Source: Candidatus Gugararchaeum adminiculabundum (GTDB lineage Archaea > Micrarchaeota > Micrarchaeia > Burarchaeales > Gugararchaeaceae). Taken from it: a stretch of DNA of 64,000 nt. Of this stretch, positions 1-64,000 are shown one piece after another (positions within the stretch are counted from its first letter, which is position 1; the number at the start of each line of letters is the position of its first letter). The position numbers and the translations under genes were made by a program. The stretch lies in the NCBI GenBank assembly GCA_902384795.1, contig CABMDC010000018.1:1-64000 (forward strand). The letters run 5' to 3'. Below the pieces are notes generated by a model. The model did not search any database and had not been told where the DNA came from. It saw only the letters and a program-made list of their open reading frames with translations.

Positions 1-171
1 ACTCACACCCGCAGCAGATTTAATCCTCCTCGCCCCCCGACCACCTGAACCCCTAGCCCTCCCCGACCCCCACCCCCTACCCCAACCCCCCCGCCCCCTC
101 CGCCCACACGCACCCCACCCCGCCCCACCCCACCCCCACCCCCCCCCCCCCCCCCACCACCCCCCCCCCCC
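1..171. other. C-rich low-complexity contig end, probable artefact
   Basis: This stretch is almost entirely C with scattered A and T on the given strand, including C runs longer than ten. No protein-like reading frame or RNA structure stands out. The complementary strand is therefore G-homopolymer-like, which is what two-colour sequencing produces when signal is lost at read ends. It passes abruptly at about position 172 into normal coding sequence, so an assembly or read-end artefact is more likely than real DNA. A genuine low-complexity repeat cannot be excluded from sequence alone. Confidence 0.6.
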
Positions 172-642
172 TTTCTGATTTTATCATTCATAGCTATCCA
201 GATGGCCTTGGATGGGGCGGCCCATTCGGTGCTGTGTCGCAGGGGGGAGATAGAAACTTCCACTAGGATAATTACGGGGGTGGGATTAGGCCAGACAATC
301 GCGTCGCTTATGGTGCTGGGTACCACTTCAAATGTTGCCATCGCTGCGGTGGTGATCATGCTAATCAGGATTCTTGGGTCGCTAGTGGCCGCGATAAAAG
401 CATTGGAAACCCTGAAAATAACTTATCCACCGGCACAGATTGCGAAACCATTTGCCGCATCGCTGGCATGCTTCGCACTGGTGAACTACCTGCGCTCATC
501 TTTCTCCAGCGGAATGACCGGCTTCCTGGTTCTTGCGCCACTATTCGCGATTTTGTACGCAGGTGCGCTGGTCTTGCTCAGGGCATTTGACTTGGGTGAG
601 TTAAGGGCAATGGTCCAATCGATGCTCTGGGCGAAAAATTAA
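172..642 (+). CDS. polysaccharide flippase (MATE/MviN-like), C-terminal fragment
   Basis: About 156 codons remain of an integral membrane protein. The frame stays open upstream of the first ATG (position 202) into the C-rich contig end, so the 5' part is missing. At least three hydrophobic helices are visible, separated by short loops rich in Arg and Lys. The ending resembles the final helices of Wzx-type O-antigen/teichoic acid flippases, where a last helix is followed by LLRAFDLGEL-like residues. Such proteins move lipid-linked oligosaccharides across the membrane, which fits the glycan genes that follow. The family call rests on topology, the tail and context rather than on a catalytic motif. 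Other multi-helix transporters are possible. Confidence 0.5.
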   Translation, partial: FLILSFIAIQMALDGAAHSVLCRRGEIETSTRIITGVGLGQTIASLMVLGTTSNVAIAAVVIMLIRILGSLVAAIKALETLKITYPPAQIAKPFAASLACFALVNYLRSSFSSGMTGFLVLAPLFAILYAGALVLLRAFDLGELRAMVQSMLWAKN

Positions 643-759
643 GGCGTAGCGTGCTCGATTGCGATAAATATGTTTAAGAAATATGCTTGAGAAAAGTTGC
701 CTGGTGGGAGTCGAATTGGCCCGGTGGGTTCTGGGCGGCAAACAGGAAAGGTGTTGTTG

Positions 760-1842
760 ATGAAAGTACCTCTAGCAAAGCCGGTTCTTACGAAACAAAT
801 GACTGAAGCTGCAATGCAGGCATTGCAGAATGACAGGTTTATTCTTGGGGAGAATGTTGCGAAATTTGAAACTGAATTCGCAAAATATTGCGGAACAGAG
901 TACGCGGTGGCTGTTGGCTCGGGGACTGCGGCTTTGCAGCTCACCCTGCTTGCTGCTGGAGTTAAGGGAAAAGTGTTGACAACTCCGAACTCGTTCATAG
1001 CAACTTCCAATGCCGTGATTCAGGCGGGCATGGCCCCGCTGTTCGCAGATGTGGAACGCAAAAGCGGATCCATGGACTGCGCTGAAGTGAAAAAGAAAAT
1101 TGGGCGGGATACTTCTGTTCTCTTGCCCGTGCATATTTACGGAACGCCTTTTGATTTGGAAGGGATGGCCGAGCTCGCTGAGAAAAACGGGAAGATCCTG
1201 ATTGAAGATGCGTGCCAGGCGCACGGAGCCCGCTACAAGGGAAAACGTGTTGGCTCGTTTGGCCTGGCAGGGTGCTTTTCATTTTACACCACCAAGAACA
1301 TGACCATTGGCGGGGATGGGGGCATGGTGGTTACCAGCGACAAAAAAATTGCCGAGGGCGTGAAAAAACTCCGCGATTGCGGAAGGGTCAGCAAATATGT
1401 GCACGACGTAATTGGGTTCACATCCAGGATGAATTCGGTGAATGCGGCAGTGGGCCGGGAACAGTTGAGGAGCCTTGATTCATGGAATGGAAACAGGGTC
1501 TCTTTGGCAAAAGAATACAGGAAAGAGCTCGGAGGAGTCGGGGACCTGGAATTCCCGAAATCAGAAAACTCTGTGTTCCATCTGCTGGTTGCGACAACCA
1601 AACGCAGGGATGAACTAATCAAATATTTGACAGGCAAGGAAATCGAGGCGGGGATACATTATCCAATCCCGATTCACCTCCAGCCGATTTACAGGAGTAT
1701 GTTTGGCTACAGAGAAGGGATGTTCCCCAATGCAGAGGAATGGAGCAGGACTGTGATTTCACTGCCGATGTTCCCAACCATGAGCAGGGAAGAGCTTGCA
1801 CAGGTGTGCGGAGCGATTAGGGAATTTTTTAAAAGCGGATAG
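760..1842 (+). CDS. DegT/DnrJ-family sugar aminotransferase (WbpE-like)
   Basis: A 360-residue PLP-dependent aminotransferase acting on a keto nucleotide sugar. The fold-type I signatures are present: GSGTAAL near residue 53, EDACQAHG near 149-156, and the PLP lysine Lys179 in FYTTKNMT. The ATG at 760 is chosen because GGTG lies a few bases upstream and the N-terminus MKVPLAKP matches the family start. An A/T-rich TATA-like stretch occurs around 665-680. The next genes encode a Gfo/Idh dehydrogenase and a hexapeptide acetyltransferase. That trio is the known WbpB-WbpE-WbpD set, which turns UDP-GlcNAcA into the 2,3-diacetamido sugar. The substrate is inferred from these neighbours. Other 3- or 4-aminotransferases share the same motifs. 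Confidence 0.85.
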   Translation: MKVPLAKPVLTKQMTEAAMQALQNDRFILGENVAKFETEFAKYCGTEYAVAVGSGTAALQLTLLAAGVKGKVLTTPNSFIATSNAVIQAGMAPLFADVERKSGSMDCAEVKKKIGRDTSVLLPVHIYGTPFDLEGMAELAEKNGKILIEDACQAHGARYKGKRVGSFGLAGCFSFYTTKNMTIGGDGGMVVTSDKKIAEGVKKLRDCGRVSKYVHDVIGFTSRMNSVNAAVGREQLRSLDSWNGNRVSLAKEYRKELGGVGDLEFPKSENSVFHLLVATTKRRDELIKYLTGKEIEAGIHYPIPIHLQPIYRSMFGYREGMFPNAEEWSRTVISLPMFPTMSREELAQVCGAIREFFKSG

Positions 1843-1879
1843 ATGTCAGATTCGTAGGATTACAGAATAGAGGTAAATA

Positions 1880-2848
1880 ATGGAAAAAATTAAAGTTGGC
1901 ATAATCGGCTGTGGCTATTGGGGTAGGAAACACGTAGATGAGTATTCGAAAATCCCAGACGCGGAGATTGTCGGCATCTGTGATGTTGCCAGCCCTGATT
2001 TGGAGGAGCTTGCCAAAAAATACGGGGTAAAATCTTTCCGCAAAGTGCGCGACCTGCTGGATGCAGGGGCCCAGGCAGTCAGCATAGTTACCCCGAATGA
2101 AACTCATTTTGAGGTGGCAAAAGAATGCCTTTGCAGGGGAATCCATGTGCTTTTGGAAAAGCCCATGACAGTGACTTCCGCCCAGGCGAAGGAGCTCATG
2201 GCGTTTGCGGATAAAAAGGGCCTGGCGCTGAAAGTCGGCCACATTTTCAGGTTCAATTCTGCAGTGAATAAAACGAAGCAACTGGTGAAAGAGGGGCATT
2301 TTGGGGAAGTTTACATAATAAAACTGACCTGGAGCGCGATCATGAATCCCACCCCGAGAAGGGAGGTGGTTTTTGACCTCGCACCGCATGCCTTTGACAT
2401 AATAAATTATGTTTTCGGAGTTTATCCGTTTGAAATCACCTGCGTCACCGGCCTGATGACCAGGAATGAGCTGGAGGATTCGGCGTTTATTCTGTCCAAG
2501 TACAGAAGAGGGGAGGATGAAACACATTCGGTGATTGAAATAAACTGGCTCAACCCGCAGAAGACCCGGAACCTGGAGATAATAGGCTCGAAAAGGAGCG
2601 CAGTTGTGGAATGCGTAAAGCAAAAAATCAGGGTTATTGAAAATGATGGGTCGGTTAGGGAAGTGCCAGTAAAGGAAAACAATACAATAGCCGACGAATT
2701 GACCAGTTTCCTGAATGACACGCGCAAAAAGAAGCCGGACATGGAGGATGCCAAAGTGGGCTACTTCAATGTGATCCAGCTGGAAGCAGCGCTTAATTCT
2801 GCTAAGCTTAAGAAAACAATGGCGGTAAACTTTTCGCAGGGAGTTTGA
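1880..2848 (+). CDS. Gfo/Idh/MocA-family nucleotide-sugar dehydrogenase (WbpB-like)
   Basis: A 322-residue NAD-dependent oxidoreductase. The N-terminal Rossmann motif GIIGCGYWG lies at residues 7-15, the family EKP triad at 93-95, and a DLAPHAFD stretch supplies the usual histidine of the C-terminal domain. It sits 37 nt after the aminotransferase and runs into the acetyltransferase gene, so the three are probably co-transcribed. The likely role is oxidation at C3 of UDP-GlcNAcA, giving the 3-keto substrate for the aminotransferase upstream. The family is certain from motifs. The exact sugar is inferred from gene order, because Gfo/Idh enzymes vary widely in substrate. Confidence 0.85.
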   Translation: MEKIKVGIIGCGYWGRKHVDEYSKIPDAEIVGICDVASPDLEELAKKYGVKSFRKVRDLLDAGAQAVSIVTPNETHFEVAKECLCRGIHVLLEKPMTVTSAQAKELMAFADKKGLALKVGHIFRFNSAVNKTKQLVKEGHFGEVYIIKLTWSAIMNPTPRREVVFDLAPHAFDIINYVFGVYPFEITCVTGLMTRNELEDSAFILSKYRRGEDETHSVIEINWLNPQKTRNLEIIGSKRSAVVECVKQKIRVIENDGSVREVPVKENNTIADELTSFLNDTRKKKPDMEDAKVGYFNVIQLEAALNSAKLKKTMAVNFSQGV

Positions 2849-2853
2849 TTTGC

Positions 2854-3396
2854 ATGGGAGAATTTTCAGTTTGTGAAAGAGTGCAGGTTGGCAAGGGCAC
2901 AAGGATAATGCACCACGTCAACATCTATGACTGCAGAATCGGGGACAACTGCAAAATCGCCTGTTTTGTGGAGATACAGCGCGGAGTTGTGATAGGAAAC
3001 AATTGCAAGGTGGAGGCGTTCGCGTTCATTCCAAGCGGCGTTGAAATAGCTGATGACGTTTTCATCGGGCCCCACGTGGCGTTCACCAATGACCGGGTGC
3101 CCAGGGCGACCGGGGACTGGGAGATTACGAAAACCGTTGTCAAAAAAGGGGCTTCGATCGGAGCCAATTGCACCGTTGTCTGCGGGGTTACCATAGGGGA
3201 AAACGCGCTTATTGCAGCAGGCTCTGTGGTGACCAGGGACGTCCCGAACAATGCACTCGTCATGGGTTGCCCGGGCAGGATAAAGGGCTACATCTGCGCG
3301 TGCAAAAATCATTTGGATGTGAAATCAGACTCAAAAAAAGAAAACAGAATTATCTGCTCAAAATGCAAACGGGAAATCCGCATAAATCCGAAATAG
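2854..3396 (+). CDS. hexapeptide-repeat N-acetyltransferase (WbpD-like) with C-terminal zinc ribbon
   Basis: A 180-residue left-handed beta-helix acyltransferase. Repeated IGxx hexapeptide turns run from about residue 10 to 145, and the loop FIGPHVAFTND is typical of WbpD/WlbB enzymes that acetylate the 3-amino group of UDP-GlcNAc(3N)A with acetyl-CoA. After the helix comes a short tail with CAC and CSKC pairs, probably binding zinc. ATG 2854 is used. A TTG three codons upstream (2845) would overlap the end of the previous gene. It is the third gene of the 760-3396 operon, and its end lies 17 bp from the convergent glycosyltransferase. Confidence 0.85.
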   Translation: MGEFSVCERVQVGKGTRIMHHVNIYDCRIGDNCKIACFVEIQRGVVIGNNCKVEAFAFIPSGVEIADDVFIGPHVAFTNDRVPRATGDWEITKTVVKKGASIGANCTVVCGVTIGENALIAAGSVVTRDVPNNALVMGCPGRIKGYICACKNHLDVKSDSKKENRIICSKCKREIRINPK

Positions 3397-3412
3397 CTGC
3401 CTGCTTCTGTAA

Positions 3413-4453
3413 TCAGCAAAGCCCTAGCTCTTTGTAGATGCCTATTAGCTGCGATGATACCGCAGAATAGGAATGGTTTTTCAGAATCCAGGCCTGGGCT
3501 GCCTTTCCCAGCTCGGAACATTTTGATTTGTTTAGGCTGATAAGCAGCTGATAAATTTCCTCTTCAGTGGAAGCATTGAGCACAGGGACTTTGTCCGGGT
3601 AGCAGGAGCGATGGGTTTTTTCATCGATGCTTACAATCACCGGCTTTCCTGCCGCCATGGCGCCAAGAGTTACGAGCCCCATGGAACCAAGGACGAATTG
3701 GTCCGCGACCAAATCCACTCCTGCCATGCGCGAGTAAAAGGAATGAAGAGTTGTGAGAGGGAGAAAACGGACGCTCGCGCCTATTCCGAGCTGCTTCACA
3801 AGCTGCCTTGAATTCTGCAAATCGTCCCCCCATTCATGCATGAGAAGCAGCATTTTCTTTTTCTTGCTGGCGCGGGCGAATGCCCTTAGGAAAACGTCAT
3901 TGCCTTTCATTCGCCAGTGCTGCCGGGTCGGGTGGAACACGACCAGATCGTAATCTCCCTTGAAAATTTCCGGCTTTGCGCTGCCATAGCTTTGGGTGTC
4001 CATGGGCTGGGGAATGAAAACTGATTTTTCCTTCAGGTTGAATGCGGAAATGTCGCGCAAAAGGTTCGCATTGCTGAAAAGAACCTTCTTCGCCTTTTTC
4101 AGGCTCCTGCGCATCAGCGCCCCGGAGATGCCGGATTGGTATGGGATTTCGTGAAGGTCGCTTCCGGTTGCATAGAAGATGAACGGCTTGCCGAGAAATT
4201 GGGCGTATTTGGAAGCGCCCGCATACGTGTGCAGCAGGTCATAGGAACGCAGGGATTTGAGCAGGGAGAACTTGCTGAAAGACGTTAATTTTCCTTTTGA
4301 ATAGTGAAGCCAGCCGGGGTATTCTTCAGGGTCTTCTGCGGGATTTGAAATTGCTCCGATATATGCATCGGCATCCAGACCTGCCTGGCGCGAGGCCTTG
4401 CAAAAAGAGTAGGGGACATTGGCAAGATTTTTTCCAACATGGGCTATTTTCAA
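3413..4453 (-). CDS. GT4-like glycosyltransferase
   Basis: A 346-residue protein with a GT-B architecture. The N-terminal half begins MKIAHVGKN and contains YATGSDLHEIP. The C-terminal Rossmann half holds VFHPTRQHWRMKGND and a donor-binding stretch GSMGLVTLGAMAAGKPV, which corresponds to the usual E-x7-E region although the first Glu is replaced. It should transfer a sugar from a nucleotide donor to a glycan acceptor at the cytoplasmic side of the membrane. It is the last gene of a seven-gene minus-strand operon that starts at 10032. The family is clear in outline, but neither donor nor acceptor can be read from the sequence. Confidence 0.75.
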   Translation of the reverse strand: MKIAHVGKNLANVPYSFCKASRQAGLDADAYIGAISNPAEDPEEYPGWLHYSKGKLTSFSKFSLLKSLRSYDLLHTYAGASKYAQFLGKPFIFYATGSDLHEIPYQSGISGALMRRSLKKAKKVLFSNANLLRDISAFNLKEKSVFIPQPMDTQSYGSAKPEIFKGDYDLVVFHPTRQHWRMKGNDVFLRAFARASKKKKMLLLMHEWGDDLQNSRQLVKQLGIGASVRFLPLTTLHSFYSRMAGVDLVADQFVLGSMGLVTLGAMAAGKPVIVSIDEKTHRSCYPDKVPVLNASTEEEIYQLLISLNKSKCSELGKAAQAWILKNHSYSAVSSQLIGIYKELGLC

Positions 4454-4499
4454 TAGAACACCGGGAGAATTGGGAAAGCAACTTATTTACTTGTTTACC

Positions 4500-5510
4500 C
4501 TAGAGGCGGATGAAATTTGGAGCTAGGCTATACCTGAAAAATTCGGCGTAGGATCCGCCCCATTTGCTCTTGAACTGGAAGATGTGCTGCTCTTTCCCGC
4601 TCCTTGGCTCCAAGGCAACCCCGCCAAGGTCATAGGAGCGCATTCCATTCTCGCAGCCCCATTTTATAATCGCCCATTTTAGGGCGTCTCCGGCAAACAG
4701 CTGGCGATCCTCCTTCGAATCGCTGTTGGCGGAACCGACTTCGATGGCATTGCCGTTGAAATGCCAGACTCCCATGGCTGAAACGAGCCGACCGCCTTTC
4801 TCTGCCAGGAAAATTTCCATGCAGCCGTTTCCATGCAGATGTTTCCATTGGATCTCGAGTTCTACGAAAGGGGAGGTGGAGAAATGCAGAGTTGAGCGAT
4901 GGGACTTGAGAAGTTCGAAGTATGCGCGCAGATCGTTTTTGTTTTTCGCCAGCCTTACGATGACTCCGGCTTCCTCACTTTCGCGCATGGCTTTTCTTCC
5001 CTTCTTTGAAATGTTTTCAGCTAGGGCTTCCGAACCCAGGGTAAGGTCAATGAAGAAAGTTGCGTGCTTTTTTGCCTTGAAACCAAGGGAGGAGTATATT
5101 TTGGCCGCTTCGGAATCTAATTGGACTGGAGCCGCGACATCTTTTATGGCACAGCGCTTTTTTGAGGCGAATGACTTGGCTGACTCCAGGATTTCGCGCA
5201 TCTCTCCTGGATTGCCCAGGGGCGCGCCTGACCACCACATGAAGGGGGAAACTAACTTGACTAGGAAATTTAGCGGAGCGTGGAGGATGGTTCCTGAAAA
5301 TCTTTTGGTTGGAAGCTCTACAAACGCCTGCAGACCAGAGGAAATTTTACCGGATTCTCCCCGTTTGATGAAATATGCCGGTTTTGCGTGCAGGTATTCA
5401 CGCGCATAATCGGCCCAGAAAGTTGACTGGAAAACCGTGCCGTGCTCTGTTCTTTTTATGAAATCGTTCCATTCGCGCGCATCGACATTTTCGAGAATTT
5501 CAGTGTCCAT
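4500..5510 (-). CDS. FemAB-like/GNAT-fold aminoacyl or acyl transferase
   Basis: A 336-residue protein resembling the FemABX family, a tandem GNAT fold that in bacteria joins amino acids to lipid II. Recognisable parts are the N-terminal WNDFIKRTEHGTVFQS with a following FW, the central ISKKGRKAMRESEEAGV, and the C-terminal YDLGGV with FKSKWGG. The frame extends upstream, but ATG 5510 is preferred because a GGAG lies 11 nt upstream. Archaea lack murein, so here it more likely modifies a lipid-linked glycan or protein, in line with the surrounding sugar genes. The fold assignment is fairly secure; the reaction is unknown. Confidence 0.65.
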   Translation of the reverse strand: MDTEILENVDAREWNDFIKRTEHGTVFQSTFWADYAREYLHAKPAYFIKRGESGKISSGLQAFVELPTKRFSGTILHAPLNFLVKLVSPFMWWSGAPLGNPGEMREILESAKSFASKKRCAIKDVAAPVQLDSEAAKIYSSLGFKAKKHATFFIDLTLGSEALAENISKKGRKAMRESEEAGVIVRLAKNKNDLRAYFELLKSHRSTLHFSTSPFVELEIQWKHLHGNGCMEIFLAEKGGRLVSAMGVWHFNGNAIEVGSANSDSKEDRQLFAGDALKWAIIKWGCENGMRSYDLGGVALEPRSGKEQHIFQFKSKWGGSYAEFFRYSLAPNFIRL

Positions 5511-5542
5511 AGGGCAAGTATCTCCATTCACCAATCAGCTGC

Positions 5543-6085
5543 TCATGATTTTGACTGGGATTTTTTGATAACGCACGCTGGCACGCCTGCGGCTACGCAA
5601 TGGGAGGGCAGGTCGTGGGTCACAACTGCGTTTGCGCCAACAAGCACCATGTCCCCTATTGTTACCCCGGGCATGACGCACACGTTCCGTCCAAGCCAGC
5701 AGCCTCTGCCGATTTTTATTGGCTCGGACCTGTTCTTCTGCTCGAAGAACGGCATGTCCAGGTTGTCGTATCCGTGCGTGGTATCGCTGATGAAAACGTT
5801 ATCCGCGATCATTGTTTCGTCCCCTATTTCCACCCGCTCGGAGCATCGGATAAAACAGTTTCTTCCGATGTGAACTGAATTTCCTAGGGTCAATTCGCCT
5901 GTTTCATCGGCTTCCAGAACACTGTCTTTTCCAATCAAAAAATCATTTCCTAGTTGAATGTTTCTGGCGCAGTATATCTCGACACCTGCATGGAAAGTCA
6001 AATTTTTGCCCTTTCTTTTAAAGGGGTACACTAGACGGATGAACTCTGACCGGATTTTCCTGATTATTCTTTGGACTTTCTTCAT
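5543..6085 (-). CDS. hexapeptide-repeat O-acetyltransferase
   Basis: A 180-residue left-handed beta-helix acyltransferase of the maltose acetyltransferase/WcaF type. IG-x-D/N hexapeptide repeats span about residues 40-165, with the acetyl-CoA-binding end IGRGCWLGRNVCVMPGV and the ADNVFISDTTHGYD loop that carries the catalytic histidine in this family. It lies 8 nt after the methyltransferase within the 10032-to-3413 operon, so O-acetylation of a sugar in the same glycan is the likely role. The acceptor sugar is unknown. Confidence 0.8.
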   Translation of the reverse strand: MKKVQRIIRKIRSEFIRLVYPFKRKGKNLTFHAGVEIYCARNIQLGNDFLIGKDSVLEADETGELTLGNSVHIGRNCFIRCSERVEIGDETMIADNVFISDTTHGYDNLDMPFFEQKNRSEPIKIGRGCWLGRNVCVMPGVTIGDMVLVGANAVVTHDLPSHCVAAGVPACVIKKSQSKS

Positions 6086-6092
6086 GATTCGT

Positions 6093-6863
6093 TCACCTGA
6101 TTTTTTTGGCGATGACTAAAAAGTGGTTTCCCAGCTTCCTGTCCATAAAACCGAACCTGCTTACCTTCCAATCAAGCCATGTACTGATTGGATAGAGGGG
6201 CTTTAAGAAATTTATGAACCTGGCTAGCAGGAGGGAGGAGAAAGTATAGCTGAATACGTGCTCTATTTTGAAACCTTCCTTTTCAAACATTTTCAGGGTG
6301 GTTGCGGTGTCCATGAACTCGCAGTAATAGCCCTCTTCCCAGGTTGTGGGAGTTTTCTTTGCCCCAAAAACGCGCTCATTGTTTGAAGTTGTGAACATGA
6401 CATGGCCGTCTTTTTTTAATAAACGGGCGAACTCCCTTACCACCTTTTGCTGCACGTCAGAGGGCAGATGGAACAGCAGTTCCATGCACAGGATATTGTC
6501 AAAAGTCGTTTCTAGGGGTATTTCAGAGGCAGAAGTTTTCAGCAGCCGAACCCGGCCTTGCAACCCATTTTCCTTCAAGCCTTCCGCACAGCGGGCTAGC
6601 ATTTGTTCGGAGATATCGATTCCGACCAGCTCTGCCTTTGCTTTCGCTAGAGGTATGGTATAACGCCCTACCCCGCAGGCAACGTCGAGAATCTTCTGGT
6701 TTTTCGGGTTACCTAGGTATTTGAAAACAAGTACGCTCTCCCATTTGTTATAGGCCGCATTTACTGCATTTGGGTATCCCATATTTAGAACGGCATGAGT
6801 TTTGTCCGTCTGGTCAATCCGTTTATTCCAGTACTCTCCTGCTTTCTTTGAATTATATGCCAT
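6093..6863 (-). CDS. class I SAM-dependent methyltransferase
   Basis: A 256-residue protein with the class I methyltransferase motifs: ILDVACGVGRYTIPLA (motif I) near residue 58, the acidic GIDIS after strand 2, and FDNILCMELLFHLPSD (motif II). The C-terminus is basic and hydrophobic, which is compatible with membrane association near a lipid-linked substrate. Its ATG overlaps the stop of the preceding glycosyltransferase by one base (TAATG), indicating translational coupling. Given the operon, methylation of a glycan sugar is the best guess. The substrate is not shown by sequence. Confidence 0.75.
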   Translation of the reverse strand: MAYNSKKAGEYWNKRIDQTDKTHAVLNMGYPNAVNAAYNKWESVLVFKYLGNPKNQKILDVACGVGRYTIPLAKAKAELVGIDISEQMLARCAEGLKENGLQGRVRLLKTSASEIPLETTFDNILCMELLFHLPSDVQQKVVREFARLLKKDGHVMFTTSNNERVFGAKKTPTTWEEGYYCEFMDTATTLKMFEKEGFKIEHVFSYTFSSLLLARFINFLKPLYPISTWLDWKVSRFGFMDRKLGNHFLVIAKKIR

Positions 6864-8014
6864 TAGTTCACCCCGATGTTATCCTTTGATTCAATTTTTA
6901 GTTTCAGCACCTTTTTGTAAATTCCCAGTTCCCTTTTTTCATAGGCTTCCTTGCTCAGCTCTTTCTCAGCAAGCCTGCGGGCGTTTTCGCCCAGGCGCTT
7001 CCACTCGCCTTTCTTTTCAATCATTTTGAGAATTCCCTGGGAGAACGAATTCTCATCTCCGTAGGGGATTAGCATGCCCACATCGTCGCCTATCACTTCC
7101 TTGCTCCATTCAATGTCTGCTGCGAGCACAGGAACCCCGCAGGCCAGCGATTCGTTGAGCACAAAGCCTGCAAGCGCAGGGGCCGCGAAGAAATCGCAGG
7201 ATGAGAGAATTTCCGGGAGCTTCTCATGCTTCACTGCTCCGAGGAATTTCACGCTGCTGCCAAGGCCGAGCTCTAGCGCGAGCTTTTCCAGTTCCGGTTT
7301 CTCAGGCCCGTCTCCCACAATCCAGAGTTCCAGGGGCGATTTGCTTTTTGCCTTGGCGATTTTCATTGCCTTGAGAAGAATGTCAACTCCTTTTACTTTC
7401 ACGAGCCTGGAAATGAAAACCATGCGAATAGTGGAGTGAGGTGGAACGTTCGCCCGTTTGAAAAGTTTGGTGTCGACAAAATTCCGGTGGAGAAACAGCT
7501 TTTTCTCATTGCAGCCGAGCCCTTTCACATAGTCCCAGATGTAGTGCGAGATCACCGCAACCAGGGCTGCTTTTTTGAAAGTGTATTTCTCTGACAGGTT
7601 AAGCGCAGTGTCAAGCACCGGGCCGTGGCCCGTTCCCTCGGCCTTGTTGACCAGGTGCCTATTGCCATGCACGCTGAGAACAAATGGAACACCTGTGCGG
7701 GCAAGAGCGGATGCGGCTAGGAAGCCCGAGCGCACAGGCGCAAGAACCCGAACCACATCAATCTTGTTTTGCTTTACCAGTTTTCTGAAAGCGAGAATCT
7801 GTTTTGGAATGTCAGTGATGCGCTTGTTTCCAGGAAGGGAGTGGACGATGATTCTTGGATTGCCAAGGTCGTATTTGCGGTCGTCATCAAGCGAGACCAC
7901 ATGAACCTCGTCAAACATCTTCAGCAGGTTTTCGTACATTACAATTAGCACGTCAAGATGCCCTACGTCTATCTGTTCCTGCAAAGGGTAATTCAAAAGG
8001 ATTGCAATTTTCAT
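6863..8014 (-). CDS. GT4-family glycosyltransferase
   Basis: A 383-residue GT-B enzyme. It begins MKIAILLNYP and has VLSVHGNRH in the N-terminal domain. The C-terminal domain has FISRLVKVKGVDILLKA, LWIVGDGPE and FLGAVKHEKLPEIL, the classic GT4 phosphate-binding and sugar-donor motifs, followed by NESLACGVPVLA with the conserved second Glu of E-x7-E. The first Glu is replaced by Ala. It is the third gene of the minus-strand operon beginning at 10032 and probably extends a lipid-linked oligosaccharide in the cytoplasm. The donor sugar is unknown. Confidence 0.85.
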   Translation of the reverse strand: MKIAILLNYPLQEQIDVGHLDVLIVMYENLLKMFDEVHVVSLDDDRKYDLGNPRIIVHSLPGNKRITDIPKQILAFRKLVKQNKIDVVRVLAPVRSGFLAASALARTGVPFVLSVHGNRHLVNKAEGTGHGPVLDTALNLSEKYTFKKAALVAVISHYIWDYVKGLGCNEKKLFLHRNFVDTKLFKRANVPPHSTIRMVFISRLVKVKGVDILLKAMKIAKAKSKSPLELWIVGDGPEKPELEKLALELGLGSSVKFLGAVKHEKLPEILSSCDFFAAPALAGFVLNESLACGVPVLAADIEWSKEVIGDDVGMLIPYGDENSFSQGILKMIEKKGEWKRLGENARRLAEKELSKEAYEKRELGIYKKVLKLKIESKDNIGVN

Positions 8015-8047
8015 TTGGGTTCAACCGCGTAAAATGTAAGATGCTGC

Positions 8048-9127
8048 TTACAGGGAATTGATGACCTTTACAACCTGCTCCAAATCAGCCTGGGAAAGCG
8101 AAGCGTGTATGGGAATGCTGAAAACTTCCTGCGCTGCTTTTTCAGCCTCAGGGCATTTTCTCGAGGGAATTGCCGAAAAGCTTGGCTGTTGGTAGACCAG
8201 GCGCGGGTAATAGATTTCGCATCCTATTCCTGCCGCCTTGATTTTTTGCACGATTTCGTCGCGCGTTAGCCGATTGTTTTTGCTGCGAAGAGTATACTGG
8301 TGGTAAACGTGTTTTGAATTCTTGGATTCCTGGGGCTTTACGAGCCAGTCTGCGGTGATGTGCTTGATATAGTAGTCCGCGTTCTTTCTCCTTGTGGAAT
8401 TGAATTTGTCCAGCTTTTTCAGCTGCTCGATTCCAATGGCAGCAGCGATGTTTGTCATCCTATAATTGTAGCCAAGAACCTCGTGTTTGTAGCGCTCCCT
8501 GCTGCCATGCTCGCGCAAAAGCTTGGCGCGCTCGGCGATTTCCTCATTGTTGGTTGTGACCATGCCGCCTTCGCTGGTTGTCATGTTTTTGGTTGGGTAA
8601 AATGAAAAACAGCCGGCATCTCCGATGGAGCCTGCTTTCTTTCCCTCGTAGTCTGAACCATGTGATTGACAAGCATCCTCAATTACCATCAGCCCCTTGC
8701 TTTTTGCAGTGTCCATGATTGCGTCCATTTCGCAGGTGCTTCCGTACAAGTGTACGGGCATAATTGCGCGAGATTTGCTAGTGAGCGCACTGGGAATTTT
8801 AGCCGGGTCAAGGTTGAATGAAATTGGATTGATGTCGGAAAAAGTTGGAGTTGAATTGCAATAAAGGATGCTGTTTGCGCTTGCAATGAATGTGAAAGGG
8901 GTCGTTACGACTTCAGTTCCTGGGCCGATTTTGCACCCGAAAAGCGCGGCGTGCAGGGCGGCGGTTCCGCTGTTGACTGCGACCGCGTATTTCACTCCGA
9001 TGTAGGCGGCAAAGGCTTTTTCAAATTCCTTGACAGATTCGCCCTGGGCGAGCATGCCGGAATCCATTACCTTGAGAACCGCTTTTTTCTCCTCTTCGCC
9101 AATCTGTGGTTTTGCAATGGGAATCAA
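8048..9127 (-). CDS. DegT/DnrJ-family sugar aminotransferase
   Basis: A 359-residue PLP enzyme, paralogous to the one at 760. It carries NSGTAAL near residue 52, EDACQSHG at 150-157, and the PLP lysine Lys180 in FYPTKNMTTSEGG. Its ATG overlaps the stop of the deacetylase gene by 4 bp, so the two are translationally coupled. The N-terminal MIPIAKPQIGEEE is typical of 3- or 4-aminotransferases for UDP- or dTDP-keto sugars. No matching dehydratase lies in this operon, so the keto substrate probably comes from elsewhere in the island. Confidence 0.85.
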   Translation of the reverse strand: MIPIAKPQIGEEEKKAVLKVMDSGMLAQGESVKEFEKAFAAYIGVKYAVAVNSGTAALHAALFGCKIGPGTEVVTTPFTFIASANSILYCNSTPTFSDINPISFNLDPAKIPSALTSKSRAIMPVHLYGSTCEMDAIMDTAKSKGLMVIEDACQSHGSDYEGKKAGSIGDAGCFSFYPTKNMTTSEGGMVTTNNEEIAERAKLLREHGSRERYKHEVLGYNYRMTNIAAAIGIEQLKKLDKFNSTRRKNADYYIKHITADWLVKPQESKNSKHVYHQYTLRSKNNRLTRDEIVQKIKAAGIGCEIYYPRLVYQQPSFSAIPSRKCPEAEKAAQEVFSIPIHASLSQADLEQVVKVINSL

Positions 9128-10032
9128 TCAGACACCTTCCTTTCTTTGCTTTTTGAAGCGAAAACCTCTGCTATCCTTTTTGTCTCGCCAACTAATAAAT
9201 CGCTTTGCGAGCCCAGGGAATTGAGAATTGCCTCTAGATGCTTCAAGCCCGCCCTGCCAGGCTTTCCGCTGAAATCCTGGGGGTCGAAATAGTAATTGGC
9301 AAGCGTGCCCCGCGCCTTCGCGTCCTCAACTGTTTGCTTGAAAAGTGCGACGAATTCTTCCGGCGAATGCTTTGAGCGGGAGGAACGGAAGCAGTGAAAC
9401 GAGTCCAGGGTGTTGAAGGGGTGGCGAGGGCAGGAAGCCACGGGCATTTCAATTATTCCGTTTGTTTCTTTGTAGGGGTTGCCTGCTGATTTGGTGGCTA
9501 TTGCGAGGGTTGAACTGGAGTAGGTGAAGCCGCCTGCTTCCGTTAGGAGAGAATAGACTTCTGAAGAATGCTGGCTTCCGAAATGCGGGGTGCGGAAACC
9601 GACTGGCGAGTAGCCAAGCGCGAGCTCGCAGATTTCAGAGCATTTTGTTATCTCGCCAAGCTTTTCCTGGGAAGTGAGGCTGGAGAATTTTTTCGGGTTC
9701 AGCTCCTCGTTGTTCGGGTGAGAATAGGTGTGATTGATGAGCTCATGGCCGTGGTCAACAAGGGCGCTGTGCTCGCGCTGAAATTTCTCGATCCACATGC
9801 CAACGCAGGCAAAGCTCGCCTTGAACTTGTAGCTGTCGAAAAGCGAGAGAATCGGCTTTAGCTGGGGGATGTCGTCCTTGTAATCGATGTCAAAACTGAT
9901 GGAGACTGCCGCCTTTTTGCCGTTCCAGTCCATGGGCTTTGCCCTGGCCCTGAAGCCGTTGTATGCCCATCCCGGAGCTGCCCGTGTTATCAATGCCCGT
10001 AATGGCCGTATTTTGTAGATATTAGCCCACAT
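9124..10032 (-). CDS. polysaccharide deacetylase (NodB-like)
   Basis: A 302-residue protein with a carbohydrate esterase 4-type domain: SFDIDYKDD (metal and base aspartates) near residue 45, HGHELINHTYSHPN (the HxxxH zinc ligands), and RTPHFG. It probably removes acetyl groups from a cell-surface glycan or a lipid-linked sugar. The ATG at 10032 lies about 30 nt from the centre of a TATA-like box at 10057-10067, so the message is essentially leaderless. A longer reading through an upstream hairpin is unlikely. It is the first gene of the seven-gene minus-strand operon and overlaps the aminotransferase by 4 bp. Confidence 0.75.
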   Translation of the reverse strand: MWANIYKIRPLRALITRAAPGWAYNGFRARAKPMDWNGKKAAVSISFDIDYKDDIPQLKPILSLFDSYKFKASFACVGMWIEKFQREHSALVDHGHELINHTYSHPNNEELNPKKFSSLTSQEKLGEITKCSEICELALGYSPVGFRTPHFGSQHSSEVYSLLTEAGGFTYSSSTLAIATKSAGNPYKETNGIIEMPVASCPRHPFNTLDSFHCFRSSRSKHSPEEFVALFKQTVEDAKARGTLANYYFDPQDFSGKPGRAGLKHLEAILNSLGSQSDLLVGETKRIAEVFASKSKERKVSD

Positions 10033-10033
10033 G

Positions 10034-10067
10034 AGAGTCGAAAGACTCTTTAAAATCTTAAATATAA
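10034..10067. promoter_or_regulatory. divergent promoter with inverted repeat
   Basis: This sits between the minus-strand deacetylase operon and the plus-strand epimerase. A perfect inverted repeat with 6-bp arms AGAGTC and GACTCT and a 4-nt centre covers 10034-10049. An A/T box CTTAAATATAA at 10057-10067 can be read as TATA on both strands: it lies about 30 nt from ATG 10032 on one side and about 25 nt from GTG 10086 on the other. The repeat falls between the box and the minus-strand start, a position where a bound repressor would block transcription. Confidence 0.4.
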
Positions 10068-10085
10068 TAAGTATTCCGTGATTTT

Positions 10086-11057
10086 GTGCTAAATGACAGG
10101 AAAATACTGGTAACAGGCGGAGCCGGGGCCATAGGCTCGAACCTTGTGCGCGCACTGGTGAGCCAGGGAAAGGGAAACAGGGTCACTGTTATTGATGATG
10201 AAAGCGAGGGGACATTTGAGAACATTCGGGATGTGGCGGGCAAAATCACCTATTTGAAAGGGGATATCCGGGATGCGGGGATATTGGACAAAGCTTTTTC
10301 CCAAAATTTTGATTATATTTTCCATTTGGCTGCTGCGTTTGCCAATGAGAAATCAGTGGAGAACCCAAAATTTGACTGTGATGTGAATATTGGCGGAACG
10401 ATAAAGCTTCTGGAAAGGGCGAGGAAAGCAGGGAAGGATGGAAAGAGCGTTGAAAGATTTGTTTATGCAAGCTCAAGCTCGTGCTATGGCCAGCAGGAAA
10501 AACTGCCCCTGAGCGAAGAGGCGAGCATGAACCCCTCAACCCCCTATGCTGTTTCAAAGCTTGCTGGCGAGCAGTATGCGCACTTGTACAGCAAATTGTA
10601 TGGAATGCCAACAGCGAGCATCAGGTACTTCAATTCGTTCGGGCCAGGCGAAAGGCCGGGGAAATACAGGAATGTGATACCGAATTTCTTTAGCCTGGCA
10701 TTGAAAGGGGAGCCGTTGACTATTACTGGAACCGGAGAGGAAACACGCGATTTCACCTATATTTCGGATGTAGTCGATTGCACCATTTTGGCAGCTGAGA
10801 AAAAAGCAGCAATTGGAGAAGTGTTCAATTGTTCTTATGGAAAAGAGAGGAAAATCATCGATGTGGCGAATTCCATAAACAAAATCTGCGGGAATAAAGC
10901 AGGAGTGGTTTTCAAGGAAAGAAGAAGCTGGGACAATGTGACGCGCAGGGGCGCTTCAGTGGAAAAGGCGAAAAAGCTCCTTGGCTTTTCGCCAAAAGTT
11001 GATTTTGAGCAGGGAATTGTGAAAACGTTTGAGTGGTTTAAGAAGATAAAAATCTGA
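10086..11057 (+). CDS. NAD-dependent nucleotide-sugar epimerase/dehydratase (extended SDR)
   Basis: A 323-residue extended short-chain dehydrogenase. The NAD site TGGAGAIGS lies at residues 10-18, the active-site Tyr154 and Lys158 in YAVSK, and a Ser-rich SSSSCYGQ before them. It resembles UDP-glucose/UDP-glucuronate 4-epimerases (GalE-like). The start is GTG 10086, about 25 nt from a TATA box, so it is probably leaderless. It leads an operon with a glycosyltransferase and a nucleotide-sugar dehydrogenase. The exact sugar cannot be decided; a 4-epimerase for UDP-GlcNAc or its uronate fits the context. Confidence 0.8.
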   Translation: MLNDRKILVTGGAGAIGSNLVRALVSQGKGNRVTVIDDESEGTFENIRDVAGKITYLKGDIRDAGILDKAFSQNFDYIFHLAAAFANEKSVENPKFDCDVNIGGTIKLLERARKAGKDGKSVERFVYASSSSCYGQQEKLPLSEEASMNPSTPYAVSKLAGEQYAHLYSKLYGMPTASIRYFNSFGPGERPGKYRNVIPNFFSLALKGEPLTITGTGEETRDFTYISDVVDCTILAAEKKAAIGEVFNCSYGKERKIIDVANSINKICGNKAGVVFKERRSWDNVTRRGASVEKAKKLLGFSPKVDFEQGIVKTFEWFKKIKI

Positions 11058-11067
11058 GCTGGAGAAA

Positions 11068-12342
11068 ATGGAACAAAACAAAAAATCAATTCTTATGATT
11101 GCAAACTTCTTTCCGCCAGTTGTGGGAGGAAGCCCGCTGCGGACGCTTAAGCTGGCGAAACATCTGGCGAAGAAAATGGATGTGACAGTTCTCGCGACTT
11201 CAAACCCACAGGATATCGGAAATCAGGTTGACTGGAAAACTACGCCGAAAAAAGAGGATGGGATAAAAATGCTGAGAGTTTTTTCCCTGGAAATTGGAAC
11301 TTTGATTTATCCGGTTCTTAGGCTGCTGGGAAAGGAAAAGGCAGCGCACGGGAGCGCGCGGAGAAGCTTTTACTGGGTTATGCCGTGCAGGCATTTGGGA
11401 TGGTTTCCGTTTGCGTTTATCAGGGGGAAAATATTTCTGCTCAGGAACAAAGTTGACTGGATTTATGCCGCCTATCCCTCTCCGACTTCGCTGATGCTAG
11501 GCTATTGGCTGTCGCTGATTTTCAGAAAGCCGCTGGTGCTGGATATGCATGATTCCTACTATGGGGTTGTGAAGGAATTTGTGCCAACCCGATTCCACAG
11601 GTGGATTGCAAAATGCATTGAAGGAAGGGTGGCGCGCAGGGCGCAAAAGATTGGAGTGGCAACGCAGAAAATCGCGGATGAGATGATTGAAACGCACAAA
11701 CTGCCGCGCGAGAAGTTCTTCCTGCTTCCCCAGTCAATTGAAACCCAATTGGTGGATGCTGTGAAAATCGGGGCGCGCTCGAATAAATTCACAATCACCT
11801 ACACCGGAGCGTTGAGCGAGGTGCAGAATATTCCTCCGCTTGTGAAAGCAGTGACAAAGCTGGTTGAAGAGGGAAAACTTAGGGAGAATGAAATTCAGGT
11901 GAAAATTGCCGGGCCGGAAAATAAGGTGAAACTTGAGGAGATCAAGGCGCTGGATAAATTTGGATTGGTGGAGTATTTGGGGCTCGTGGGCTATGAAGAA
12001 AGTATTGAGCTGATGAAGGCGTCTGATGTGCTTTTCCTTTCGCTTGCATTTGAGGAGAAACTGAAGTACGCGCACCCGAGCAAAATCTTCGAGTATATTG
12101 CATGCGGAAAGCCGCTGCTTGCTTTCGTGCCTGAAGGGGAGGCATCGAAATTTGTGCGCGAGAACAGGTGCGGGCTGGCAGTCACGGTGAATGATGCCAA
12201 CGAGCTGGCAAAGGCTATTATGCAACTGAAAAGCGATGCAAAACTGCGCCAAGATTTAAGTAATAATTCTGTGAAAACAAGTAAGAGGTATGATTCGGAA
12301 GTTGTTACTGAAGAGTTCATGAGAAAAATAGGTGTGGCATAG
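11068..12342 (+). CDS. GT4-family glycosyltransferase
   Basis: A 424-residue GT-B glycosyltransferase. The N-terminal motif is IANFFPPVVGGSPLRTLKLAK, shortened here to its recognisable core FFPPVVGGS, typical of WbuB/WcaI-like GT4 enzymes. Further on are LVLDMHDSYY, a basic helix rich in Arg near residue 190, ITYTGALSEVQNIPPLV, and a donor site SKIFEYIACGKPLLA with the conserved Glu. It lies 10 nt after the epimerase gene. WbuB-like enzymes transfer N-acetylated amino sugars to a growing O-antigen, which would suit the diacetamido-uronate pathway in this window. The specificity is inferred. Confidence 0.85.
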   Translation: MEQNKKSILMIANFFPPVVGGSPLRTLKLAKHLAKKMDVTVLATSNPQDIGNQVDWKTTPKKEDGIKMLRVFSLEIGTLIYPVLRLLGKEKAAHGSARRSFYWVMPCRHLGWFPFAFIRGKIFLLRNKVDWIYAAYPSPTSLMLGYWLSLIFRKPLVLDMHDSYYGVVKEFVPTRFHRWIAKCIEGRVARRAQKIGVATQKIADEMIETHKLPREKFFLLPQSIETQLVDAVKIGARSNKFTITYTGALSEVQNIPPLVKAVTKLVEEGKLRENEIQVKIAGPENKVKLEEIKALDKFGLVEYLGLVGYEESIELMKASDVLFLSLAFEEKLKYAHPSKIFEYIACGKPLLAFVPEGEASKFVRENRCGLAVTVNDANELAKAIMQLKSDAKLRQDLSNNSVKTSKRYDSEVVTEEFMRKIGVA

Positions 12343-12360
12343 GCGAATTGTGTTGTGATT

Positions 12361-13680
12361 ATGGTGGCTTCGAGATTCAGGAAAATAGGAGTGGTTGGCC
12401 TTGGATACATTGGCACGCCTACTGCGGTTATGTTTGCAAATTCCGGGCTCCAGGTGCTGGGAATCGACGTGGTGAAGGAGAAGGTCGAGGCGATTAACGC
12501 AGGCAAATGTGTGATTGCCGAACCGGGTTTGCCCGAGGCTCTGGCAAAGGCTGTGAAAGATGGAAAATTGCATGCTTCTGCTGATGCTTCTGGGCTGAAG
12601 GAATGCGATGCGGTGATAATCTGCGTTGAAACCCCGCTTGAGGAAAAAACCAAGAATCCGAATTATTCAGCGCTGAAATCAGCTTCTGAAACTGTTGGCA
12701 GAAATTTGAAAAAAGGCGCACTTGTGCTCGTGGAATCAACGCTTGCGCCAGGGACTGCGAAGAACATAGTGATTCCTGCAATTGAAAAGGAAAGCAAATT
12801 GAAAGCAGGGGAAGGGTTCGGATTTGCCCATTGCCCTGAGAGGATAATACCCGGGAAAATGATGAAAGAAATTATTGAAAACGACCGGGTGATTGGCGGC
12901 TATGGCAAAAAGGACGCCCAGGAAGCTGCTGAGCTCTATTACAATTTTGTAAAGGGGAAGATCTACCTCACTAACGAGACTACTGCCGAAGTGGTGAAAG
13001 TGATTGAGAACACTTTCAGGGATGTGAATATTGCATTTGCCAATGAGATTGCGCGGGTATGCGCTTCGCTGGGGGTGAATGTGAATGAGGCGATTGAACT
13101 GGCAAACAAGCACCCGCGCGTGAACATACACCAGCCAGGCGCAGGGGTCGGGGGGCATTGTATCCCAAAAGATCCGTATTTGCTCATGCACAGCGTGGAA
13201 GGGAAATGTGAGACCAAGCTTGTGAAAACTGCGCGGGAAATCAATGAGGGAATGCCGCATTTCACAGTGCAGCTTGTGCAGGATGCGTTCAGGGGGGCGG
13301 GAGCGAATCTGAAAGGCGCCAGGATTGCGATTCTTGGAGTCGCTTACAAGGCGGATACGGACGATTGCAGGGATGCGCCGGCTCTGAAGATAATTAATGA
13401 GCTGAAAGGGTTTGGAGCCGAAGTTATTGCCTATGATTCCTATGTGCATGAAGGAGATAAGAAAAAATTTGGAGTGGAATTTGCCGGGTCTGTTTCAAGC
13501 GCGGTGAAGGGAAGCGATGCAATTGTTATAGTGACTGACCACAGCGAGATAAGAAAAGTTGCACTGATTGAAATTGCCAAACAGGGAATGAGAACCAAGA
13601 TAATTATAGACGGAAGAAACTGTGTGAACAGGAAGGAAGCAGAGGCCAATGGCTTTGTTTTCAGGGCCATTGGAAGATAG
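12361..13680 (+). CDS. UDP-N-acetylhexosamine/UDP-glucose 6-dehydrogenase family
   Basis: A 439-residue NAD-dependent nucleotide-sugar dehydrogenase that oxidises C6 to a uronic acid in two steps. The evidence is GVVGLGYIGTP at the N-terminus (residues 10-20), FAHCPERIIPG near 156-165, and the catalytic Cys267 in GGHCIPKDPY. The C-terminal domain shows ILGVAYKADTDDCRDAPA. Wording around HCPER and GGHCIPKDPY is closer to the WecC/WbpA type (UDP-ManNAc or UDP-GlcNAc dehydrogenase) than to plain UDP-glucose dehydrogenase. ATG 12361 is chosen; GTG 12355 is an alternative. It would supply the uronate for the 760-3396 trio. Confidence 0.85.
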   Translation: MVASRFRKIGVVGLGYIGTPTAVMFANSGLQVLGIDVVKEKVEAINAGKCVIAEPGLPEALAKAVKDGKLHASADASGLKECDAVIICVETPLEEKTKNPNYSALKSASETVGRNLKKGALVLVESTLAPGTAKNIVIPAIEKESKLKAGEGFGFAHCPERIIPGKMMKEIIENDRVIGGYGKKDAQEAAELYYNFVKGKIYLTNETTAEVVKVIENTFRDVNIAFANEIARVCASLGVNVNEAIELANKHPRVNIHQPGAGVGGHCIPKDPYLLMHSVEGKCETKLVKTAREINEGMPHFTVQLVQDAFRGAGANLKGARIAILGVAYKADTDDCRDAPALKIINELKGFGAEVIAYDSYVHEGDKKKFGVEFAGSVSSAVKGSDAIVIVTDHSEIRKVALIEIAKQGMRTKIIIDGRNCVNRKEAEANGFVFRAIGR

Positions 13681-13724
13681 AGGGAGAAGGATGAACTAAT
13701 TTTGGATTTTACTTCTGATTTGCC

Positions 13725-14933
13725 ATGGAATACAAAAAGATTGTTTGGAAAACTTTTCACGAGTTCGAGAGCGAATACTCGATTGAGCCTGTTTGCGAGC
13801 ATGAGAAGGAAGAGTGCAACGGGTGCCCGCTCATGGTTCTGCCCTATGCGAAACAGCTGGAATTGAAGAAAAAACTTCTTGCCCAGCTTTTTGGGAGAAA
13901 AATTGAAATGGAACCTGCCCCGTCTGAATTGGGCTACAGAAACAAGCTGGACTTGAATTATGCTGATGGAATTCTGGGTTTTAAGAGGAAAACAAAGAAT
14001 GAAAAACAAGCTGGAAAAGAAAACAGAAGTGAAGTTTTTGGCGTGAAGAAGTGCTGGCTGATTGATGATGATGCCAATGGATTGATCCGGGGGATTGCAG
14101 GGATTCTGAAAGAAAAAAAGACTGCTAGCGCCGGGATTAGGGAGAAAAAGGAGGGCCTGGGTTTCGTAGTGTTGAGAAAAACTAGGGCAGGGCAGGCGGC
14201 GGTAAACCTGATTTATTTCGGGAAAGTTCCGGAAAAAGAGGCCGGGGCCATTGCTGAAAGAATTCTTTCTGTGACTTCCGGAAGTGGAGATAGAGTAAGA
14301 GTAAAATCTGTAAACATTTTGCTGAACGATTTCTGGGCCGATGCTTCGGAGGGAAGGCGGGTGAAAACATTTGGAGCCCAGACGATTGATGAGCAATTGC
14401 TGGGCAAAAAATTCGCCATGAAGTGCAGCACTTTTTTCCAGACTAATCCCGAGAGCGCTGAAAAGATTTTTGCAGAGGTAAAGGAGTTCATAGGGGGAAA
14501 CGCGAGCGCACTGGACTTGTATTGCGGAGTCGGCACAATTGGAATCTGCGTTGCGGATGCTTGCGGAAAAGTTTTCGGAGTGGAAGTGGTAAAGGAGAGC
14601 ATTGAGCTTGCTGAGCTGAATGCCAGGGAGAATAATGTTACGAATATCTCTTTTGCGTGCGGGCCGGTGAAGGAGTTGCTTGCTGGCTTGGAGCCTGAAT
14701 TTGATGCAATAATTGTTGACCCGCCGAGGAGCGGGCTTGAGGAGAAAACGATTAGGAGGCTGAAGGAGCTTGCGCCTAGGAAAATCGCCTATGTTTCTTG
14801 CAGCCCTGAAACTTTGTGCAGGGACTTGAAAGAGCTTGAACTAATGTATATAGTAAAAAAACTGAAAGGGTTTGACCAGTTCCCGCAGACCACGCACATT
14901 GAAATGCTGTGCCTGCTCGAGAAGAAGAAATGA
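13725..14933 (+). CDS. TrmA/RlmD-family RNA (uracil-5-)-methyltransferase
   Basis: A 402-residue enzyme that methylates C5 of a uracil in tRNA or 23S rRNA using SAM. Iron-sulfur cysteines appear in CEHEKEECNGCPL near the N-terminus and in VKKCWL. The methyltransferase core has LDLYCGVGTIGI, VDPPRSGLEEKTI, and the catalytic-cysteine stretch YVSCSPETLCRDL near the C-terminus. The N-terminal TRAM domain of many bacterial relatives is missing, as in the euryarchaeal enzymes. Family members in Pyrococcus include a tRNA U54 and a 23S rRNA methyltransferase. The sequence does not settle which target this one has. It follows the dehydrogenase but is functionally unrelated to the glycan genes. Confidence 0.9.
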   Translation: MEYKKIVWKTFHEFESEYSIEPVCEHEKEECNGCPLMVLPYAKQLELKKKLLAQLFGRKIEMEPAPSELGYRNKLDLNYADGILGFKRKTKNEKQAGKENRSEVFGVKKCWLIDDDANGLIRGIAGILKEKKTASAGIREKKEGLGFVVLRKTRAGQAAVNLIYFGKVPEKEAGAIAERILSVTSGSGDRVRVKSVNILLNDFWADASEGRRVKTFGAQTIDEQLLGKKFAMKCSTFFQTNPESAEKIFAEVKEFIGGNASALDLYCGVGTIGICVADACGKVFGVEVVKESIELAELNARENNVTNISFACGPVKELLAGLEPEFDAIIVDPPRSGLEEKTIRRLKELAPRKIAYVSCSPETLCRDLKELELMYIVKKLKGFDQFPQTTHIEMLCLLEKKK

Positions 14934-14951
14934 CAAAGATTTTGATTTGGA

Positions 14952-16631
14952 TTAAATGAACCGGTGCCCCTGCGCGAATGAGAAGATTAGGAAAGAAATT
15001 GGAGCCAGCAGAAGCAGGTAGATGACGAATTTCCTGATCTGCCCTTCCTGCACAGCAATCATAAGCGAGGAAAGGACCGAGAAAATCAAAAGATATGCAG
15101 CCATGGCCATTGCCCCGGTTTCAGCAATAGGGGGCTTTTGCACTGCCACTGCTTCTCCTGAGATTGAAGCAAGGCCCAAACCCATTCCGGAAAACAGGTT
15201 CAGGATTGAACCGAGTATGAGCGGGACTAGAATTGCCCCTCCCAGAATGATGGTGTATTTTTGGATTGCGAGCGCAGACTGCCTTTCGCGCACCACCGAG
15301 AAAATTGAAAGGATGTCATCTGCTGTTTCGCGCAAGGCAGTGTAGGTTTCTGCTCCGGTTGAATAACCAAGCATCAGCAGTTTGGCCATGCGATCAAGCA
15401 AAACCGAATCGTTTCTGGAGCTTAGGTCCTCGAGCGCCTGTCCCACATGGGCGTTGGAGCTCAGCTGCTTTGAGGTTATTGCGAGCTCATCCGAAAGCTC
15501 GCCATAGCCTGCCCCTGCCATTGATTTCACAACTTTTTCAAAGGAAGCGCTCTTTTGCAAAGAAGCGGCGTGCATCAGCGCATCCGGCAGGCACTGCTCG
15601 ATCCTGGCGTTCCTTGAATCCGCGGAGTATTCCTGCAAAAGCGCGTAGACAATCGGGAGGGAAAGCGATGCGACTGCAAGGGGAAGCGCGTTGGCATTCA
15701 ATGCGATTCCAGCGCCCAAAATCGCGCAAAATAGGAGCAAAGAAGCAAAGATGAATTTCGCTTCAATGGCCAGCTTTAGGTGCTTCTTTCTCAGCAAAAG
15801 AAAGGGTGGGATTTTCATGCTGAGATAGGCGATCATCAGGATGTTGAACAGGGGAAAAACCAGCACATAGGCGATCCAGACGTTCTTTGCGGAGAATTCG
15901 TTTGAAAGCGCCGCAGTGACAATCAGATAGGCGAAATAGAGCGCTGGCACTATGCAGGAGCAGGGGAGGAACATCAGCCCGGTGAGTGCGGACTGCGCGG
16001 CATAATTCTTGGAGGAATTCTTCTGCGCATCCATCAGCTCTTCTGCCAGGTTCTTGAGCGCCTCGGGCCGACTTCCCTGCTCGTAGGAAACAATCATCTG
16101 GTTTATGGAGCGCGCGAAAATCCGCGAATCGATCCGTTCGGAAAGCGAAACAAGGGCTTCGGGGATGCTTGCCCCTGATTTGATTTCCTTTACTGCCGCA
16201 GCAAAATCCTGGGAAAGGAAATAATCTGCATGTGCTATATGCTCGAGAGTTTTCTCGTAGGGGACCTTCATTCCCAATTCAACCGCTATTGTCCTCAGGA
16301 TGACCGGCAGTTCTGCCTCTGCCTGGAGCGCCTTTCTGCACGCCAGGTGCTTTGGCAGAAGAAGCAAGACGAAATATGCCACTGCGCCCGCAAGAATGGA
16401 ATAGGCAAACGAATTGAGCGCATCGGAAGAAAGAACCAAAAAGCAAAAGAATAGGGAAAGAATGAGAATTAGGAGGCAGGAAAAAAGCGCGAATGAACAA
16501 TAATCATCTGCTGAAATTGTGAGCCCTGCGCGCAACAAATCGATCCTAAGCCCATCTTTTCGTTTGGCACTAGCCGCTCCTGCAAAGGCCCTTGGAGCAA
16601 AATTCTTCACAAGAATCTCAATCGTTTGCAT
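14952..16631 (-). CDS. TadC/GspF-like type II/IV secretion membrane protein
   Basis: A 559-residue membrane protein with two related halves, each a cytoplasmic helical bundle (T2SSF domain) followed by membrane helices. Conserved-looking bundle stretches are GSRPEALKNLAEELMDA in the first half and STGAETYTALRETADDI in the second. Hydrophobic helices cluster near residues 40-90, 230-290, 300-340 and 480-559. The partner ATPase lies immediately upstream and the genes overlap by 14 nt. It would form the inner platform of an archaeal pilus or secretion machine. ATG 16631 is chosen because the earlier in-frame start would extend further into the ATPase gene. No prepilin gene is seen nearby. Confidence 0.8.
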   Translation of the reverse strand: MQTIEILVKNFAPRAFAGAASAKRKDGLRIDLLRAGLTISADDYCSFALFSCLLILILSLFFCFLVLSSDALNSFAYSILAGAVAYFVLLLLPKHLACRKALQAEAELPVILRTIAVELGMKVPYEKTLEHIAHADYFLSQDFAAAVKEIKSGASIPEALVSLSERIDSRIFARSINQMIVSYEQGSRPEALKNLAEELMDAQKNSSKNYAAQSALTGLMFLPCSCIVPALYFAYLIVTAALSNEFSAKNVWIAYVLVFPLFNILMIAYLSMKIPPFLLLRKKHLKLAIEAKFIFASLLLFCAILGAGIALNANALPLAVASLSLPIVYALLQEYSADSRNARIEQCLPDALMHAASLQKSASFEKVVKSMAGAGYGELSDELAITSKQLSSNAHVGQALEDLSSRNDSVLLDRMAKLLMLGYSTGAETYTALRETADDILSIFSVVRERQSALAIQKYTIILGGAILVPLILGSILNLFSGMGLGLASISGEAVAVQKPPIAETGAMAMAAYLLIFSVLSSLMIAVQEGQIRKFVIYLLLLAPISFLIFSFAQGHRFI

Positions 16632-18069
16632 AGGAAAACTTCTGCATTTTTGCAATTGTCTCCTCAAAGGAGGCTGCCTCTTTTCCTGCAGACATCCCTT
16701 CCAGGAATTTCTTCCGTTTGGCGATTTCGCCCCTGAGCTCTTCCGCTTCCATGCCCGTTGAACTGCAGATCTTTCTTTCGATCAAAGAGCCTTCGAGTAC
16801 GCGGACCAGCCCGTCACTCTTGCTGTCATAGGAATAGATTTTTCTCACAAGCGGGAGGGCATTTTCATCTGCCATGTTTCCGTTTCCATTGTGCCCCTGC
16901 TCGTTGGGAATCACTTCTGAAATTTCAGTGCATCGTCTTATCTCCCTAAGCTTCCTGGTCTTTGGATCATACCTTTGCATCCTTCTCTGCACAACGATCA
17001 AATCAATGGAACCCAGGTCGACTGGGAGGCAACCAAGCGAACGAATTCTGCGCAAAGTTTCCGCCCCTGATTGTGCGTGAATGGTTGCATAGCTTCCCCG
17101 CGCTTGCCCTGAAATTATAGTTTCCATCAAAGCGCCAACCTCTTCCCTGGTTCTCACTTCCCCAATAATCACCCGGTCAGGCCTCATCCTAAGCGAATCC
17201 TGCACCAGTTCGCTCATGGAAATTCCCAGCTCCTGGCTTGCAATCATTTTCACCCTGTGCTCATGGGGGATGTTTATTTCAGGTGTTTCCTCTGTGATTA
17301 GCACCCTTTCCTGCAATGGAACAAAGGAGAAGAGCGCGTTCAGGGTGCTGGTCTTTCCGCTTGCCGTATTCCCGCTGATGAGCACCGATGCATCGGCCTG
17401 CATTGCAAGCCAGAGGAAAGCAAGGGCCTCGCTGCTGAAAGTTTTTGTTGAAATCAAATCAGGGACGGTTATCGGCTTTACTGAGAATTTCCGGATTGTC
17501 ACTTCAACCGAGGAGATTGGCGGGATGCTTGCGTGCAGCCTTGAGCCGTCTGGCAGAACCGTGTTCAGGCGCGGAGTTTGCAGGGTGATTCTCCTTCCCA
17601 TGGGCCTTGCCATTTTGTTTATCACGTTCACAACAGTGTCCTGTTTTGTGAAGTAGCAATTGGTTTCGAGCCATCCTTTTTTCCGGTCAAAAACATAGAC
17701 AGGCTGGTTCAGGCCGATTACCGCGATTTCCTCAAAATCCTGCTCGAGCAGGGGCTCGATGAAAGCATAACCGTAATTGTGCATTACAGCGATTTTTGCC
17801 AGGTATTCGAACTGGTCGACTTCCATCATTATGGAATTCTGTTCGCAGTGCGCCCTGAGAAGCTCGCGTATTTTTTCCGCTGCCTCGGCCCGCTGGGAAT
17901 ATTCGTGTGTTTTGGAAGACTCCTTGAACATTTCCCCTAGCGCTAGAACAAGCTGCTGCTCTTCCTGGCTGAGTGGGGGCAGGTCTACCAAAAACTTTTT
18001 GTTGCTAGGATTCTGCTTGAAAACTTTCCAGCCAAGCAGGTCCGTCTGGTCCTTTCCAGCCTCTCCCAC
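16618..18069 (-). CDS. TadA/VirB11-like secretion ATPase
   Basis: A 483-residue hexameric secretion ATPase of the CpaF/TadA type. Walker A SGNTASGKTST is near residues 229-239. Next come ITEETPEINIPHEHR (Asp/Glu box), Walker B with RPDRVIIGEVR, and a His box SYATIHAQS. The N-terminal domain precedes about residue 200. It energises assembly of type IV-like pili or secretion together with the T2SSF protein encoded downstream. The start is GTG 18069, 27 nt from the centre of the TATA box 18092-18099, so the message is probably leaderless. This two-gene unit carries no obvious pilin or prepilin peptidase. Confidence 0.9.
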   Translation of the reverse strand: MGEAGKDQTDLLGWKVFKQNPSNKKFLVDLPPLSQEEQQLVLALGEMFKESSKTHEYSQRAEAAEKIRELLRAHCEQNSIMMEVDQFEYLAKIAVMHNYGYAFIEPLLEQDFEEIAVIGLNQPVYVFDRKKGWLETNCYFTKQDTVVNVINKMARPMGRRITLQTPRLNTVLPDGSRLHASIPPISSVEVTIRKFSVKPITVPDLISTKTFSSEALAFLWLAMQADASVLISGNTASGKTSTLNALFSFVPLQERVLITEETPEINIPHEHRVKMIASQELGISMSELVQDSLRMRPDRVIIGEVRTREEVGALMETIISGQARGSYATIHAQSGAETLRRIRSLGCLPVDLGSIDLIVVQRRMQRYDPKTRKLREIRRCTEISEVIPNEQGHNGNGNMADENALPLVRKIYSYDSKSDGLVRVLEGSLIERKICSSTGMEAEELRGEIAKRKKFLEGMSAGKEAASFEETIAKMQKFSYAND

Positions 18070-18118
18070 AGCTAAAAATTAGCGCCCACAGTATAAATTG
18101 TTTTCTGGGAGCCAACCG

Positions 18119-18472
18119 CTAGAATTCCAGCGCGTCCCCCTCTTTTATCCCTAATTCCCTCGCCTTCCCGGGAGGAAGCTCGAGCAAATAGGTCGCCTTT
18201 GCTTTTGGCCGAATCAGCAGCCTGAAGGGCCTGATTTTCTCAATGATTTGAAACACGCGCTTCTGCTTGTCAAGGAAAACAGCGTCAAACTCAAAGAAAA
18301 CAAAAAGTGAGTGAATTGCATTCTCATTGGAACTGAATTTGAAAAGAATTGTTTTCGGTTTTCTCCTGAACATCAGGCCGCGCATTTTGGAGAAAAAACT
18401 CTCGGCGATTTCATACTGCCCGTCCTTGGCGATAGTTGTCCGCCCGCTTTTCTTCAGCAAATTTATAGGCAT
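18119..18472 (-). CDS. DUF192 family protein
   Basis: A 117-residue small protein with the DUF192 signature SKMRGLMFRRK near the N-terminus, a FDAVFLDKQKRV core and the ending LPPGKARELGIKEGDALEF. The family forms a compact beta barrel. Its biochemical role is not established. Most members carry a signal peptide; this one has at most a short hydrophobic start. ATG 18472 is preferred, with an upstream GTG possible. It is the last gene of the minus-strand operon that begins at 25862. Confidence 0.75.
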   Translation of the reverse strand: MPINLLKKSGRTTIAKDGQYEIAESFFSKMRGLMFRRKPKTILFKFSSNENAIHSLFVFFEFDAVFLDKQKRVFQIIEKIRPFRLLIRPKAKATYLLELPPGKARELGIKEGDALEF

Positions 18473-18504
18473 AAACACAACTGCGCAGCAGCGACGCTGC
18501 AAAA

Positions 18505-19197
18505 TCAGGTTCCGAACCTTCTCTGCCTTAATTCGTATTCATCAAGCGCTGCCTTGAAGTCCTCCTTCTGGAAATCAGGCCAGAGCTTGGGCGAAAATAG
18601 AAGCTCGCTGTAGGCGCTCTGCCACGGGAGGAGACCGGATAGTCTCTGCTCGCCGCTTGTCCTGATGATTAAATCAGGGTCGGGTAATTCTGAAGTGTAT
18701 AGGTATGATTTGAAGGTTTCCTCGTCAATCTCCGAAATTTTGCCTGCTTTCATGTCCGAGGCGATTTGCTTGGCAGCATCTACCAGTTCGACCCTGCCGC
18801 CATAGCCGAGCAGGATGTTCAGCTGGTGGTTGGTGTAGTCCTTGGTGCTGTTTTCCAGGTAATTGATTCCCTGCTGGACTGATTTGGGGAACATTTCCTT
18901 TTTGCCGAAGAATTTGACCCTTACCTTGTACTTGTGGTATTCGCTCCTGCCCGCAGCCTGTTTCAGCCTCTTTGCAAACAGGCCGAAAAGGTGGTTCACT
19001 TCATTGGTTTCACGGGAGAAATTCTCGGTTGAGAAACCCCAGAAAGTAATCATTTTGATGTCGAATTCCTTGCACCACTTGAGCACATCGGCAATGCGCG
19101 CGATTCCCACCTGGTAGCCCTCTTGCACGCTCTTGCTCTTGCCCTTTGCCCAGCGCCTGTTGCCGTCTGGGATTATTACCACGTGTTTTGGAAGCAT
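18505..19197 (-). CDS. uppS: cis-prenyltransferase (undecaprenyl/dolichyl diphosphate synthase)
   Basis: A 230-residue UPP synthase-family enzyme. The substrate motif IIPDGNRRWAKG lies at residues 8-19, TFWGFSTENFSR near 50, and RTSGEQRLSGLLPWQSAYSE, split here between its two conserved halves, near 185-205. It builds the long cis-isoprenoid that becomes dolichyl phosphate, the lipid carrier for archaeal N-glycosylation. Its ATG overlaps the stop of the geranylgeranyl reductase gene by one base. The neighbours supply saturation of the polyprenol and dolichol-phosphate sugar transfer, so the carrier role is well supported by context. Confidence 0.95.
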   Translation of the reverse strand: MLPKHVVIIPDGNRRWAKGKSKSVQEGYQVGIARIADVLKWCKEFDIKMITFWGFSTENFSRETNEVNHLFGLFAKRLKQAAGRSEYHKYKVRVKFFGKKEMFPKSVQQGINYLENSTKDYTNHQLNILLGYGGRVELVDAAKQIASDMKAGKISEIDEETFKSYLYTSELPDPDLIIRTSGEQRLSGLLPWQSAYSELLFSPKLWPDFQKEDFKAALDEYELRQRRFGT

Positions 19198-20348
19198 TAT
19201 ATCCCGCCTTGAGAAGCCAAATTTAGCATTCCTTGTACTATAGGTGTTAATATATTAAAAGATTTCATGTCAGCCTGCCTTAAAGTCCTGCTGGGGAAGT
19301 CCATGTCCCCGTATTTCTCTAAGAATGAATCGGCTTTTAGCATCCTCGCCATGTTAAGGAGCTGGTCGAGCCTGACGTCGCCCAGGGTGTTCAGGAGCCT
19401 TCTTGCGCCATAGTGAAGGCTTAAATCCGCCTGAAACCTCGCTCTCCAGGCGCGTTCATACTCGGTGGCTGCTGTTTCTTTGGCAATCAATTCTCCTGCG
19501 AATTTGCCGCAAACTGCCCCGAAAAGGACCCCGCCGCCAGTGCTTGCCTTTACCTGGCCCGCGGCATCGCCAACCAGCAAAATGTTCCGTTTTCCATGAA
19601 TGTTTGTAATTGCTGTTTTCTTCCTTGGTTTTAGTGGGATGAGTCCTGCCAATTTGCTTATTTCCTTGCCGCGCGCTTCGGGGTATTTTTGCTGAATGAA
19701 ACGATTGAAATAATCGCGCACAGGCAGGCCTGCGCGCACACCGAGCCCGATTTTCGTGACTTCTTCGTTCACTGGAATCGCCCAACCGAAAAATCCCGGC
19801 GCGATTTCCTGGGAAAGGTGCACGTCAACCTCGTCTTTCACTGGCAGTGAATAATTGCAGTCGGCCTGCATGCACATAACGTAATTGCGCATTTCAATGG
19901 CATCGAAATTAAACAGGCGCGCAATTTGTGAATTCGCCCCGTCTGCTCCGATCACATTTTGCGCGTGCAAATCAGAAACTGATTTCACATTGTCGCACAT
20001 TTTGATTTCCGCTCCGGCATCCTGCGCAGCCTGGGAAAAAAGAACGTCCAGCTCGGCCCGGTCAATCACCAGCGCCTTTGGCTCGCGGGAGCGCACGTGG
20101 AAGTTGTTATTTTTCCCATAGGCAGTGCAACCGTGAATTTTGTTCAGCACTGTTTTTTCATAGGGAACTCCCATTTTTTCGATTTCGCGCATTCCTGAAG
20201 CAGAGATGTGGCCGGAACATTGCACTGGCTCGCCAATTTTCGCATGCTGTTCTGAAACGAGGACGCGCAGGCCGCTTTCGGCTGCGGATTTGGCAGCCAT
20301 GGAGCCTGCAGGCCCTGCCCCCACAATATGCACGTCGTATTTTGCCAT
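19197..20348 (-). CDS. geranylgeranyl reductase family (digeranylgeranylglycerophospholipid reductase)
   Basis: A 383-residue FAD-dependent reductase. The dinucleotide-binding motif VGAGPAGSMAAKSA is at the N-terminus. The archaeal family stretch EPVQCSGHIS follows near residue 42, and the second flavin motif LLVGDAAGQVKASTGGG lies near 270. It saturates the isoprenoid chains of archaeal membrane lipids and can act on dolichol-type polyprenols. Overlap with both flanking genes and position next to the cis-prenyltransferase and dolichol-linked transferases suggest a role in making reduced dolichol, though membrane-lipid reduction is equally possible. Confidence 0.9.
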   Translation of the reverse strand: MAKYDVHIVGAGPAGSMAAKSAAESGLRVLVSEQHAKIGEPVQCSGHISASGMREIEKMGVPYEKTVLNKIHGCTAYGKNNNFHVRSREPKALVIDRAELDVLFSQAAQDAGAEIKMCDNVKSVSDLHAQNVIGADGANSQIARLFNFDAIEMRNYVMCMQADCNYSLPVKDEVDVHLSQEIAPGFFGWAIPVNEEVTKIGLGVRAGLPVRDYFNRFIQQKYPEARGKEISKLAGLIPLKPRKKTAITNIHGKRNILLVGDAAGQVKASTGGGVLFGAVCGKFAGELIAKETAATEYERAWRARFQADLSLHYGARRLLNTLGDVRLDQLLNMARMLKADSFLEKYGDMDFPSRTLRQADMKSFNILTPIVQGMLNLASQGGI

Positions 20349-21955
20349 CAGTTCGACCCGTTATTTTTCAATTTAGAGCAATCGTAAACCGCATAAATCA
20401 CTGTACCATGGGATTTCTGCTCTTTTAATTTAACACATTCGCTTTCCAGCTGCCAGTAAACTGTCGCAACCCAGAACTTGGAGCTGAGCCACGGGGGAGT
20501 GGAATCGGAAAGAAGCGGCTCATGGTAAACATAAGGGGATTCTTTTGTCGCTTCGGTTAGGTTGATTCCGCCTCCGTAGAATTTGCTCCTGACAGGGATT
20601 ACTTGGATGGATTTTGGAGTGTAGAGCTCAATGGATTCCCTGAGAACAACAATTTTTGTGTGGTTCAACTCCTGCGCGGATTTCGCCATGCCTGCAATTG
20701 CTTCGGATCGCATCTCGTCATAGCTTCTTGCGCCAATGAGCATGAATGCCGAGAATATCAAGTAGCCGAGTAGGATGGAAGCTGCCGCAGTTTTGAATTC
20801 AAGGAACTTGAGGGAAATGAGCGCGAGCGCGAGCTGGATTGGAATTAGGATTGCTAGCAGATGAAGCGCTGCCTCGTTGAAATCGAGCAAAGCAGCAATG
20901 AACAAGCCGAACAGAGGGACTCCGAAGAAAATTAATGCCTCCTTATTCCTCTTCACTGCCTGTTTCAAGTCAACGCCCTCGGTTGCGCTGGCGCAGATTA
21001 TCATCAGAGGGGGAAGCGCGATTGCAAAATACCTGAGCTGCTCACCGGTGACCGTGATTGCAAACAGACCGAATGCGACCAGCAGCCAGGCGAACATCAG
21101 TGCCAGCACCGGCTTTTCATAAATCTTCTTTGGCGAGAGGTTTTTCAGGAGAACCGCCAAAGCGAGCAGCGGGAGAAACGCAGTAAGGCGCGCGGCAATC
21201 CTCGCAGCGTCAAGCGCCTTGTAAAGCACCCTTTCCTGCAAAGAAACGGACTGCACAAACTCGCTTGCATGGGAGAAGGAATTCCCGAGGCTGTTTATTC
21301 CGGTGAGTTTGTCCAGGAAAATCCAGCAGGGGAAAAATAGGAGGAGCGCCAGAATGAACGGGGCAAACGCAATTGCCCGGTCCCTCCAGTTTCTCTCGGT
21401 TGCAAAAATAAAAACAGCTGCCGGGAAAAGAAAGATGAGCGCCGAGATTTTTGAAAGGAATGCGAGAAGCATGAAAAATGTGGAAGCCGCAAGCAGCAGT
21501 TTGGACTGTTTTTCAGTGGAATAATATTTCACCAGGAAATAATAGGAGCAAAGTGCGAACAGGGTGAGGATTCCGCCATCCACATCAAGCAATTGGCTCT
21601 GTAAAATGTGATAATTGGAAAGCGCTAGCAGAAGCGCTGCGACCAGCGAAGTCTTCTCATCAAGGAATTCGCGTGAAATCAAATAGGCAACAAAAATTGT
21701 CAGAATTCCTGCAAGCATTGGCACCATTCTCAGGTTGTTGATGCCCAGCATCCATTCGAGGGTGAATGAATAAAGCCCAAGGGGCGGGTGAACTGTGAGC
21801 GCCCCGCCCAGATTGCCTTTGAAGAGGCTGAGTGATGCATTGTACCAGACCTGCTCCTCTCCGTTCAAATCCCTGCCAACATCATTTAGCCGCAAAGCGA
21901 GCGCGGCAAGCAGTATTAGTAAAAGAAGATGCTTTGCCGAAATCTTTGTCCCCAT
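20348..21955 (-). CDS. GT39/ArnT-like membrane glycosyltransferase
   Basis: A 535-residue protein with about eleven predicted membrane helices. The first extramembrane loop near residues 25-35 carries acidic residues (GRDLNGEEQ) that match the acidic catalytic loop of the PMT/ArnT superfamily, and the loop VHPPLGLYSF fits the family HxP-type motif. The last 130 residues are soluble and probably face the outside. Such enzymes use a polyprenyl-phosphate sugar as donor. The GT2 enzyme encoded just upstream would make that donor. The acceptor, whether lipid, glycan or protein, is unknown. Confidence 0.75.
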   Translation of the reverse strand: MGTKISAKHLLLLILLAALALRLNDVGRDLNGEEQVWYNASLSLFKGNLGGALTVHPPLGLYSFTLEWMLGINNLRMVPMLAGILTIFVAYLISREFLDEKTSLVAALLLALSNYHILQSQLLDVDGGILTLFALCSYYFLVKYYSTEKQSKLLLAASTFFMLLAFLSKISALIFLFPAAVFIFATERNWRDRAIAFAPFILALLLFFPCWIFLDKLTGINSLGNSFSHASEFVQSVSLQERVLYKALDAARIAARLTAFLPLLALAVLLKNLSPKKIYEKPVLALMFAWLLVAFGLFAITVTGEQLRYFAIALPPLMIICASATEGVDLKQAVKRNKEALIFFGVPLFGLFIAALLDFNEAALHLLAILIPIQLALALISLKFLEFKTAAASILLGYLIFSAFMLIGARSYDEMRSEAIAGMAKSAQELNHTKIVVLRESIELYTPKSIQVIPVRSKFYGGGINLTEATKESPYVYHEPLLSDSTPPWLSSKFWVATVYWQLESECVKLKEQKSHGTVIYAVYDCSKLKNNGSN

Positions 21956-21959
21956 GCAA

Positions 21960-22919
21960 TCACGAGAAAATTTCCATCCAGAGCATCTGTAGCCCGAGCT
22001 TTATGGCCTTGATTTTGTTCCTTCCAATTGCTTTGGACTGGCCGACTCGCTCCCGAAAGGTAATTGGAACCTCTATTACTTTCAAATCATTCTCCAATGC
22101 CACCATAACCATGTGCGGGGAGAAATGGCTTCCCCCGACTTTCAGCTGGGGCTGGATTTTCAGGAAAGCGTCCTTTCTTATTGCGCGGTAGGTGCAGCCA
22201 ACGTCGGTAAGCCTGACTTTTCCCCAGTATCTCAACTGGATTAGTTTCGCAAGGAACTGATTTCCCCAGTTCAGGAACCAGTCAAGCTGCGAGCTTTGGT
22301 CAAGGAGTTCTTCAGTTGTCCTTGTGCCCACGACCATGTCGGCGTTTTCCATGTAGGCGATCAGTTTTTTCACATCGCTTGCAGAGAACGTCTGGTCCGC
22401 TTCGCTTAGAATCACAATGTCGCATTTGGGCTCGGACATTGCGCGCATGCACGCATAGCCATAGCCCTGTTTCTTTTCCTGCACAACGCGCGCGCCTGCT
22501 TTCTGCGCGAGCTCCGCGGTCCTGTCCCTGCTGTTGTTGTCAATTACTACGAGGTCGCTAATACCGGAGAGCTTTTTGAAATCAGCCACAGCTCCGCCAA
22601 CCGAGAGCTCGTCGTTGTATGCGGTCAACCCGATTCCGATTCTCTTGCCTTCAATGGGATCATGTCTTATTTTCCTGTGCCTGCTGCCGAAAAGCAGTGG
22701 GCGGATGAGAAGGTCGATTAAACAGAGGATGATTGCGAGCGAGAGCATGGCAACGATGAGGAGGAACAGCTGGTCGAAATACTGGGAAAGCTGCGCGAGC
22801 TGTGCTGTTTGGGAAGCCGGCACCCAATAATTCTTGTAGAGCCAGAGCTTTGCTTCCACTATCGCTAATGGAATGGCAGCCAAGCCGATCAATGCCCCGA
22901 ACATCAATGGTCGACCCAT
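21960..22919 (-). CDS. GT2 dolichyl-phosphate sugar synthase-like, N-terminal membrane anchor
   Basis: A 319-residue protein. Two hydrophobic helices (about residues 5-25 and 50-72) come first. The GT-A domain then starts at about 90 with IGIGLTAYNDELSVGGAV, followed by LVVIDNNSRDRT and IVILSEADQTFSASD (DxD-like region). The ending DVGCTYRAIRKDAF and VPITFRERVGQSK is typical of dolichyl-phosphate mannose/glucose synthases. It should transfer a sugar from a nucleotide donor to dolichyl phosphate on the cytoplasmic face, feeding the membrane transferase 4 bp downstream. The sugar identity is not visible. Confidence 0.85.
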   Translation of the reverse strand: MGRPLMFGALIGLAAIPLAIVEAKLWLYKNYWVPASQTAQLAQLSQYFDQLFLLIVAMLSLAIILCLIDLLIRPLLFGSRHRKIRHDPIEGKRIGIGLTAYNDELSVGGAVADFKKLSGISDLVVIDNNSRDRTAELAQKAGARVVQEKKQGYGYACMRAMSEPKCDIVILSEADQTFSASDVKKLIAYMENADMVVGTRTTEELLDQSSQLDWFLNWGNQFLAKLIQLRYWGKVRLTDVGCTYRAIRKDAFLKIQPQLKVGGSHFSPHMVMVALENDLKVIEVPITFRERVGQSKAIGRNKIKAIKLGLQMLWMEIFS

Positions 22920-22955
22920 ATTATCACTTGCTTCTCGCGCTTATTCCGTAAAATC

Positions 22956-24026
22956 TCACAGGCTTACTGACGAATTTTCCCCAATTATCAGCTTGTGGCC
23001 TTCGGGCCTTGTTTTCACGTTTGAGGAGATTTCGCAGTTCTCGCCAATAAGGCTTTCCACAATCCTTTTTCCGCAGTGGATGTTCGAACCGTCCATCACT
23101 ATGGAATACTCGATTTCTGTATTCTTCAATTTAATATTGTTGCCTAGGCTCGTGTAGGGACCGATGTAGGAATTGGGCCCGATGTCGCAGTTTTCTCCGA
23201 TTATCACCGGCCCCTTTATCACAGTGCCCTCGCGGATGATGCTTCCCTTGCCGATTTTCACAGCGCCTTTCAGGGAAACTCCTTTTTCAATTTCGCCCTT
23301 ATTTTCTGGCTTGAGCTCGTGCAAAATGAGCTGGTTGGCTTCCAATAGGTCATCCGCTTTTCCGGTGTCTTTCCACCAACCCTCGACTATTCCTGATTTT
23401 ACCTGGCATCCCTTTTGCACCAGATAGTCTACCGCATCGGTGATTTCCAACTCATTCCTGAAGGATGGCTTGATGGCGTTCACTGCCTCGTAGATTTTTT
23501 CCCGGAAAGCGTAGATGCCGATCATCACCAGATCGGATTTTGGGTTCTTGGGCTTTTCCACCAGCTTGATGATGTCGCCTTTTGCATCCACCTCCGCGAC
23601 ACCGAAAGCGGTCGGATTGTCGTGGTGGGTGAGCAGGATGCTCGCGTCTGCCTTGCTCGCTTCGAAATCCTTTACGAATTTTTTGATGCCGCCCTTGAGC
23701 AGGTTGTCCCCGAGATACATTACGAACGGCTCGCCCTTGAGGAATTTTTCTGAAACGATTATTGCGTGCGCAATGCCGCGCGGATAGTCCTGCTCAATGT
23801 AGGTGATTTTCACCCCTAGCTTTTTCCCGTCCCCGAAAATTTCATGGAATTGCTCCTTGTTGGGGCCGTAGACTATTCCTATGTCTGTGATTCCTGCCTC
23901 GCGCAAATCGTCTATTGCGTATTCTATCATGGGCTTGTTTGCAACAGGTATGAGCTGCTTCTGCTTCCAGTGGGTTATGGGCCTTAGCCTTGTTCCGAAC
24001 CCTCCGCCTAGTACTAATCCTTTCAT
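22956..24026 (-). CDS. glucose-1-phosphate thymidylyltransferase-like nucleotidyltransferase with C-terminal beta-helix
   Basis: A 356-residue sugar-1-phosphate nucleotidyltransferase. The intact signature is LGGGFGTRLRPIT with QKQLIPVANKPM. Metal and substrate residues include YLGDNLLKGG and GWWKDTGKADDL. A left-handed beta-helix occupies about 245-350, as in the long archaeal RmlA-like enzymes. It activates glucose-1-phosphate or a relative as dTDP- or UDP-sugar and probably feeds the 4,6-dehydratase encoded at 27047. The intact active site contrasts with the degenerate paralogous domain at 25029. Confidence 0.88.
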   Translation of the reverse strand: MKGLVLGGGFGTRLRPITHWKQKQLIPVANKPMIEYAIDDLREAGITDIGIVYGPNKEQFHEIFGDGKKLGVKITYIEQDYPRGIAHAIIVSEKFLKGEPFVMYLGDNLLKGGIKKFVKDFEASKADASILLTHHDNPTAFGVAEVDAKGDIIKLVEKPKNPKSDLVMIGIYAFREKIYEAVNAIKPSFRNELEITDAVDYLVQKGCQVKSGIVEGWWKDTGKADDLLEANQLILHELKPENKGEIEKGVSLKGAVKIGKGSIIREGTVIKGPVIIGENCDIGPNSYIGPYTSLGNNIKLKNTEIEYSIVMDGSNIHCGKRIVESLIGENCEISSNVKTRPEGHKLIIGENSSVSL

Positions 24027-24101
24027 GCCATCACCTTGTTTTCATTTTAATTTTGCATCAGTTTTTTCTTTTTCAGCTACTTTTTGTTTTCATTCGTCTT
24101 T

Positions 24102-25001
24102 TCATTTTTTCTCGTTATGCATAAGTGCGAGCCCCTGCCCGCAAGTAATCATTTTGATCCCCGCGGCCTGCTCCAGTTTCTTCACGTTCAGCGAGGAGTC
24201 ATAGGGGCGCGGTGCCGGCTGCTTCAGCTCGCTGGTTTTCCCTTTTTCCAGCAGCTTCCCGTCCAAGCCGAATTCCTTTGCAATCTGCTTTCCGAAATCA
24301 AGCCTGCTTGCCCTTTCTCCGCCGGAAGAATGGAAAATGCCGCCCAGATTTTTCTCGCAGATTTTCACCAGCGCTTCGGCAAGATTTCCCGCATAAGCTG
24401 GGCAGTTTATCTGGTCATCGACAAGCTTGGTTTTTTTCCCGGCCATTAGCTCGTCAACCAGCCAAGTGACGAAATTTTTCCTTTGCTGCCTCAATTCGGC
24501 AGGAAGAAGCCCGTAAATCACGCTGGTGCGGGCAATCGCATTTTTCGCATCGGAGGCGAGTGTTGTTTTTTCGGCTTCTAATTTGGTTTTGCCGTAAAAG
24601 CTCAGGGGGTTGGTGGCATCGGTTTCCACATACATTCCACCTTTTTTCCTGCCGTCAAAAACATAATCAGTGGAAATCATCAGCACGCGCGAGCCCGCTT
24701 TTTTCGCTGCCTTGCAGACATTCCTGGTCGCATCCACATTCAATTTTTGCGCCCATTCCTTTTCCAGTTCGCATTTGTCCACAATAGTTGCTGCTGCGGA
24801 GTGAATTGCCCAGTCGGGCGAAAAATTGCCAATCACCTGCGCGCATTCTCCCTCGTTTTCAACGTCTAATTTTGCGCATTCGCAGAAATCGAAATCAATG
24901 GGATTCCGATTGTAGCAGGCAAGCACTTGGTGTTTTTTTGAAGCCAGCCTGGCAGCATAGCTTCCTGCGAGCCCGCTTGCCCCGGTTATGAGAATTTTCA
25001 T
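24102..25001 (-). CDS. dTDP-4-dehydrorhamnose reductase-like SDR
   Basis: A 299-residue extended SDR of the RmlD type. It has ILITGASGLAGSYAA at the N-terminus, the RmlD-typical ISTDYVFDG near residue 110, YGKTKLEAE as the Tyr-Lys catalytic pair, and ARTSVIYG. It reduces a 4-keto-6-deoxy nucleotide sugar. In this operon the substrate could be the dehydratase product or the 3-deoxygenated product of the RfbH-like enzyme. No RmlC 3,5-epimerase is present in the window, so L-rhamnose as the end product is not assured. Confidence 0.85.
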   Translation of the reverse strand: MKILITGASGLAGSYAARLASKKHQVLACYNRNPIDFDFCECAKLDVENEGECAQVIGNFSPDWAIHSAAATIVDKCELEKEWAQKLNVDATRNVCKAAKKAGSRVLMISTDYVFDGRKKGGMYVETDATNPLSFYGKTKLEAEKTTLASDAKNAIARTSVIYGLLPAELRQQRKNFVTWLVDELMAGKKTKLVDDQINCPAYAGNLAEALVKICEKNLGGIFHSSGGERASRLDFGKQIAKEFGLDGKLLEKGKTSELKQPAPRPYDSSLNVKKLEQAAGIKMITCGQGLALMHNEKK

Positions 25002-25028
25002 TTTTGCACCGTTACCATCGCCTTCTAG

Positions 25029-25862
25029 CTACTGCCTATTCCCCGCAATTTTCTCAGCCTGCTTTGCATCCGCCAGGGTATGCACATTCACGAATTCGCC
25101 CTCGACTATGTGGCCCGCAAGCCTGCCTTTCTCAGCCATTTCAGGGAACACCTGGCTGAAAAGCGAATGCGCTTTTTTCACATACTCGAAAATTTCCGGC
25201 TCGGCAATTCCAATGCCAGTGGAAACCAGGTTGGTGCTCACTGACTTCGGATTCGCGTCATAGGAAACGATCCTGTTCCCGTTCATCTGCACCAGCGAGC
25301 TTTTTCTCCAGGTGAAATTCGCGCCAGCGTAAATCGCCAAAGTTGCTCCGGACAGATTGCTTTCGTGGTCTTTTTCCAGCTGGGCAAGGTCAAAATCGAA
25401 ATAGTGGTCGCACACCAGGAAAAGGAATCTTCCTCTCATTTTCTCCTTTGCAAGTGCGAGCGTGTGGCTGCTGCCCAGATGCTCCTTTTCCTCGATATAG
25501 GTGATTTTTACTCCGAGCCCTTCGCCATCCTTCAGCTTTTCAAAAATCTTGGTAATCACTTCGCTTGAGCCCACAATTGCGATTTCGAAATAGCCCGAGT
25601 CTCTGAGCTTTTGCACCATGCGCTCAACCAAAGTTTTGCCCCCTATTTTCAGCAACGGCCTGAAAACTCCTGCCTCGGGAACAAGCAGCTGCTGGGCCTT
25701 GCCGCCTGCGAGTATCACCGCCTGCTTTAATGGGGCGAGCTGCTTTCTCAGCACCTGTTCCAGGGCGCTGGAACGGGAATCGGCATCGCCCCTGGCCACC
25801 TGCGCGTCCAGAGCTGAAACTAATTTCTCGTCTATGAAAAATGAAACCCTTGTTTTTTTCAT
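25029..25862 (-). CDS. RHH DNA-binding domain fused to a degenerate sugar nucleotidyltransferase
   Basis: A 277-residue two-domain protein. Residues 1-45 read as a ribbon-helix-helix: RVSFFIDEKL strand and helix, then SRSSALEQVLRKQL as the second helix. Residues 47-277 match the sugar-phosphate nucleotidyltransferase fold: VILAGG, RPLLKIGGKTLVERM, ITYIEEKEHLGSSHTLA, STGIGIAEPEIFEY. Key positions are changed. The GxGTR signature reads GGKAQQL, and the usual W-x-D-x-G near the C-terminus reads GEFVNVHT, losing the metal aspartate. The paralogue at 22956 is intact. It heads the eight-gene minus-strand operon and faces the 25962 operon across two palindromes. A sugar-sensing transcription factor is the favoured inference; a working enzyme with an extra domain is the alternative. 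Confidence 0.8.
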   Translation of the reverse strand: MKKTRVSFFIDEKLVSALDAQVARGDADSRSSALEQVLRKQLAPLKQAVILAGGKAQQLLVPEAGVFRPLLKIGGKTLVERMVQKLRDSGYFEIAIVGSSEVITKIFEKLKDGEGLGVKITYIEEKEHLGSSHTLALAKEKMRGRFLFLVCDHYFDFDLAQLEKDHESNLSGATLAIYAGANFTWRKSSLVQMNGNRIVSYDANPKSVSTNLVSTGIGIAEPEIFEYVKKAHSLFSQVFPEMAEKGRLAGHIVEGEFVNVHTLADAKQAEKIAGNRQ

Positions 25863-25897
25863 GCAAATCCACTCGCTGCCTGCAGCGGCATTAATCG

Positions 25898-25934
25898 TAA
25901 TACTCTAGTAATAATTTGTAATACTTAAGTATTA
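25898..25934. promoter_or_regulatory. tandem palindromic operators in a divergent promoter
   Basis: A perfect 16-bp palindrome TAATACTTAAGTATTA lies at 25919-25934. An imperfect copy TAATACTCTAGTAATA, with the same left arm and one mismatch in the right arm, lies at 25898-25913. Their starts are 21 bp apart, two helical turns, the arrangement seen for cooperative RHH repressors such as MetJ and Arc. The perfect copy overlaps the TATA box (25930-25939) of the plus-strand operon, whose ATG lies at 25962. Both lie upstream of the RHH fusion gene (start 25862). Binding by that fusion is inferred. Confidence 0.65.
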
Positions 25935-25961
25935 TAAAGGTATTTGGCGCTAATTAAACGC

Positions 25962-26981
25962 ATGAAAGGCACAGGAGCTGCGCACGACTATTCCATTGGC
26001 CCGATGCAGGGGAAACGGGTGCTGATTACCGGAGGGGCAGGATTCCTGGGAAGCAACCTGGCGCACAAGCTGGTCGCCCTGGGGGCGGAGGAGATTGTGC
26101 TTTATGATGCCATGCTTCCGGAGTATGGAGCAAATCCCGAGAACTTCCGTGAAATAAAGGACAAGGTGAAAGTGGTAAAGGGCGACACGCGCGACTTTGA
26201 AACCCTGGCGAAAAATGTGAAGGGAAAGGATTTGATTTTCAACTATGCCGCCCAGGTGAGCCATGTGCGCTCCATGCGCGAGCCCTTGTTGGACATTGAA
26301 ATCAACTGCACAGGGAACATGAATGTGCTGGAGGCATGCAGAAAATTCAATGATTCCGCAAAAGTGATTTTTTCCGGGACGCGGACTCAGATCGGGGAGG
26401 CGCAATACACTCCCATTGATGAGAAACATCCGATTAATCCGGTGGATATTGTGGGCGCAAACAAGCAGGCTGCGCAATGGTATCACCAGCTCTATTACAA
26501 GGTGCATGGGATCAGAACGAGCACCATTGTGCTGAATAATACCTATGGGCCGAGGCACCAGGTGCGCAATCCGGATTATGGAATTGTAAACTGGTTTGTG
26601 AGATTGGCGATTGAGGGAAAGGAGATCGAACTTTTCGGGGATGGCTCGCAAACGCGTGATTTCAATTATGTGGATGATGTGAATGATGCGGCACTTCTTG
26701 CTGCGCAGTCTGACAAGAGCAATGGCGAAGCGTACCTGCTTGGGTCTGGGGAGGAAATCTCCATGCTGGAGGCTGCTAAAATCATAATCAAAGCTGCCGG
26801 GTCTGGCTCGTATAAATTAAAGCCGTTCCCGAAAGAGAGGGCGAAAATTGATGTGAAAAGGTTCCTAGTCAGCTATGAGAAAATAAAGAATGATATTGGC
26901 TGGTTCCCGAAAACAAATTTTGAAAAGGGAATTGCGAAGACAGTGGAATTCTATAGGCAAAGGCTGCAGCACTATAGGTAG
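25962..26981 (+). CDS. SDR-type nucleotide-sugar epimerase/dehydratase with altered active site
   Basis: A 339-residue extended SDR. The NAD site is LITGGAGFLGSN. The region where the catalytic Tyr-x-x-x-Lys belongs reads VDIVGANKQAAQ, so the lysine is kept but the tyrosine is Val. The preceding Ser/Thr strand reads IFSGTRTQIGEA. Later motifs NNTYGPRHQVRNPD and DGSQTRDFNYVDDV are well preserved. A related subfamily has Asn-Gly at this place, so the change may be a subfamily trait. ATG 25962 lies 27 nt from the TATA centre and is probably leaderless; an upstream TTG is less likely. It leads the operon with the 4,6-dehydratase and the RfbH-like enzyme. A C2 or C4 epimerase of a 3,6-dideoxysugar is possible. 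Confidence 0.75.
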   Translation: MKGTGAAHDYSIGPMQGKRVLITGGAGFLGSNLAHKLVALGAEEIVLYDAMLPEYGANPENFREIKDKVKVVKGDTRDFETLAKNVKGKDLIFNYAAQVSHVRSMREPLLDIEINCTGNMNVLEACRKFNDSAKVIFSGTRTQIGEAQYTPIDEKHPINPVDIVGANKQAAQWYHQLYYKVHGIRTSTIVLNNTYGPRHQVRNPDYGIVNWFVRLAIEGKEIELFGDGSQTRDFNYVDDVNDAALLAAQSDKSNGEAYLLGSGEEISMLEAAKIIIKAAGSGSYKLKPFPKERAKIDVKRFLVSYEKIKNDIGWFPKTNFEKGIAKTVEFYRQRLQHYR

Positions 26982-27046
26982 ATGAATGGATGAAGAAGGA
27001 AGAGATGAAGAATGGAAAGATGGAATGATGAAGAGGGAATGATTTT
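26982..27046 (+). repeat. purine-only spacer with degenerate short repeats
   Basis: The 65 bases between the epimerase and dehydratase genes are nearly all A, G and a few T on the coding strand, built from slipped copies of GATGAA, GGAA and AATGA units. No reading frame or hairpin is evident. An AGAGGGAATGA tract near its end could serve as a weak ribosome binding region for the ATG at 27047. Slippage of a simple sequence is the likely origin. Confidence 0.4.
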
Positions 27047-28015
27047 ATGAAAATTCTTGTTACTGGCGGCGCTGGCTTCATTGGCTCGAATTTCGTGCGC
27101 CACATGCTTTCAGCGCACAGGGATTTGGAAATTGTGAACCTGGATAAATTGACCTATGCCGGGAATCTGGATAATTTGGAAGGGCTGGGGGCAGGGGAGG
27201 AATCAAGGCACAAATTCATTAGGGGAGATATTTGCGACAAGAAAATAGTGGAGCAGGCAATTAAGGGATGCGAAGTGGTGGTGAATTTTGCTGCCGAAAC
27301 CCATGTGGACAGGAGCATTTCCAATGCCGAGGATTTTGTGAAAACAGATGTTTACGGGACGCTGGTGCTGCTCGAGGCGTGCAGGAAAGCCGATGCAAAA
27401 TTCGTGCAGATTTCAACGGATGAGGTTTATGGGAATGCGGAAAATGGGCCTTCAAAAGAAACCGATGAGCTGAAGCCGCGCAGCCCCTATGCCGCGTCAA
27501 AAGCAGGGGCAGACAGGCTTGCGTTTTCCTACTGGGCGACCCATGGGCTGCCGGTTGTGATTACAAGATGCACTAATAATTATGGGCCGAACCAATATCC
27601 CGAAAAATTGATTCCGCTATTTGCAATCAATGCGCTCCAGGGAAAAGAGCTTCCTGTTTATGGGACAGGCAAGAATACCCGCGACTGGATTTATGTGCTT
27701 GACCACTGCAAGGCGATTGAGCGGGTGATGCAGGAGGAAAAATGCTTCCGTGGAGAAGTGTATAACATAGGCGCGGGCAACGAGCTTTCGGTGCTGGAAA
27801 TAACTTCGGTGATCCTTAAGCAGCTGGGAAAACCTGCGAGCCTGCTCAAGCATGTGCAGGACAGGCCTGGCCATGTGGTTCGCCATGCGGTTGACAGCGG
27901 CAAAATAAGAAGTGAGCTTGGCTGGAAGCCGGAGCACCTGTTTGAGCAGAATATTGCCTCGACCATTGAATGGTACAAATCAAACAAATGGTGGTGGAGC
28001 AAACTGATCCGCTAA
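27047..28015 (+). CDS. rfbB: dTDP-glucose 4,6-dehydratase
   Basis: A 322-residue extended SDR with all hallmarks of RmlB/RfbB. It has VTGGAGFIGSNF at the N-terminus, LDKLTYAGNLDNL, the catalytic TDE triad at 124-126 in ISTDEVYG, and Tyr148/Lys152 in YAASK. TRCTNNYGPNQYPEKLIP follows. It converts an NDP-glucose to the 4-keto-6-deoxy sugar. The nucleotidyltransferase at 22956 likely supplies the substrate, and the next gene would remove the 3-hydroxyl. Whether the nucleotide is dTDP or CDP is not decided by the motifs; RmlB-like wording favours dTDP. Confidence 0.92.
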   Translation: MKILVTGGAGFIGSNFVRHMLSAHRDLEIVNLDKLTYAGNLDNLEGLGAGEESRHKFIRGDICDKKIVEQAIKGCEVVVNFAAETHVDRSISNAEDFVKTDVYGTLVLLEACRKADAKFVQISTDEVYGNAENGPSKETDELKPRSPYAASKAGADRLAFSYWATHGLPVVITRCTNNYGPNQYPEKLIPLFAINALQGKELPVYGTGKNTRDWIYVLDHCKAIERVMQEEKCFRGEVYNIGAGNELSVLEITSVILKQLGKPASLLKHVQDRPGHVVRHAVDSGKIRSELGWKPEHLFEQNIASTIEWYKSNKWWWSKLIR

Positions 28016-28027
28016 AGAGGTTTGAAA

Positions 28028-29356
28028 ATGGAAGAAAAAGAAAAACAAATACGGGAAAAAATAAAAACACTAGTAAAGGAGTTCTGGCAGGCGAAGCAAA
28101 GTGCCGGGAAATTCGTGCCAGGGAAAACACGCGTGCAATATTCTGGGAGCATGATGGACGAGCGGGAGCTCAATGAAGTGGTGGAAGCAACGCTGAACGG
28201 CTGGTTTGGGCTTGGCCCAAAGGCGCGCGCATTTGAAACCAAATTGTCCGAGTTCATTGGAGTGAATTCCTGCCTGCTAACGAATTCAGGCTCGTCCTCA
28301 AATCTTCTTGCTGTTGCGGCTCTTACTTCTCCCCAGCTTGGGGAAAAGAGGCTGAAACCGGGGGACGAGGTGATAACCGTTGCGTGCACTTTTCCCACAA
28401 CTCTTAATCCGATTCTCCAGCATGGGCTGGTGCCGGTCTTTTTGGATGTGGAACTTGGAACTTATAATCTGCTGGCTGAGAAGCTCGGAAAGGCGATTGG
28501 CGGCAAAACAAAGGCAATAATGTTTGCGCACACGCTTGGAAATCCCCATGACATGAATGAGATTATGGATTTTGCAAAGGAGCGCGGGTTATATGTGATT
28601 GAGGACAACTGCGATGCGCTCGGGTCCGAGGTGCACGGAAAAAAGACAGGGAGCTTTGGGCACTATTCGACCCTTTCGTTTTACCCCGCGCACCAGATTA
28701 CCATTGGCGAGGGGGGAGCGGTTGTGACAAACGATAGGCAGCTGGCAAAGCTTGCGGAATCGTTCAGGAACTGGGGGCGAGCCTGCTGGTGCACAGGGGA
28801 CGAGCGAAGCCCGCTGGGAGCGTGCGGCATGAGGTTCGCGTTCAAGGTGGACGGGGTCCCCTATGACCACAAGTACATGTACTCGAACATAGGGTACAAC
28901 CTGAAGCCAACGGAAATCAATGCTGCAATGGGAGTTCCGCAAATGGAAAAACTGCCCAAATTCATTGAGGCGCGGAGGAAAAACCACGCGTTCCTGCACA
29001 GCGAGCTGCAGAAATTCGAGGATAGGCTGATTCTCCATGAAACGTTTGAAGGGATTGGCGCAAAACCCTCCTGGTTTGCCTATGCCATTACTGTGCGCGA
29101 GCCTTCCGCAGGACTTACCCGCGACGGGCTGGTGAAATTCCTGGAGGCAAAGAACATTGAAACCCGGCCGCTGTTTGCAGGGAATATTCTGCACCAGCCG
29201 GCGTACCAGGGGATAAAATGCAGGGTTGCCGAGAAACTGGCGAATTCGGACAAAATTTTAAGGGACACGCTCATGGTCGGGGTTTATCCCGGGCTTGACC
29301 AGGAAAAACTCTCCTATATTGCAGACGGGATAGGGGAATTCATGGCAAAAGCCTAA
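28028..29356 (+). CDS. rfbH: RfbH/E1-type 4-keto-6-deoxyhexose 3-dehydrase (PMP and iron-sulfur)
   Basis: A 442-residue member of the DegT fold that removes the C3 hydroxyl in 3,6-dideoxysugar synthesis. The usual PLP lysine is replaced by His222 in FYPAHQITIGEGG, diagnostic of the PMP-dependent E1. Candidate [2Fe-2S] cysteines are Cys195, Cys253, Cys255 and Cys266. The spacing of 57 residues then one residue matches E1, while the last spacer is ten instead of the usual seven. ATG 28028 follows an AGAGG. E1 normally needs an E3 reductase for electrons; none is encoded in the window, so a general ferredoxin system may serve. The product would be a 4-keto-3,6-dideoxyhexose nucleotide. Confidence 0.9.
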   Translation: MEEKEKQIREKIKTLVKEFWQAKQSAGKFVPGKTRVQYSGSMMDERELNEVVEATLNGWFGLGPKARAFETKLSEFIGVNSCLLTNSGSSSNLLAVAALTSPQLGEKRLKPGDEVITVACTFPTTLNPILQHGLVPVFLDVELGTYNLLAEKLGKAIGGKTKAIMFAHTLGNPHDMNEIMDFAKERGLYVIEDNCDALGSEVHGKKTGSFGHYSTLSFYPAHQITIGEGGAVVTNDRQLAKLAESFRNWGRACWCTGDERSPLGACGMRFAFKVDGVPYDHKYMYSNIGYNLKPTEINAAMGVPQMEKLPKFIEARRKNHAFLHSELQKFEDRLILHETFEGIGAKPSWFAYAITVREPSAGLTRDGLVKFLEAKNIETRPLFAGNILHQPAYQGIKCRVAEKLANSDKILRDTLMVGVYPGLDQEKLSYIADGIGEFMAKA

Positions 29357-29484
29357 AGCGTTAAAAAACAAAAGCCCCTAATCATTAGTAAATTTTTGAT
29401 GAGCATAGGATAGAGTGTAGTAGATGGAGCAGTAGCGGTATAGCGATAGATAACAAATAGATAACATATTCATGCGGTTGTTTT

Positions 29485-32382
29485 ATGGCGCTGTCAGCTT
29501 TCCTTGGGAAATTCATAGTGGTGTTTTTCTCCATGCTTATCCCAGGAGTTCTCCTGGCTTTTCCACTATTCAAAAAAAGGCTGGGAATAATTGAAACGAT
29601 TCTTGCGGGCCTTTGCCTGGGATTCATAGTTCCTCCGTTTTTGCTTTTTGTCGAATCCTTCGCTGGGCTGAATTACAGCTACACTCTTGCGCTTGCGAAC
29701 ATACTTCTTGTGAGCTTTGTTGGAATTGTCTGGGGAGTCTACACAAGATCGCTCCCTGGAATTTCTGATTTCAAGATAAAGCTGGGAAAAATGGAGGATT
29801 TGCGCCCGTTGATAATTCCGACCCTGCTAGTGTTGCTGGTGGTTTTCGCATTCATGTCCCGCATCCAGAGCCTTAATGACTATGGAGCCGACGGGAAATA
29901 CTACACTTTCTTTGAGCTGGACCCGTACTATTACATGTATGAAGCCCAGTATCTGCTGACAGAAGGCAACATTCCAGCCTGGGACTACACTGCCTGGAGC
30001 ACAGTAACAGGAGAAACCTGCGGAAATATGCCGGTATCCTGCGGAAATCCGGAAAAAATGTATGTCTGCAGCAAGGCAGGGGGCTCGCACCATGCGGTTC
30101 CACTTTCGTTCTATTTGGAGGCTATGTGGTATTCGATTTACACAAACGGCGGGGCCTATGACCACCTGACGCTTGCCACCATAGGAGGGGCTTATCCGGC
30201 TTTTGCAGCGGCCCTTTTGGTATTTGCGGTCTATCTTCTTGTTTCCAGTGAATACGGAAGAAAACTGGGCCTGGCAGCAGCAGGCCTGGTGGCGTTCATG
30301 CCAGCCGTCATGATAAAGATGGCGGCAGGGGAAAATGAGATACAGCCCTGGGGGATGTTCTCCACCTTTTTAGTTTTCGGCGCCTATGCCATGGCCATAA
30401 AAAAGAAGGACATGCGATTCGCAATCCTAGCAGCCATTGCTTACATTTCAGTGATGACCGGTTCTTCCTACGGAGTTCTGGTTGACCTGGTCATGATAGG
30501 TTATATCGGCCTGCAGGCGATTATAGACTATCTCAGAAGGGATGAGGAAGGAATGCTCGTTAGGCTCAAAATAAATTCCATATTGATGATCGGGGTGATA
30601 ATAGTCACTGTTTGCATTTCTCTTTTCAATGAAGGGAACCCGATCTCCGGAGTTACTTTGCAGCGCCTACAATTGCTCGGCGCGTTTGCGTTCTCGATCC
30701 TGCTTGCGCTCTTCACGGTTCCCTTGGAAAAAATAACCGGGGAGTTCAGATGGTTTGATTGGATTAAACCGCCCTTGACGGAAATTTTGAAAAAAGCAGA
30801 AGATCCGGAGAACAGGCTTTATCTCCTTGTGGGAATCCTGGCAATCGGCGTTCTGGTTCTTGCAGTGACCCCGCTAGGCCCGAAGATTTTAGCCACGCTC
30901 CAGGATGCGGCGAATATAGCAAAGCAGTGCAGCCCGCTTACAAAAACCATTGCGGAGCAGACAGGAAGCCCCTCCAATTTCGAAGGCGAATATGGCTTCC
31001 TTGGAAAAGACCTTTCGGGGGCAAAGGATGCGCTGGAGATTGTTTTCCTGCCCCCGCATATCGCCTATTCGGTCATAGGGATAGACACCTGGAAAGTGTA
31101 CAGCCTTGCGCACCTGCTTGTTTTCCTGGGCGGGATTGCCATACTATACTCCGTCTACAGAAAATCACCGACAGCAATCCTTTTTCTGCTAATGATAGTT
31201 CCGGTCGCCTATGTGGGTTTCAACCGCGCGAAATATGTGTTCCCGCTGGGGGTGATGGTGGCCATAGCTTTCACGGTAATTTTCGGGGAACTGATTTTCA
31301 TTTCCCGGAAGATTGGGGAAATGGCCAAAATTGAAGCCGGCACGGTTGGCAAGATAAACTGGGGAGTTTACCTGGTAGTGGCTCTGGTGGTTCTGCTGGA
31401 AGCGGGGCTTATTGTAGGAGGGCCTGCCCTGGACGTTGTGCCCTATATGTTCAAGCCTCGCTACTATGACAATCCGACATTCTACGGCGACACAAACGCG
31501 ACAGCTTCGGACAATGGCTGCATGAATGCATATGCAGGAAAGGGCATCATAGTGCAGCTCTACTGCTATCACCTGAGTTCTGCCTGGATGGATGCGTTGA
31601 ACTTCATGGACAAGAAAACCCCGGTGAACTCAACTGTCACTTCCTGGTGGGACTACGGCCATTGGATAAACTTCTTTGGAAACAGGAATGCGGTCATAAG
31701 AAACGAGCATACCTATGAATGGATGGAACAGGCGGTTGCGGACAAATTCGTGGAGGGAACTCCCGAGGATTTGGCAGGCTACATGAAGTTCACCAATTCA
31801 AAGTACGTGCTTTTTGACAACGAGCTTATTTCAAAATGGGGGGCCCTCAACTACTTGTCTTGTGAGTTCAACAACGAAACCGATATAACCAAAGGCCCTG
31901 GGCAAAGCCAGTGCGAGGCTGACCACAGCCCGGAAATAGTGTATGTGCCAACTGATCCGCAGATACAGGATTTCTGCAGCGTGGAGCAGAAACTATACCT
32001 GGCAAGATCCAGCACAGGAATCAACTATTGTGTTCAGGTGCTTACTGACTCTGCCTCCGGAAGACAACATTTGCTTACTTACTATGCGGATGATTACAAG
32101 AAGGATGGCACGTTGCGCCCGAACCGCGGGTTCCTTACCCCATTCAGCAGTGCGACCATTGGTGGAAGGAACTATGCAAGCTTCATGGTGCTTTACATGA
32201 ACAAAAGCACCTGGTATGATGGCAAAAACGGCTGGGAGGACAGGAAAGGCAAATTCTATGATTCAAACTTTTACAAAGGGTTTGTCCTTGGCGACATTCC
32301 GGGCTTCATGCAGGTTTACCCGGAGAACGTCAGGGGGGAGGGCATGTCGGTCCAGATCAGGATTTATGAAAGGCTGGACTAG
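29485..32382 (+). CDS. aglB: AglB/STT3-type oligosaccharyltransferase
   Basis: A 965-residue membrane protein. About thirteen hydrophobic helices occupy residues 1-650 and a soluble outside domain follows. The first external loop has the acidic DPYYYM motif at residue 146, which binds metal and lipid-linked glycan. The C-terminal domain has the sequon-binding WWDYG at 721-725. It transfers an oligosaccharide from dolichyl phosphate or diphosphate to Asn in Asn-X-Ser/Thr of surface proteins. Dolichol synthesis and sugar genes are nearby. The preceding 128 bp (29357-29484) hold only A/T-rich sequence. The N-terminal 100 residues are unusually hydrophobic and longer before the DPYY loop than in most homologues. 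Confidence 0.9.
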   Translation: MALSAFLGKFIVVFFSMLIPGVLLAFPLFKKRLGIIETILAGLCLGFIVPPFLLFVESFAGLNYSYTLALANILLVSFVGIVWGVYTRSLPGISDFKIKLGKMEDLRPLIIPTLLVLLVVFAFMSRIQSLNDYGADGKYYTFFELDPYYYMYEAQYLLTEGNIPAWDYTAWSTVTGETCGNMPVSCGNPEKMYVCSKAGGSHHAVPLSFYLEAMWYSIYTNGGAYDHLTLATIGGAYPAFAAALLVFAVYLLVSSEYGRKLGLAAAGLVAFMPAVMIKMAAGENEIQPWGMFSTFLVFGAYAMAIKKKDMRFAILAAIAYISVMTGSSYGVLVDLVMIGYIGLQAIIDYLRRDEEGMLVRLKINSILMIGVIIVTVCISLFNEGNPISGVTLQRLQLLGAFAFSILLALFTVPLEKITGEFRWFDWIKPPLTEILKKAEDPENRLYLLVGILAIGVLVLAVTPLGPKILATLQDAANIAKQCSPLTKTIAEQTGSPSNFEGEYGFLGKDLSGAKDALEIVFLPPHIAYSVIGIDTWKVYSLAHLLVFLGGIAILYSVYRKSPTAILFLLMIVPVAYVGFNRAKYVFPLGVMVAIAFTVIFGELIFISRKIGEMAKIEAGTVGKINWGVYLVVALVVLLEAGLIVGGPALDVVPYMFKPRYYDNPTFYGDTNATASDNGCMNAYAGKGIIVQLYCYHLSSAWMDALNFMDKKTPVNSTVTSWWDYGHWINFFGNRNAVIRNEHTYEWMEQAVADKFVEGTPEDLAGYMKFTNSKYVLFDNELISKWGALNYLSCEFNNETDITKGPGQSQCEADHSPEIVYVPTDPQIQDFCSVEQKLYLARSSTGINYCVQVLTDSASGRQHLLTYYADDYKKDGTLRPNRGFLTPFSSATIGGRNYASFMVLYMNKSTWYDGKNGWEDRKGKFYDSNFYKGFVLGDIPGFMQVYPENVRGEGMSVQIRIYERLD

Positions 32383-32431
32383 GTAGCCCGGGTACGAGCT
32401 ATTAAAAACATAATTTGCCTATTCTAATTTT

Positions 32432-33892
32432 ATGCTGTTCAACTCGTTTGATTTCTTATTTTTTTTCCTAGTAGTTACTGTGGCCTATTTCCTGCTTCCG
32501 CACCGATTCCGCTGGCTGCTTCTGCTCGCTGCCAGTTGCTTTTTTTACATGAGCTTTATCCCAGTTTACATCCTGATTCTGCTGCTCATGATTATGGTGG
32601 ACTATTCCGCCGGCATTGGGATGGAAGGGTCAAAAACCAATGAAATTAAAACGATATTTTTTGTTTCAAGCCTGCTGATGACAGGGCTGATACTGCTTGT
32701 TTTCAAATACTTCAATTTTTTCAACGCGAACCTGCAGGGGCTTGCCTCATTCCTAGGATGGAATTATTCGCTGGAAACTCTTGCGCTCATTCTGCCCCTG
32801 GGACTTTCGTTCCACACTTTCCAGAGTATGAGCTATATAATTGAGGTTTACCGCGGGAACCAGAAAGCAGAACGGAATTTTGGGATTTATGCACTGTATG
32901 TCATGTTCTATCCGCAGCTGGTAGCCGGCCCGATTGAACGCCCAAAAAACCTGCTGCCGCAATTCTACACAGAACACAAGTTCGAACGCAGGAGAGTTGT
33001 TAATGGCCTGGCGCGCATGCTTTTTGGGTTCTTTAAGAAGATGGTAATTGCCGACCGGCTGGCGTTGTTCGTCAACGCTGTTTACAACGATCCAACGAGC
33101 AGTACTGGCGCACCCCTGATTATCGCAACTGTTTTCTTCGCCATCCAGATTTATTGCGACTTTTCAGGTTATTGTGATATCGCCATTGGTGCTGCCGAAG
33201 TGATGGGTTTCAAATTAATGGAAAACTTCAATCTGCCCTACTACTCAAAATCCATCAAGGAGTTTTGGAGACGCTGGCATATCTCTCTTTCTTCATGGTT
33301 TAAGGATTACCTGTACATACCGCTCGGGGGCAACAGGGTATCGCTACCCCGCTGGTGCTTCAATGAACTTTCTGTTTTTTTAGTATGCGGCCTTTGGCAC
33401 GGGGCTAACTGGACATTTGTGATCTGGGGAGGGCTGCACGGCGCATATATCGTCCTGTCTAAACTCCTGGAGAAACCAGCACACTCCCTGGCAGATATTG
33501 TCCGCCTCACGAAGTTCCCACGCGCCTATGGAGCGGCAAAAATTCTCCTGACCTTCTCACTGGTTTGTTTCGGCTGGATATTCTTCAGGGCCAATTCGCT
33601 TTCCGACGCAGTGTATATCATCTCCCATCTGTTTTCCGGACTAAACCTGACCAAGGCTGGCCTTGGCAAGATCTTGGAGCTGGGGGGGATTGGCACCCAG
33701 GGCTTCGTGGTTTTGGTTCTTTCCCTGATTGTTCTAGAGTTCGTTGAACTCACAAAAAATAACGACTATTTGAAAGATAAAATCTGGCGCAGGTCAGAAA
33801 CGCTTAGGATGCTGACTTACGTTATTGCAGTTGTGTTGATTTTGATTCTCAGCGTTTTGGAGGAAACAAAATTCATTTACTTCCAGTTTTGA
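32432..33892 (+). CDS. MBOAT O-acyltransferase (AlgI/DltB-like)
   Basis: A 486-residue membrane protein with about eleven helices. The N-terminal MLFNSFDFLFFFLVV is the standard AlgI start. LGLSFHTFQSMSYIIEVYRG, LVAGPIERPKNLLPQF and FWRRWHISLSSWFKDYLYIPLGG are family blocks. The active-site histidines appear in CGLWHGANWTF (about residue 322) and the nearby GGLHGAY. It moves an acyl group, usually acetyl, across the membrane to an external acceptor with an SGNH partner, here the next gene. ATG 32432 lies about 28 nt from an A/T box at 32401. In this setting O-acetylation of a surface glycan or of N-glycans is likely. Confidence 0.92.
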   Translation: MLFNSFDFLFFFLVVTVAYFLLPHRFRWLLLLAASCFFYMSFIPVYILILLLMIMVDYSAGIGMEGSKTNEIKTIFFVSSLLMTGLILLVFKYFNFFNANLQGLASFLGWNYSLETLALILPLGLSFHTFQSMSYIIEVYRGNQKAERNFGIYALYVMFYPQLVAGPIERPKNLLPQFYTEHKFERRRVVNGLARMLFGFFKKMVIADRLALFVNAVYNDPTSSTGAPLIIATVFFAIQIYCDFSGYCDIAIGAAEVMGFKLMENFNLPYYSKSIKEFWRRWHISLSSWFKDYLYIPLGGNRVSLPRWCFNELSVFLVCGLWHGANWTFVIWGGLHGAYIVLSKLLEKPAHSLADIVRLTKFPRAYGAAKILLTFSLVCFGWIFFRANSLSDAVYIISHLFSGLNLTKAGLGKILELGGIGTQGFVVLVLSLIVLEFVELTKNNDYLKDKIWRRSETLRMLTYVIAVVLILILSVLEETKFIYFQF

Positions 33893-33900
33893 GGTATTTT

Positions 33901-34896
33901 ATGGATGCAGCGGTGAAAAGATTCATACGGGACACTGCCCTGTTCCTTACGCTTGCGCTAGCATTGCTCTTTTTTATAAACTATTTCTATGAGTCCAAAG
34001 TGCTGCCAAATCACATACTTGAGAAAAAGGACCAGAACTATCGGCTGTACCTTTCCAGCCTGGATAAAAAACAGATTGACTACGCATTTTTCGGAGACTC
34101 GCATTTTTTCAATGGAATCGATCCGCATCAGATCAACGGTTCTTTCAACTTCGGAGTTCCCAATGAAAACTATGTCAAAATCTATTATAAATTAAAACAA
34201 ATTCTGGAGCAAGACCATGTCCAGGTGAAATATGTCATCCTGGAAGCTGACCTGAATTCTCTTTCTACTCTCACTACCGACGAAACTCGCCTTTTGCATG
34301 AGCTTTGGTACTACCACAACTACGTTCCGTTTTCAGATATTGTCCAGATAACTGGGAAAACCTCCTCGGATGTTTTGGCCCGCTCCTATCTCCCAATCAT
34401 CGGAGCTAGGGAGAATCTTGTGGTCGATTTCTACCATGCGTTTTGGCACCAAACTATCCCGGAGCTCTATCGCGGATGGCATTGCCTTAATGGCTCGCTC
34501 CCCGAGGACAGTGATGTGGAAACGAACGCATTGGACAGGACTGACACCTACTTCAAAAACCAGAACATAACGAGCCCGCTCGCGCTCGCGTATTTTGAAA
34601 AAACGGTCAGGCTGGCGGATGACAACCACATAACAGTCATACTTGTGAGATCTCCTGTTTCCAAGCCCTACGATAATGCAACGATCCTGCGGAACATAAC
34701 AAAAGAGGAGTATTATGCGCGGGTTTTTTCAGCACTTAAGAACAATACAGATGATTATTATATCCTGGATTATTCGTCTTTGTATTTCGATTACCCGGAA
34801 TATTTTTCCGATGTGGATCACTTGAACTGCATCGGCTCTGAAATTTTCTCCAGGCGCCTGGCAACAGATCTGGAGTCGCTGAATAAAACCAGCTAG
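33901..34896 (+). CDS. AlgJ/DltD-like SGNH-fold partner of the MBOAT protein
   Basis: A 331-residue protein with one N-terminal membrane helix (about residues 10-30) followed by an external domain. The catalytic-type motif FFGDSHFF places Asp66, Ser67 and His68, resembling the AlgJ/AlgX Asp-His and Ser region. Near the C-terminus DVDHLNCIGSE gives the Asp-x-His pair of the SGNH fold. It probably completes acyl transfer begun by the MBOAT protein. The two genes are separated by 8 bp; ATG 33901 has GAGGT nine bases upstream. Overall resemblance to AlgJ is modest, so the role depends partly on context. Confidence 0.75.
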   Translation: MDAAVKRFIRDTALFLTLALALLFFINYFYESKVLPNHILEKKDQNYRLYLSSLDKKQIDYAFFGDSHFFNGIDPHQINGSFNFGVPNENYVKIYYKLKQILEQDHVQVKYVILEADLNSLSTLTTDETRLLHELWYYHNYVPFSDIVQITGKTSSDVLARSYLPIIGARENLVVDFYHAFWHQTIPELYRGWHCLNGSLPEDSDVETNALDRTDTYFKNQNITSPLALAYFEKTVRLADDNHITVILVRSPVSKPYDNATILRNITKEEYYARVFSALKNNTDDYYILDYSSLYFDYPEYFSDVDHLNCIGSEIFSRRLATDLESLNKTS

Positions 34897-34903
34897 CCGA
34901 CCC

Positions 34904-35830
34904 TCACTTGTTTTTATGCAGCCAATCGATATACTCGGAGATTCCGGACTGCAGGGAGTGGCTCTGCTCCCAGCCGATTGCCTTCAGCTTTTTTGTTGCA
35001 AGCAGCATCTGCGTGACATCCCCTACCCAGCCCTGCTTTCCGCCGGTGTAGCTGAATTTTGGTGAAACCCCGAGCTTGTCGCACACCAGGGATGCGATTT
35101 CATCAACCGTGTGCAGCTGGTCGCTTCCCACATTGTAAACATCGCACAGCCCCCTGTGATGGCCTGCTGCGAAAATCGTTGCCTGCACTGCATCGCTCAC
35201 AAAAAGGTAGCTCTTCTTCTGCTGCCCGTCCCCGAGAATTTGCATCTTTTTACCGTCCTTTTTCAGCTTGTAAAAGAAATCAAAAATCACCCCGTGCCTT
35301 GAACGCGGGCCGAAAATATTCGCATACCTTAGGATTGTGGACTTGATCCCATAGGAATGGGAGTAGGAGGAGACGTAGGCTTCGCACGCAGCCTTTGACG
35401 CGCCGTAATTGCTGATTGGCGCGATTGGCGCTTCCTCTGGAGTCGGGATTGCCGCGTTACCGTAAACAGTGCTCGTGCTTGCGAAAACCAGGTGCTTCAC
35501 ATCATGCTTCCTGCATGCCTCGAGCACATTGAAAGTTCCAAGCACATTGTCTTCAAAGCTCTTTTTTGGGTTAGTCGCGGATTCCCGGACATCGGGGTCG
35601 GCTGCAAAATGGAAAACAGCGTCGCAACCCTTGAAATGCCCCTGCATTTGGGCGAACTTCTTCACATCCGCCCTGGCGATTTTCAGCTTGTTTTTCGGAA
35701 TGCCGGCGAGATTCTTTGCGCTTCCGCTGCAGAAATTGTCCAATATAATAACGGCCCTTGATTCCCGGACCAGCTCATCGGCGATATGCGAGCCGATAAA
35801 GCCTGCTCCGCCAGTAACGAGAATTTTCAT
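34904..35830 (-). CDS. NDP-sugar 4-epimerase (GalE-like extended SDR)
   Basis: A 308-residue extended SDR. Motifs are ILVTGGAGFIGSHIA, FHFAADPDVRES, ASTSTVYGNA with the catalytic Thr/Ser, and YGASKAACEAY with Tyr and Lys. RYANIFGPRSRHGV follows. This wording is typical of archaeal UDP-glucose/UDP-GlcNAc 4-epimerases. Its ATG is 26 nt from a TATA box shared with the divergent 2-epimerase, so it appears leaderless. It ends 8 bp from the convergent SGNH gene. Substrate preference between UDP-Glc, UDP-GlcNAc and the uronates cannot be read. Confidence 0.85.
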   Translation of the reverse strand: MKILVTGGAGFIGSHIADELVRESRAVIILDNFCSGSAKNLAGIPKNKLKIARADVKKFAQMQGHFKGCDAVFHFAADPDVRESATNPKKSFEDNVLGTFNVLEACRKHDVKHLVFASTSTVYGNAAIPTPEEAPIAPISNYGASKAACEAYVSSYSHSYGIKSTILRYANIFGPRSRHGVIFDFFYKLKKDGKKMQILGDGQQKKSYLFVSDAVQATIFAAGHHRGLCDVYNVGSDQLHTVDEIASLVCDKLGVSPKFSYTGGKQGWVGDVTQMLLATKKLKAIGWEQSHSLQSGISEYIDWLHKNK

Positions 35831-35850
35831 AAATCAGTTTTGGGGAGTCT

Positions 35851-35860
35851 TCTTTAAATT
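35851..35860. promoter_or_regulatory. shared bidirectional TATA box
   Basis: The sequence TCTTTAAATT reads as a TATA element on both strands. It lies about 29 nt before ATG 35885 on the plus strand and about 26 nt before ATG 35830 on the minus strand. Both distances match archaeal TATA-to-start spacing for leaderless genes. With only 54 bp between the two start codons, one element probably serves both genes. Confidence 0.5.
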
Positions 35861-35884
35861 GTTGCACCTGCAAATTAATGCCCA

Positions 35885-36958
35885 ATGGCAAAAATCGCAA
35901 CTGTTTTTGGAACGCGGCCTGAGATAATCAAGATGTCGCGCCTGATCCCGCTCCTGGATGCCCGCTATGGGAAGGGGCACAAATTTTACTACACCTCGCA
36001 GCACTTTTCGAAAAATATGATGGACGTGTTTTTCCAGGAGCTGGGAGTAAGGGCACCGGACAAAATTTTGCAGGTGAATTCCAGCGAAGTGGACAAGATA
36101 GTAGCTGCCCTGCAGCCGGAGTTTGAGGCGGACAAGCCGGAACTGGTAGTCGTTTACGGGGATACCAATTCAACGCTCGCTTCGGCCATTGCTGCGAAGA
36201 ATGCGAAATGCAAATTGGCGCACGTGGAGGCGGGGCTGCGCTCCTTTGACAAAAAAATGCCCGAGGAGAAAAATCGCCTGAAAATTGACAGGAAGAGCGA
36301 CTATCTTTTTGCGCCAACCGAGCTGCAGAGGAAATTCCTTGAGCTTGAAAAGGCAAAGGGAAAAATCTTCGTGGTCGGGAACACGGTGGTGGACGCATGC
36401 CTGCACTATGTGCAAAAATCCGAGGGAAACCCGATTCTGCACATAGTGGGGGTTGAGCCTGGTGCTTATATTCTGCTCACTGCGCACCGACAGGAGAATG
36501 TGGACAGGCCGAAGAGAATTGTGAAACTTTTGCATGAGCTTGCAACGATTGGGCAAAAAATTGTTTTTCCCATGCACCCGCGCACCAAAAAAATGTTCCA
36601 GGAGAAGGGAATCAAATTGCCCGAGAATATTAGGGTGATAGACGCGGTCGGGTATTTGGAATTCCTGAAGCTCATGAAAAATGCGAGTGTCATTATAACA
36701 GATTCTGGGGGAGTGCAGGAGGAGGCGGTTGCGCTAAAAGTCCCCTGCCTTACCATACGCGAATCGACCGAACGCTGGGAAGCGATTGAGGCAGGCGGGA
36801 ACTTCCTGGTGGGGCTTGAGCCGCGGCTGTGCAAGTATTATGTGAAGATGATTCTTGAGTCGGGTTTGGGCGCGAAGATGAGGTCTGCTTCGAACCCCTA
36901 TGGGGATGGGACAGCGAGCAAAAAAATAGACGAGAAAATAGCGGAGATAATAAAATAA
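35885..36958 (+). CDS. UDP-GlcNAc 2-epimerase family (WecB/WbpI-like)
   Basis: A 357-residue non-hydrolysing epimerase with a GT-B-like fold. Motifs are VFGTRPEIIKMS at the start, VVYGDTNSTLA, HVEAGLRSFDKKMPEEKNR with two catalytic glutamates, VGNTVVDA, TAHRQENVD with the conserved His, and DSGGVQEEA. The stretch after PEEKNR reads KIDRKSD where many homologues have a His, an odd but non-decisive change. It would epimerise C2 of UDP-GlcNAc, or of the diacetamido-glucuronate made by the 760-3396 enzymes, giving a manno sugar. Context favours the second. Confidence 0.88.
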   Translation: MAKIATVFGTRPEIIKMSRLIPLLDARYGKGHKFYYTSQHFSKNMMDVFFQELGVRAPDKILQVNSSEVDKIVAALQPEFEADKPELVVVYGDTNSTLASAIAAKNAKCKLAHVEAGLRSFDKKMPEEKNRLKIDRKSDYLFAPTELQRKFLELEKAKGKIFVVGNTVVDACLHYVQKSEGNPILHIVGVEPGAYILLTAHRQENVDRPKRIVKLLHELATIGQKIVFPMHPRTKKMFQEKGIKLPENIRVIDAVGYLEFLKLMKNASVIITDSGGVQEEAVALKVPCLTIRESTERWEAIEAGGNFLVGLEPRLCKYYVKMILESGLGAKMRSASNPYGDGTASKKIDEKIAEIIK

Positions 36959-36989
36959 TTTGCTGAGATTCCGCTGCCTAATCCTAACT

Positions 36990-38591
36990 CTACTGTTCTG
37001 CTTCAGCGTCCTCTTCAATCTCCTTTTCAAACAGCTTCTCAACTATGGCACCATAGGCTGGCCTGGTAATCAGGACTCCGAGGATTGCGCCCAGGATTGT
37101 GGAAGTGGCAAAGCCGATTATTTCCACTAAGTTTGAGAAAAGGAGCAGCGGAATCATGGCAACTATTGCGACCACTGCGTTGGTGACCACAATAGAAAAC
37201 GCCTTGTTCATCTTGGCCTTTGCGCCCTTGGCGCTTCCCTTCATGCTCGAGTGCTTTAGCAATTCATCGGTCACAACGATTTGCGCGTCAACCGAGACTC
37301 CGAGCGCCGCGATTATTCCGGCCATTCCTCCCAGGTCAATGGTGAACGAGCCGATGATTGCGACCAGGATTATCATTTCCACAACGCTGACGAAAATTAT
37401 TGGCAGTATGATTTTCATGGTGCGGTAGCGCAGCGCTATCAGCGCGACTATTCCTGCAAGCGCGGCAATGGCGGCCACCACGCTCCATTTCAGGAATTCC
37501 GCGCCCAATGGAGCAGGAATGGTGGTGGTTGAGCCTGCTGTGAGCTCAACGGGTAGCGCGCCTCCGGTCAGTATGCTGGCAATAAAGCGCCCCTCGGTAT
37601 TGGCAGCTGTCACAGGGTCGGTTCCCTGGGAAGTGCCTTCAATCAAATAGCCGCTAGAAGGGGTCCCATCAGTTACTGTCGAGCCGAGCGCTGGTGCTGA
37701 AAGCAATCCCACTGCGTCCCAGCGGTTTACGAATCTGTAGGGCTCTGTCGGGCTGGTCTGGAGAGAATAGGTTGGGCTGAGCTTCGCGGGTTCGATTTCG
37801 GTAATTTTGAATCCCAGGCCAGTGAGTCCCTTCTTTACTTCGGCAGGCGCTTCGGTTGAAATAATCGCGGTGCTCTTGTTTGTTATGGCCACTGAGCCAT
37901 TGATTTCATTTTTCACCGATGCCCAGTCGTCGAGCACGAATACCGGGATTGTTTTGTCTTCCCTGGTGAGCGCCTTTTGCGCCAGGTCCAGCGCCTCTGC
38001 TTCTGAAAGCGATGTGCCTGAAACCAGGTCAGCGCGCGAAATGACAACTATGGAATCAGTTGGCCGGTCAAGGAACATGTAAAGCGGCTTATGGGCCTTG
38101 CCTTTTGCCGTGTCTGCGAATTGCTGCGATGCTTCCGGAGTGACCACGAACTCGACTTTCCACTGGGCATACTGCCCGACCTTGGTGGTGGAAGTGCGGA
38201 TTGTCCCGGGGTAGATTCCCTTGTTGGTGATTGCGACCTTGCCATCAACCAATCCTTCATAGGTCCCTTTTTCCTTTACAATGCGCTGGATCTGCTCGAG
38301 GAGCGAGGAATCGCTTTCCGCGACTTCAACGTAAATTTCCGTGTTGCCCACTGCGCGGACCTTGACTTCCTTTAGCCCGAAAGATGAGGTCCTGCTTTGG
38401 AGTTTCGCGAGCACATCATTGATCTGGTCCTGGTCCATGGGCGCGCTTGCCGTGAGCGGGATTCTTGTGCCCCCTACGAAATCGATTCCCAAATGGACGC
38501 CGTTTACCGCCACTATGAGCAGGGAGAGTGCAACTAGCACCAGAAGCATCTGAATCTGCCTGTCATGCAACAAATCAATTACTGCGCTCAT
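36990..38591 (-). CDS. secD: protein translocation subunit SecD
   Basis: A 533-residue RND-type membrane protein that aids Sec-dependent export using the ion gradient. The first helix is followed by GIDFVGGTRIPL, the SecD/F signature. A large external domain spans about 60-360, and five helices follow with GVSVDAQIVVTDELL, the conserved charged residue in helix four. ATG 38591 is chosen over earlier in-frame starts inside secF because GGTGA lies a few bases upstream and the protein then begins before the first helix. It follows secF with an 8-bp gap, the order used in several archaea. Confidence 0.95.
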   Translation of the reverse strand: MSAVIDLLHDRQIQMLLVLVALSLLIVAVNGVHLGIDFVGGTRIPLTASAPMDQDQINDVLAKLQSRTSSFGLKEVKVRAVGNTEIYVEVAESDSSLLEQIQRIVKEKGTYEGLVDGKVAITNKGIYPGTIRTSTTKVGQYAQWKVEFVVTPEASQQFADTAKGKAHKPLYMFLDRPTDSIVVISRADLVSGTSLSEAEALDLAQKALTREDKTIPVFVLDDWASVKNEINGSVAITNKSTAIISTEAPAEVKKGLTGLGFKITEIEPAKLSPTYSLQTSPTEPYRFVNRWDAVGLLSAPALGSTVTDGTPSSGYLIEGTSQGTDPVTAANTEGRFIASILTGGALPVELTAGSTTTIPAPLGAEFLKWSVVAAIAALAGIVALIALRYRTMKIILPIIFVSVVEMIILVAIIGSFTIDLGGMAGIIAALGVSVDAQIVVTDELLKHSSMKGSAKGAKAKMNKAFSIVVTNAVVAIVAMIPLLLFSNLVEIIGFATSTILGAILGVLITRPAYGAIVEKLFEKEIEEDAEAEQ

Positions 38592-38599
38592 TTTTTCAC

Positions 38600-39790
38600 C
38601 TAATACCTGAATTTCACTCCTGGCTTCTGCAACTCGCCGTGCTGCTGCTTTCTCTCGGTATACCAAAGGACCATGACTGCATTGAAGCACCAGGTTGCCG
38701 CAATATCCCCGAACAATCCGCAAATCGCTACAGCGCTGATCTGGTTGTAGGTCGGGATGTTGGTGAACAGTGAAAGTATGAACAGGGTTGCGAAAGCCGT
38801 GAGAGCCGCAAGGCTCATGGTTATCCCGGTCAGCATGGAATCATAGGCGCGCTCCCGCGCGGTGCCTTCTGTTCGCTTGAGCACGCGCATGGTAAGCAGC
38901 ACGTCCGTGTCAAGCGAGAAGCCGATGAGCATCAACAGGGCTGCGAATGAAGGAAGCGTGAGTGGAATTCCGAACAGGCCCATGGCGCCCATGGCAATGA
39001 TCACATCGCTTGTGGCTCCGGTGAGCACTGCGATGGAGGGGATGAACGAGCGGAAAACAAAGAAAACCACGATTGCCGTGAGAATTGCCGAAGCAATCAC
39101 AACGTTTGTCGCCTTTTCAATGAATGCCTTGGAAAGCGCCGGGCTGACTATTTTGAAGGAGACGTTAGCATCGGAGAATTGCGCGTTCTTTGCGATTGTG
39201 GAAAGGATTTTTGCCTTGTAGGCCTTGGTTGCCTCGGAGTATGCCTGGGAGAATGATTCGCTCAGGTCGGCAATTGCCGGGATTTGGGAGGCGTTTTTTC
39301 CTATATAGGGAAGCAGCTTGTCAGCGAGCGCATTCACCTCATTGCGCTTGGCAATCACCTGCGCGCTGGTGTCATTGAGCTTCTGCTTTATATCGTCCGT
39401 TGCATTGCCCTTTGCCACCTGGGCGGCGTAGCTGGATTCGTCGCCTTTGAGATTCTGGAGCTGGACTATTTTGGCGTCAAACCCGAGCTTTGCCTCTTCA
39501 ATCCCTATTTGCTCGTCACTGAGCGGGATTTCCACTTCAAGCACGCTACCTCCGAGCGGGTTTGGCGAAACGCGCACACTGGATTCCCTGAAGCCTGCCC
39601 CGGCCAGCGAGGAGGAGATGCCTGCATCGGAAACAGTGGAATTGGTCTGGATCGAAAGGAGCACACCCCCCTTGAAATCAACGCCCAGCGAAATGTGCGG
39701 GATGAAATAGCAGGAGATCAGTATTACGACTAGGGGAAGAAGCATGAGCTTCTTGTAATTCCCGGTGTAAATGTTCGGAATGTTCGCCAT
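38600..39790 (-). CDS. secF: protein translocation subunit SecF
   Basis: A 396-residue six-helix membrane protein. The signature GVDFKGGVLLSIQ follows helix one. An external domain of about 170 residues, longer than in bacteria and predicted helical in part, separates helices one and two. SLDTDVLLTMRVLKR is the conserved helix-four motif with Asp. It pairs with SecD. ATG 39790 lies about 26 nt from an A/T-rich box at 39811-39821 (minus strand), so it is probably leaderless. It heads the secF-secD operon. Confidence 0.95.
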   Translation of the reverse strand: MANIPNIYTGNYKKLMLLPLVVILISCYFIPHISLGVDFKGGVLLSIQTNSTVSDAGISSSLAGAGFRESSVRVSPNPLGGSVLEVEIPLSDEQIGIEEAKLGFDAKIVQLQNLKGDESSYAAQVAKGNATDDIKQKLNDTSAQVIAKRNEVNALADKLLPYIGKNASQIPAIADLSESFSQAYSEATKAYKAKILSTIAKNAQFSDANVSFKIVSPALSKAFIEKATNVVIASAILTAIVVFFVFRSFIPSIAVLTGATSDVIIAMGAMGLFGIPLTLPSFAALLMLIGFSLDTDVLLTMRVLKRTEGTARERAYDSMLTGITMSLAALTAFATLFILSLFTNIPTYNQISAVAICGLFGDIAATWCFNAVMVLWYTERKQQHGELQKPGVKFRY

Positions 39791-39930
39791 AAAAAACGCC
39801 GCACGCTTTGGGTAAATTTATCCTGAAAAAGCTTAATAAACAATATATGGACTGCCGGTGTGGTGGCGCGCTTCGCGCTGCACCTTCAGTTTAATATTAT
39901 TTTACAAGCGAAATACTAGCATCTTCTTAG

Positions 39931-40003
39931 GGGGGCGTGGGCCAACTTGGTATGCTTCCAGGTTCGGGACCTGGCGATCTGTGTTCAAATCACAGCGCCC
40001 CCA
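39931..40003 (+). tRNA. tRNA-Pro (anticodon CGG)
   Basis: A 73-nt cloverleaf. The acceptor GGGGGCG pairs with CGCCCCC; the anticodon stem CCAGG/CCTGG closes the loop TTCGGGA with anticodon CGG; the T arm is CTGTG TTCAAAT CACAG; the discriminator is A. There is no encoded CCA and no intron. A TATA-like tract lies near 39888-39900. The gene ends two bases before the convergent methyltransferase stop codon. Confidence 0.95.
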
Positions 40004-40004
40004 C

Positions 40005-40697
40005 TTATTTTTTAATAGCCTCAACGTAGAAGTACCAGCCTGAATTCTTGTATCTCGGATTTTTCGCCTGGGAGTAGAGCCAGCGCTCCACGCCCGGGAT
40101 TTTTGCCAGGATTTTTGAGCGGAGGATTTTCGGGAGCGGAATCGGCTTGTAGCCGAAAATCTCGTAATTTGAGCCGAAGAATTTTTTTAGCAGCGTTTCC
40201 AGGCGGGCCATTTTCATTTTGCTTTTTTTCTGGAAATAGGGGTGGGCCCCGTTGGGGGTTGACAAATAAAGGGTTCCGCCTTTTTTCAGAACTCGCACTA
40301 TTTCCGAGAACATCTCTTCCTGGCGCGATTCAATGTTTCCGTCTATTGCGTAATCGACTCCAGGGACTGCGTTTGCGCAAATTAAAACGTCGAAGGAGTT
40401 GGCCTGAAAAGGGAGCCCGGTGACAGTGCCCAGTATGAAATTGGTTTTTTCATTGCCCTGGACTTTCTTCGCAAAATCCAGGGATTCCTTGGAGATGTCT
40501 ATGCCAAACCGCTCGTTATCCTCTGGAATCTCGCTTAGAATGACGCCCGGGCCGCAGCCCAGGTCAAGGATTTTTTTGCCGTGCAGCTGGCGCAGCTGCT
40601 CGAGTAAATAATAGCGCACATCCAGGTCGTCTCCCCAGTAGTATTGCGGGGCGTATTTCATCCACTTGCTTTTCACTGCCCTGTTCTGCGGAAGCAT
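40005..40697 (-). CDS. class I SAM-dependent methyltransferase
   Basis: A 230-residue protein of the Methyltransf_11 type: ILDLGCGPGVILSEI is motif I, FGIDIS carries the acidic residue, and FDVLICANAVPGVDY and VLKKGGTLYLSTPN are motifs II and III. The C-terminal 70 residues are basic and aromatic (KSGWYFYVEAIKK-like ending). It is not in an operon with the glycan genes and the substrate is unknown. It is divergent from argS, with 47 bp between the start codons. Confidence 0.75.
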   Translation of the reverse strand: MLPQNRAVKSKWMKYAPQYYWGDDLDVRYYLLEQLRQLHGKKILDLGCGPGVILSEIPEDNERFGIDISKESLDFAKKVQGNEKTNFILGTVTGLPFQANSFDVLICANAVPGVDYAIDGNIESRQEEMFSEIVRVLKKGGTLYLSTPNGAHPYFQKKSKMKMARLETLLKKFFGSNYEIFGYKPIPLPKILRSKILAKIPGVERWLYSQAKNPRYKNSGWYFYVEAIKK

Positions 40698-40744
40698 GGC
40701 TAAGCAATGCGCTATAAATATTATTAAGCGCTAGCGGCAAATGA

Positions 40745-42586
40745 ATGCCCATGTATTCCGAAGCAAAAGGGGAAATTGCCAAAATCATCGCCAAGGCCGC
40801 GGGGGTAAGCGAGCAGGAGGCTGCCAATTCGCTCGAATTGCCGAAAAACGAGTTCGGTGACCTGGCTTCGACCATTGCATTTGCGCTTGCGAAAAAGGAA
40901 AAGAAAAGCCCGATTATTATTGCCAGGGAGATTGCGGGAAAAATAAAGCCCTCTGGTTTTGTGGAAAAAGTGGAGGCGACCGGGCCTTATTTGAATTTCT
41001 TCTTTTCAGGCAAATTTTTCTCAGAACTGATTGCTGCTGCTGAGAAGAAAGAATTCGGAAAGGGCAATGAGAAAAAGAAGAAAGTGCTGGTGGAATTCCC
41101 CTCGGTGAATCCGAACAAGCCCTGGCATGTGGGGCATTTGAGAAATGCTGTTTTGGGAGATTCGCTTTCGCGCATACTTGAATTCTATGGATTTGAGGTT
41201 GAGCGCGAGAATTACATTGATGATTTGGGATTGCAGGTGGCGCAGAGCGTCTGGGGCTATTTGCACCTGGATTCGAAAATTGAGGGGAAAGCCGACCACT
41301 GGCTCGGGAAGCAGTATGTGGAAGTGGCAAAGAAAATTGGCGAGGACAAGAAGGTGGAGGGGGAGACGCGGGAGATTGTCAAGAAGCTTGAGGAAGGGGG
41401 GAACGAGGTTGCGCGCAAGGGAAGGGAATTGTGCTCCCAGTGCCTGAAGGCGCAGAATGAGACCGCGTTTGACTATAATGTTTACAGTGACATACTGGTC
41501 TGGGAAAGCGATGTGATTCGCACCATTTACAAAACCGGCATGGGAATGCTGGGATGCTGCGAATCGATTGTAAAGGAAACGAGCGGAAAGAATGCAGGCT
41601 GCTTGGTGGCAAAGCTTTCTAATTTGCCGGAATTCGCGGGCATGGAAAACCCGGACAAAATTTTGGTGAGGAGCGACGGGACTGCGACCTACACTGGAAA
41701 AGACGTGATTTTCCAGATGTGGAAGCTTGGGATTATTGACTCTAAATTCAAGTATGAGGAATTTGGCGGAAAGCTGGCTAAAGGCGGGGCAGGGAAACTA
41801 TATACGACTACGAACTCGACTAAGGGGAAGACGATGAAGTTTGGTTCAGCGGCTATTGCAGTGAATGTGATCGGAGTTGAGCAGTCCTATCCCCAGCAGG
41901 CGATTGCTTCCATTTTGAAATTAATGGGCTATGAAAAACAATCGAAAAATTGCGTGCACCTTGCCTATGAGCATGTGACCCTTGAAGGTGAAAGATTCTC
42001 CGGGAGAGCCGGCACCTGGGTCGGATTCACTGCTGACGAATTGCTGGAGCAGGGGAAGAAGGAATCCAAGGAGAAAATCAAGATTGAAGTTAGTGAAAAG
42101 GAGAAAAATGAGATTGCGAAAAGTGTGGCAATTGCTGCCATTAGATTTTCGTTTAGCAGAACCTCTCCTGAAAAGAAAATTGTTTTTAAATGGGAAGAGG
42201 CGCTTAACTTCGAGGGGGACTCCGGCCCCTATGTGCAGTATGCCCATGCGCGATGCGCGAGCATTTTGAGAAAAATGGAAGGGAAAGTGAGCACTAAAAT
42301 TGATGGAAGCTTGATGGATTCAAAGGATGAAAGGAAATTGATGAAGCATATTGCCGAGTTTGGCGAAGCGGTCAGGGCTTCTTCTGAAAATTACAGGCCG
42401 CACCTGATTGCGGATTATGCGCTGGTGCTTGCCGGATTGTTCAACAAGTTTTACGCCACTTCAAGGGTTTTGCAGGAAGAGGATGTGAAAATCAGGGATG
42501 CGAGGATTGCGCTTGTTCTTTCTACTAAGAATGTGCTGGCGCAGAGTTTAGGATTATTGGGGATAAACGCGCCCGAAAAGATGTAA
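40745..42586 (+). CDS. argS: arginyl-tRNA synthetase
   Basis: A 613-residue class I synthetase that charges tRNA-Arg. The N-terminal Add-1 domain is followed by VEFPSVNPNKPWHVGHLRN with the HIGH-type HVGH at about 128-131. The KMSKS-equivalent region reads ERFSGRAGTWV, the canonical Lys-to-Gly/Ala form found in many ArgRS. The C-terminal DALR anticodon-binding domain ends with the Gln-rich helix before ARIALVLSTKNVLAQ. The ATG at 40745 lies 29 nt from the TATA box CTATAAATA (40712-40720). A cognate tRNA-Arg gene lies at 43188. Confidence 0.95.
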   Translation: MPMYSEAKGEIAKIIAKAAGVSEQEAANSLELPKNEFGDLASTIAFALAKKEKKSPIIIAREIAGKIKPSGFVEKVEATGPYLNFFFSGKFFSELIAAAEKKEFGKGNEKKKKVLVEFPSVNPNKPWHVGHLRNAVLGDSLSRILEFYGFEVERENYIDDLGLQVAQSVWGYLHLDSKIEGKADHWLGKQYVEVAKKIGEDKKVEGETREIVKKLEEGGNEVARKGRELCSQCLKAQNETAFDYNVYSDILVWESDVIRTIYKTGMGMLGCCESIVKETSGKNAGCLVAKLSNLPEFAGMENPDKILVRSDGTATYTGKDVIFQMWKLGIIDSKFKYEEFGGKLAKGGAGKLYTTTNSTKGKTMKFGSAAIAVNVIGVEQSYPQQAIASILKLMGYEKQSKNCVHLAYEHVTLEGERFSGRAGTWVGFTADELLEQGKKESKEKIKIEVSEKEKNEIAKSVAIAAIRFSFSRTSPEKKIVFKWEEALNFEGDSGPYVQYAHARCASILRKMEGKVSTKIDGSLMDSKDERKLMKHIAEFGEAVRASSENYRPHLIADYALVLAGLFNKFYATSRVLQEEDVKIRDARIALVLSTKNVLAQSLGLLGINAPEKM

Positions 42587-42589
42587 CTA

Positions 42590-43108
42590 CTATTTTTGGT
42601 AGGGCTGCGCGGTGCTTGGCGGAGCGACCATTTCGTCCGATTGCCGATGAGTAAGATTTGCGCTGTTTACCGCGATGGTGAAAACCAGTGCCATTGCTGC
42701 TGAGAAAACTTTCTGGATAGCTGGATTTCCGATGACTGCGGCTAAAGCGCTTTTTTTCGGCTCAGGCCGTATTACTGCGGCATTTGCTTCTTTTTCGAAT
42801 TCCTGTGTTTGCTTGTGGTTTAAAATCCTGTCGCCGAATTTCAGCTTGCGCCAGTTGGGTGGAACAAGGGCGGGCACATCGAAGTCCAAAAGGCGGCGGG
42901 ACTGTTTAGGGATGCCACTATTGTTTTTGCCCGCATTGCCCGACCTGAAAACCATGAAATAGGTTTCGCGCTCAGGCGTTCTTTGCCTGCGCGGAGGGAT
43001 GCATTCTCTGAAATAACTGACTTCCTTTAGAGTGACTTTGGGCGACGCGTATTTTTCAATATAGTGTGTTTTAGGTGGGGGAGCCCTGCCGATATAAGTA
43101 ATTGCCAT
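42590..43108 (-). CDS. hypothetical protein with one C-terminal membrane helix
   Basis: A 172-residue protein of unknown family. The N-terminal two-thirds are basic and Pro-rich (GRAPPPKTHYIEKY, ECIPPRRQRTPERE) with a FVPALVPP-like segment; a hydrophobic helix at about 125-147 follows, and the tail is polar. ATG 43108 lies 26 nt from the TATA box at 43130-43137, which supports a leaderless start and the reality of the gene. It ends 3 bp from the convergent argS gene. No function can be assigned. Confidence 0.6.
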   Translation of the reverse strand: MAITYIGRAPPPKTHYIEKYASPKVTLKEVSYFRECIPPRRQRTPERETYFMVFRSGNAGKNNSGIPKQSRRLLDFDVPALVPPNWRKLKFGDRILNHKQTQEFEKEANAAVIRPEPKKSALAAVIGNPAIQKVFSAAMALVFTIAVNSANLTHRQSDEMVAPPSTAQPYQK

Positions 43109-43187
43109 ATATCTATTGCTCAAAAGAGGTATATAAATGTTATCCTTTATGGGTATACGTGGAATAACGAACAGGGGTAAAAAGAAG

Positions 43188-43262
43188 CGGGCCCGGGGGG
43201 ATTTGAACCCCCGACCTTCAGCTTAGAAGGCTGTCGCTCTATCCAAGCTGAGCTACGAGCCC
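43188..43262 (-). tRNA. tRNA-Arg (anticodon TCT)
   Basis: A 75-nt cloverleaf on the minus strand. The acceptor GGGCTCG pairs with CGGGCCC including one G-U; the D stem is GCTC/GAGC; the loop CTTCTAA gives anticodon TCT; the T arm is GGGGG TTCAAAT CCCCC; the discriminator is G. The anticodon stem has an A-A mismatch at its outer end (27-43). No CCA is encoded. A run of T follows the 3' end and could terminate transcription. Confidence 0.95.
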
Positions 43263-43264
43263 TT

Positions 43265-43283
43265 CCGCTTTTGGGAAAAGCGG
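43265..43283. repeat. 8-bp inverted repeat in the tRNA-Arg leader
   Basis: Perfect arms CCGCTTTT and AAAAGCGG with a 3-nt loop begin two bases upstream of the tRNA-Arg 5' end (minus strand). In the primary transcript this would form a hairpin directly beside the RNase P cleavage point. On the plus strand it lies in the leader region of the UPF0147 gene, whose TATA-like box is at 43320-43330. Its function is unknown. Confidence 0.35.
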
Positions 43284-43388
43284 GAAAAAACGGTAGCTAC
43301 GGTTTTTATTTTGTTTGGAATTATATTTAACATTGTGTGTGTTAAATGACTGGTAAAGCTTGCTTTGAGTTGCCGGTGGGTGTGGGGT

Positions 43389-43649
43389 ATGACGAAAACA
43401 AAAATCGAATCTATTGTTCCTCTTATGGATGCGCTGATAAACGATACGACCATTCCGAAGAACATTCGCAAGGCAGTGGGAGATGCGAAAGAGAAGATAC
43501 TTTCTAATGTTCCGGCAGTGGAAAAGGCGACGGGTGCCATTTACAAATTGGACGAAATCTCCGAGGACATTAACATGCCCATGCATGCGCGAACGCAGAT
43601 TTGGCAGCTCCTTTCCGCCCTCGAGTCTGTGAAGGAAGAGGACGGCTAA
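43389..43649 (+). CDS. UPF0147 family protein
   Basis: An 86-residue all-helical archaeal protein. The family pattern is clear: MDALINDTTIPKNIRKAV, then LDEISEDINMPMHARTQIWQ, and a final LLSALESV. The family is widespread in archaea and has no established function. ATG 43389 is preceded by a GGTGG-rich stretch that serves as ribosome binding site; a TATA-like box lies at 43320-43330. The gene overlaps the stop codon of the convergent gene by a few bases. Confidence 0.9.
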   Translation: MTKTKIESIVPLMDALINDTTIPKNIRKAVGDAKEKILSNVPAVEKATGAIYKLDEISEDINMPMHARTQIWQLLSALESVKEEDG

Positions 43650-44188
43650 TTGCCTGATTTGCCTTCTGCCCAGTTTCTTATTCTTTTATTGGCAGCGTCA
43701 AACACTATGTCGATTCTCGCAGAATGCCACCAGGGAGATGAGGAATTGGAAGAATTCTGCTCTTTTTTTAGGGCTTCCTCGCAATCGAGCAGTTTGAATG
43801 CGAAATCAAGGTAGCTGAATAACAGGAGTATGCCCGAGATTTCGAGCGCGCCGGGCGCGTATTGCGGGGGAGTTAACAAAGACACTGCCATGAGCCCGAA
43901 CCCGACAGCCATAGCGCGTTTTGAAAACTGCGCATGCGTTTGCTCGGCTTTCAGCTTCCAAAAAGCGGCAAAAGCCTCGTGGTCAAATGGCTTGACTGCC
44001 ACCTCTTTGCATATTTTGCGCTTCTGGTCGTTTTTCTCGATTAGTTTGTCTGCAATCTTTTGCTTTTTTTCCGGGTCTTTCACCAGAAGGGAATGGAATA
44101 GGCACGGTGAAAATTTCGGCCTGAGCTTGGGTGCTATTTCGTTCCGCATTGTCCGAATCTCGGGGCTTATCTTTGGAGTTAGAAGCAT
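43646..44188 (-). CDS. hypothetical membrane protein
   Basis: A 180-residue protein. The N-terminal half is charged and helical (KDPEKKQKIADKLIEKN) with a possible coiled coil. Two hydrophobic helices lie at about 100-118 and 125-145, and the C-terminal tail is polar with a Ser/Asn-rich stretch. The ATG at 44188 is preferred because it lies 27 nt from a TATA box (TTTTTAAAAG at 44211-44220). An upstream in-frame ATG at 44260 would be on the far side of that box. The family is not recognised. Confidence 0.5.
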   Translation of the reverse strand: MLLTPKISPEIRTMRNEIAPKLRPKFSPCLFHSLLVKDPEKKQKIADKLIEKNDQKRKICKEVAVKPFDHEAFAAFWKLKAEQTHAQFSKRAMAVGFGLMAVSLLTPPQYAPGALEISGILLLFSYLDFAFKLLDCEEALKKEQNSSNSSSPWWHSARIDIVFDAANKRIRNWAEGKSGN

Positions 44189-44341
44189 GCCATATGTTGC
44201 GCGCTTAATGTTTTTAAAAGTGTAGGAGCGTGTGGTCTGTCTGGCGGGGGAGCGTGGCATGGTTTTTATTTTCTCGCAGCGTATTCCTGTAGCAAGCTCT
44301 ATTTCTGGGTTTGCAATATTTCGTGTGGGTTAGATGTGACT

Positions 44342-45838
44342 ATGGCGAACATTGACCAGGGGCTTCTGAATCTTGCCAATGAGCTGGGAGTAAGGCTCGC
44401 ACCGGACGCGCCAGAATTCCTGAGCGGCAGGGAGGATGTGGAACAGCTCCTGCGCGAAGTCGCCGAGAAGAAGCTGTTTGTTGCCGGCAAAAAAGACCTC
44501 GAAGAAATTGTGAAGCAATGGGAGAGCAAAATTCCTTTGCCAGTGGAAAGCAGCGGGGCCGCATCCTACAGGCCGATTTCCAAGGAATACGATTCGAAAT
44601 TGGAGATTGAGTATGATTTGGAAGTCACGCGGAAAACAAAGTGCGCGGGGGAAGTCAAGGATTTTGTGCAGTATTTCAGGAACAGGTTTGAGAGAACATC
44701 TGCTTGTTTGCGGGCGCGGGCATCCACTTCGGGCGCAGTGAAAATTCAGGCAGCGCAGAAAATGCCAGGGAAGGCGGTGCGCATAATTGCCATGGTTGCC
44801 GAGAAAAAGCAGACCAAGAACGGGCATATTCTGCTGGAACTTGAAGATGAGGAGACGACTCAATTGGCGCTGATTCTGAAAAATGACAGGAAAACAAGCG
44901 AGGCATTCACCAAGGCGCAGAACCTTTTGTTCGACGAAGTATGTGCGTTTGACGGAAAAATCAGCAACCAGTTTTTCATTGTTGAGGACATCACCTGGCC
45001 GGATATCCCGCTGAAGCAGGCGAAGATGATCGAGGAGGATTTGGCAATCGGCATGATAAGCGATATGCATGTGGGAAGCAAGAAATTCCTTGAAGAGAAC
45101 TTTAGGAAATTCCTGGACGCGCTGAAAGGAAAGGGGATAAAACAGCACCTGGAGACCCTGGGAAAAGTGAAGTACATAACAATTGCCGGGGATCTGGTGG
45201 ACGGGGTCGGGGTCTACCCGAACCAGGAAAAGGACCTGGCTGAAAAGGACATTTATCAGCAGTATGTGCAGTTTGAGAGATTGATAAACGAAATTCCGGA
45301 CCACATTGAAATCATTGTTGCCCCTGGAAACCACGATGCAGTGCGGAGGGCGGAGCCCCAGCCTGCGGTCAGTGACATTATCAAGGACCTGAATTCAAGC
45401 GGAAAAATCCGCTATGTGGGAAGCCCTGCCTATTACAAGGCGCACGGGTTCCGCGGGCTCATGTATCACGGGACCTCGCTGGATTCCATAATCGCGGCGC
45501 TCAAGGGAATGGATTACCATACCCCTGAAAAGCCCATGGTGGAGCTCTTGAAAAGAAGGAACCTTTCGCCGATCTATGGTGACAATCCGATTGTGCCGGA
45601 AGAAAAGGATTACATGCTGATTGACGGGGAAATCGATATTTTGCAAATGGGGCACATCCACAAAAATGGGAGCACGGTTTACCGCGGGGTGAGCGTGGTC
45701 AATTCAGGGACATGGCAGGCAAGGACAGATTTCCAGATAAGGCAGGGGCATGTGCCGACTCCTGCGCTTGTGCCTGTTTTTGAAATGAAGTACGGGCAGG
45801 CGAAGCTGCTTGACTTTAATTACGGGGTTGCGCTATGA
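44342..45838 (+). CDS. polB: DNA polymerase D small subunit DP1
   Basis: A 498-residue proofreading exonuclease subunit of the archaeal replicative polymerase. After a helical N-terminal region and an OB-fold (about 120-210) comes the calcineurin-like phosphoesterase domain with every metal-binding motif: ISDMHVGSK, IAGDLVDGVG, VAPGNHDAVR and MGHIHKNGS. Its stop overlaps the ATG of the large subunit (ATGA), so subunits are made in step. ATG 44342 is used; GTG 44336 is two codons upstream. Confidence 0.97.
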   Translation: MANIDQGLLNLANELGVRLAPDAPEFLSGREDVEQLLREVAEKKLFVAGKKDLEEIVKQWESKIPLPVESSGAASYRPISKEYDSKLEIEYDLEVTRKTKCAGEVKDFVQYFRNRFERTSACLRARASTSGAVKIQAAQKMPGKAVRIIAMVAEKKQTKNGHILLELEDEETTQLALILKNDRKTSEAFTKAQNLLFDEVCAFDGKISNQFFIVEDITWPDIPLKQAKMIEEDLAIGMISDMHVGSKKFLEENFRKFLDALKGKGIKQHLETLGKVKYITIAGDLVDGVGVYPNQEKDLAEKDIYQQYVQFERLINEIPDHIEIIVAPGNHDAVRRAEPQPAVSDIIKDLNSSGKIRYVGSPAYYKAHGFRGLMYHGTSLDSIIAALKGMDYHTPEKPMVELLKRRNLSPIYGDNPIVPEEKDYMLIDGEIDILQMGHIHKNGSTVYRGVSVVNSGTWQARTDFQIRQGHVPTPALVPVFEMKYGQAKLLDFNYGVAL

Positions 45839-48800
45839 GCAATGAAATCAAGGGCATGGGCAGAATAAAGGATGAATACTTTGCCGTGCTGAGAAAGAAT
45901 TTCAATGAGGCGTACGAGGTCGCGGGAAAAGCGCGGGCCAAGGGGTTTGACCCTGAACTGGAAGTAGAAGTGGTTCCTACCGAGGATGTGGCTGCGCGGG
46001 TTGAGGAAATTGTGGGGCCGAAGGGAGTAGGGGTTGCTATCAGGGAAGCTGTGAAAAAAGGCCAGGCAAGGGAGCTGGTTGCGCACGATATTGCGAAAAG
46101 AATTCTGAAAAAAGAATTCTGTGAAGGGACAAGGGACGAGCTGATTGAGCAGGCGGTTAGGACCGGGGTTGCGATTTTAACCGAAGGGGTGCTGGTCGCT
46201 CCGACCGAGGGGATTTCGAAAATAATTGTGAAAACAAACCCTGATGGAAGCGACTATCTTAGTGTGTATTTTTCAGGGCCGATCAGGTCTGCCGGAGGGA
46301 CTGTGGCAGCGCTAGCGGTTGTGCTCGCGGATGTGGCGCGCAAGGAAATGGGAGTTGCTGATTACAGGCCCACTGATGACGAGGTTGAAAGGTATGTGGA
46401 GGAAGTGCTGCTCTATGATGTGCGCGGGGCCAGGCTACAGTACAGGCCAACTGAAGATGAAATTAGGCACATTATCAGGAACTGCCCGATCTGCATTGAT
46501 GGGGACCCTACCGAGGATTTTGAAGTGAGCGTTCACAAGGGGCTTTCGCGGTTTGAAACCGACCGCGTGCGCGGAGGAATCGCGCTGGTTATTGGAGAGG
46601 GGATTGCGCAAAAGGCGGCCAAAGTCCTAAAGTACACGAAGAAAATCAAATTGAACTGGGAATGGATTCAAACGCTGGTGAAGGTTGGGAAAAAAGAAGG
46701 GAGTGTCACTGAAATAAAACCGAATGAAAAATTCCTGGAGGATTTGGTTGCAGGAAGACCCATCTTTGCGTATCCCAGCAGGCCCGGCGGATTTAGGCTT
46801 CGCTATGGGAGATGCAGGACCAGCGGGATTGCGGGCAAGAGCATTCATCCTGCGACCATGGTGATATTGGACGAATTCATTGCAGTGGGAACGCAGATGA
46901 AAGTTGAAAGGCCGGGCAAGGGATGTGTGATGACTCCCTGCGATTCCATTGAAGGGCCGATTGTGAAACTGCAGGATGGGACAGTGGTGAGGGTTGAAAG
47001 CGTTCAGCAGGCGCGCGAGATTGCAGCCAGCGGAAAAGTGGTGGAAATCATTTTCCTTGGCGATATCCTGATCACAGTCGGGGATTTCAGCAAAGCGAAC
47101 CATCCGCTTGCGCCCAGCGGCTATTGCGAGGAGTGGTGGGCGCTAGATTTGGCAGCTGCGGGCAGGAGCGTAAAGGATGTGAATAATGTTTCCATTGATG
47201 AGGCAATTAGATTGGCCGATGATGAGGGAGGCAAGGATGGAAAGAGAGTGCCGCTTCACCCGAAATTCACCTATTTCTGGCATGATTTGAGATCAGGGGA
47301 TTTGCGAACGCTCGCTGAATGGCTGGTGAACGGAAAGCTGGATTATGGAATGCTTGGAGGAGCCGTGAAATCGCTTACGCTGAAGAATGATGAGAAAGGG
47401 AAAGCAGGGAAAACGATTCTTGAAACGCTCGGGATTCCGCACAAGGTGAGAAAAGTGGAAGCTGGGCAGGCAGAGGCAGAGATAATTCTGGAAAGCGCCG
47501 AGGCGGTTGCGCTCCTGCGCTCGCTGGGAATTCTGCAGGGAAGAAAATTGGGATTGGAAAAATTCAATGCTGGTTTTTCAGAGGAAAAGGGCGTGCTGGA
47601 AAATTTGGGAAATGTTTCTGGCTTCGTGGTTAGGAAAAAGGTTGGAATTTATATTGGAGGAAGAATGGGAAGGCCGGAAAAGGCAAAGGAAAGGGAGATG
47701 AAGCCTGCTCCGCACGTGCTTTTCCCGCTTGGGAACAATGGGGGAAAACTACGCAGCGTGCTAAAAGCTTACAAAAGTTTGAGGGAAAGAACCAAGGAGA
47801 AGGGAGTGATAACCGAAGTGGTGCGCCTGCGGTGCATGAGCTGTGGTGAGCTGGGAATCACCAATACGTGCAAGTGCGGAGGAAGAACGCAGCTGGAAAA
47901 ATTCTGCATCAAATGCGGAAGGACCACTGACAAGGACAAGTGCCCAGGGGATGGCTCGCGGACTTCTTACTATGATGAAAGGGCTGTGGATATTGTAGAA
48001 CTGTTTGACAAGGCTGTGAAAAAATGCAATGGTTTCATGCCCAATGACATGAAAGGGGTTGTCGGGCTGGTGAGCGCATATAAAATTCCTGAGCCGCTGG
48101 AAAAAGGATTTTTGAGGGCGAAGCACGGGGTTTATACTTTCAAGGATGGAACCTGCAGGTTTGATGCAACCGATGTGCCTATCACCCATTTCAAGCCAAA
48201 GGAAATCGGAATTACTGTTGAACAGGCGCGCGGGCTGGGTTATGTGAAAGATTGCTATGGAAAGGAAATGAAAAGTGATGAACAATTGTGCGAGCTCTGG
48301 CCCCAGGATATTTTGCTTGCTGAAAGGGGAGCGGAATATATGATTAATGTGGCTAAATTCGTTGATGACGAACTGGTTTACCTTTACGGGCTGCCGCAGT
48401 TTTACAATGTGAATGAGAAAAAAGATTTGGTCGGGAAGCTGGTGGTCACGCTTTCTCCGCACACCAGTGCAGGTGTGCTTTCGCGCGTTATTGGGTTTAC
48501 CAAGGCGAGAGTGGGCTATGCGCATCCGTATCTGATTACCTGCCGCCGAAGGAACTGCGACGGGGATGAGGATACTACAATGCTGCTCATGGATGCGCTG
48601 CTGAACTTTTCAAAGAAATTTTTGCCCTCTTCGCGCGGAGGGACCATGGATGCGCCCCGTGTCGTGACTACTTTGATTGACCCGAGCGAAGTTGATGATG
48701 AGGTGCATTCAATGGAAGTGTGCCGCGGATATTCGGCAGAGTTCTACGAGGCAACGCAAAGGCTGGCAGGTGCGAATGAAATTCCAGTGGAAAGGGTTGC

Positions 48801-49305
48801 GGATAGATTGGGGAAGGAAGGCCAGTACTGTGATTTGTGGTTCACCCATGAGACTAGTTCGATTGATGATGCGCCGACCATTACCAGGTATGTGCAGTTT
48901 GAGAGCATGCAGGAGAAGATTGAATCCCAGCTCGCGCTCTCGAAGAAAATACGCGCAGTGGATGAAAAGGATGCGGCTGAAAGAGTGATTCTGAGCCACT
49001 TCCTTCCTGATTTGTACGGAAATCTGCGCTCGTTTTCAAAGCAGACTTTCCGATGTGTTGACTGCAATAAGAAGTATAGGAGAGTGCCTTTGATTGGAAA
49101 ATGCCAAAAGTGCGGAGGGAAAATTCTTCTTACGATTAACAAGGGGGGAATTGAAAAATACCTGAAAATTTCGCAGAAGATGTGCGCAAGGTTTGAATTG
49201 TCCGCCTATCTGATCCAGAGGCTGAACCTGATTGAAAAGGAGATTGCGAGCGTGTTCGCGGGAGGGGAAGAGGCGAAGCAGTTTAACCTTGGGGACTTTA
49301 TGTAA
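45835..49305 (+). CDS. polC: DNA polymerase D large subunit DP2
   Basis: A 1156-residue catalytic subunit. Landmarks are SGPIRSAGGTVAALAVV near residue 145, GRMGRPEKAKERE near 610, zinc-binding cysteine clusters near 665-710 (CMSCGE, CIKCGR) and near 1070-1100 (CVDCNKKY, CQKCGGK), and the catalytic two-barrel aspartates NCDGDED at about 907-913. FLPSSRGGTMDAPRV follows the active site. No intein interrupts the usual insertion point at NCDGDED. Length fits the family. It overlaps the DP1 gene by 4 bp. Confidence 0.97.
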   Translation: MSNEIKGMGRIKDEYFAVLRKNFNEAYEVAGKARAKGFDPELEVEVVPTEDVAARVEEIVGPKGVGVAIREAVKKGQARELVAHDIAKRILKKEFCEGTRDELIEQAVRTGVAILTEGVLVAPTEGISKIIVKTNPDGSDYLSVYFSGPIRSAGGTVAALAVVLADVARKEMGVADYRPTDDEVERYVEEVLLYDVRGARLQYRPTEDEIRHIIRNCPICIDGDPTEDFEVSVHKGLSRFETDRVRGGIALVIGEGIAQKAAKVLKYTKKIKLNWEWIQTLVKVGKKEGSVTEIKPNEKFLEDLVAGRPIFAYPSRPGGFRLRYGRCRTSGIAGKSIHPATMVILDEFIAVGTQMKVERPGKGCVMTPCDSIEGPIVKLQDGTVVRVESVQQAREIAASGKVVEIIFLGDILITVGDFSKANHPLAPSGYCEEWWALDLAAAGRSVKDVNNVSIDEAIRLADDEGGKDGKRVPLHPKFTYFWHDLRSGDLRTLAEWLVNGKLDYGMLGGAVKSLTLKNDEKGKAGKTILETLGIPHKVRKVEAGQAEAEIILESAEAVALLRSLGILQGRKLGLEKFNAGFSEEKGVLENLGNVSGFVVRKKVGIYIGGRMGRPEKAKEREMKPAPHVLFPLGNNGGKLRSVLKAYKSLRERTKEKGVITEVVRLRCMSCGELGITNTCKCGGRTQLEKFCIKCGRTTDKDKCPGDGSRTSYYDERAVDIVELFDKAVKKCNGFMPNDMKGVVGLVSAYKIPEPLEKGFLRAKHGVYTFKDGTCRFDATDVPITHFKPKEIGITVEQARGLGYVKDCYGKEMKSDEQLCELWPQDILLAERGAEYMINVAKFVDDELVYLYGLPQFYNVNEKKDLVGKLVVTLSPHTSAGVLSRVIGFTKARVGYAHPYLITCRRRNCDGDEDTTMLLMDALLNFSKKFLPSSRGGTMDAPRVVTTLIDPSEVDDEVHSMEVCRGYSAEFYEATQRLAGANEIPVERVADRLGKEGQYCDLWFTHETSSIDDAPTITRYVQFESMQEKIESQLALSKKIRAVDEKDAAERVILSHFLPDLYGNLRSFSKQTFRCVDCNKKYRRVPLIGKCQKCGGKILLTINKGGIEKYLKISQKMCARFELSAYLIQRLNLIEKEIASVFAGGEEAKQFNLGDFM

Positions 49306-49312
49306 GCGTCTT

Positions 49313-49333
49313 GGGGGAAACGTAGTTTCCCCC
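49313..49333. other. hairpin downstream of polC
   Basis: A perfect 9-bp stem, GGGGGAAAC with GTTTCCCCC and a GTA loop, begins 8 bases after the DP2 stop codon. It is not followed by a T run, so it is not a classical intrinsic terminator. It may stabilise the 3' end of the polymerase mRNA or aid termination. Confidence 0.45.
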
Positions 49334-49417
49334 GCTACCCTTGGAAGCATCCCCCTTCCTCTTCAGGTAAAGAGTTAATCATTTAAGCAACCTGGCGCAT
49401 AACTTATTCTGACATTC

Positions 49418-50605
49418 ATGGGGGTACAGATACGATTTGAGCCCAAAACAAGGGCGATTACAGTGTCCGAGCCTTCTTCTGTGTCATCGCTGCAAAACGG
49501 CTGCTATGGCATAATGCAAAAAGGGGTAATTTCCCTCGAGCCTGAAGAAGTGCTCTACCTAATTGACATCAGAAACGCACAATGCCTGGATGACGCGCTG
49601 AATGAGTACAAGTTCAATGCGCTTGCTGGAATTTTCTCCAAGGGCGCGAAGAAATTTTTTGCCCGCTATTTCACCTACAAGGACTGGAGGGACAGGGGGC
49701 TGATTCCTCGCTCTATTTCAGAATTGACTGATGAGAAATATGGAAGGAACGCTAGGAAACCGTACCCAGGGGAGAAATTCGAAACCCCGAAGATTGCTGT
49801 GCACGGGCTGTTTTCGCCCGAGGATTTGATGACGATTATTGATGAGGAGGAAGTGGGAAAGGAACTGTACGAAAGATACTGGCTGGGGCAGTTTGGCTCG
49901 TACAAGGCCGAGCAAAGGGGAAGAATTTCGAAATTGGATGTTTTTGAAACCCTGTTCATGCTCAAGCACTGCAAATTGTCGCTGGAGAATTCGAACGAAA
50001 AAGATGTGCTGAAAGCGGCTCGGAAGATTCACGAGTATTTTGACGAGATGTACGAGGTTTTCGAGGACTGGAGACTGCGCGGCTTTATCCTGAAAACCGG
50101 GTTCAAGTTCGGGACGCATTTTAGAATCTATTTCCCGCGCGCGAGCCCGAAGCTCGGGAACAGCGAATGGGTGCACTCAAAGCACGTGATTCATGTTTTC
50201 CCGAGGAAAAGCAAGATGCTGATTTCCGAATGGGCGCGGGCAATCAGGGTGGCGCACTCGGTGAAGAAAACATTCATTCTGGCTATTCCGGGGAAGAAAT
50301 TGGCTGCCAGGAAAAAAGCGGAGACGAATTTTGACTTCCTGCTGTTCCACAGGAAAAAGGGCGGGATTGAAAAGCCGAGCGATGCTGGCGCAAAACCGAA
50401 ATACCTGATGCTTTCGCTCTCTGAAGAGGAGTATATCGGGGGCGAGGAGCTGGCGCAGGCCATTGAGGAGGCCAAGGACATAGGATTGGAGCCCATTTTG
50501 GCGATTTGCGACCGGGAAACCTCGGTTACCTACTATTTGGTCAAGAGGATCAACCTGCCTGGAAGCGAATACGAGTACTATGAAATTGAATGGGAACAGC
50601 CGTAG
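49418..50605 (+). CDS. endA: tRNA-splicing endonuclease, three-unit form
   Basis: A 395-residue endonuclease that cuts bulge-helix-bulge introns from tRNA and rRNA precursors. Ordinary archaeal enzymes have about 170-180 residues per unit or about 340 for a fused dimer. Here three units are seen. A degenerate first unit includes DWRDRGLIPR. The middle unit has the catalytic triad: Tyr in FGTHFRIYF, His in WVHSKHVIHV and Lys in AHSVKKTFI. The third C-terminal domain has RETSVTYYLVKRINLP. This order is that of the epsilon2 enzymes of ARMAN/Micrarchaeota. It follows polC by 112 bp; an A/T box lies near 49378-49388. Confidence 0.9.
   Translation: MGVQIRFEPKTRAITVSEPSSVSSLQNGCYGIMQKGVISLEPEEVLYLIDIRNAQCLDDALNEYKFNALAGIFSKGAKKFFARYFTYKDWRDRGLIPRSISELTDEKYGRNARKPYPGEKFETPKIAVHGLFSPEDLMTIIDEEEVGKELYERYWLGQFGSYKAEQRGRISKLDVFETLFMLKHCKLSLENSNEKDVLKAARKIHEYFDEMYEVFEDWRLRGFILKTGFKFGTHFRIYFPRASPKLGNSEWVHSKHVIHVFPRKSKMLISEWARAIRVAHSVKKTFILAIPGKKLAARKKAETNFDFLLFHRKKGGIEKPSDAGAKPKYLMLSLSEEEYIGGEELAQAIEEAKDIGLEPILAICDRETSVTYYLVKRINLPGSEYEYYEIEWEQP
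50591..50605 (+). repeat. 15-bp direct repeat, left copy at the endA 3' end
   Basis: TGGGAACAGCCGTAG encodes the last four residues and the stop codon of endA. The same 15 bases recur exactly at 51843-51857, where they encode nothing obvious. The two copies bound an A/T-richer block of four small genes. The upstream and downstream flanks of the copies differ, so only these 15 bases are duplicated. Confidence 0.6.
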
Positions 50606-50616
50606 GAAGTAATAGA

Positions 50617-50886
50617 TCAGATACCACCTATTTTTTTCAAGATGAACGCGCCAAATTCTGCGATTGTACCGGTGGATTTTATCGCGTCTAAAACAGCTTC
50701 TTTGTAGGTCAATGGATCGTCAATAGAGAGTTTTCCCTCGTTTAACATGTTTCTTGCTACTTCTAACTCGCCTCTTCCTTTAACTTCTAGTTCTCCTTTA
50801 TTCTCCAGATCTCCGCCAATTCGTACTTTAGCCATAGAACCAACCCTCACACTAGTGCTTTTTCCTATTGAAACTCTCACGCCCAA
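50617..50886 (-). CDS. small beta-repeat protein (bactofilin-like)
   Basis: An 89-residue protein starting at TTG 50886, preceded by GGAGGGAG inside the end of the upstream gene. Residues 1-60 are short beta repeats of the form G-x-L-x-N-x-G-x-L-x-V (GGDLENKGELEVKGRGELEV), similar in style to a polymerising bactofilin or pectate-lyase-like solenoid. The last 30 residues form a helix with TGTIAEFGAFILKKIGG. The longer reading from 50997 would run through the zinc-ribbon gene in another frame and is rejected. Function is unknown; it probably works with the two genes upstream. Confidence 0.5.
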   Translation of the reverse strand: MGVRVSIGKSTSVRVGSMAKVRIGGDLENKGELEVKGRGELEVARNMLNEGKLSIDDPLTYKEAVLDAIKSTGTIAEFGAFILKKIGGI

Positions 50887-50888
50887 AA

Positions 50889-51011
50889 TTACTCCCTCCG
50901 CTCCATAATTATTCCGCATTTGATACATTTGTGTTTGGGTTCTCCTCCGACGGAGATTTCGACTCCGATAGTGAGAGTAGAACCACAATTTGGACATTCA
51001 TACAAAGGCAT
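50889..51011 (-). CDS. 40-residue zinc-ribbon protein
   Basis: A very short gene. The protein begins MPLYECPNCGS and ends KHKCIKCGIIMERRE, so two CxxC pairs about 20 residues apart form a single zinc ribbon. An ATG with GGAGG ten bases upstream supports it. Its stop is 2 bp from the TTG of the next gene, and the region around the stop provides that gene's ribosome binding site. The first gene upstream ends 15 bp away. Single zinc ribbons of this size can be regulators or RNA-binding factors; no role can be assigned. Confidence 0.6.
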   Translation of the reverse strand: MPLYECPNCGSTLTIGVEISVGGEPKHKCIKCGIIMERRE

Positions 51012-51026
51012 TTCAAAAACCTCCGA

Positions 51027-51218
51027 TTAACGTGCAAGTCTTTTTATAACTCCAACTACGCCGAGTATGAGGAGTAATATTCCGAGAATAATCGAAGCAT
51101 AGATAGTGAACATTCCTAAGTCATGTTGGATATTCAACACAACAAGGACAACGCCCATGATAAACAATATTGGCACGAGTCCTTTCCCGATTAATCCAAG
51201 TGCAGATAAAACCTGCAT
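51027..51218 (-). CDS. small membrane protein, two helices
   Basis: A 63-residue protein beginning MQVLSALGLIGKGLVPIL. Two hydrophobic helices, about residues 9-27 and 37-57, are joined by a short loop and the end KRLAR is basic. ATG 51218 is used because GGTGA lies just upstream; an in-frame start further upstream would enter the inverted repeat. It leads a three-gene minus-strand operon and is divergent from the winged-helix gene. No family is recognised. Confidence 0.55.
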   Translation of the reverse strand: MQVLSALGLIGKGLVPILFIMGVVLVVLNIQHDLGMFTIYASIILGILLLILGVVGVIKRLAR

Positions 51219-51241
51219 AATCTCACCTGCTCTCAAATAAA

Positions 51242-51281
51242 ATGAGAACACTCTCATATTTATTAGGTAAAGTATTTAAAG
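51242..51281. promoter_or_regulatory. inverted repeat and TATA box between divergent small genes
   Basis: ATGAGA-ACAC-TCTCAT at 51242-51257 is a perfect 6-bp-arm palindrome between the minus-strand small membrane protein gene (51218) and the plus-strand winged-helix gene (51303). The TATA box GTATTTAAAG follows at 51272-51281, 27 nt from ATG 51303, and the half-repeat AGTATTTA/AAGTATTT overlaps it. A palindrome in a divergent promoter of a DNA-binding protein is a natural operator candidate. Confidence 0.45.
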
Positions 51282-51302
51282 TATTTGGAACTACAACCTT
51301 AC

Positions 51303-51755
51303 ATGACCTCTGATTATGAAGAAATTGAAACGCAAGAGAACGATATTAGGAAAACGATAGAACGGTATCTTGCCAAGAATCAAAAAGCAACGATAAACGA
51401 GATAGCTGAAGCGACTGAACTATCATGGGCGACAGTAAAAAAACACTTGGAGCACCTAGAAGCTATAGGCAGAGTGCATGAAGAATCAGGGAAGAACTCG
51501 CATTTGTATTACATTAATGGAAATGGAAAGTGGCAAAAAAAAGTTGAGCTTACGGGCAATCATACGCTATTTCTGGATACATTTATTTCTCCATTTGGAA
51601 AACCATTTTTGAGGATAAAAGAAACGAAAAAGACCAACGACCGATGGATGGTGATAGGGGAGATAATGATCACAAAGGAAAAACTGGGGGAAGTAAAAAA
51701 ATTTCTGGAGATAGTAGAAAAGAACATAGATGAGTATGGCACGGGAGGAGCGTAA
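51303..51755 (+). CDS. winged-helix transcription regulator
   Basis: A 150-residue protein. The helix-turn-helix is clear at about residues 25-60: ATINEIAEATELSWATVKKH as the recognition unit followed by LEHLEAIGRVHEES as wing-side helix. Residues 60-110 are a beta-rich segment and the last 40 a helix with KLGEVKKFLEIVEKN. ATG 51303 lies at the leaderless distance from a TATA box; an upstream TTG (51285) would lie closer to the box and is less likely. It probably controls the divergent three-gene unit and itself. The effector is unknown. Confidence 0.75.
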   Translation: MTSDYEEIETQENDIRKTIERYLAKNQKATINEIAEATELSWATVKKHLEHLEAIGRVHEESGKNSHLYYINGNGKWQKKVELTGNHTLFLDTFISPFGKPFLRIKETKKTNDRWMVIGEIMITKEKLGEVKKFLEIVEKNIDEYGTGGA

Positions 51756-51971
51756 TAGTCCGGAATGGAAACGACCCTAGTGTTGGCACTCGATACGAGG
51801 GGTGCGGGGCCAAAACCGCAAAAACAATGTAATGGCCCTGCGTGGGAACAGCCGTAGAATTGGAACGGTGCGCCACGGCGGAAATTTGTGGCTCGCTGTC
51901 CGAGGAGGCAAGTGGTAGAAAGATATTTAAACATCAGCTGGAAAAAGAGGAAACAACCAAAGGTGATATTG
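51756..51971 (+). other. GC-rich, possibly structured intergenic segment with promoter of the PRC gene
   Basis: No gene is seen in these 216 bases. The segment at 51790-51842 can fold into two hairpins, one from GCACTCG with CGAG...GTGC and another from GCGGGGCCA with TGGCCCTGC (one mismatch). A 15-bp repeat copy sits at 51843-51857. The right end has the TATA box ATATTTAAA at 51923-51931 and a GGTGAT at 51962-51967 for the following gene. It might contain a small RNA, but no RNase P, SRP or C/D-box signature was recognised. Confidence 0.35.
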
Positions 51972-52229
51972 ATGGGCAAATTCTCGATTGCAAAGCAACT
52001 GGCAGGAAGGAGACTTGTAACCAATGACGGAGAGGAAATAGGGAAACTTGTTGACATTATGATCAGCGAGGTAAACGGCAAGATGGAATCACTCCTGATT
52101 GAGCCGAATTTGGACAATCCGACGGCACGCAGGCTCAAGAAGGACGATGGCATGATTATCGTACCCTATAAAGCGGTGTTGGCTGCTAGCGACTTTATTA
52201 TCGTGGACCGCCGAGCGCTCGGTGTCTGA
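51972..52229 (+). CDS. PRC-barrel domain protein
   Basis: An 85-residue protein that is essentially one PRC barrel: AKQLAGRRLVTNDGEEIGKL, then VDIMISEVNGKMESLLIEPN, and ending IIVPYKAVLAASDFIIVDR. Archaeal single-domain PRC proteins are common, and some take part in cell division (the CdpB group), while others bind RNA or photosynthetic partners elsewhere. The start follows a GGTGAT with a TATA box 45 nt upstream. Which role applies here is unknown; the cell-division type is the best-studied archaeal one. Confidence 0.85.
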   Translation: MGKFSIAKQLAGRRLVTNDGEEIGKLVDIMISEVNGKMESLLIEPNLDNPTARRLKKDDGMIIVPYKAVLAASDFIIVDRRALGV

Positions 52230-52348
52230 TTTTCAGGTTTTTAACCAGTTAAATTCTTCTTTTTAGTTTTCTTTTTACCTAGCCCCGTCTCGGGCTGAAC
52301 CGGTCAATTTTTATTCATCCTTGGGCAGAATAGTAGCGGTGTGGCACT

Positions 52349-52837
52349 ATGGGTGAAATGAAACAAGTAAGCAGCAGGCTCGTTATGGATACTTCGGAAG
52401 CGCTAACAAAGGAGAAAGTCATAACCGCCCTGTTTACACTCCCTGAAGAGCAAAGACGGGTGCTGGGGAAGAAACTCAATGATTTTGTCAGGGGAACCGC
52501 AAAGTCGATGAGCTATCAGTTTGGGGAGGAAAAACAGCAGAGGCCCCAGAAGTTTGAACTTAGATCTACCCCTGTCCGGGAGGGCGAGGAAAGCGACCTG
52601 GGGCGCGCGGTAAGGAAAATGCAACGATTTGAGAAAAAAGCGGATAAAGTTCTTGGGCTCAAGGGACAGGGATGGAAATCAGTTAACCCGACCGGGAATC
52701 TGCTTAAACAGAAAATTGTAATTGAAAAGGGGAACGGCGCTGTTAATGTTAAAATCGGGGATGGCGTGAAAATATCTGGCCAATGGCAGGGCAGCCCCAA
52801 GGAATTTGAAGAATTGGTGAAGAAAATATTCAAGTAA
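52349..52837 (+). CDS. hypothetical protein
   Basis: A 162-residue protein, no family recognised. The N-terminal 45 residues are helical (LTKEKVITALFTLPEEQRRVLGKKL). The middle is polar and basic with QQRPQKFELRST, and the C-terminal part from about 110 is beta-rich (KIVIEKGNGAVNVKIGDGVKISG) followed by a helix PKEFEELVKKIFK. It stands 10 bp before rnhB and is likely co-transcribed with it. The upstream gap holds a T-rich tract after the PRC gene and an AGCCC/GGGCT hairpin. Confidence 0.55.
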   Translation: MGEMKQVSSRLVMDTSEALTKEKVITALFTLPEEQRRVLGKKLNDFVRGTAKSMSYQFGEEKQQRPQKFELRSTPVREGEESDLGRAVRKMQRFEKKADKVLGLKGQGWKSVNPTGNLLKQKIVIEKGNGAVNVKIGDGVKISGQWQGSPKEFEELVKKIFK

Positions 52838-52847
52838 GGGTCTTTTT

Positions 52848-53516
52848 GTGGTACAGATTATTGCAGGAGTTGACGAGGCCGGAAGGGGCTGTATTATCGG
52901 CCCGCTGGTCCTGTGCATAGCCGCATCCACGCTGGAGAACGGAAGACAGCTCAAGAAATTGGGAGTAAAGGATTCCAAATTGCTTTCGCCCGCCAGCCGT
53001 GAAAGGCTGATTTCCAATGTGAAGGCCATAAGCGAAACAGTGGTGGTGCAGGTCACTGCCCAGGAACTAAATGAGATGATGAAAACCAAATCGCTCAATG
53101 AAATCGAGGCGATCAAAATCGCGGAAGGACTGGCACTGCTGAAATCAGAGCCGGAGATCATCTACATCGACTCACCTGACGCCGACCCATCGATGTTTGA
53201 GAAAAGAATCAGGAAATATTACAGCGGAAAGGCGAAGGTTGTCTGCGAGAACCATGCTGATTCGAACCACACTATTGTCGGAGCCGCCTCGATTGTTGCG
53301 AAGGTGGAAAGGGACAGGGAAATCGAGAAAATAAAGAAAATTGTTGGCGAGAATTTCAACTCTGGTTACACTTCGGATGAGATAACAATGGAATTCCTGA
53401 AAAGAAGGGTGAACGAGGAGATTGTGCTCCAGTTTGTGAGAATTAGATGGGAAACCTTTGACAGGCTGAAACAGAGAAAATTGGGAGAATTTGGAGAAGA
53501 GAAAGAAAACCAATAG
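52848..53516 (+). CDS. rnhB: ribonuclease HII
   Basis: A 222-residue enzyme that cleaves RNA in RNA-DNA hybrids and removes single ribonucleotides. The catalytic DEDD residues are visible: GVDEAGRGCIIGPL near the start, VKDSKLLSPASRERL, YIDSPDADPS, and ENHADSNHTIVGAASIVAKVERD with the conserved Ala-Asp. The GTG start at 52848 gives MVQIIAGVDEAGRG, the correct N-terminus. It follows the hypothetical gene by 10 bp. Confidence 0.95.
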   Translation: MVQIIAGVDEAGRGCIIGPLVLCIAASTLENGRQLKKLGVKDSKLLSPASRERLISNVKAISETVVVQVTAQELNEMMKTKSLNEIEAIKIAEGLALLKSEPEIIYIDSPDADPSMFEKRIRKYYSGKAKVVCENHADSNHTIVGAASIVAKVERDREIEKIKKIVGENFNSGYTSDEITMEFLKRRVNEEIVLQFVRIRWETFDRLKQRKLGEFGEEKENQ

Positions 53517-53554
53517 GCTCATTTTATTAAATCTAGACGGCAAAATCTATTCCT

Positions 53555-55120
53555 ATGAACAAAGTCGCTGTTTCGGAATATAACGAACTGGTGAACAAAG
53601 GCCTTAAGCTGCCAAAGAGGGTCAGGATTTTAGACACCACTTTGCGCGATGGCGAGCAGACGCCAGGCGTTTCCTTCAAGAAGGAGGAGAAAATCGAAAT
53701 AGCCGAGGCAGTGGACGGATTGGGCGTTGATTTCATTGAAGCAGGGTTTCCGATTAATTCCCAGCCTGAATTCGATGTTGTTAAAGAGATTGCCGGAATG
53801 GGATTAAAGGCGAAGGTTGTCGCGCTTGCACGTGTTTTGGACCAGGATTTGGATTCGGCCATGAAAACAGAGTGCGGCATGGTGCACACGTTTGTTTCAA
53901 CCAGTGATATTCATTTGCAGTATCAGATGAACAAGACGAGAAGCGAAGTGAAAGCGCTCGCAGTTTCAGCCGTGCGAAAAGTGAAGCAGGCTGGCTTCAT
54001 TTGCTTGTTTTCAGCAATGGATGCCACCAGGACTCCGATGAATTACTTGAGTGAAGTGCTGAAGGCAGTTGAAGCTGAAGGGGTTGACTACATCAATGTT
54101 CCGGATACCGTGGGAGTTATGCATCCGTCTGCCATGAGGCATTTTATTACCGAAGTCAAGAAACAGGTCAAGACTCCGATTGATGTGCACAATCACAATG
54201 ACTATGGATTGGCTGTGGCGAATTCGCTTGCCGCGGTTGAAGCCGGCGCTGATGGAGTGCAGGTAACGGTGAATGGAATGGGTGAAAGGTCGGGCAATGC
54301 GAGCGTTGAGCAGGTGGTAATGGCATTGCACACGCTCTATGGAATCAAGACGAATGTGAAAACTGAAAAATTGACCGCTGTTTCAAAATTGGTTGCCAAG
54401 TATTCTGAAGCACCATTGGCTCCGTTCTTCCCCATTGTCGGGGATAACGCGTTTGCCCATGAGAGCGGGATTCATGCCCATGCTGTAATGAGGAGCTCGG
54501 ATACTTTTGAGCCGTTCCCTGCCGAGATGGTCGGCCAAAAGAGCAGAATTGTAATTGGAAAACATTCGGGCAAAGCGGCCATTGAAGCGACACTCAAAAC
54601 ATTGGGATACGAAAAAGTGGACCAGAAATTGCTAGTGGACATTACAAACAAAATCAAGGAATTGGCTGAATCCAAGAAAAGAGTTTATGACGAGGATGTC
54701 GTGGCAGTGGCTGAGGATATTTTGGGCTATGCGAAAAAGGAGAAGCCCTTGATTATTGTTGATGAAGTGTCGGTGATGACTGGAAATAAGATTACTCCAA
54801 CAGCTAGTGTTGTATTGCGCTATGGAAATGATATTTTGAAAGGTGCTGCCCAGGGAGTCGGGCCAGTGGATGCGGCGAGCAATGCGATTAGGCAGATTGT
54901 AGGGAATGAGGCGAAAATTGTCTTGAAGGAGTATAATTTGAGGGCGATTACCGGCGGAACTGACGCTTTAGCAGATGTCACGATAAAAATTGAAAATGAA
55001 AAAGGAAGGCAATTCGTAGCGAACGCAGTGAAAGAGGATATTGTGATGGCGAGCGTGGAAGCTTTGATTAGGGCCGTGAATGATGCGGTGAGAGAGAAGC
55101 ATAAACAGGAGAAGAAATAG
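53555..55120 (+). CDS. 2-isopropylmalate/citramalate/homocitrate synthase family
   Basis: A 521-residue acetyl-CoA-dependent carbon-chain-elongating enzyme. The HMGL-like domain has ILDTTLRDGEQTPGVSF, HTFVSTSDIHL, NVPDTVGVMHP, DVHNHNDYGLAVANSLAA (metal-binding His) and NGMGERSGNASVE. The C-terminal LeuA regulatory domain is present from about 390 (GNKITPTASVVL, DPV-type GGTDALADV). It resembles LeuA and CimA alike. No leuB, leuC or leuD lies in the window, so the pathway is not settled; leucine, isoleucine via citramalate, or a coenzyme pathway are possible. Confidence 0.88.
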   Translation: MNKVAVSEYNELVNKGLKLPKRVRILDTTLRDGEQTPGVSFKKEEKIEIAEAVDGLGVDFIEAGFPINSQPEFDVVKEIAGMGLKAKVVALARVLDQDLDSAMKTECGMVHTFVSTSDIHLQYQMNKTRSEVKALAVSAVRKVKQAGFICLFSAMDATRTPMNYLSEVLKAVEAEGVDYINVPDTVGVMHPSAMRHFITEVKKQVKTPIDVHNHNDYGLAVANSLAAVEAGADGVQVTVNGMGERSGNASVEQVVMALHTLYGIKTNVKTEKLTAVSKLVAKYSEAPLAPFFPIVGDNAFAHESGIHAHAVMRSSDTFEPFPAEMVGQKSRIVIGKHSGKAAIEATLKTLGYEKVDQKLLVDITNKIKELAESKKRVYDEDVVAVAEDILGYAKKEKPLIIVDEVSVMTGNKITPTASVVLRYGNDILKGAAQGVGPVDAASNAIRQIVGNEAKIVLKEYNLRAITGGTDALADVTIKIENEKGRQFVANAVKEDIVMASVEALIRAVNDAVREKHKQEKK

Positions 55121-55128
55121 GTGTGAAA

Positions 55129-55407
55129 ATGATGGAAAAAATGATTCTTGATATTGCACCTAATTCGTGCGGACCGAGCTGCTTCTCGCACCAGGCGGCT
55201 TTTTGTATCTATTTTAAAGCAGCTCCATTCGTTGCGTTTGCTCTTCTTATGATTGGCGGAGCGCTGTATATTGCAAGCAGAAACGCGAAAACCGAGGAGA
55301 AAACCCGCAAAAAAATTAGAATCTCTGCGATTGTAGTTTTGGTTGGCGCTTTAGTCGCGATAGTGATTGCTTTGATACCGCTGACGAGTTCCTTTAAAAT
55401 GTGCTAA
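55129..55407 (+). CDS. small two-helix membrane protein
   Basis: A 92-residue protein. The N-terminal 25 residues carry three to four Cys (NSCGPSCFSHQAAFC) that could form a disulfide or bind metal outside the membrane. Helices at about 31-50 and 64-84 follow with a basic loop KTEEKTRKKIR between them. ATG 55129 has GGTG a few bases upstream; ATG 55132 is possible. It is 8 bp after the synthase gene and probably in its operon. The family is unknown. Confidence 0.55.
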   Translation: MMEKMILDIAPNSCGPSCFSHQAAFCIYFKAAPFVAFALLMIGGALYIASRNAKTEEKTRKKIRISAIVVLVGALVAIVIALIPLTSSFKMC

Positions 55408-55425
55408 ACTCAAAATAGATTTTAG

Positions 55426-55812
55426 CTAAGCCAGCTCGTATATTTTTCTGTCTATTATTTCGGCCTTTGTTTCGGTCATTGTAAAATTCTTATCTGCTTC
55501 ATTCAATTCGCTCAAATAAAAGAAGCGCCATCCTTTCCTGCTTAATTTCCAGGCAATCATGGTTGTGATTCCGGTGAGCTCTTCCCATCGCTTTAGCTCT
55601 GCGAACTTATCCTTGCGAATTGCGATGCTGCTCGAATCCCAGGCCTTGCACTCGAACCCGTACTGCCTTCCGTGCTTGAATGCGAGGAAATCAGGGCAGG
55701 CATAGCCGACCCCTGAGCCTGCTGCGCGTATAAGTGCATAGCCTTTTTGCGAAAAAAGCTCCATTAGTTCGCGCTCGTTTCTTGCGCCCTTGGCGTATTT
55801 TGGTGCTGCCAT
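55426..55812 (-). CDS. hjc: Holliday junction resolvase Hjc
   Basis: A 128-residue archaeal resolvase. The nuclease fold of the PD-(D/E)xK type shows NERELMELFSQKGYALIRAAGSG with the conserved Glu and Arg, CPDFLAFKHGRQYGFECKAWD carrying the catalytic Asp, Glu and Lys, and a helix with KFAELKRWEELTG. It cuts four-way junctions in recombination and repair. The length is typical. It is convergent to the membrane protein gene and divergent from the CBS gene, with 37 bp between starts. Confidence 0.9.
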   Translation of the reverse strand: MAAPKYAKGARNERELMELFSQKGYALIRAAGSGVGYACPDFLAFKHGRQYGFECKAWDSSSIAIRKDKFAELKRWEELTGITTMIAWKLSRKGWRFFYLSELNEADKNFTMTETKAEIIDRKIYELA

Positions 55813-55849
55813 AAACAGGTTTTTATATTCGACCGATTAATATAGGTTC

Positions 55850-56395
55850 ATGAAAACTGACATACCGATTTCCGACGTAATGAAGCATGGTGTAATCACC
55901 GTGGATATTGGGAAAACCGCAGTGGATGTTGCCCAATCGCTGAAAAAGAACAACATCGGCTGCGTGATTGTTACGCAAAAGGGCAAGGCCCGCGGAATAG
56001 TGACCGAAAGGGACATAGTGCAAAAGGTCATTGCGCTCGGAAAGGATGCTAAAAAGGCGAAGGTCCAGGATTTCATGAGCACCCCGCTGCGGGTGATTAA
56101 GGACAAGGACAGCATCCAGGATGCGGCAGAGGCAATGAAGGTCTACAATGTGAAAAGGCTGCCTGTGATTAATGCCAAGGGCCAGCTGATTGGAATAGTG
56201 ACCGAGAGCGACATGGTGCGCGTGCTCCCTGGGCTGGTTGAAGTGCTTCTTGAGAAAAAACAGTATGACGAGTTCAGGCCCAATGAGGAACTGACTGGTT
56301 TGTGCTCAATCTGTGGATTGCACAGCGACAGCCTGGTCAGGGAAGACAATGGAAAGCTCGTGTGCGAAGAGTGCGCCGAAGAAGAGGAAGTCTGA
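55850..56395 (+). CDS. CBS-pair protein with C-terminal zinc ribbon
   Basis: A 181-residue protein. Two CBS domains occupy residues 5-60 and 70-128: VMKHGVITVDIGKTAVDVAQ, GIVTERDIVQKV, then FMSTPLRVIKDKDSIQDAAE and GIVTESDMVRVL. A zinc ribbon ends the protein: CSICGLHSDSLV and CEECAEEEE. CBS pairs sense adenine nucleotides such as AMP, ATP or SAM. The zinc ribbon suggests contact with nucleic acid or a partner. Similar CBS-zinc-ribbon proteins are known in archaea; the target here is not known. Confidence 0.85.
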   Translation: MKTDIPISDVMKHGVITVDIGKTAVDVAQSLKKNNIGCVIVTQKGKARGIVTERDIVQKVIALGKDAKKAKVQDFMSTPLRVIKDKDSIQDAAEAMKVYNVKRLPVINAKGQLIGIVTESDMVRVLPGLVEVLLEKKQYDEFRPNEELTGLCSICGLHSDSLVREDNGKLVCEECAEEEEV

Positions 56396-56403
56396 ATCAG
56401 TAG

Positions 56404-57129
56404 CTATCTATGAATTCCCTTGGCTAGCCTTGCCCCGCGGCCGGATTCCCGGGGAGGAATTTGAACGTGAGTTGTCGTACCTCGATCCCTTGCGCTTTTC
56501 TGCCGGTTGTTGTGGGTTTTTACCCTGAATTCGTCGTCTTCTTTTGAGTGTCTTTTCGCGCTGTCTTGTTTTTCCTGGTCTGCCTCGCTGAGTTGCAGGA
56601 ATATTTGACCAATCGTTCTACGCTTTTCTTTAGGGCCGCCATTCTCGAGAAGTTCCCTTACTTTTGCGTTTACCCGGTGAAGGTCCAAACCTTCGCAATT
56701 TGCAATCAGGTCGCCTGCCAGTTTGAGAGGGCCTTTGCTTTCGCCAGGGGTTTCCCCGAAGCCGGTTGAGTGTTCAAGGGCCGCGAGTATAAACAGTTCC
56801 GCAAGCACCGGATGCTTGGCCAATGTTTCCTGGAGCGCTTCGTAAACAGTGGTTTTGACTTTTTGGTGTAAAGTGACATTATCTAAAAATTCGACTGCTT
56901 CCATGAAAAGCGGTAGAAGTTCTCGGGGAGCGGCTTCGTTCAGTTCTAACATAGCAGATATGCCTGGCTTGGCTGCCTTTGCAAGCCGGTGATAATAGGA
57001 AGTGGGATTTGCTGAGGGATGCCCAGTCGCCATGTTTGCGTTTTGCAGGGTCTCGGAGAGGTCGTTGACTATCTGTTTGAAGTAAAACACCAGCGTGTCT
57101 GTCGGTGCATCGATAGTGGTTTTTGCCAT
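56404..57129 (-). CDS. hypothetical helical protein
   Basis: A 241-residue soluble protein, not recognised. Most of it is amphipathic helix (TDTLVFYFKQIVNDLSETL, LAKAAKPGISAMLELNE, VYEALQETLAKHPVLAELF), and the last 60 residues are polar, basic and probably disordered, ending in SGRGARLAKGIHR. The gene is divergent from the H/ACA-like RNA and DUF167 region. Codon use and the coherent amphipathic pattern support a real gene. No function is suggested by neighbours. Confidence 0.5.
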   Translation of the reverse strand: MAKTTIDAPTDTLVFYFKQIVNDLSETLQNANMATGHPSANPTSYYHRLAKAAKPGISAMLELNEAAPRELLPLFMEAVEFLDNVTLHQKVKTTVYEALQETLAKHPVLAELFILAALEHSTGFGETPGESKGPLKLAGDLIANCEGLDLHRVNAKVRELLENGGPKEKRRTIGQIFLQLSEADQEKQDSAKRHSKEDDEFRVKTHNNRQKSARDRGTTTHVQIPPRESGRGARLAKGIHR

Positions 57130-57206
57130 AATAAACCCCCATTTGTTAGTCGTTATTAGGGTATTTGTGTGGTTATCCTTTTAACCCTTATTCCGGCCAG
57201 GGAAAG

Positions 57207-57215
57207 CTATTTAAG
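57207..57215 (+). promoter_or_regulatory. TATA box before the structured RNA
   Basis: CTATTTAAG lies about 29 nt before the first base of the perfect stem at 57240, the spacing expected from an archaeal TATA box to its transcription start. It lies 145 nt from the DUF167 start codon, so a leaderless DUF167 message is not produced from it; the RNA would be first. Confidence 0.5.
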
Positions 57216-57239
57216 CGGCAAAGTATAGAATATATCTAC

Positions 57240-57303
57240 CTGTGCATGGATGGCTACGGGAGCACTTCGGTGCTTTGAACGCTAGTCAACAGTGCACAGA
57301 ACA
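57240..57303 (+). ncRNA. candidate H/ACA guide RNA
   Basis: A closed fold is formed by CTGTGCA (57240-57246) with TGCACAG (57293-57299), seven perfect pairs. An internal loop follows with 5 nt on each side (TGGAT and AACAG), then a second stem GGCTA/TAGTC and an apical hairpin AGCAC-TTCG-GTGCT with an asymmetric loop between them. ACA at 57301-57303 directly follows the basal stem. This is the layout of an archaeal H/ACA RNA: basal stem, pseudouridylation pocket, upper stem and ACA. A TATA box is placed correctly upstream. The predicted target reads CUGUU-U-N-AUCCA; no match was confirmed. Confidence 0.45.
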
Positions 57304-57351
57304 TTCATTTGTTTGCAAAGAGTTCACGCTCATTTTGCGGGTGCAGGAAAC

Positions 57352-57615
57352 TTGACGAAAGTCCGTGTGAAGGTTGTCCCGAATTCCCGCAGATTCTCAG
57401 TGCAGTCCGAATCAGGAGTGATTCGGATAAAGCTCAGGTCGGCTCCGGAAAAGGGAGAGGCCAACAGGGAGCTCGTAAGGGAGCTTTCAGGGCTATTGGA
57501 CTGCAGTGTGGAAATCGTGCGCGGGCATGCAAGCAAAACAAAGGAGCTTGAGCTAGGCTTGGGCGATGATGAATTGAAAAGGAAATTATTGGAGTTGAAT
57601 AAACAAAAAAAGTAA
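57352..57615 (+). CDS. DUF167 (YggU) family protein
   Basis: An 87-residue protein. The start is TTG 57352, with GGTG ten bases upstream; the earlier frame would read through the RNA stem. The family signature is complete: KVRVKVVPNSRRFSV, IRIKLRSAPEKGEANRELV and a helix with SKTKELELGL. Family members are small mixed alpha-beta proteins of unknown function, common in bacteria and archaea. It lies between the candidate RNA and dnaG. Confidence 0.85.
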   Translation: MTKVRVKVVPNSRRFSVQSESGVIRIKLRSAPEKGEANRELVRELSGLLDCSVEIVRGHASKTKELELGLGDDELKRKLLELNKQKK

Positions 57616-57727
57616 GAGAGTAAAAACAAAAAATGAAAGCACGTTAGCAATTCAGATGGTGTTGTATTGAAATGCAAGTCATTCTCACTGATTTCATCCG
57701 CAAAGGGCGAGGGCTTTTTGCAGGAGC

Positions 57728-57766
57728 GGGCAGAACCGAACCTAGCTTCGGCTGGCGGGTTTGCCC
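57728..57766 (+). other. hairpin in the leader region of dnaG
   Basis: GGGCAGAACC pairs with GGGTTTGCCC in a ten-base helix with one mismatch, topped by a five-pair CTAGC/GCTGG hairpin with a TTCG loop. The 228-bp gap between the DUF167 gene and dnaG (57616-57844) holds no reading frame. It may be a leader structure or a small RNA; no known family is recognised. The GGTGA for dnaG lies further downstream at 57836-57840. Confidence 0.3.
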
Positions 57767-57844
57767 AAAGAAATAGAGCGAAGAACGACTAATTTTCAAC
57801 AATATCATTTCACGGATTGCTGGTGCAATTAACAGGTGAAATGA

Positions 57845-59176
57845 ATGGGAAAAACATATGTAGACACAGTAAAATACCTAGTTTACGCGGATTTGGAAAT
57901 CGGCGGATTAGTGGAAAAGCCCGATGTGGTTGGCGCAATCTTCGGCCAGACCGAAGGCCTGCTCGGTGACGAGCTCGACCTGCGCGAACTGCAGAAAAAC
58001 GGGAGAATCGGAAGGATTGAAGTGGACCTTCAGCCCAGGGGGGGCAAGAGCATTGGCAAAATCAATTTGCCGTCCTCGCTGGACATGATTGAAACTTCAG
58101 TGCTCGCAGCAGCGCTCGAATCCGTGGACCGGGTAGGGCCGTGCGAGGCGAAAATCAAAATCCTGAAGATTGAGGATACTAGGAATGTCAAGCGCAAGGC
58201 CGTGATTGACAGGGCCAAGGACCTTTTGAGAACCATGCTCAAGGACGAGATTCCGGACAGCAAGGAAATCTCGGAGATGGTCAGGCAGGAGGTCAAGATT
58301 GCTGAAATCAGCGAATACGGGCCTGAGAAACTGCCGTCTGGGCCGAATGTGGACCGGTTTGACTCACTGATTATTGTGGAGGGCCGTGCGGATGTATTGA
58401 ACCTGCTCAAGAACGATGTGAACAATGTCGTTGCAGTCGGAGGCGCGAATGTGCCGAAAACGATTGCGAAATTGTGCAGGGAAAAGGAAGTCACTGTTTT
58501 CCTGGATGGGGACAGGGGCGGGGATATCATCCTGCGCGAGCTTTCGGAAGTGGCTGACATTGACTTCGTTGCAAGGGCGCCGACCGGAAAAGAGGTCGAG
58601 GAGCTCACACGCAAGGAAATGATCAAGTGCCTGAGGGCAAGGGTGCCGTACGATGAAATCGCAGGCAACACCAGAAAGGAAGGGGACCGCCGAGGGGGCA
58701 GGGAAGAAAGGCCTGTTCATTTGGCGCGCCACCCGGCTGGAAGGAGCGGAAGGCCGGATGAGTCAAGGAGCTCGAACGCTAGCTCGCAGCTGGATATTCC
58801 TTCCATAGGGGATGACCAGCAGGCTGGAGCGCAGGCAGTCGAACAGCAGGCTGCTCCGAGCGCAGTTTCTTCTGACTCTGCGCCGGTTTCTTCAGGGGAC
58901 GGAAATGGTTACCTGAAAAGCCTGGCTGAGCTGGAGAACACATTGAAAGCGAGGTTGTATGATAAGCAGGGAACTGTTCTCAACGAAATTCCTGTGCGCG
59001 ATTTGATAAAATCAATTTCCGACATGCAGGATATCGGAGCAGTGGTCTTTGACGGGATTATCACCCAGAGGCTGGTGGACCTTGCTGAAAAGAAGGGAAT
59101 CGCAACCCTGGTTGGCGTGAAAACAGGAAATGTTTTCCGCAGGCCTGGAAGCATACAGATTGTGACCAAGGCGTAA
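57845..59176 (+). CDS. dnaG: archaeal DnaG primase-like protein
   Basis: A 443-residue Toprim protein. The N-terminal KTYVDTVKYLVYADLEIGG is typical of archaeal DnaG. The Toprim domain runs from about residue 176: LIIVEGRADVLNLLK with the conserved Glu, VAVGGANVPKTI, and TVFLDGDRGGDIIL with the DxD pair. A disordered Gln/Ala/Ser-rich linker (about 270-350) joins a C-terminal 90-residue domain. In archaea it associates with the exosome and can make RNA primers. A GGTGA precedes ATG 57845. Confidence 0.95.
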   Translation: MGKTYVDTVKYLVYADLEIGGLVEKPDVVGAIFGQTEGLLGDELDLRELQKNGRIGRIEVDLQPRGGKSIGKINLPSSLDMIETSVLAAALESVDRVGPCEAKIKILKIEDTRNVKRKAVIDRAKDLLRTMLKDEIPDSKEISEMVRQEVKIAEISEYGPEKLPSGPNVDRFDSLIIVEGRADVLNLLKNDVNNVVAVGGANVPKTIAKLCREKEVTVFLDGDRGGDIILRELSEVADIDFVARAPTGKEVEELTRKEMIKCLRARVPYDEIAGNTRKEGDRRGGREERPVHLARHPAGRSGRPDESRSSNASSQLDIPSIGDDQQAGAQAVEQQAAPSAVSSDSAPVSSGDGNGYLKSLAELENTLKARLYDKQGTVLNEIPVRDLIKSISDMQDIGAVVFDGIITQRLVDLAEKKGIATLVGVKTGNVFRRPGSIQIVTKA

Positions 59177-59200
59177 ACGCGATTGAACGAAAACCGCTGC

Positions 59201-59240
59201 GGGCGCGAAAGCGCCCCGGCGCTTTCATTTTTCTTTTTTT
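59201..59240 (+). terminator. intrinsic-type terminator after dnaG
   Basis: A perfect stem GGGCGC-GAAA-GCGCCC (59201-59216) with a GNRA loop is followed within about ten bases by a long T-rich tract (59227 to about 59275). It lies 25 bases after the dnaG stop codon. Archaeal termination needs mainly the T run; the stem may assist. Confidence 0.7.
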
Positions 59241-59369
59241 TAATTTTCTTCTTTTTAGTTTTTTATTTTTCTGATTTTATTTTCTCCCGTTAATTTTCCT
59301 ATTTCGTATTGTGTTTTAAACCTTGGTGCTGGCTAACCGATTAAATAGTGTTTGCTGAAATAACCATAC

Positions 59370-60800
59370 GTGACACTGGAATTCGAAACCACCAAGGACA
59401 TTGAGATTCCTAGCGACCCGCTATCCAGAATCATAGGCCAGGACGAGGCAGTGAAAGCAGCGCGCATAATTGCCAAGCAAAGAAGGCATCTTCTTCTTGT
59501 GGGCCCACCTGGAATCGGAAAATCGCTTATTGCCCAGGCCATCGGCTATCTGTTGCCAAAGCCTAAGCAGGAAATCAGCGTGCTCCATAATCCGAAAAAT
59601 CCTGAAAGGCCGGTCGTTGATGTGCGCTCGTTCAGCGATGTGACCAATGAAACAAGAACCATTGCCAATCTTGGAAAAATTCTGACCCCTGCCGAAGTGC
59701 CTAGTTTTGTTTCTGAAAGATTGGGCTTCAGGTGCAGAAGATGCGGCACTGTTTCGCGCCATTCGGTCTGCGTGTGCCCGCAGTGCGGCGCTGACAAATA
59801 CAGGAGGGAGAACACCCCGTTTGATGATTTGATTTTCGGGTTTGCGGGAGAGACGCGCGAGGACCGGGTTGTCACCACCATGAGGTATAAGGATGGAAGG
59901 GAAGAGATTGTTGTTTATGAAAGGACAAAGGATGACAAGATAAGAAAGTTCTCGCAGCAGGAGCTGCACAAAATGGAGGAAGTGGAAAGCAAGAGGCCGA
60001 GGAAAGTCCTGCTGACTTTGGAAAGGAACACATTTGTGCAGGCAACGGGCGCGAGTGAAACGGAATTGCTTGGAGATATCAGGCATGACCCCTATGGAGG
60101 GCATCCGGAAGTCGGAACCCTGCCCTATTTGTGCGTTGTTCCTGGCTCGGTGCACGAGGCGCACGAGGGAGTTTTGTTCATTGATGAGATTCCTACGCTA
60201 GGTGAGTTGCAGAGGTATCTGCTGACCGCGATGCAGGAGAAGAAATTCCCGATTACTGGAAGGAATTCAACCAGCAGCGGGGCGAGCGTGAAAGTTGAAA
60301 GCGTGCCGTGCGATTTCATCCTGGTTGGCGCATTGAACACCAATGACTTGCAGTATATCCTGGCGCCATTGAGGTCGAGGATTATTGGAAATGGATACGA
60401 AATTCTGCTCAACACGCACATGGATGACACCATGGGGAATAGGGAGAAAATAGCGCAGTTCGTTGCCCAGGAAGTGGTGAAGGACGGGAGGATTCCGCAC
60501 CTGACGCGCAAGGCAGTTGAACTGATAATTGAAGAAGCGAAATCAAGGGCTAAGAGGATTGATGACGCGAACGGGCTGACCTTGAGGCTGAGAGGGCTTG
60601 CAGGCGTGATTAAGCTGGCAGGGGATGAGGCAAGCGTGGATGGAATTGAATTGATTGACGAGAATTATGTAAAGAAAGCGCTTTTGAAATCAAAGACCAT
60701 CGAGGAGCAGGTCAGTGAAAGATACGATAGCTGGTGGAAAGCAGGCCAGGCCGATGCCGGGCAGGCTAATACTCCGTACACTGGGAAAGAGATTAGGTAG
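59370..60800 (+). CDS. LonB-like AAA+ ATPase lacking the protease domain, with inserted zinc ribbon
   Basis: A 476-residue protein. The LonB ATPase core is unmistakable: IIGQDEAVKAARIIAKQRRH, Walker A LLVGPPGIGKS (about 43-52), Walker B GVLFIDEIPTL (about 267-277), and ALQEKKFPITGR-like and LRSRIIGNGYE sensor regions. In LonB a membrane-spanning segment lies between Walker A and B; here that place has a zinc ribbon (CRRCGTV and CPQCGAD, about 121-141) and polar sequence. The chain ends at the helix KSKTIEEQVSERYDS, where the LonB Ser-Lys protease domain should start. GTG 59370 lies 26 nt from a TATA box. It may act as an unfoldase or regulator. Confidence 0.85.
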   Translation: MTLEFETTKDIEIPSDPLSRIIGQDEAVKAARIIAKQRRHLLLVGPPGIGKSLIAQAIGYLLPKPKQEISVLHNPKNPERPVVDVRSFSDVTNETRTIANLGKILTPAEVPSFVSERLGFRCRRCGTVSRHSVCVCPQCGADKYRRENTPFDDLIFGFAGETREDRVVTTMRYKDGREEIVVYERTKDDKIRKFSQQELHKMEEVESKRPRKVLLTLERNTFVQATGASETELLGDIRHDPYGGHPEVGTLPYLCVVPGSVHEAHEGVLFIDEIPTLGELQRYLLTAMQEKKFPITGRNSTSSGASVKVESVPCDFILVGALNTNDLQYILAPLRSRIIGNGYEILLNTHMDDTMGNREKIAQFVAQEVVKDGRIPHLTRKAVELIIEEAKSRAKRIDDANGLTLRLRGLAGVIKLAGDEASVDGIELIDENYVKKALLKSKTIEEQVSERYDSWWKAGQADAGQANTPYTGKEIR

Positions 60801-60802
60801 AA

Positions 60803-61030
60803 CTAGCGCGTTGCGCGCCTATTCTTTTTGGATTTTACAAATTCCTTGTAAGATTCTTCGCTGTCAAATTCCAATGGAACCCTGGTTTCACCGCAGTTCC
60901 TGCAATGTGACATGCCGGAAAGGGTTGAAAATCCGCTTTTGGTAAAAAACGAGTCTGCTCCGCCTGGAAGCGAATCTAAATTAGTGCTTGCGCAAACCAT
61001 GCACGCCTTGATGACTTTGCTTTTTGCCAT
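60803..61030 (-). CDS. small zinc-ribbon protein
   Basis: A 75-residue protein beginning MAKSKVIKACMVCAS. The two metal pairs are CMVC near residue 10 and CRNC near residue 43, with GGADSFFTKSGFSTLSG between them and a basic tail SKKNRRATR. ATG 61030 is used. It is convergent to the ATPase gene with 2 bp between stops. Such zinc ribbons can bind RNA or transcription complexes; nothing more specific is visible. Confidence 0.65.
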   Translation of the reverse strand: MAKSKVIKACMVCASTNLDSLPGGADSFFTKSGFSTLSGMSHCRNCGETRVPLEFDSEESYKEFVKSKKNRRATR

Positions 61031-61144
61031 GGAAACCAGTTGTAAAACAGGCGAGCGAGGAATCGCGAGCCTGCTTTTACCGTAGTTAGTAGTTTTCTTT
61101 TGGGGTGGACAGACCTTTTCTTTGCGAAAGAAAAGGGATGTCAA

Positions 61145-61216
61145 TGGGCCCGCGGAGAATCGGACTCCGAATCTTCACCGTGTCAGGGTGACGTCTTACC
61201 ATTCGACTACAGGCCC
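61145..61216 (-). tRNA. tRNA-Val (anticodon GAC)
   Basis: A 72-nt cloverleaf on the minus strand. GGGCCTG pairs with CGGGCCC (one G-U); D stem GTC/GAC; anticodon stem TCACC/GGTGA with loop CTGACAC gives anticodon GAC; T stem CGGAG/CTCCG; discriminator A; no CCA. The T loop reads TCCGATT, so position 55 is C rather than the near-universal U. Confidence 0.93.
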
Positions 61217-61259
61217 CTAAAATTCCAACTCGCTCGATGAAAGAGAACTCGAGTTTTTA

Positions 61260-62087
61260 ATGTTTATACCCGGTAATACTATTATGCTTTTTGATTGGGG
61301 AACCCGCACGTTCGTCATGGGAATCGTCAACGTCACTCCGGACTCGTTTTACCCGGGCAGCAGGCACCTGAAATCAGAGGATGCGGTGAAAACCGCACTC
61401 CGAATGGTCGCGGAAGGGGCGGATATGCTGGATATTGGAGGGGAGAGCTCCAGGCCGGATGCGGCGCCAGTGAGCGAAAAGGATGAGATTGCGCGCATAA
61501 TTCCGGTAATCCAGAAAATAAGGAAGGAAAGCGAGATTCCCATCTCCGTGGATACCGTGAAGCCGGCTGTTGCCATGGCTGCGATTGAAGCCGGTGCGAA
61601 TGTGGTGAATGACATCAGGGGGCTCAGGGACGGGGAAATGAGAAGGGTGATTTCCGAAGCAAGCATTCCGGTTATTGTCATGCATATGCAGGGGACTCCG
61701 CAGACAATGCAAGCGAACCCGACTTACACAAATGCTCCGAAAGAGGTTTACGAGTTCCTTGAGGAGCGCGTGAAAGAGGCGGAAGATGCCGGAATTAAGG
61801 AGATTGTTGTTGACCCTGGAATCGGATTTGGGAAAACTGCTGAGCATAATTTGGAATTATTGAGGAATCTGAAGGAACTGCGAAAGCTGAAAAAGCCAGT
61901 GCTGGTTGGAGTGAGCAGGAAAAGTTTTTTGCAGCATATTTTGAAATTGGGAGTTGACGAGAGGCTGGAAGGCTCGCTTGGTGCAGGGGCTGCGTGCATA
62001 ATGAATGGCGTGGACATGCTGCGAGCCCATGATGTGAAGGAAACGGTCAGGATGGCGCGCGTTGTTGATGCTATACTTAGGAGATGA
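61260..62087 (+). CDS. folP: dihydropteroate synthase
   Basis: A 275-residue TIM-barrel enzyme joining 6-hydroxymethyl-dihydropterin diphosphate to p-aminobenzoate or a related aryl amine. Motifs are MGIVNVTPDSF, DIGGESSRPDA, SVDTVKPAV, VVNDIRG, VDPGIGFGKT and GVSRKSFLQ, all in place. ATG 61260 is taken; ATG 61284 (MLFDWGTRT) is an alternative nearer the family start. Its stop overlaps the next gene by 4 bp (ATGA). The coupled folK makes the pair a bacterial-style folate or methanopterin-related unit. Confidence 0.93.
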   Translation: MFIPGNTIMLFDWGTRTFVMGIVNVTPDSFYPGSRHLKSEDAVKTALRMVAEGADMLDIGGESSRPDAAPVSEKDEIARIIPVIQKIRKESEIPISVDTVKPAVAMAAIEAGANVVNDIRGLRDGEMRRVISEASIPVIVMHMQGTPQTMQANPTYTNAPKEVYEFLEERVKEAEDAGIKEIVVDPGIGFGKTAEHNLELLRNLKELRKLKKPVLVGVSRKSFLQHILKLGVDERLEGSLGAGAACIMNGVDMLRAHDVKETVRMARVVDAILRR

Positions 62088-62569
62088 AAATGGCAACTGC
62101 TTATTTTTCCCTGGGCTCGAATTTGGGGGACAGGGAAGGGAATTTGAAAAAGGCGCTAGCCGAGCTTTGGAAAATCAATGGGGTTAGTGTAAAGAAAATT
62201 TCAAGTTTTTATGAGACAGAACCAGTGGATGTTGAGGGTGGGGAATTTGTCAATTGCTGTGTTGAGGCTGAAGTGAATGAGGGGATGGAAGCCCGGGGAT
62301 TATTGCGCGAGTGTTTGAAAATTGAAAAGAGAATGGGGCGGGATAGAAAGAAGAAAAATGAAGCGAGAATTATTGACATTGACTTGCTGCTTTTTGGAAA
62401 TGAACGGATTGATGAGAAGGAACTGAAAATTCCGCATCCTGAAATGAAAAAAAGATTGTTTGTGCTGATTCCTTTGCAGGAGATTGCGCCCGGAATCCTG
62501 ATTGATGGGGAGAAAATTGACGCGCTTATTGCCAAGGCTGAGAAGAAGGAAGTTAGAAAGATGAGATGA
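62084..62569 (+). CDS. folK: 6-hydroxymethyl-dihydropterin pyrophosphokinase
   Basis: A 161-residue HPPK. FSLGSNLGDREGNLKKAL is the substrate-binding start, YETEPVDVEGGEFVNCC follows, and RIIDIDLLLFG with PHPEMKKRLFVLIPL gives the metal aspartates and the final conserved block. It transfers diphosphate from ATP to the pterin, giving the substrate of FolP. Most archaea use the unrelated MptE-type enzyme for this step. The 4-bp overlap with folP shows coupled translation. Codons are A/G-rich, like the rest of the operon end. Confidence 0.93.
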   Translation: MKMATAYFSLGSNLGDREGNLKKALAELWKINGVSVKKISSFYETEPVDVEGGEFVNCCVEAEVNEGMEARGLLRECLKIEKRMGRDRKKKNEARIIDIDLLLFGNERIDEKELKIPHPEMKKRLFVLIPLQEIAPGILIDGEKIDALIAKAEKKEVRKMR

Positions 62570-62614
62570 AAGAGAAAAAGAATAGAAAAGAAAACTAAAA
62601 AAGAAAGAAAAAAG

Positions 62615-62637
62615 GAGGGGCGGAGATATTCGCCCCG
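62615..62637 (-). terminator. terminator after glnA (minus strand)
   Basis: GGGGCG and CGCCCC arms around 62616-62636 form a stem just beyond the glnA stop codon. In the minus-strand transcript the stem is followed by a T-rich tract (complement of the A-rich run 62574-62612). This suits termination of glnA. The tract also falls after folK on the other strand. Confidence 0.6.
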
Positions 62638-62649
62638 TCTATTGCTTGT

Positions 62650-64000
62650 TTAGCAATTTAGGTAGGTGTAGAATTCCCACGGGCTCGGGCGGGTCGATTC
62701 CTGCTTGTGCTCTTCCAACTTGAGCTCCATGTAGGAGTCAAGCAGTCCGCTGCCAAACATTCCCTTCAGGAAGTTGTTGTCGCTGGCAAGCGCTTCGATG
62801 GATTCTTCCAGCGAGCCGCACAATTCCTTTATGCCGAGCTCCTTCCTCTTCTGCCTTGAAAGCTCGAAAATGTCCTCGTCAACAGGCTTTCCCGGGTCAG
62901 ACTTCTTCTTTATCCCGTCCAGGCCGGCTGCGATTAACGCAGAGAAGCTCAGGTATGGGTTGCAGGACGGGTCAGGAGAGCGGTATTCGATCCTGGTCGC
63001 CTTTTCCGATGCCGAGAAGTACCTGGGAATCCTGATTGCAGCGCTCCTGTTGCTCTTGCTCCAAACCAAGTATGCCGGAGCCTCGTAGCCCGGAACCAGC
63101 CTCTTGTAGCTGTTGGTTGTGGGGTTGGTGAACGCGCCCAATGCCGGGCCGTGCTCAACCAGACCTCCCATGAAATACCTGCAGACCTGGGAAATTTCGG
63201 CGTACTTGTCGCTGGCATCGAAGAAAACGTTCTTGTCGTTTTTCCAGATGGAAATGTGCGTGTGCATTCCTGAGCCGTTGTCCCCGAAAATTGGCTTGGG
63301 CATGAATGTTGCAATCACCCCGTTTGCCGAGCAGATGTTTTTCACCACGTATTTGTAGGTGACCACCTTGTCTGCCATGGTCTTGAGCGTGTCATGGCGA
63401 ATGTTGATTTCGCACTGCCCTGCGGTCGCAACCTCGTGGTGGTGCGCCTCGACCTGGATGGCGAAATTGTTTTCCAGCACATTGCAGATTTGCGCCCTCA
63501 AAGGCTGGAGCGTGTCCTGCGGAGGGGCCGGGTAATAGCCCTGCTTGTAGTTGATTGGATAGTTTTGGCCGTAGGAGTTCCAGGCTGCCTCGCGCGAGTC
63601 AATGGCGAATCCCATTCCCCTTGCAGGCAATGACATGTCCGCGGTCACTGAGTCAAAGATGAAAAATTCCAGCTCAGGGCCAATGTGCGCGCTGGTATAG
63701 CCGGCAGACTTGATTGCATCTTCGGCTTTCTGCGCGACAAAGCGCGCGTCCCTGTCGAAAGTTTCCCCTGCTCCGCCTTCCTTTATGTCGCAGATGAAAC
63801 GTGCGGTCCTCTCTTCCCAGGGAATCAGGTTGTAGGTGTCCGCGTCCGGAACCAGGCGCATGTCGCTTTCGTAAATCATCTTGAACCCGCGGATGGATGA
63901 GCCATCGAGCTTTCCAACCCCCTCGGTGAAGCTGTCCGCATCGATTTCCCTGGCATGCACCGTGATGTGCTGCAGGGCGCCGTGCCCGTCAACGAATTGC
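62650..64000 (-). CDS. glnA: glutamine synthetase (5' end beyond the window)
   Basis: About 450 codons of a type I glutamine synthetase, continuing past position 64000 (the frame is open to the end and reads QFVDGHGALQHITVHA, a typical GlnA N-terminal region). Metal and substrate motifs are GPELEFFIFD, EAHHHEVATAGQCEI, NGSGMHTHIS, NPTTNSYKRLVPGYEAP, NRSAAIRIP and EYRSPDPSCNPYL. It makes glutamine from glutamate, ammonia and ATP. The regulatory tyrosine of adenylylated forms is not apparent near the C-terminus (DIFELSRQKRKE). It is the last gene of the window; its promoter lies outside. Confidence 0.96.
   Translation of the reverse strand, partial: QFVDGHGALQHITVHAREIDADSFTEGVGKLDGSSIRGFKMIYESDMRLVPDADTYNLIPWEERTARFICDIKEGGAGETFDRDARFVAQKAEDAIKSAGYTSAHIGPELEFFIFDSVTADMSLPARGMGFAIDSREAAWNSYGQNYPINYKQGYYPAPPQDTLQPLRAQICNVLENNFAIQVEAHHHEVATAGQCEINIRHDTLKTMADKVVTYKYVVKNICSANGVIATFMPKPIFGDNGSGMHTHISIWKNDKNVFFDASDKYAEISQVCRYFMGGLVEHGPALGAFTNPTTNSYKRLVPGYEAPAYLVWSKSNRSAAIRIPRYFSASEKATRIEYRSPDPSCNPYLSFSALIAAGLDGIKKKSDPGKPVDEDIFELSRQKRKELGIKELCGSLEESIEALASDNNFLKGMFGSGLLDSYMELKLEEHKQESTRPSPWEFYTYLNC

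Follow-up and report, generated by a model that had tools for sequence, protein, structure and literature searches.

What might a protein do that joins a ribbon-helix-helix (RHH) domain to the fold of a sugar nucleotidyltransferase (NTase), and whose gene stands back to back with a sugar operon? The question is raised by a gene of Candidatus Gugararchaeum adminiculabundum in the window (the whole 64,000-nucleotide stretch of DNA analysed here). As originally predicted, the gene starts at 25862, in an open reading frame of 277 aa (25029-25862, minus strand), and its parts are:

25032..25862, minus strand: RHH-NTase regulator gene encoding 277 aa, followed by its stop codon at 25029-25031
25728..25862, minus strand: RHH domain, residues 1-45 (RHH_1, NikR profile match, solved-fold match)
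25032..25727, minus strand: residues 46-277, the putative effector domain, with a sugar-nucleotidyltransferase fold that lacks the GxGTR loop

Both halves of this assignment, an RHH domain in residues 1-45 and a sugar NTase fold in the remainder, were borne out. The Pfam family NTP_transferase (PF00483) matched residues 48-252 (E 1.6e-16, 61.1 bits, cut-off 21.2), and RHH_1 matched residues 5-42 with E 6e-4 and 20.1 bits, slightly below its curated cut-off of 20.5 bits. A profile built from 12 relatives matched the RHH chains of NikR over residues 1-46 (E 3e-4, PDB profiles) and many sugar NTases from about residue 46 on. The NCBIfam matches of the window protein were sub-threshold only, led by MurU, archaeal GlmU, AglF and RmlA, and the NikR models of that collection reached only residues 5-44 (E 0.02). 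Single-chain structure prediction and fold comparison supported both domains. The full-length AlphaFold2 model had a mean pLDDT of 89.5, and its residues 45-277 were superposed on RmlA (4ecm) with Z 28.4 and 2.1 Å over 228 residues, followed by the GMPPA/GMPPB complex (7d72) and by MurU (Z 26.4). Modelled alone, the RHH part reached pLDDT 92, with ParD and the RHH of NikR as the closest solved folds (Z 5-6.6, 1.2-1.9 Å, 41-46 residues) and non-RHH folds ranking below them at Z 3.6 or less. A Foldseek search with the 46-residue RHH gave leading matches that were mostly RHH proteins, all at E >1. Residues R5, S7, D19, R30, S31 and E35 of the RHH are invariant, and its beta strand was left unassigned in the single-chain models. 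The architecture resembles that of NikR, where an N-terminal RHH (fold Z ~6, with a profile match) precedes a C-terminal effector domain. NikR, however, senses nickel by an ACT-type domain, and this ACT-like nickel-binding domain is absent from the window protein, where residues 46-277 form the NTase fold. That fold is shared with RmlA, MurU, GMPP and the N-terminal domain of GlmU, from which the window protein differs in lacking the GxGTR loop and its arginine and in carrying the added RHH.

The searches indicate that this build is a family and not unique to the window genome. In a protein search (98 relatives) and a profile search through all 301 genomes of the phylum, at least 47 of the matches listed included the RHH, starting within the first four model positions. 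Profile searching for RHH and NTP_transferase fusions, which had been proposed, recovered a family spread over several phyla. The closest relatives, here group A, were found at 12 loci in a profile scan of 84,980 genomes (37-46% identity), in records that bear the names Micrarchaeota, Woesearchaeota, Aenigmatarchaeota, Parvarchaeota and Burarchaeum, with one more from an uncultured archaeon. In a tree of 72 NTase domains, the RHH-fused copies all fell on one side of a single branch (support 88/83), and the fusion required 1 change compared with a mean of 24 in shuffled data, a tree that fits one fusion clade. Group A formed a clade of its own on a long stem (support 100/100).

Fusion to the RHH and loss of the catalytic loop go together. 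With RmlA of the window as the reference for the motif counts, the window protein reads GGKAQQL at the GxGTR position and NVHT at the position of the C-terminal metal Asp, both as claimed. The GxGTR arginine was present in 2/38 RHH-fused domains vs 32/32 unfused NTases, and at the KPL lysine position 20 of the 41 fused domains had Lys and 14 had Arg, as against Lys in 32/32 unfused. The first metal Asp was kept in 40/41 fused domains; the second metal position was Asn (12), Ser (9) or Asp (7), and is Asn in group A. The EKP sugar-phosphate motif reads ANP in the window protein, so its pocket may have changed further. Some NTases, GlmU among them, use Asn at the second metal position. An Asn there is therefore no proof of death, and the missing GxGTR arginine is the better argument for inactivity. 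An NTase domain that is still an active enzyme and moonlights as a repressor, a trigger enzyme like PutA or NadR, would be in keeping with the intact fold, the invariant first metal Asp and an invariant Asn that could bind metal as in GlmU. It is nonetheless improbable, as the GxGTR loop is randomised in the RHH-fused copies but intact in all unfused paralogues, and an intact rmlA lies two genes downstream of the regulator. Judged by its residues, the NTase domain of the window protein has probably lost catalysis while retaining the fold and the first metal/ligand Asp, and catalytic decay appears closely tied to the acquisition of the DNA-binding domain.

The genes and promoter elements around the putative regulator are as follows:

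25898..25934, either strand: operator array of four GTAWTA half-sites, in steps of 10, 11 and 10 bp
25898-25903, TAATAC; 25908-25913, GTAATA; 25919-25924, TAATAC; 25929-25934, GTATTA: the half-sites
25930..25939, either strand: TATTATAAAG, TATA-box-like both ways (TTATAAAG on the plus strand, TTTATAATA on the minus strand), overlapping the operator array
25962..26981, plus strand: divergent SDR gene (NDP-sugar epimerase/dehydratase family), first of the plus-strand operon, also open from TTG 25944
27047..28015, plus strand: rmlB, dTDP-glucose 4,6-dehydratase (TIGR01181, 437 bits, above cut-off)
28022..29356, plus strand: RfbH-like sugar gene of the DegT/DnrJ aminotransferase family (NF011936, 581 bits, above cut-off)
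24102..25001, minus strand: rmlD, next downstream of the regulator (TIGR01214, 226.6 bits, above cut-off)
22956..24026, minus strand: rmlA, downstream of rmlD, a long form whose GGFGTR is intact (TIGR01208, 455.9 bits, above cut-off)

Two palindromes 21 bp apart had been proposed at 25898-25913 (imperfect) and 25919-25934 (perfect). Their positions stand, but the element is better read as four half-sites, laid out TAATAC-n4-GTAATA-n5-TAATAC-n4-GTATTA. The perfect palindrome does overlap the TATA-like box of the divergent operon, TATTATAAAG, which is situated ~27 bp before the ATG (25962) of the SDR gene and is covered by the array; its minus-strand reading, TTTATAATA, is a TATA-like box ahead of the regulator. 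The array thus covers the divergent core promoter and, since it spans the region shared by both operons, the proposal that the putative regulator controls the two of them is well founded. The minus-strand operon continues (18505-22919) with genes for a GT2 glycosyltransferase and a PMT_2 family protein, and with flavoprotein reductase-like and cis-prenyltransferase-like genes, the last two named by eye; given this extension, the regulator may also influence lipid-linked sugar transfer.

The same array was found upstream of the gene in four other Micrarchaeota relatives, where it starts inside a TTTATAATAC-like box and often ends right at the ATG, and with relatives from at least four archaeal phyla, beside sugar-nucleotide genes. 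A half-site matrix trained solely on the five Micrarchaeota upstream regions was applied to eight loci from other phyla that had been held out, 7.3-12.8 kb in length (two near-duplicate pairs among them, giving about six independent tests). In 8/8, the best four-half-site array of the entire locus lay <=105 bp upstream of the RHH-NTase gene, and in 7/8 it lay within 44 bp. The group A motif was present in 13/13 upstream regions, with 0.04 expected. As regards the rest of the genome, which had been suggested as a place to look for the palindrome, the 37-bp array occurred once in 1.47 Mb at <=3 mismatches (reversed control, 0). At this threshold each of five whole genomes had a single copy, in every case at the RHH-NTase gene, and the reversed control matched in none of the five. 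These genome-wide counts are partly circular, since those five Micrarchaeota genomes also supplied the pattern; it is the held-out test that is independent. At <=2 mismatches, 6/301 genomes matched (the five Micrarchaeota and one 2-mismatch match), and at 0-1 mismatch no genome among the 301 did so besides the five. Short AT-rich palindromes are common, and those of the window might have arisen by chance in an AT-rich intergenic stretch with the RHH binding elsewhere; this we reject as extremely improbable in view of the held-out loci, the single array per genome and the enrichment in upstream regions. The occurrence of one array per genome means that the regulon of the window protein appears local, comprising its own operon and the divergent one. 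Half-site orientation is mixed among the relatives, while the 10-11-bp step is constant, as would be expected if each half-site took up one RHH dimer along a single helix face, by analogy with RHH structures in general. Archaeal regulators can activate from near-TATA sites, so that position alone does not fix the sign of regulation, and the protein might instead activate the divergent operon or act on it as an anti-repressor. We hold this to be unlikely, however, since both the TATA box and the sequence from there to the probable start lie under the array in the window and in most relatives, the usual place of an archaeal repressor.

The neighbours of the group A genes are mostly dTDP-sugar (rml) genes, as seen in these loci:

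L035: SDR-rmlB divergent; rmlD-rmlA downstream
L085: rmlC-like gene, rmlB, rmlD and rmlA divergent
L087: rmlC-like gene and rmlB in two pieces, divergent
L095/L096: rmlB-rmlD-rmlA-rmlC divergent
L037/L038: rmlC-like gene divergent
L089/L090: RmlA-type NTase gene downstream
L093, L094: NDP-sugar dehydrogenase or glycosyltransferase genes adjacent, instead of rmlB/D

The absence of rmlB/D neighbours at L093 and L094 implies that the signal may be something other than a sugar of the dTDP-rhamnose type. Oligomerisation domains are frequent on RHH repressors, and the NTase-like domain could accordingly be a mere dimerisation scaffold in a constitutive autorepressor that senses nothing. This seems quite unlikely, given the consistent linkage to sugar genes and the pocket-region stretches FLFxPCDHYF and NxH, which are nearly invariant in group A across phyla and among its most conserved residues, as expected of a pocket with work still to do.

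The sister group B has an operator of its own. Exact direct repeats GTATGA-n4-GTATGA were present in 14/28 group B upstream regions (0.002 expected from shuffles; the shuffle test was used because real AGTATGA...AGTATGA sites also match the reversed pattern, making that control uninformative). The group A motif was found in one group B upstream region, and the group B motif in no group A region. Group B adjoins gluconeogenesis, glycolysis or UDP-sugar genes, its neighbours including glpX-type FBPase, DUF2090 aldolase-like, GlmS-like, UDP-GlcNAc 2-epimerase, phosphohexomutase and intact NTase genes. These genomes contain further copies of the repeat (L102-L108), which lie just upstream of apparent GAPDH-PGK, GAPDH and FBPase-aldolase genes, of an apparent dehydrogenase-complex E2 gene and of an apparent mutase/NTase pair; no carbon or sugar gene of that kind was found at the L106 and L108 sites. 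The genes at L102-L108 were named by eye from translations, with the FBPase/aldolase relatives tested. It is possible that the GTATGA sites outline a central-carbon regulon. Half of the group B fusions, mainly of the MKERLTITLD type (L072-L084 and similar; f13, f9), are without the exact GTATGA repeat and may use a drifted or different operator. Three genomes (G005, G010, G065) each carry a group A and a group B RHH-NTase, each with its own operator type. At one locus (L046:5249-6616), a single open reading frame beside a group B regulator encodes a fusion of an FBPase_3 fragment with a DUF2090 aldolase-like domain. RHH residue 7 (25842-25844 in the window), a position in the strand, is an invariant Ser in group A and Thr/Ala in group B; its variation in step with GTAWTA and GTATGA operators is a hint, amounting to about one change on the tree.

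Computation shows how the domains are put together, that the catalytic loop is gone, that the operator is conserved and unique, and in which genetic context the gene lies. From these results we infer that the protein binds DNA, represses transcription and senses a ligand, and what the ligand might be. In this model the window protein is probably a local repressor, with a dead NTase domain as its sensor of a nucleotide sugar or sugar phosphate. The N-terminal RHH domains would dimerise, and the dimers would occupy one GTAWTA half-site after another, ~10.5 bp apart along a single face of the DNA. The bound sites would lie across the promoter that separates the regulator-rmlD-rmlA operon from the SDR-rmlB-aminotransferase operon, and an occupied array would block the TATA region and repress both, providing autoregulation along with control of the pathway. 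The ligand of the C-terminal NTase-derived domain is most likely a dTDP-sugar or a sugar phosphate from the pathway, and its binding would alter the affinity for DNA. A dTDP-sugar acting as feedback co-repressor is at best a tentative first guess. For the family as a whole, the chances seem about evenly balanced that RHH-NTases are a DPANN-wide regulator family using a dead nucleotidyltransferase as a sensor of sugar-nucleotide/sugar-phosphate state, with the GTAWTA branch governing local dTDP-sugar operons and the GTATGA branch governing gluconeogenesis, glycolysis and UDP-sugar genes.

PutA, NadR and BirA are enzyme-linked regulators in which, as in the window protein, a metabolic enzyme fold is joined to a DNA-binding domain; in those three, unlike here, the enzyme is still active, and to our knowledge none of them has an NTP_transferase-fold sensor with an RHH. 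Regulators derived from enzymes are a known kind, as are RHH repressors that carry effector domains, and what appears to be new is the combination of RHH and nucleotidyltransferase fold; in agreement with the expectation that no such regulator had been described, none was found in the open-access literature searched. The closest parallel for the sensor is GMPPA, a non-catalytic GDP-mannose pyrophosphorylase paralogue that, though inactive, binds GDP-mannose and exerts feedback on GMPPB (PMC11228364). It too is a dead NTase serving as a nucleotide-sugar sensor with feedback control, although GMPPA inhibits its sister enzyme and control by the window protein would be transcriptional.

Fusion, catalytic-loop loss and operator array all hold in the window and are conserved in the relatives, and together they point to an undescribed family of sugar-sensing gene switches. 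We know of very little on metabolic regulation in DPANN archaea; here sequence alone yielded a protein family together with its operators and probable targets, and a single protein and a single 40-bp probe suffice for an in vitro test. The family would be a further case of an enzyme turned gene switch and, with two branches that would have different target sets, the RHH-NTases may be a general sugar-status regulator of DPANN archaea.
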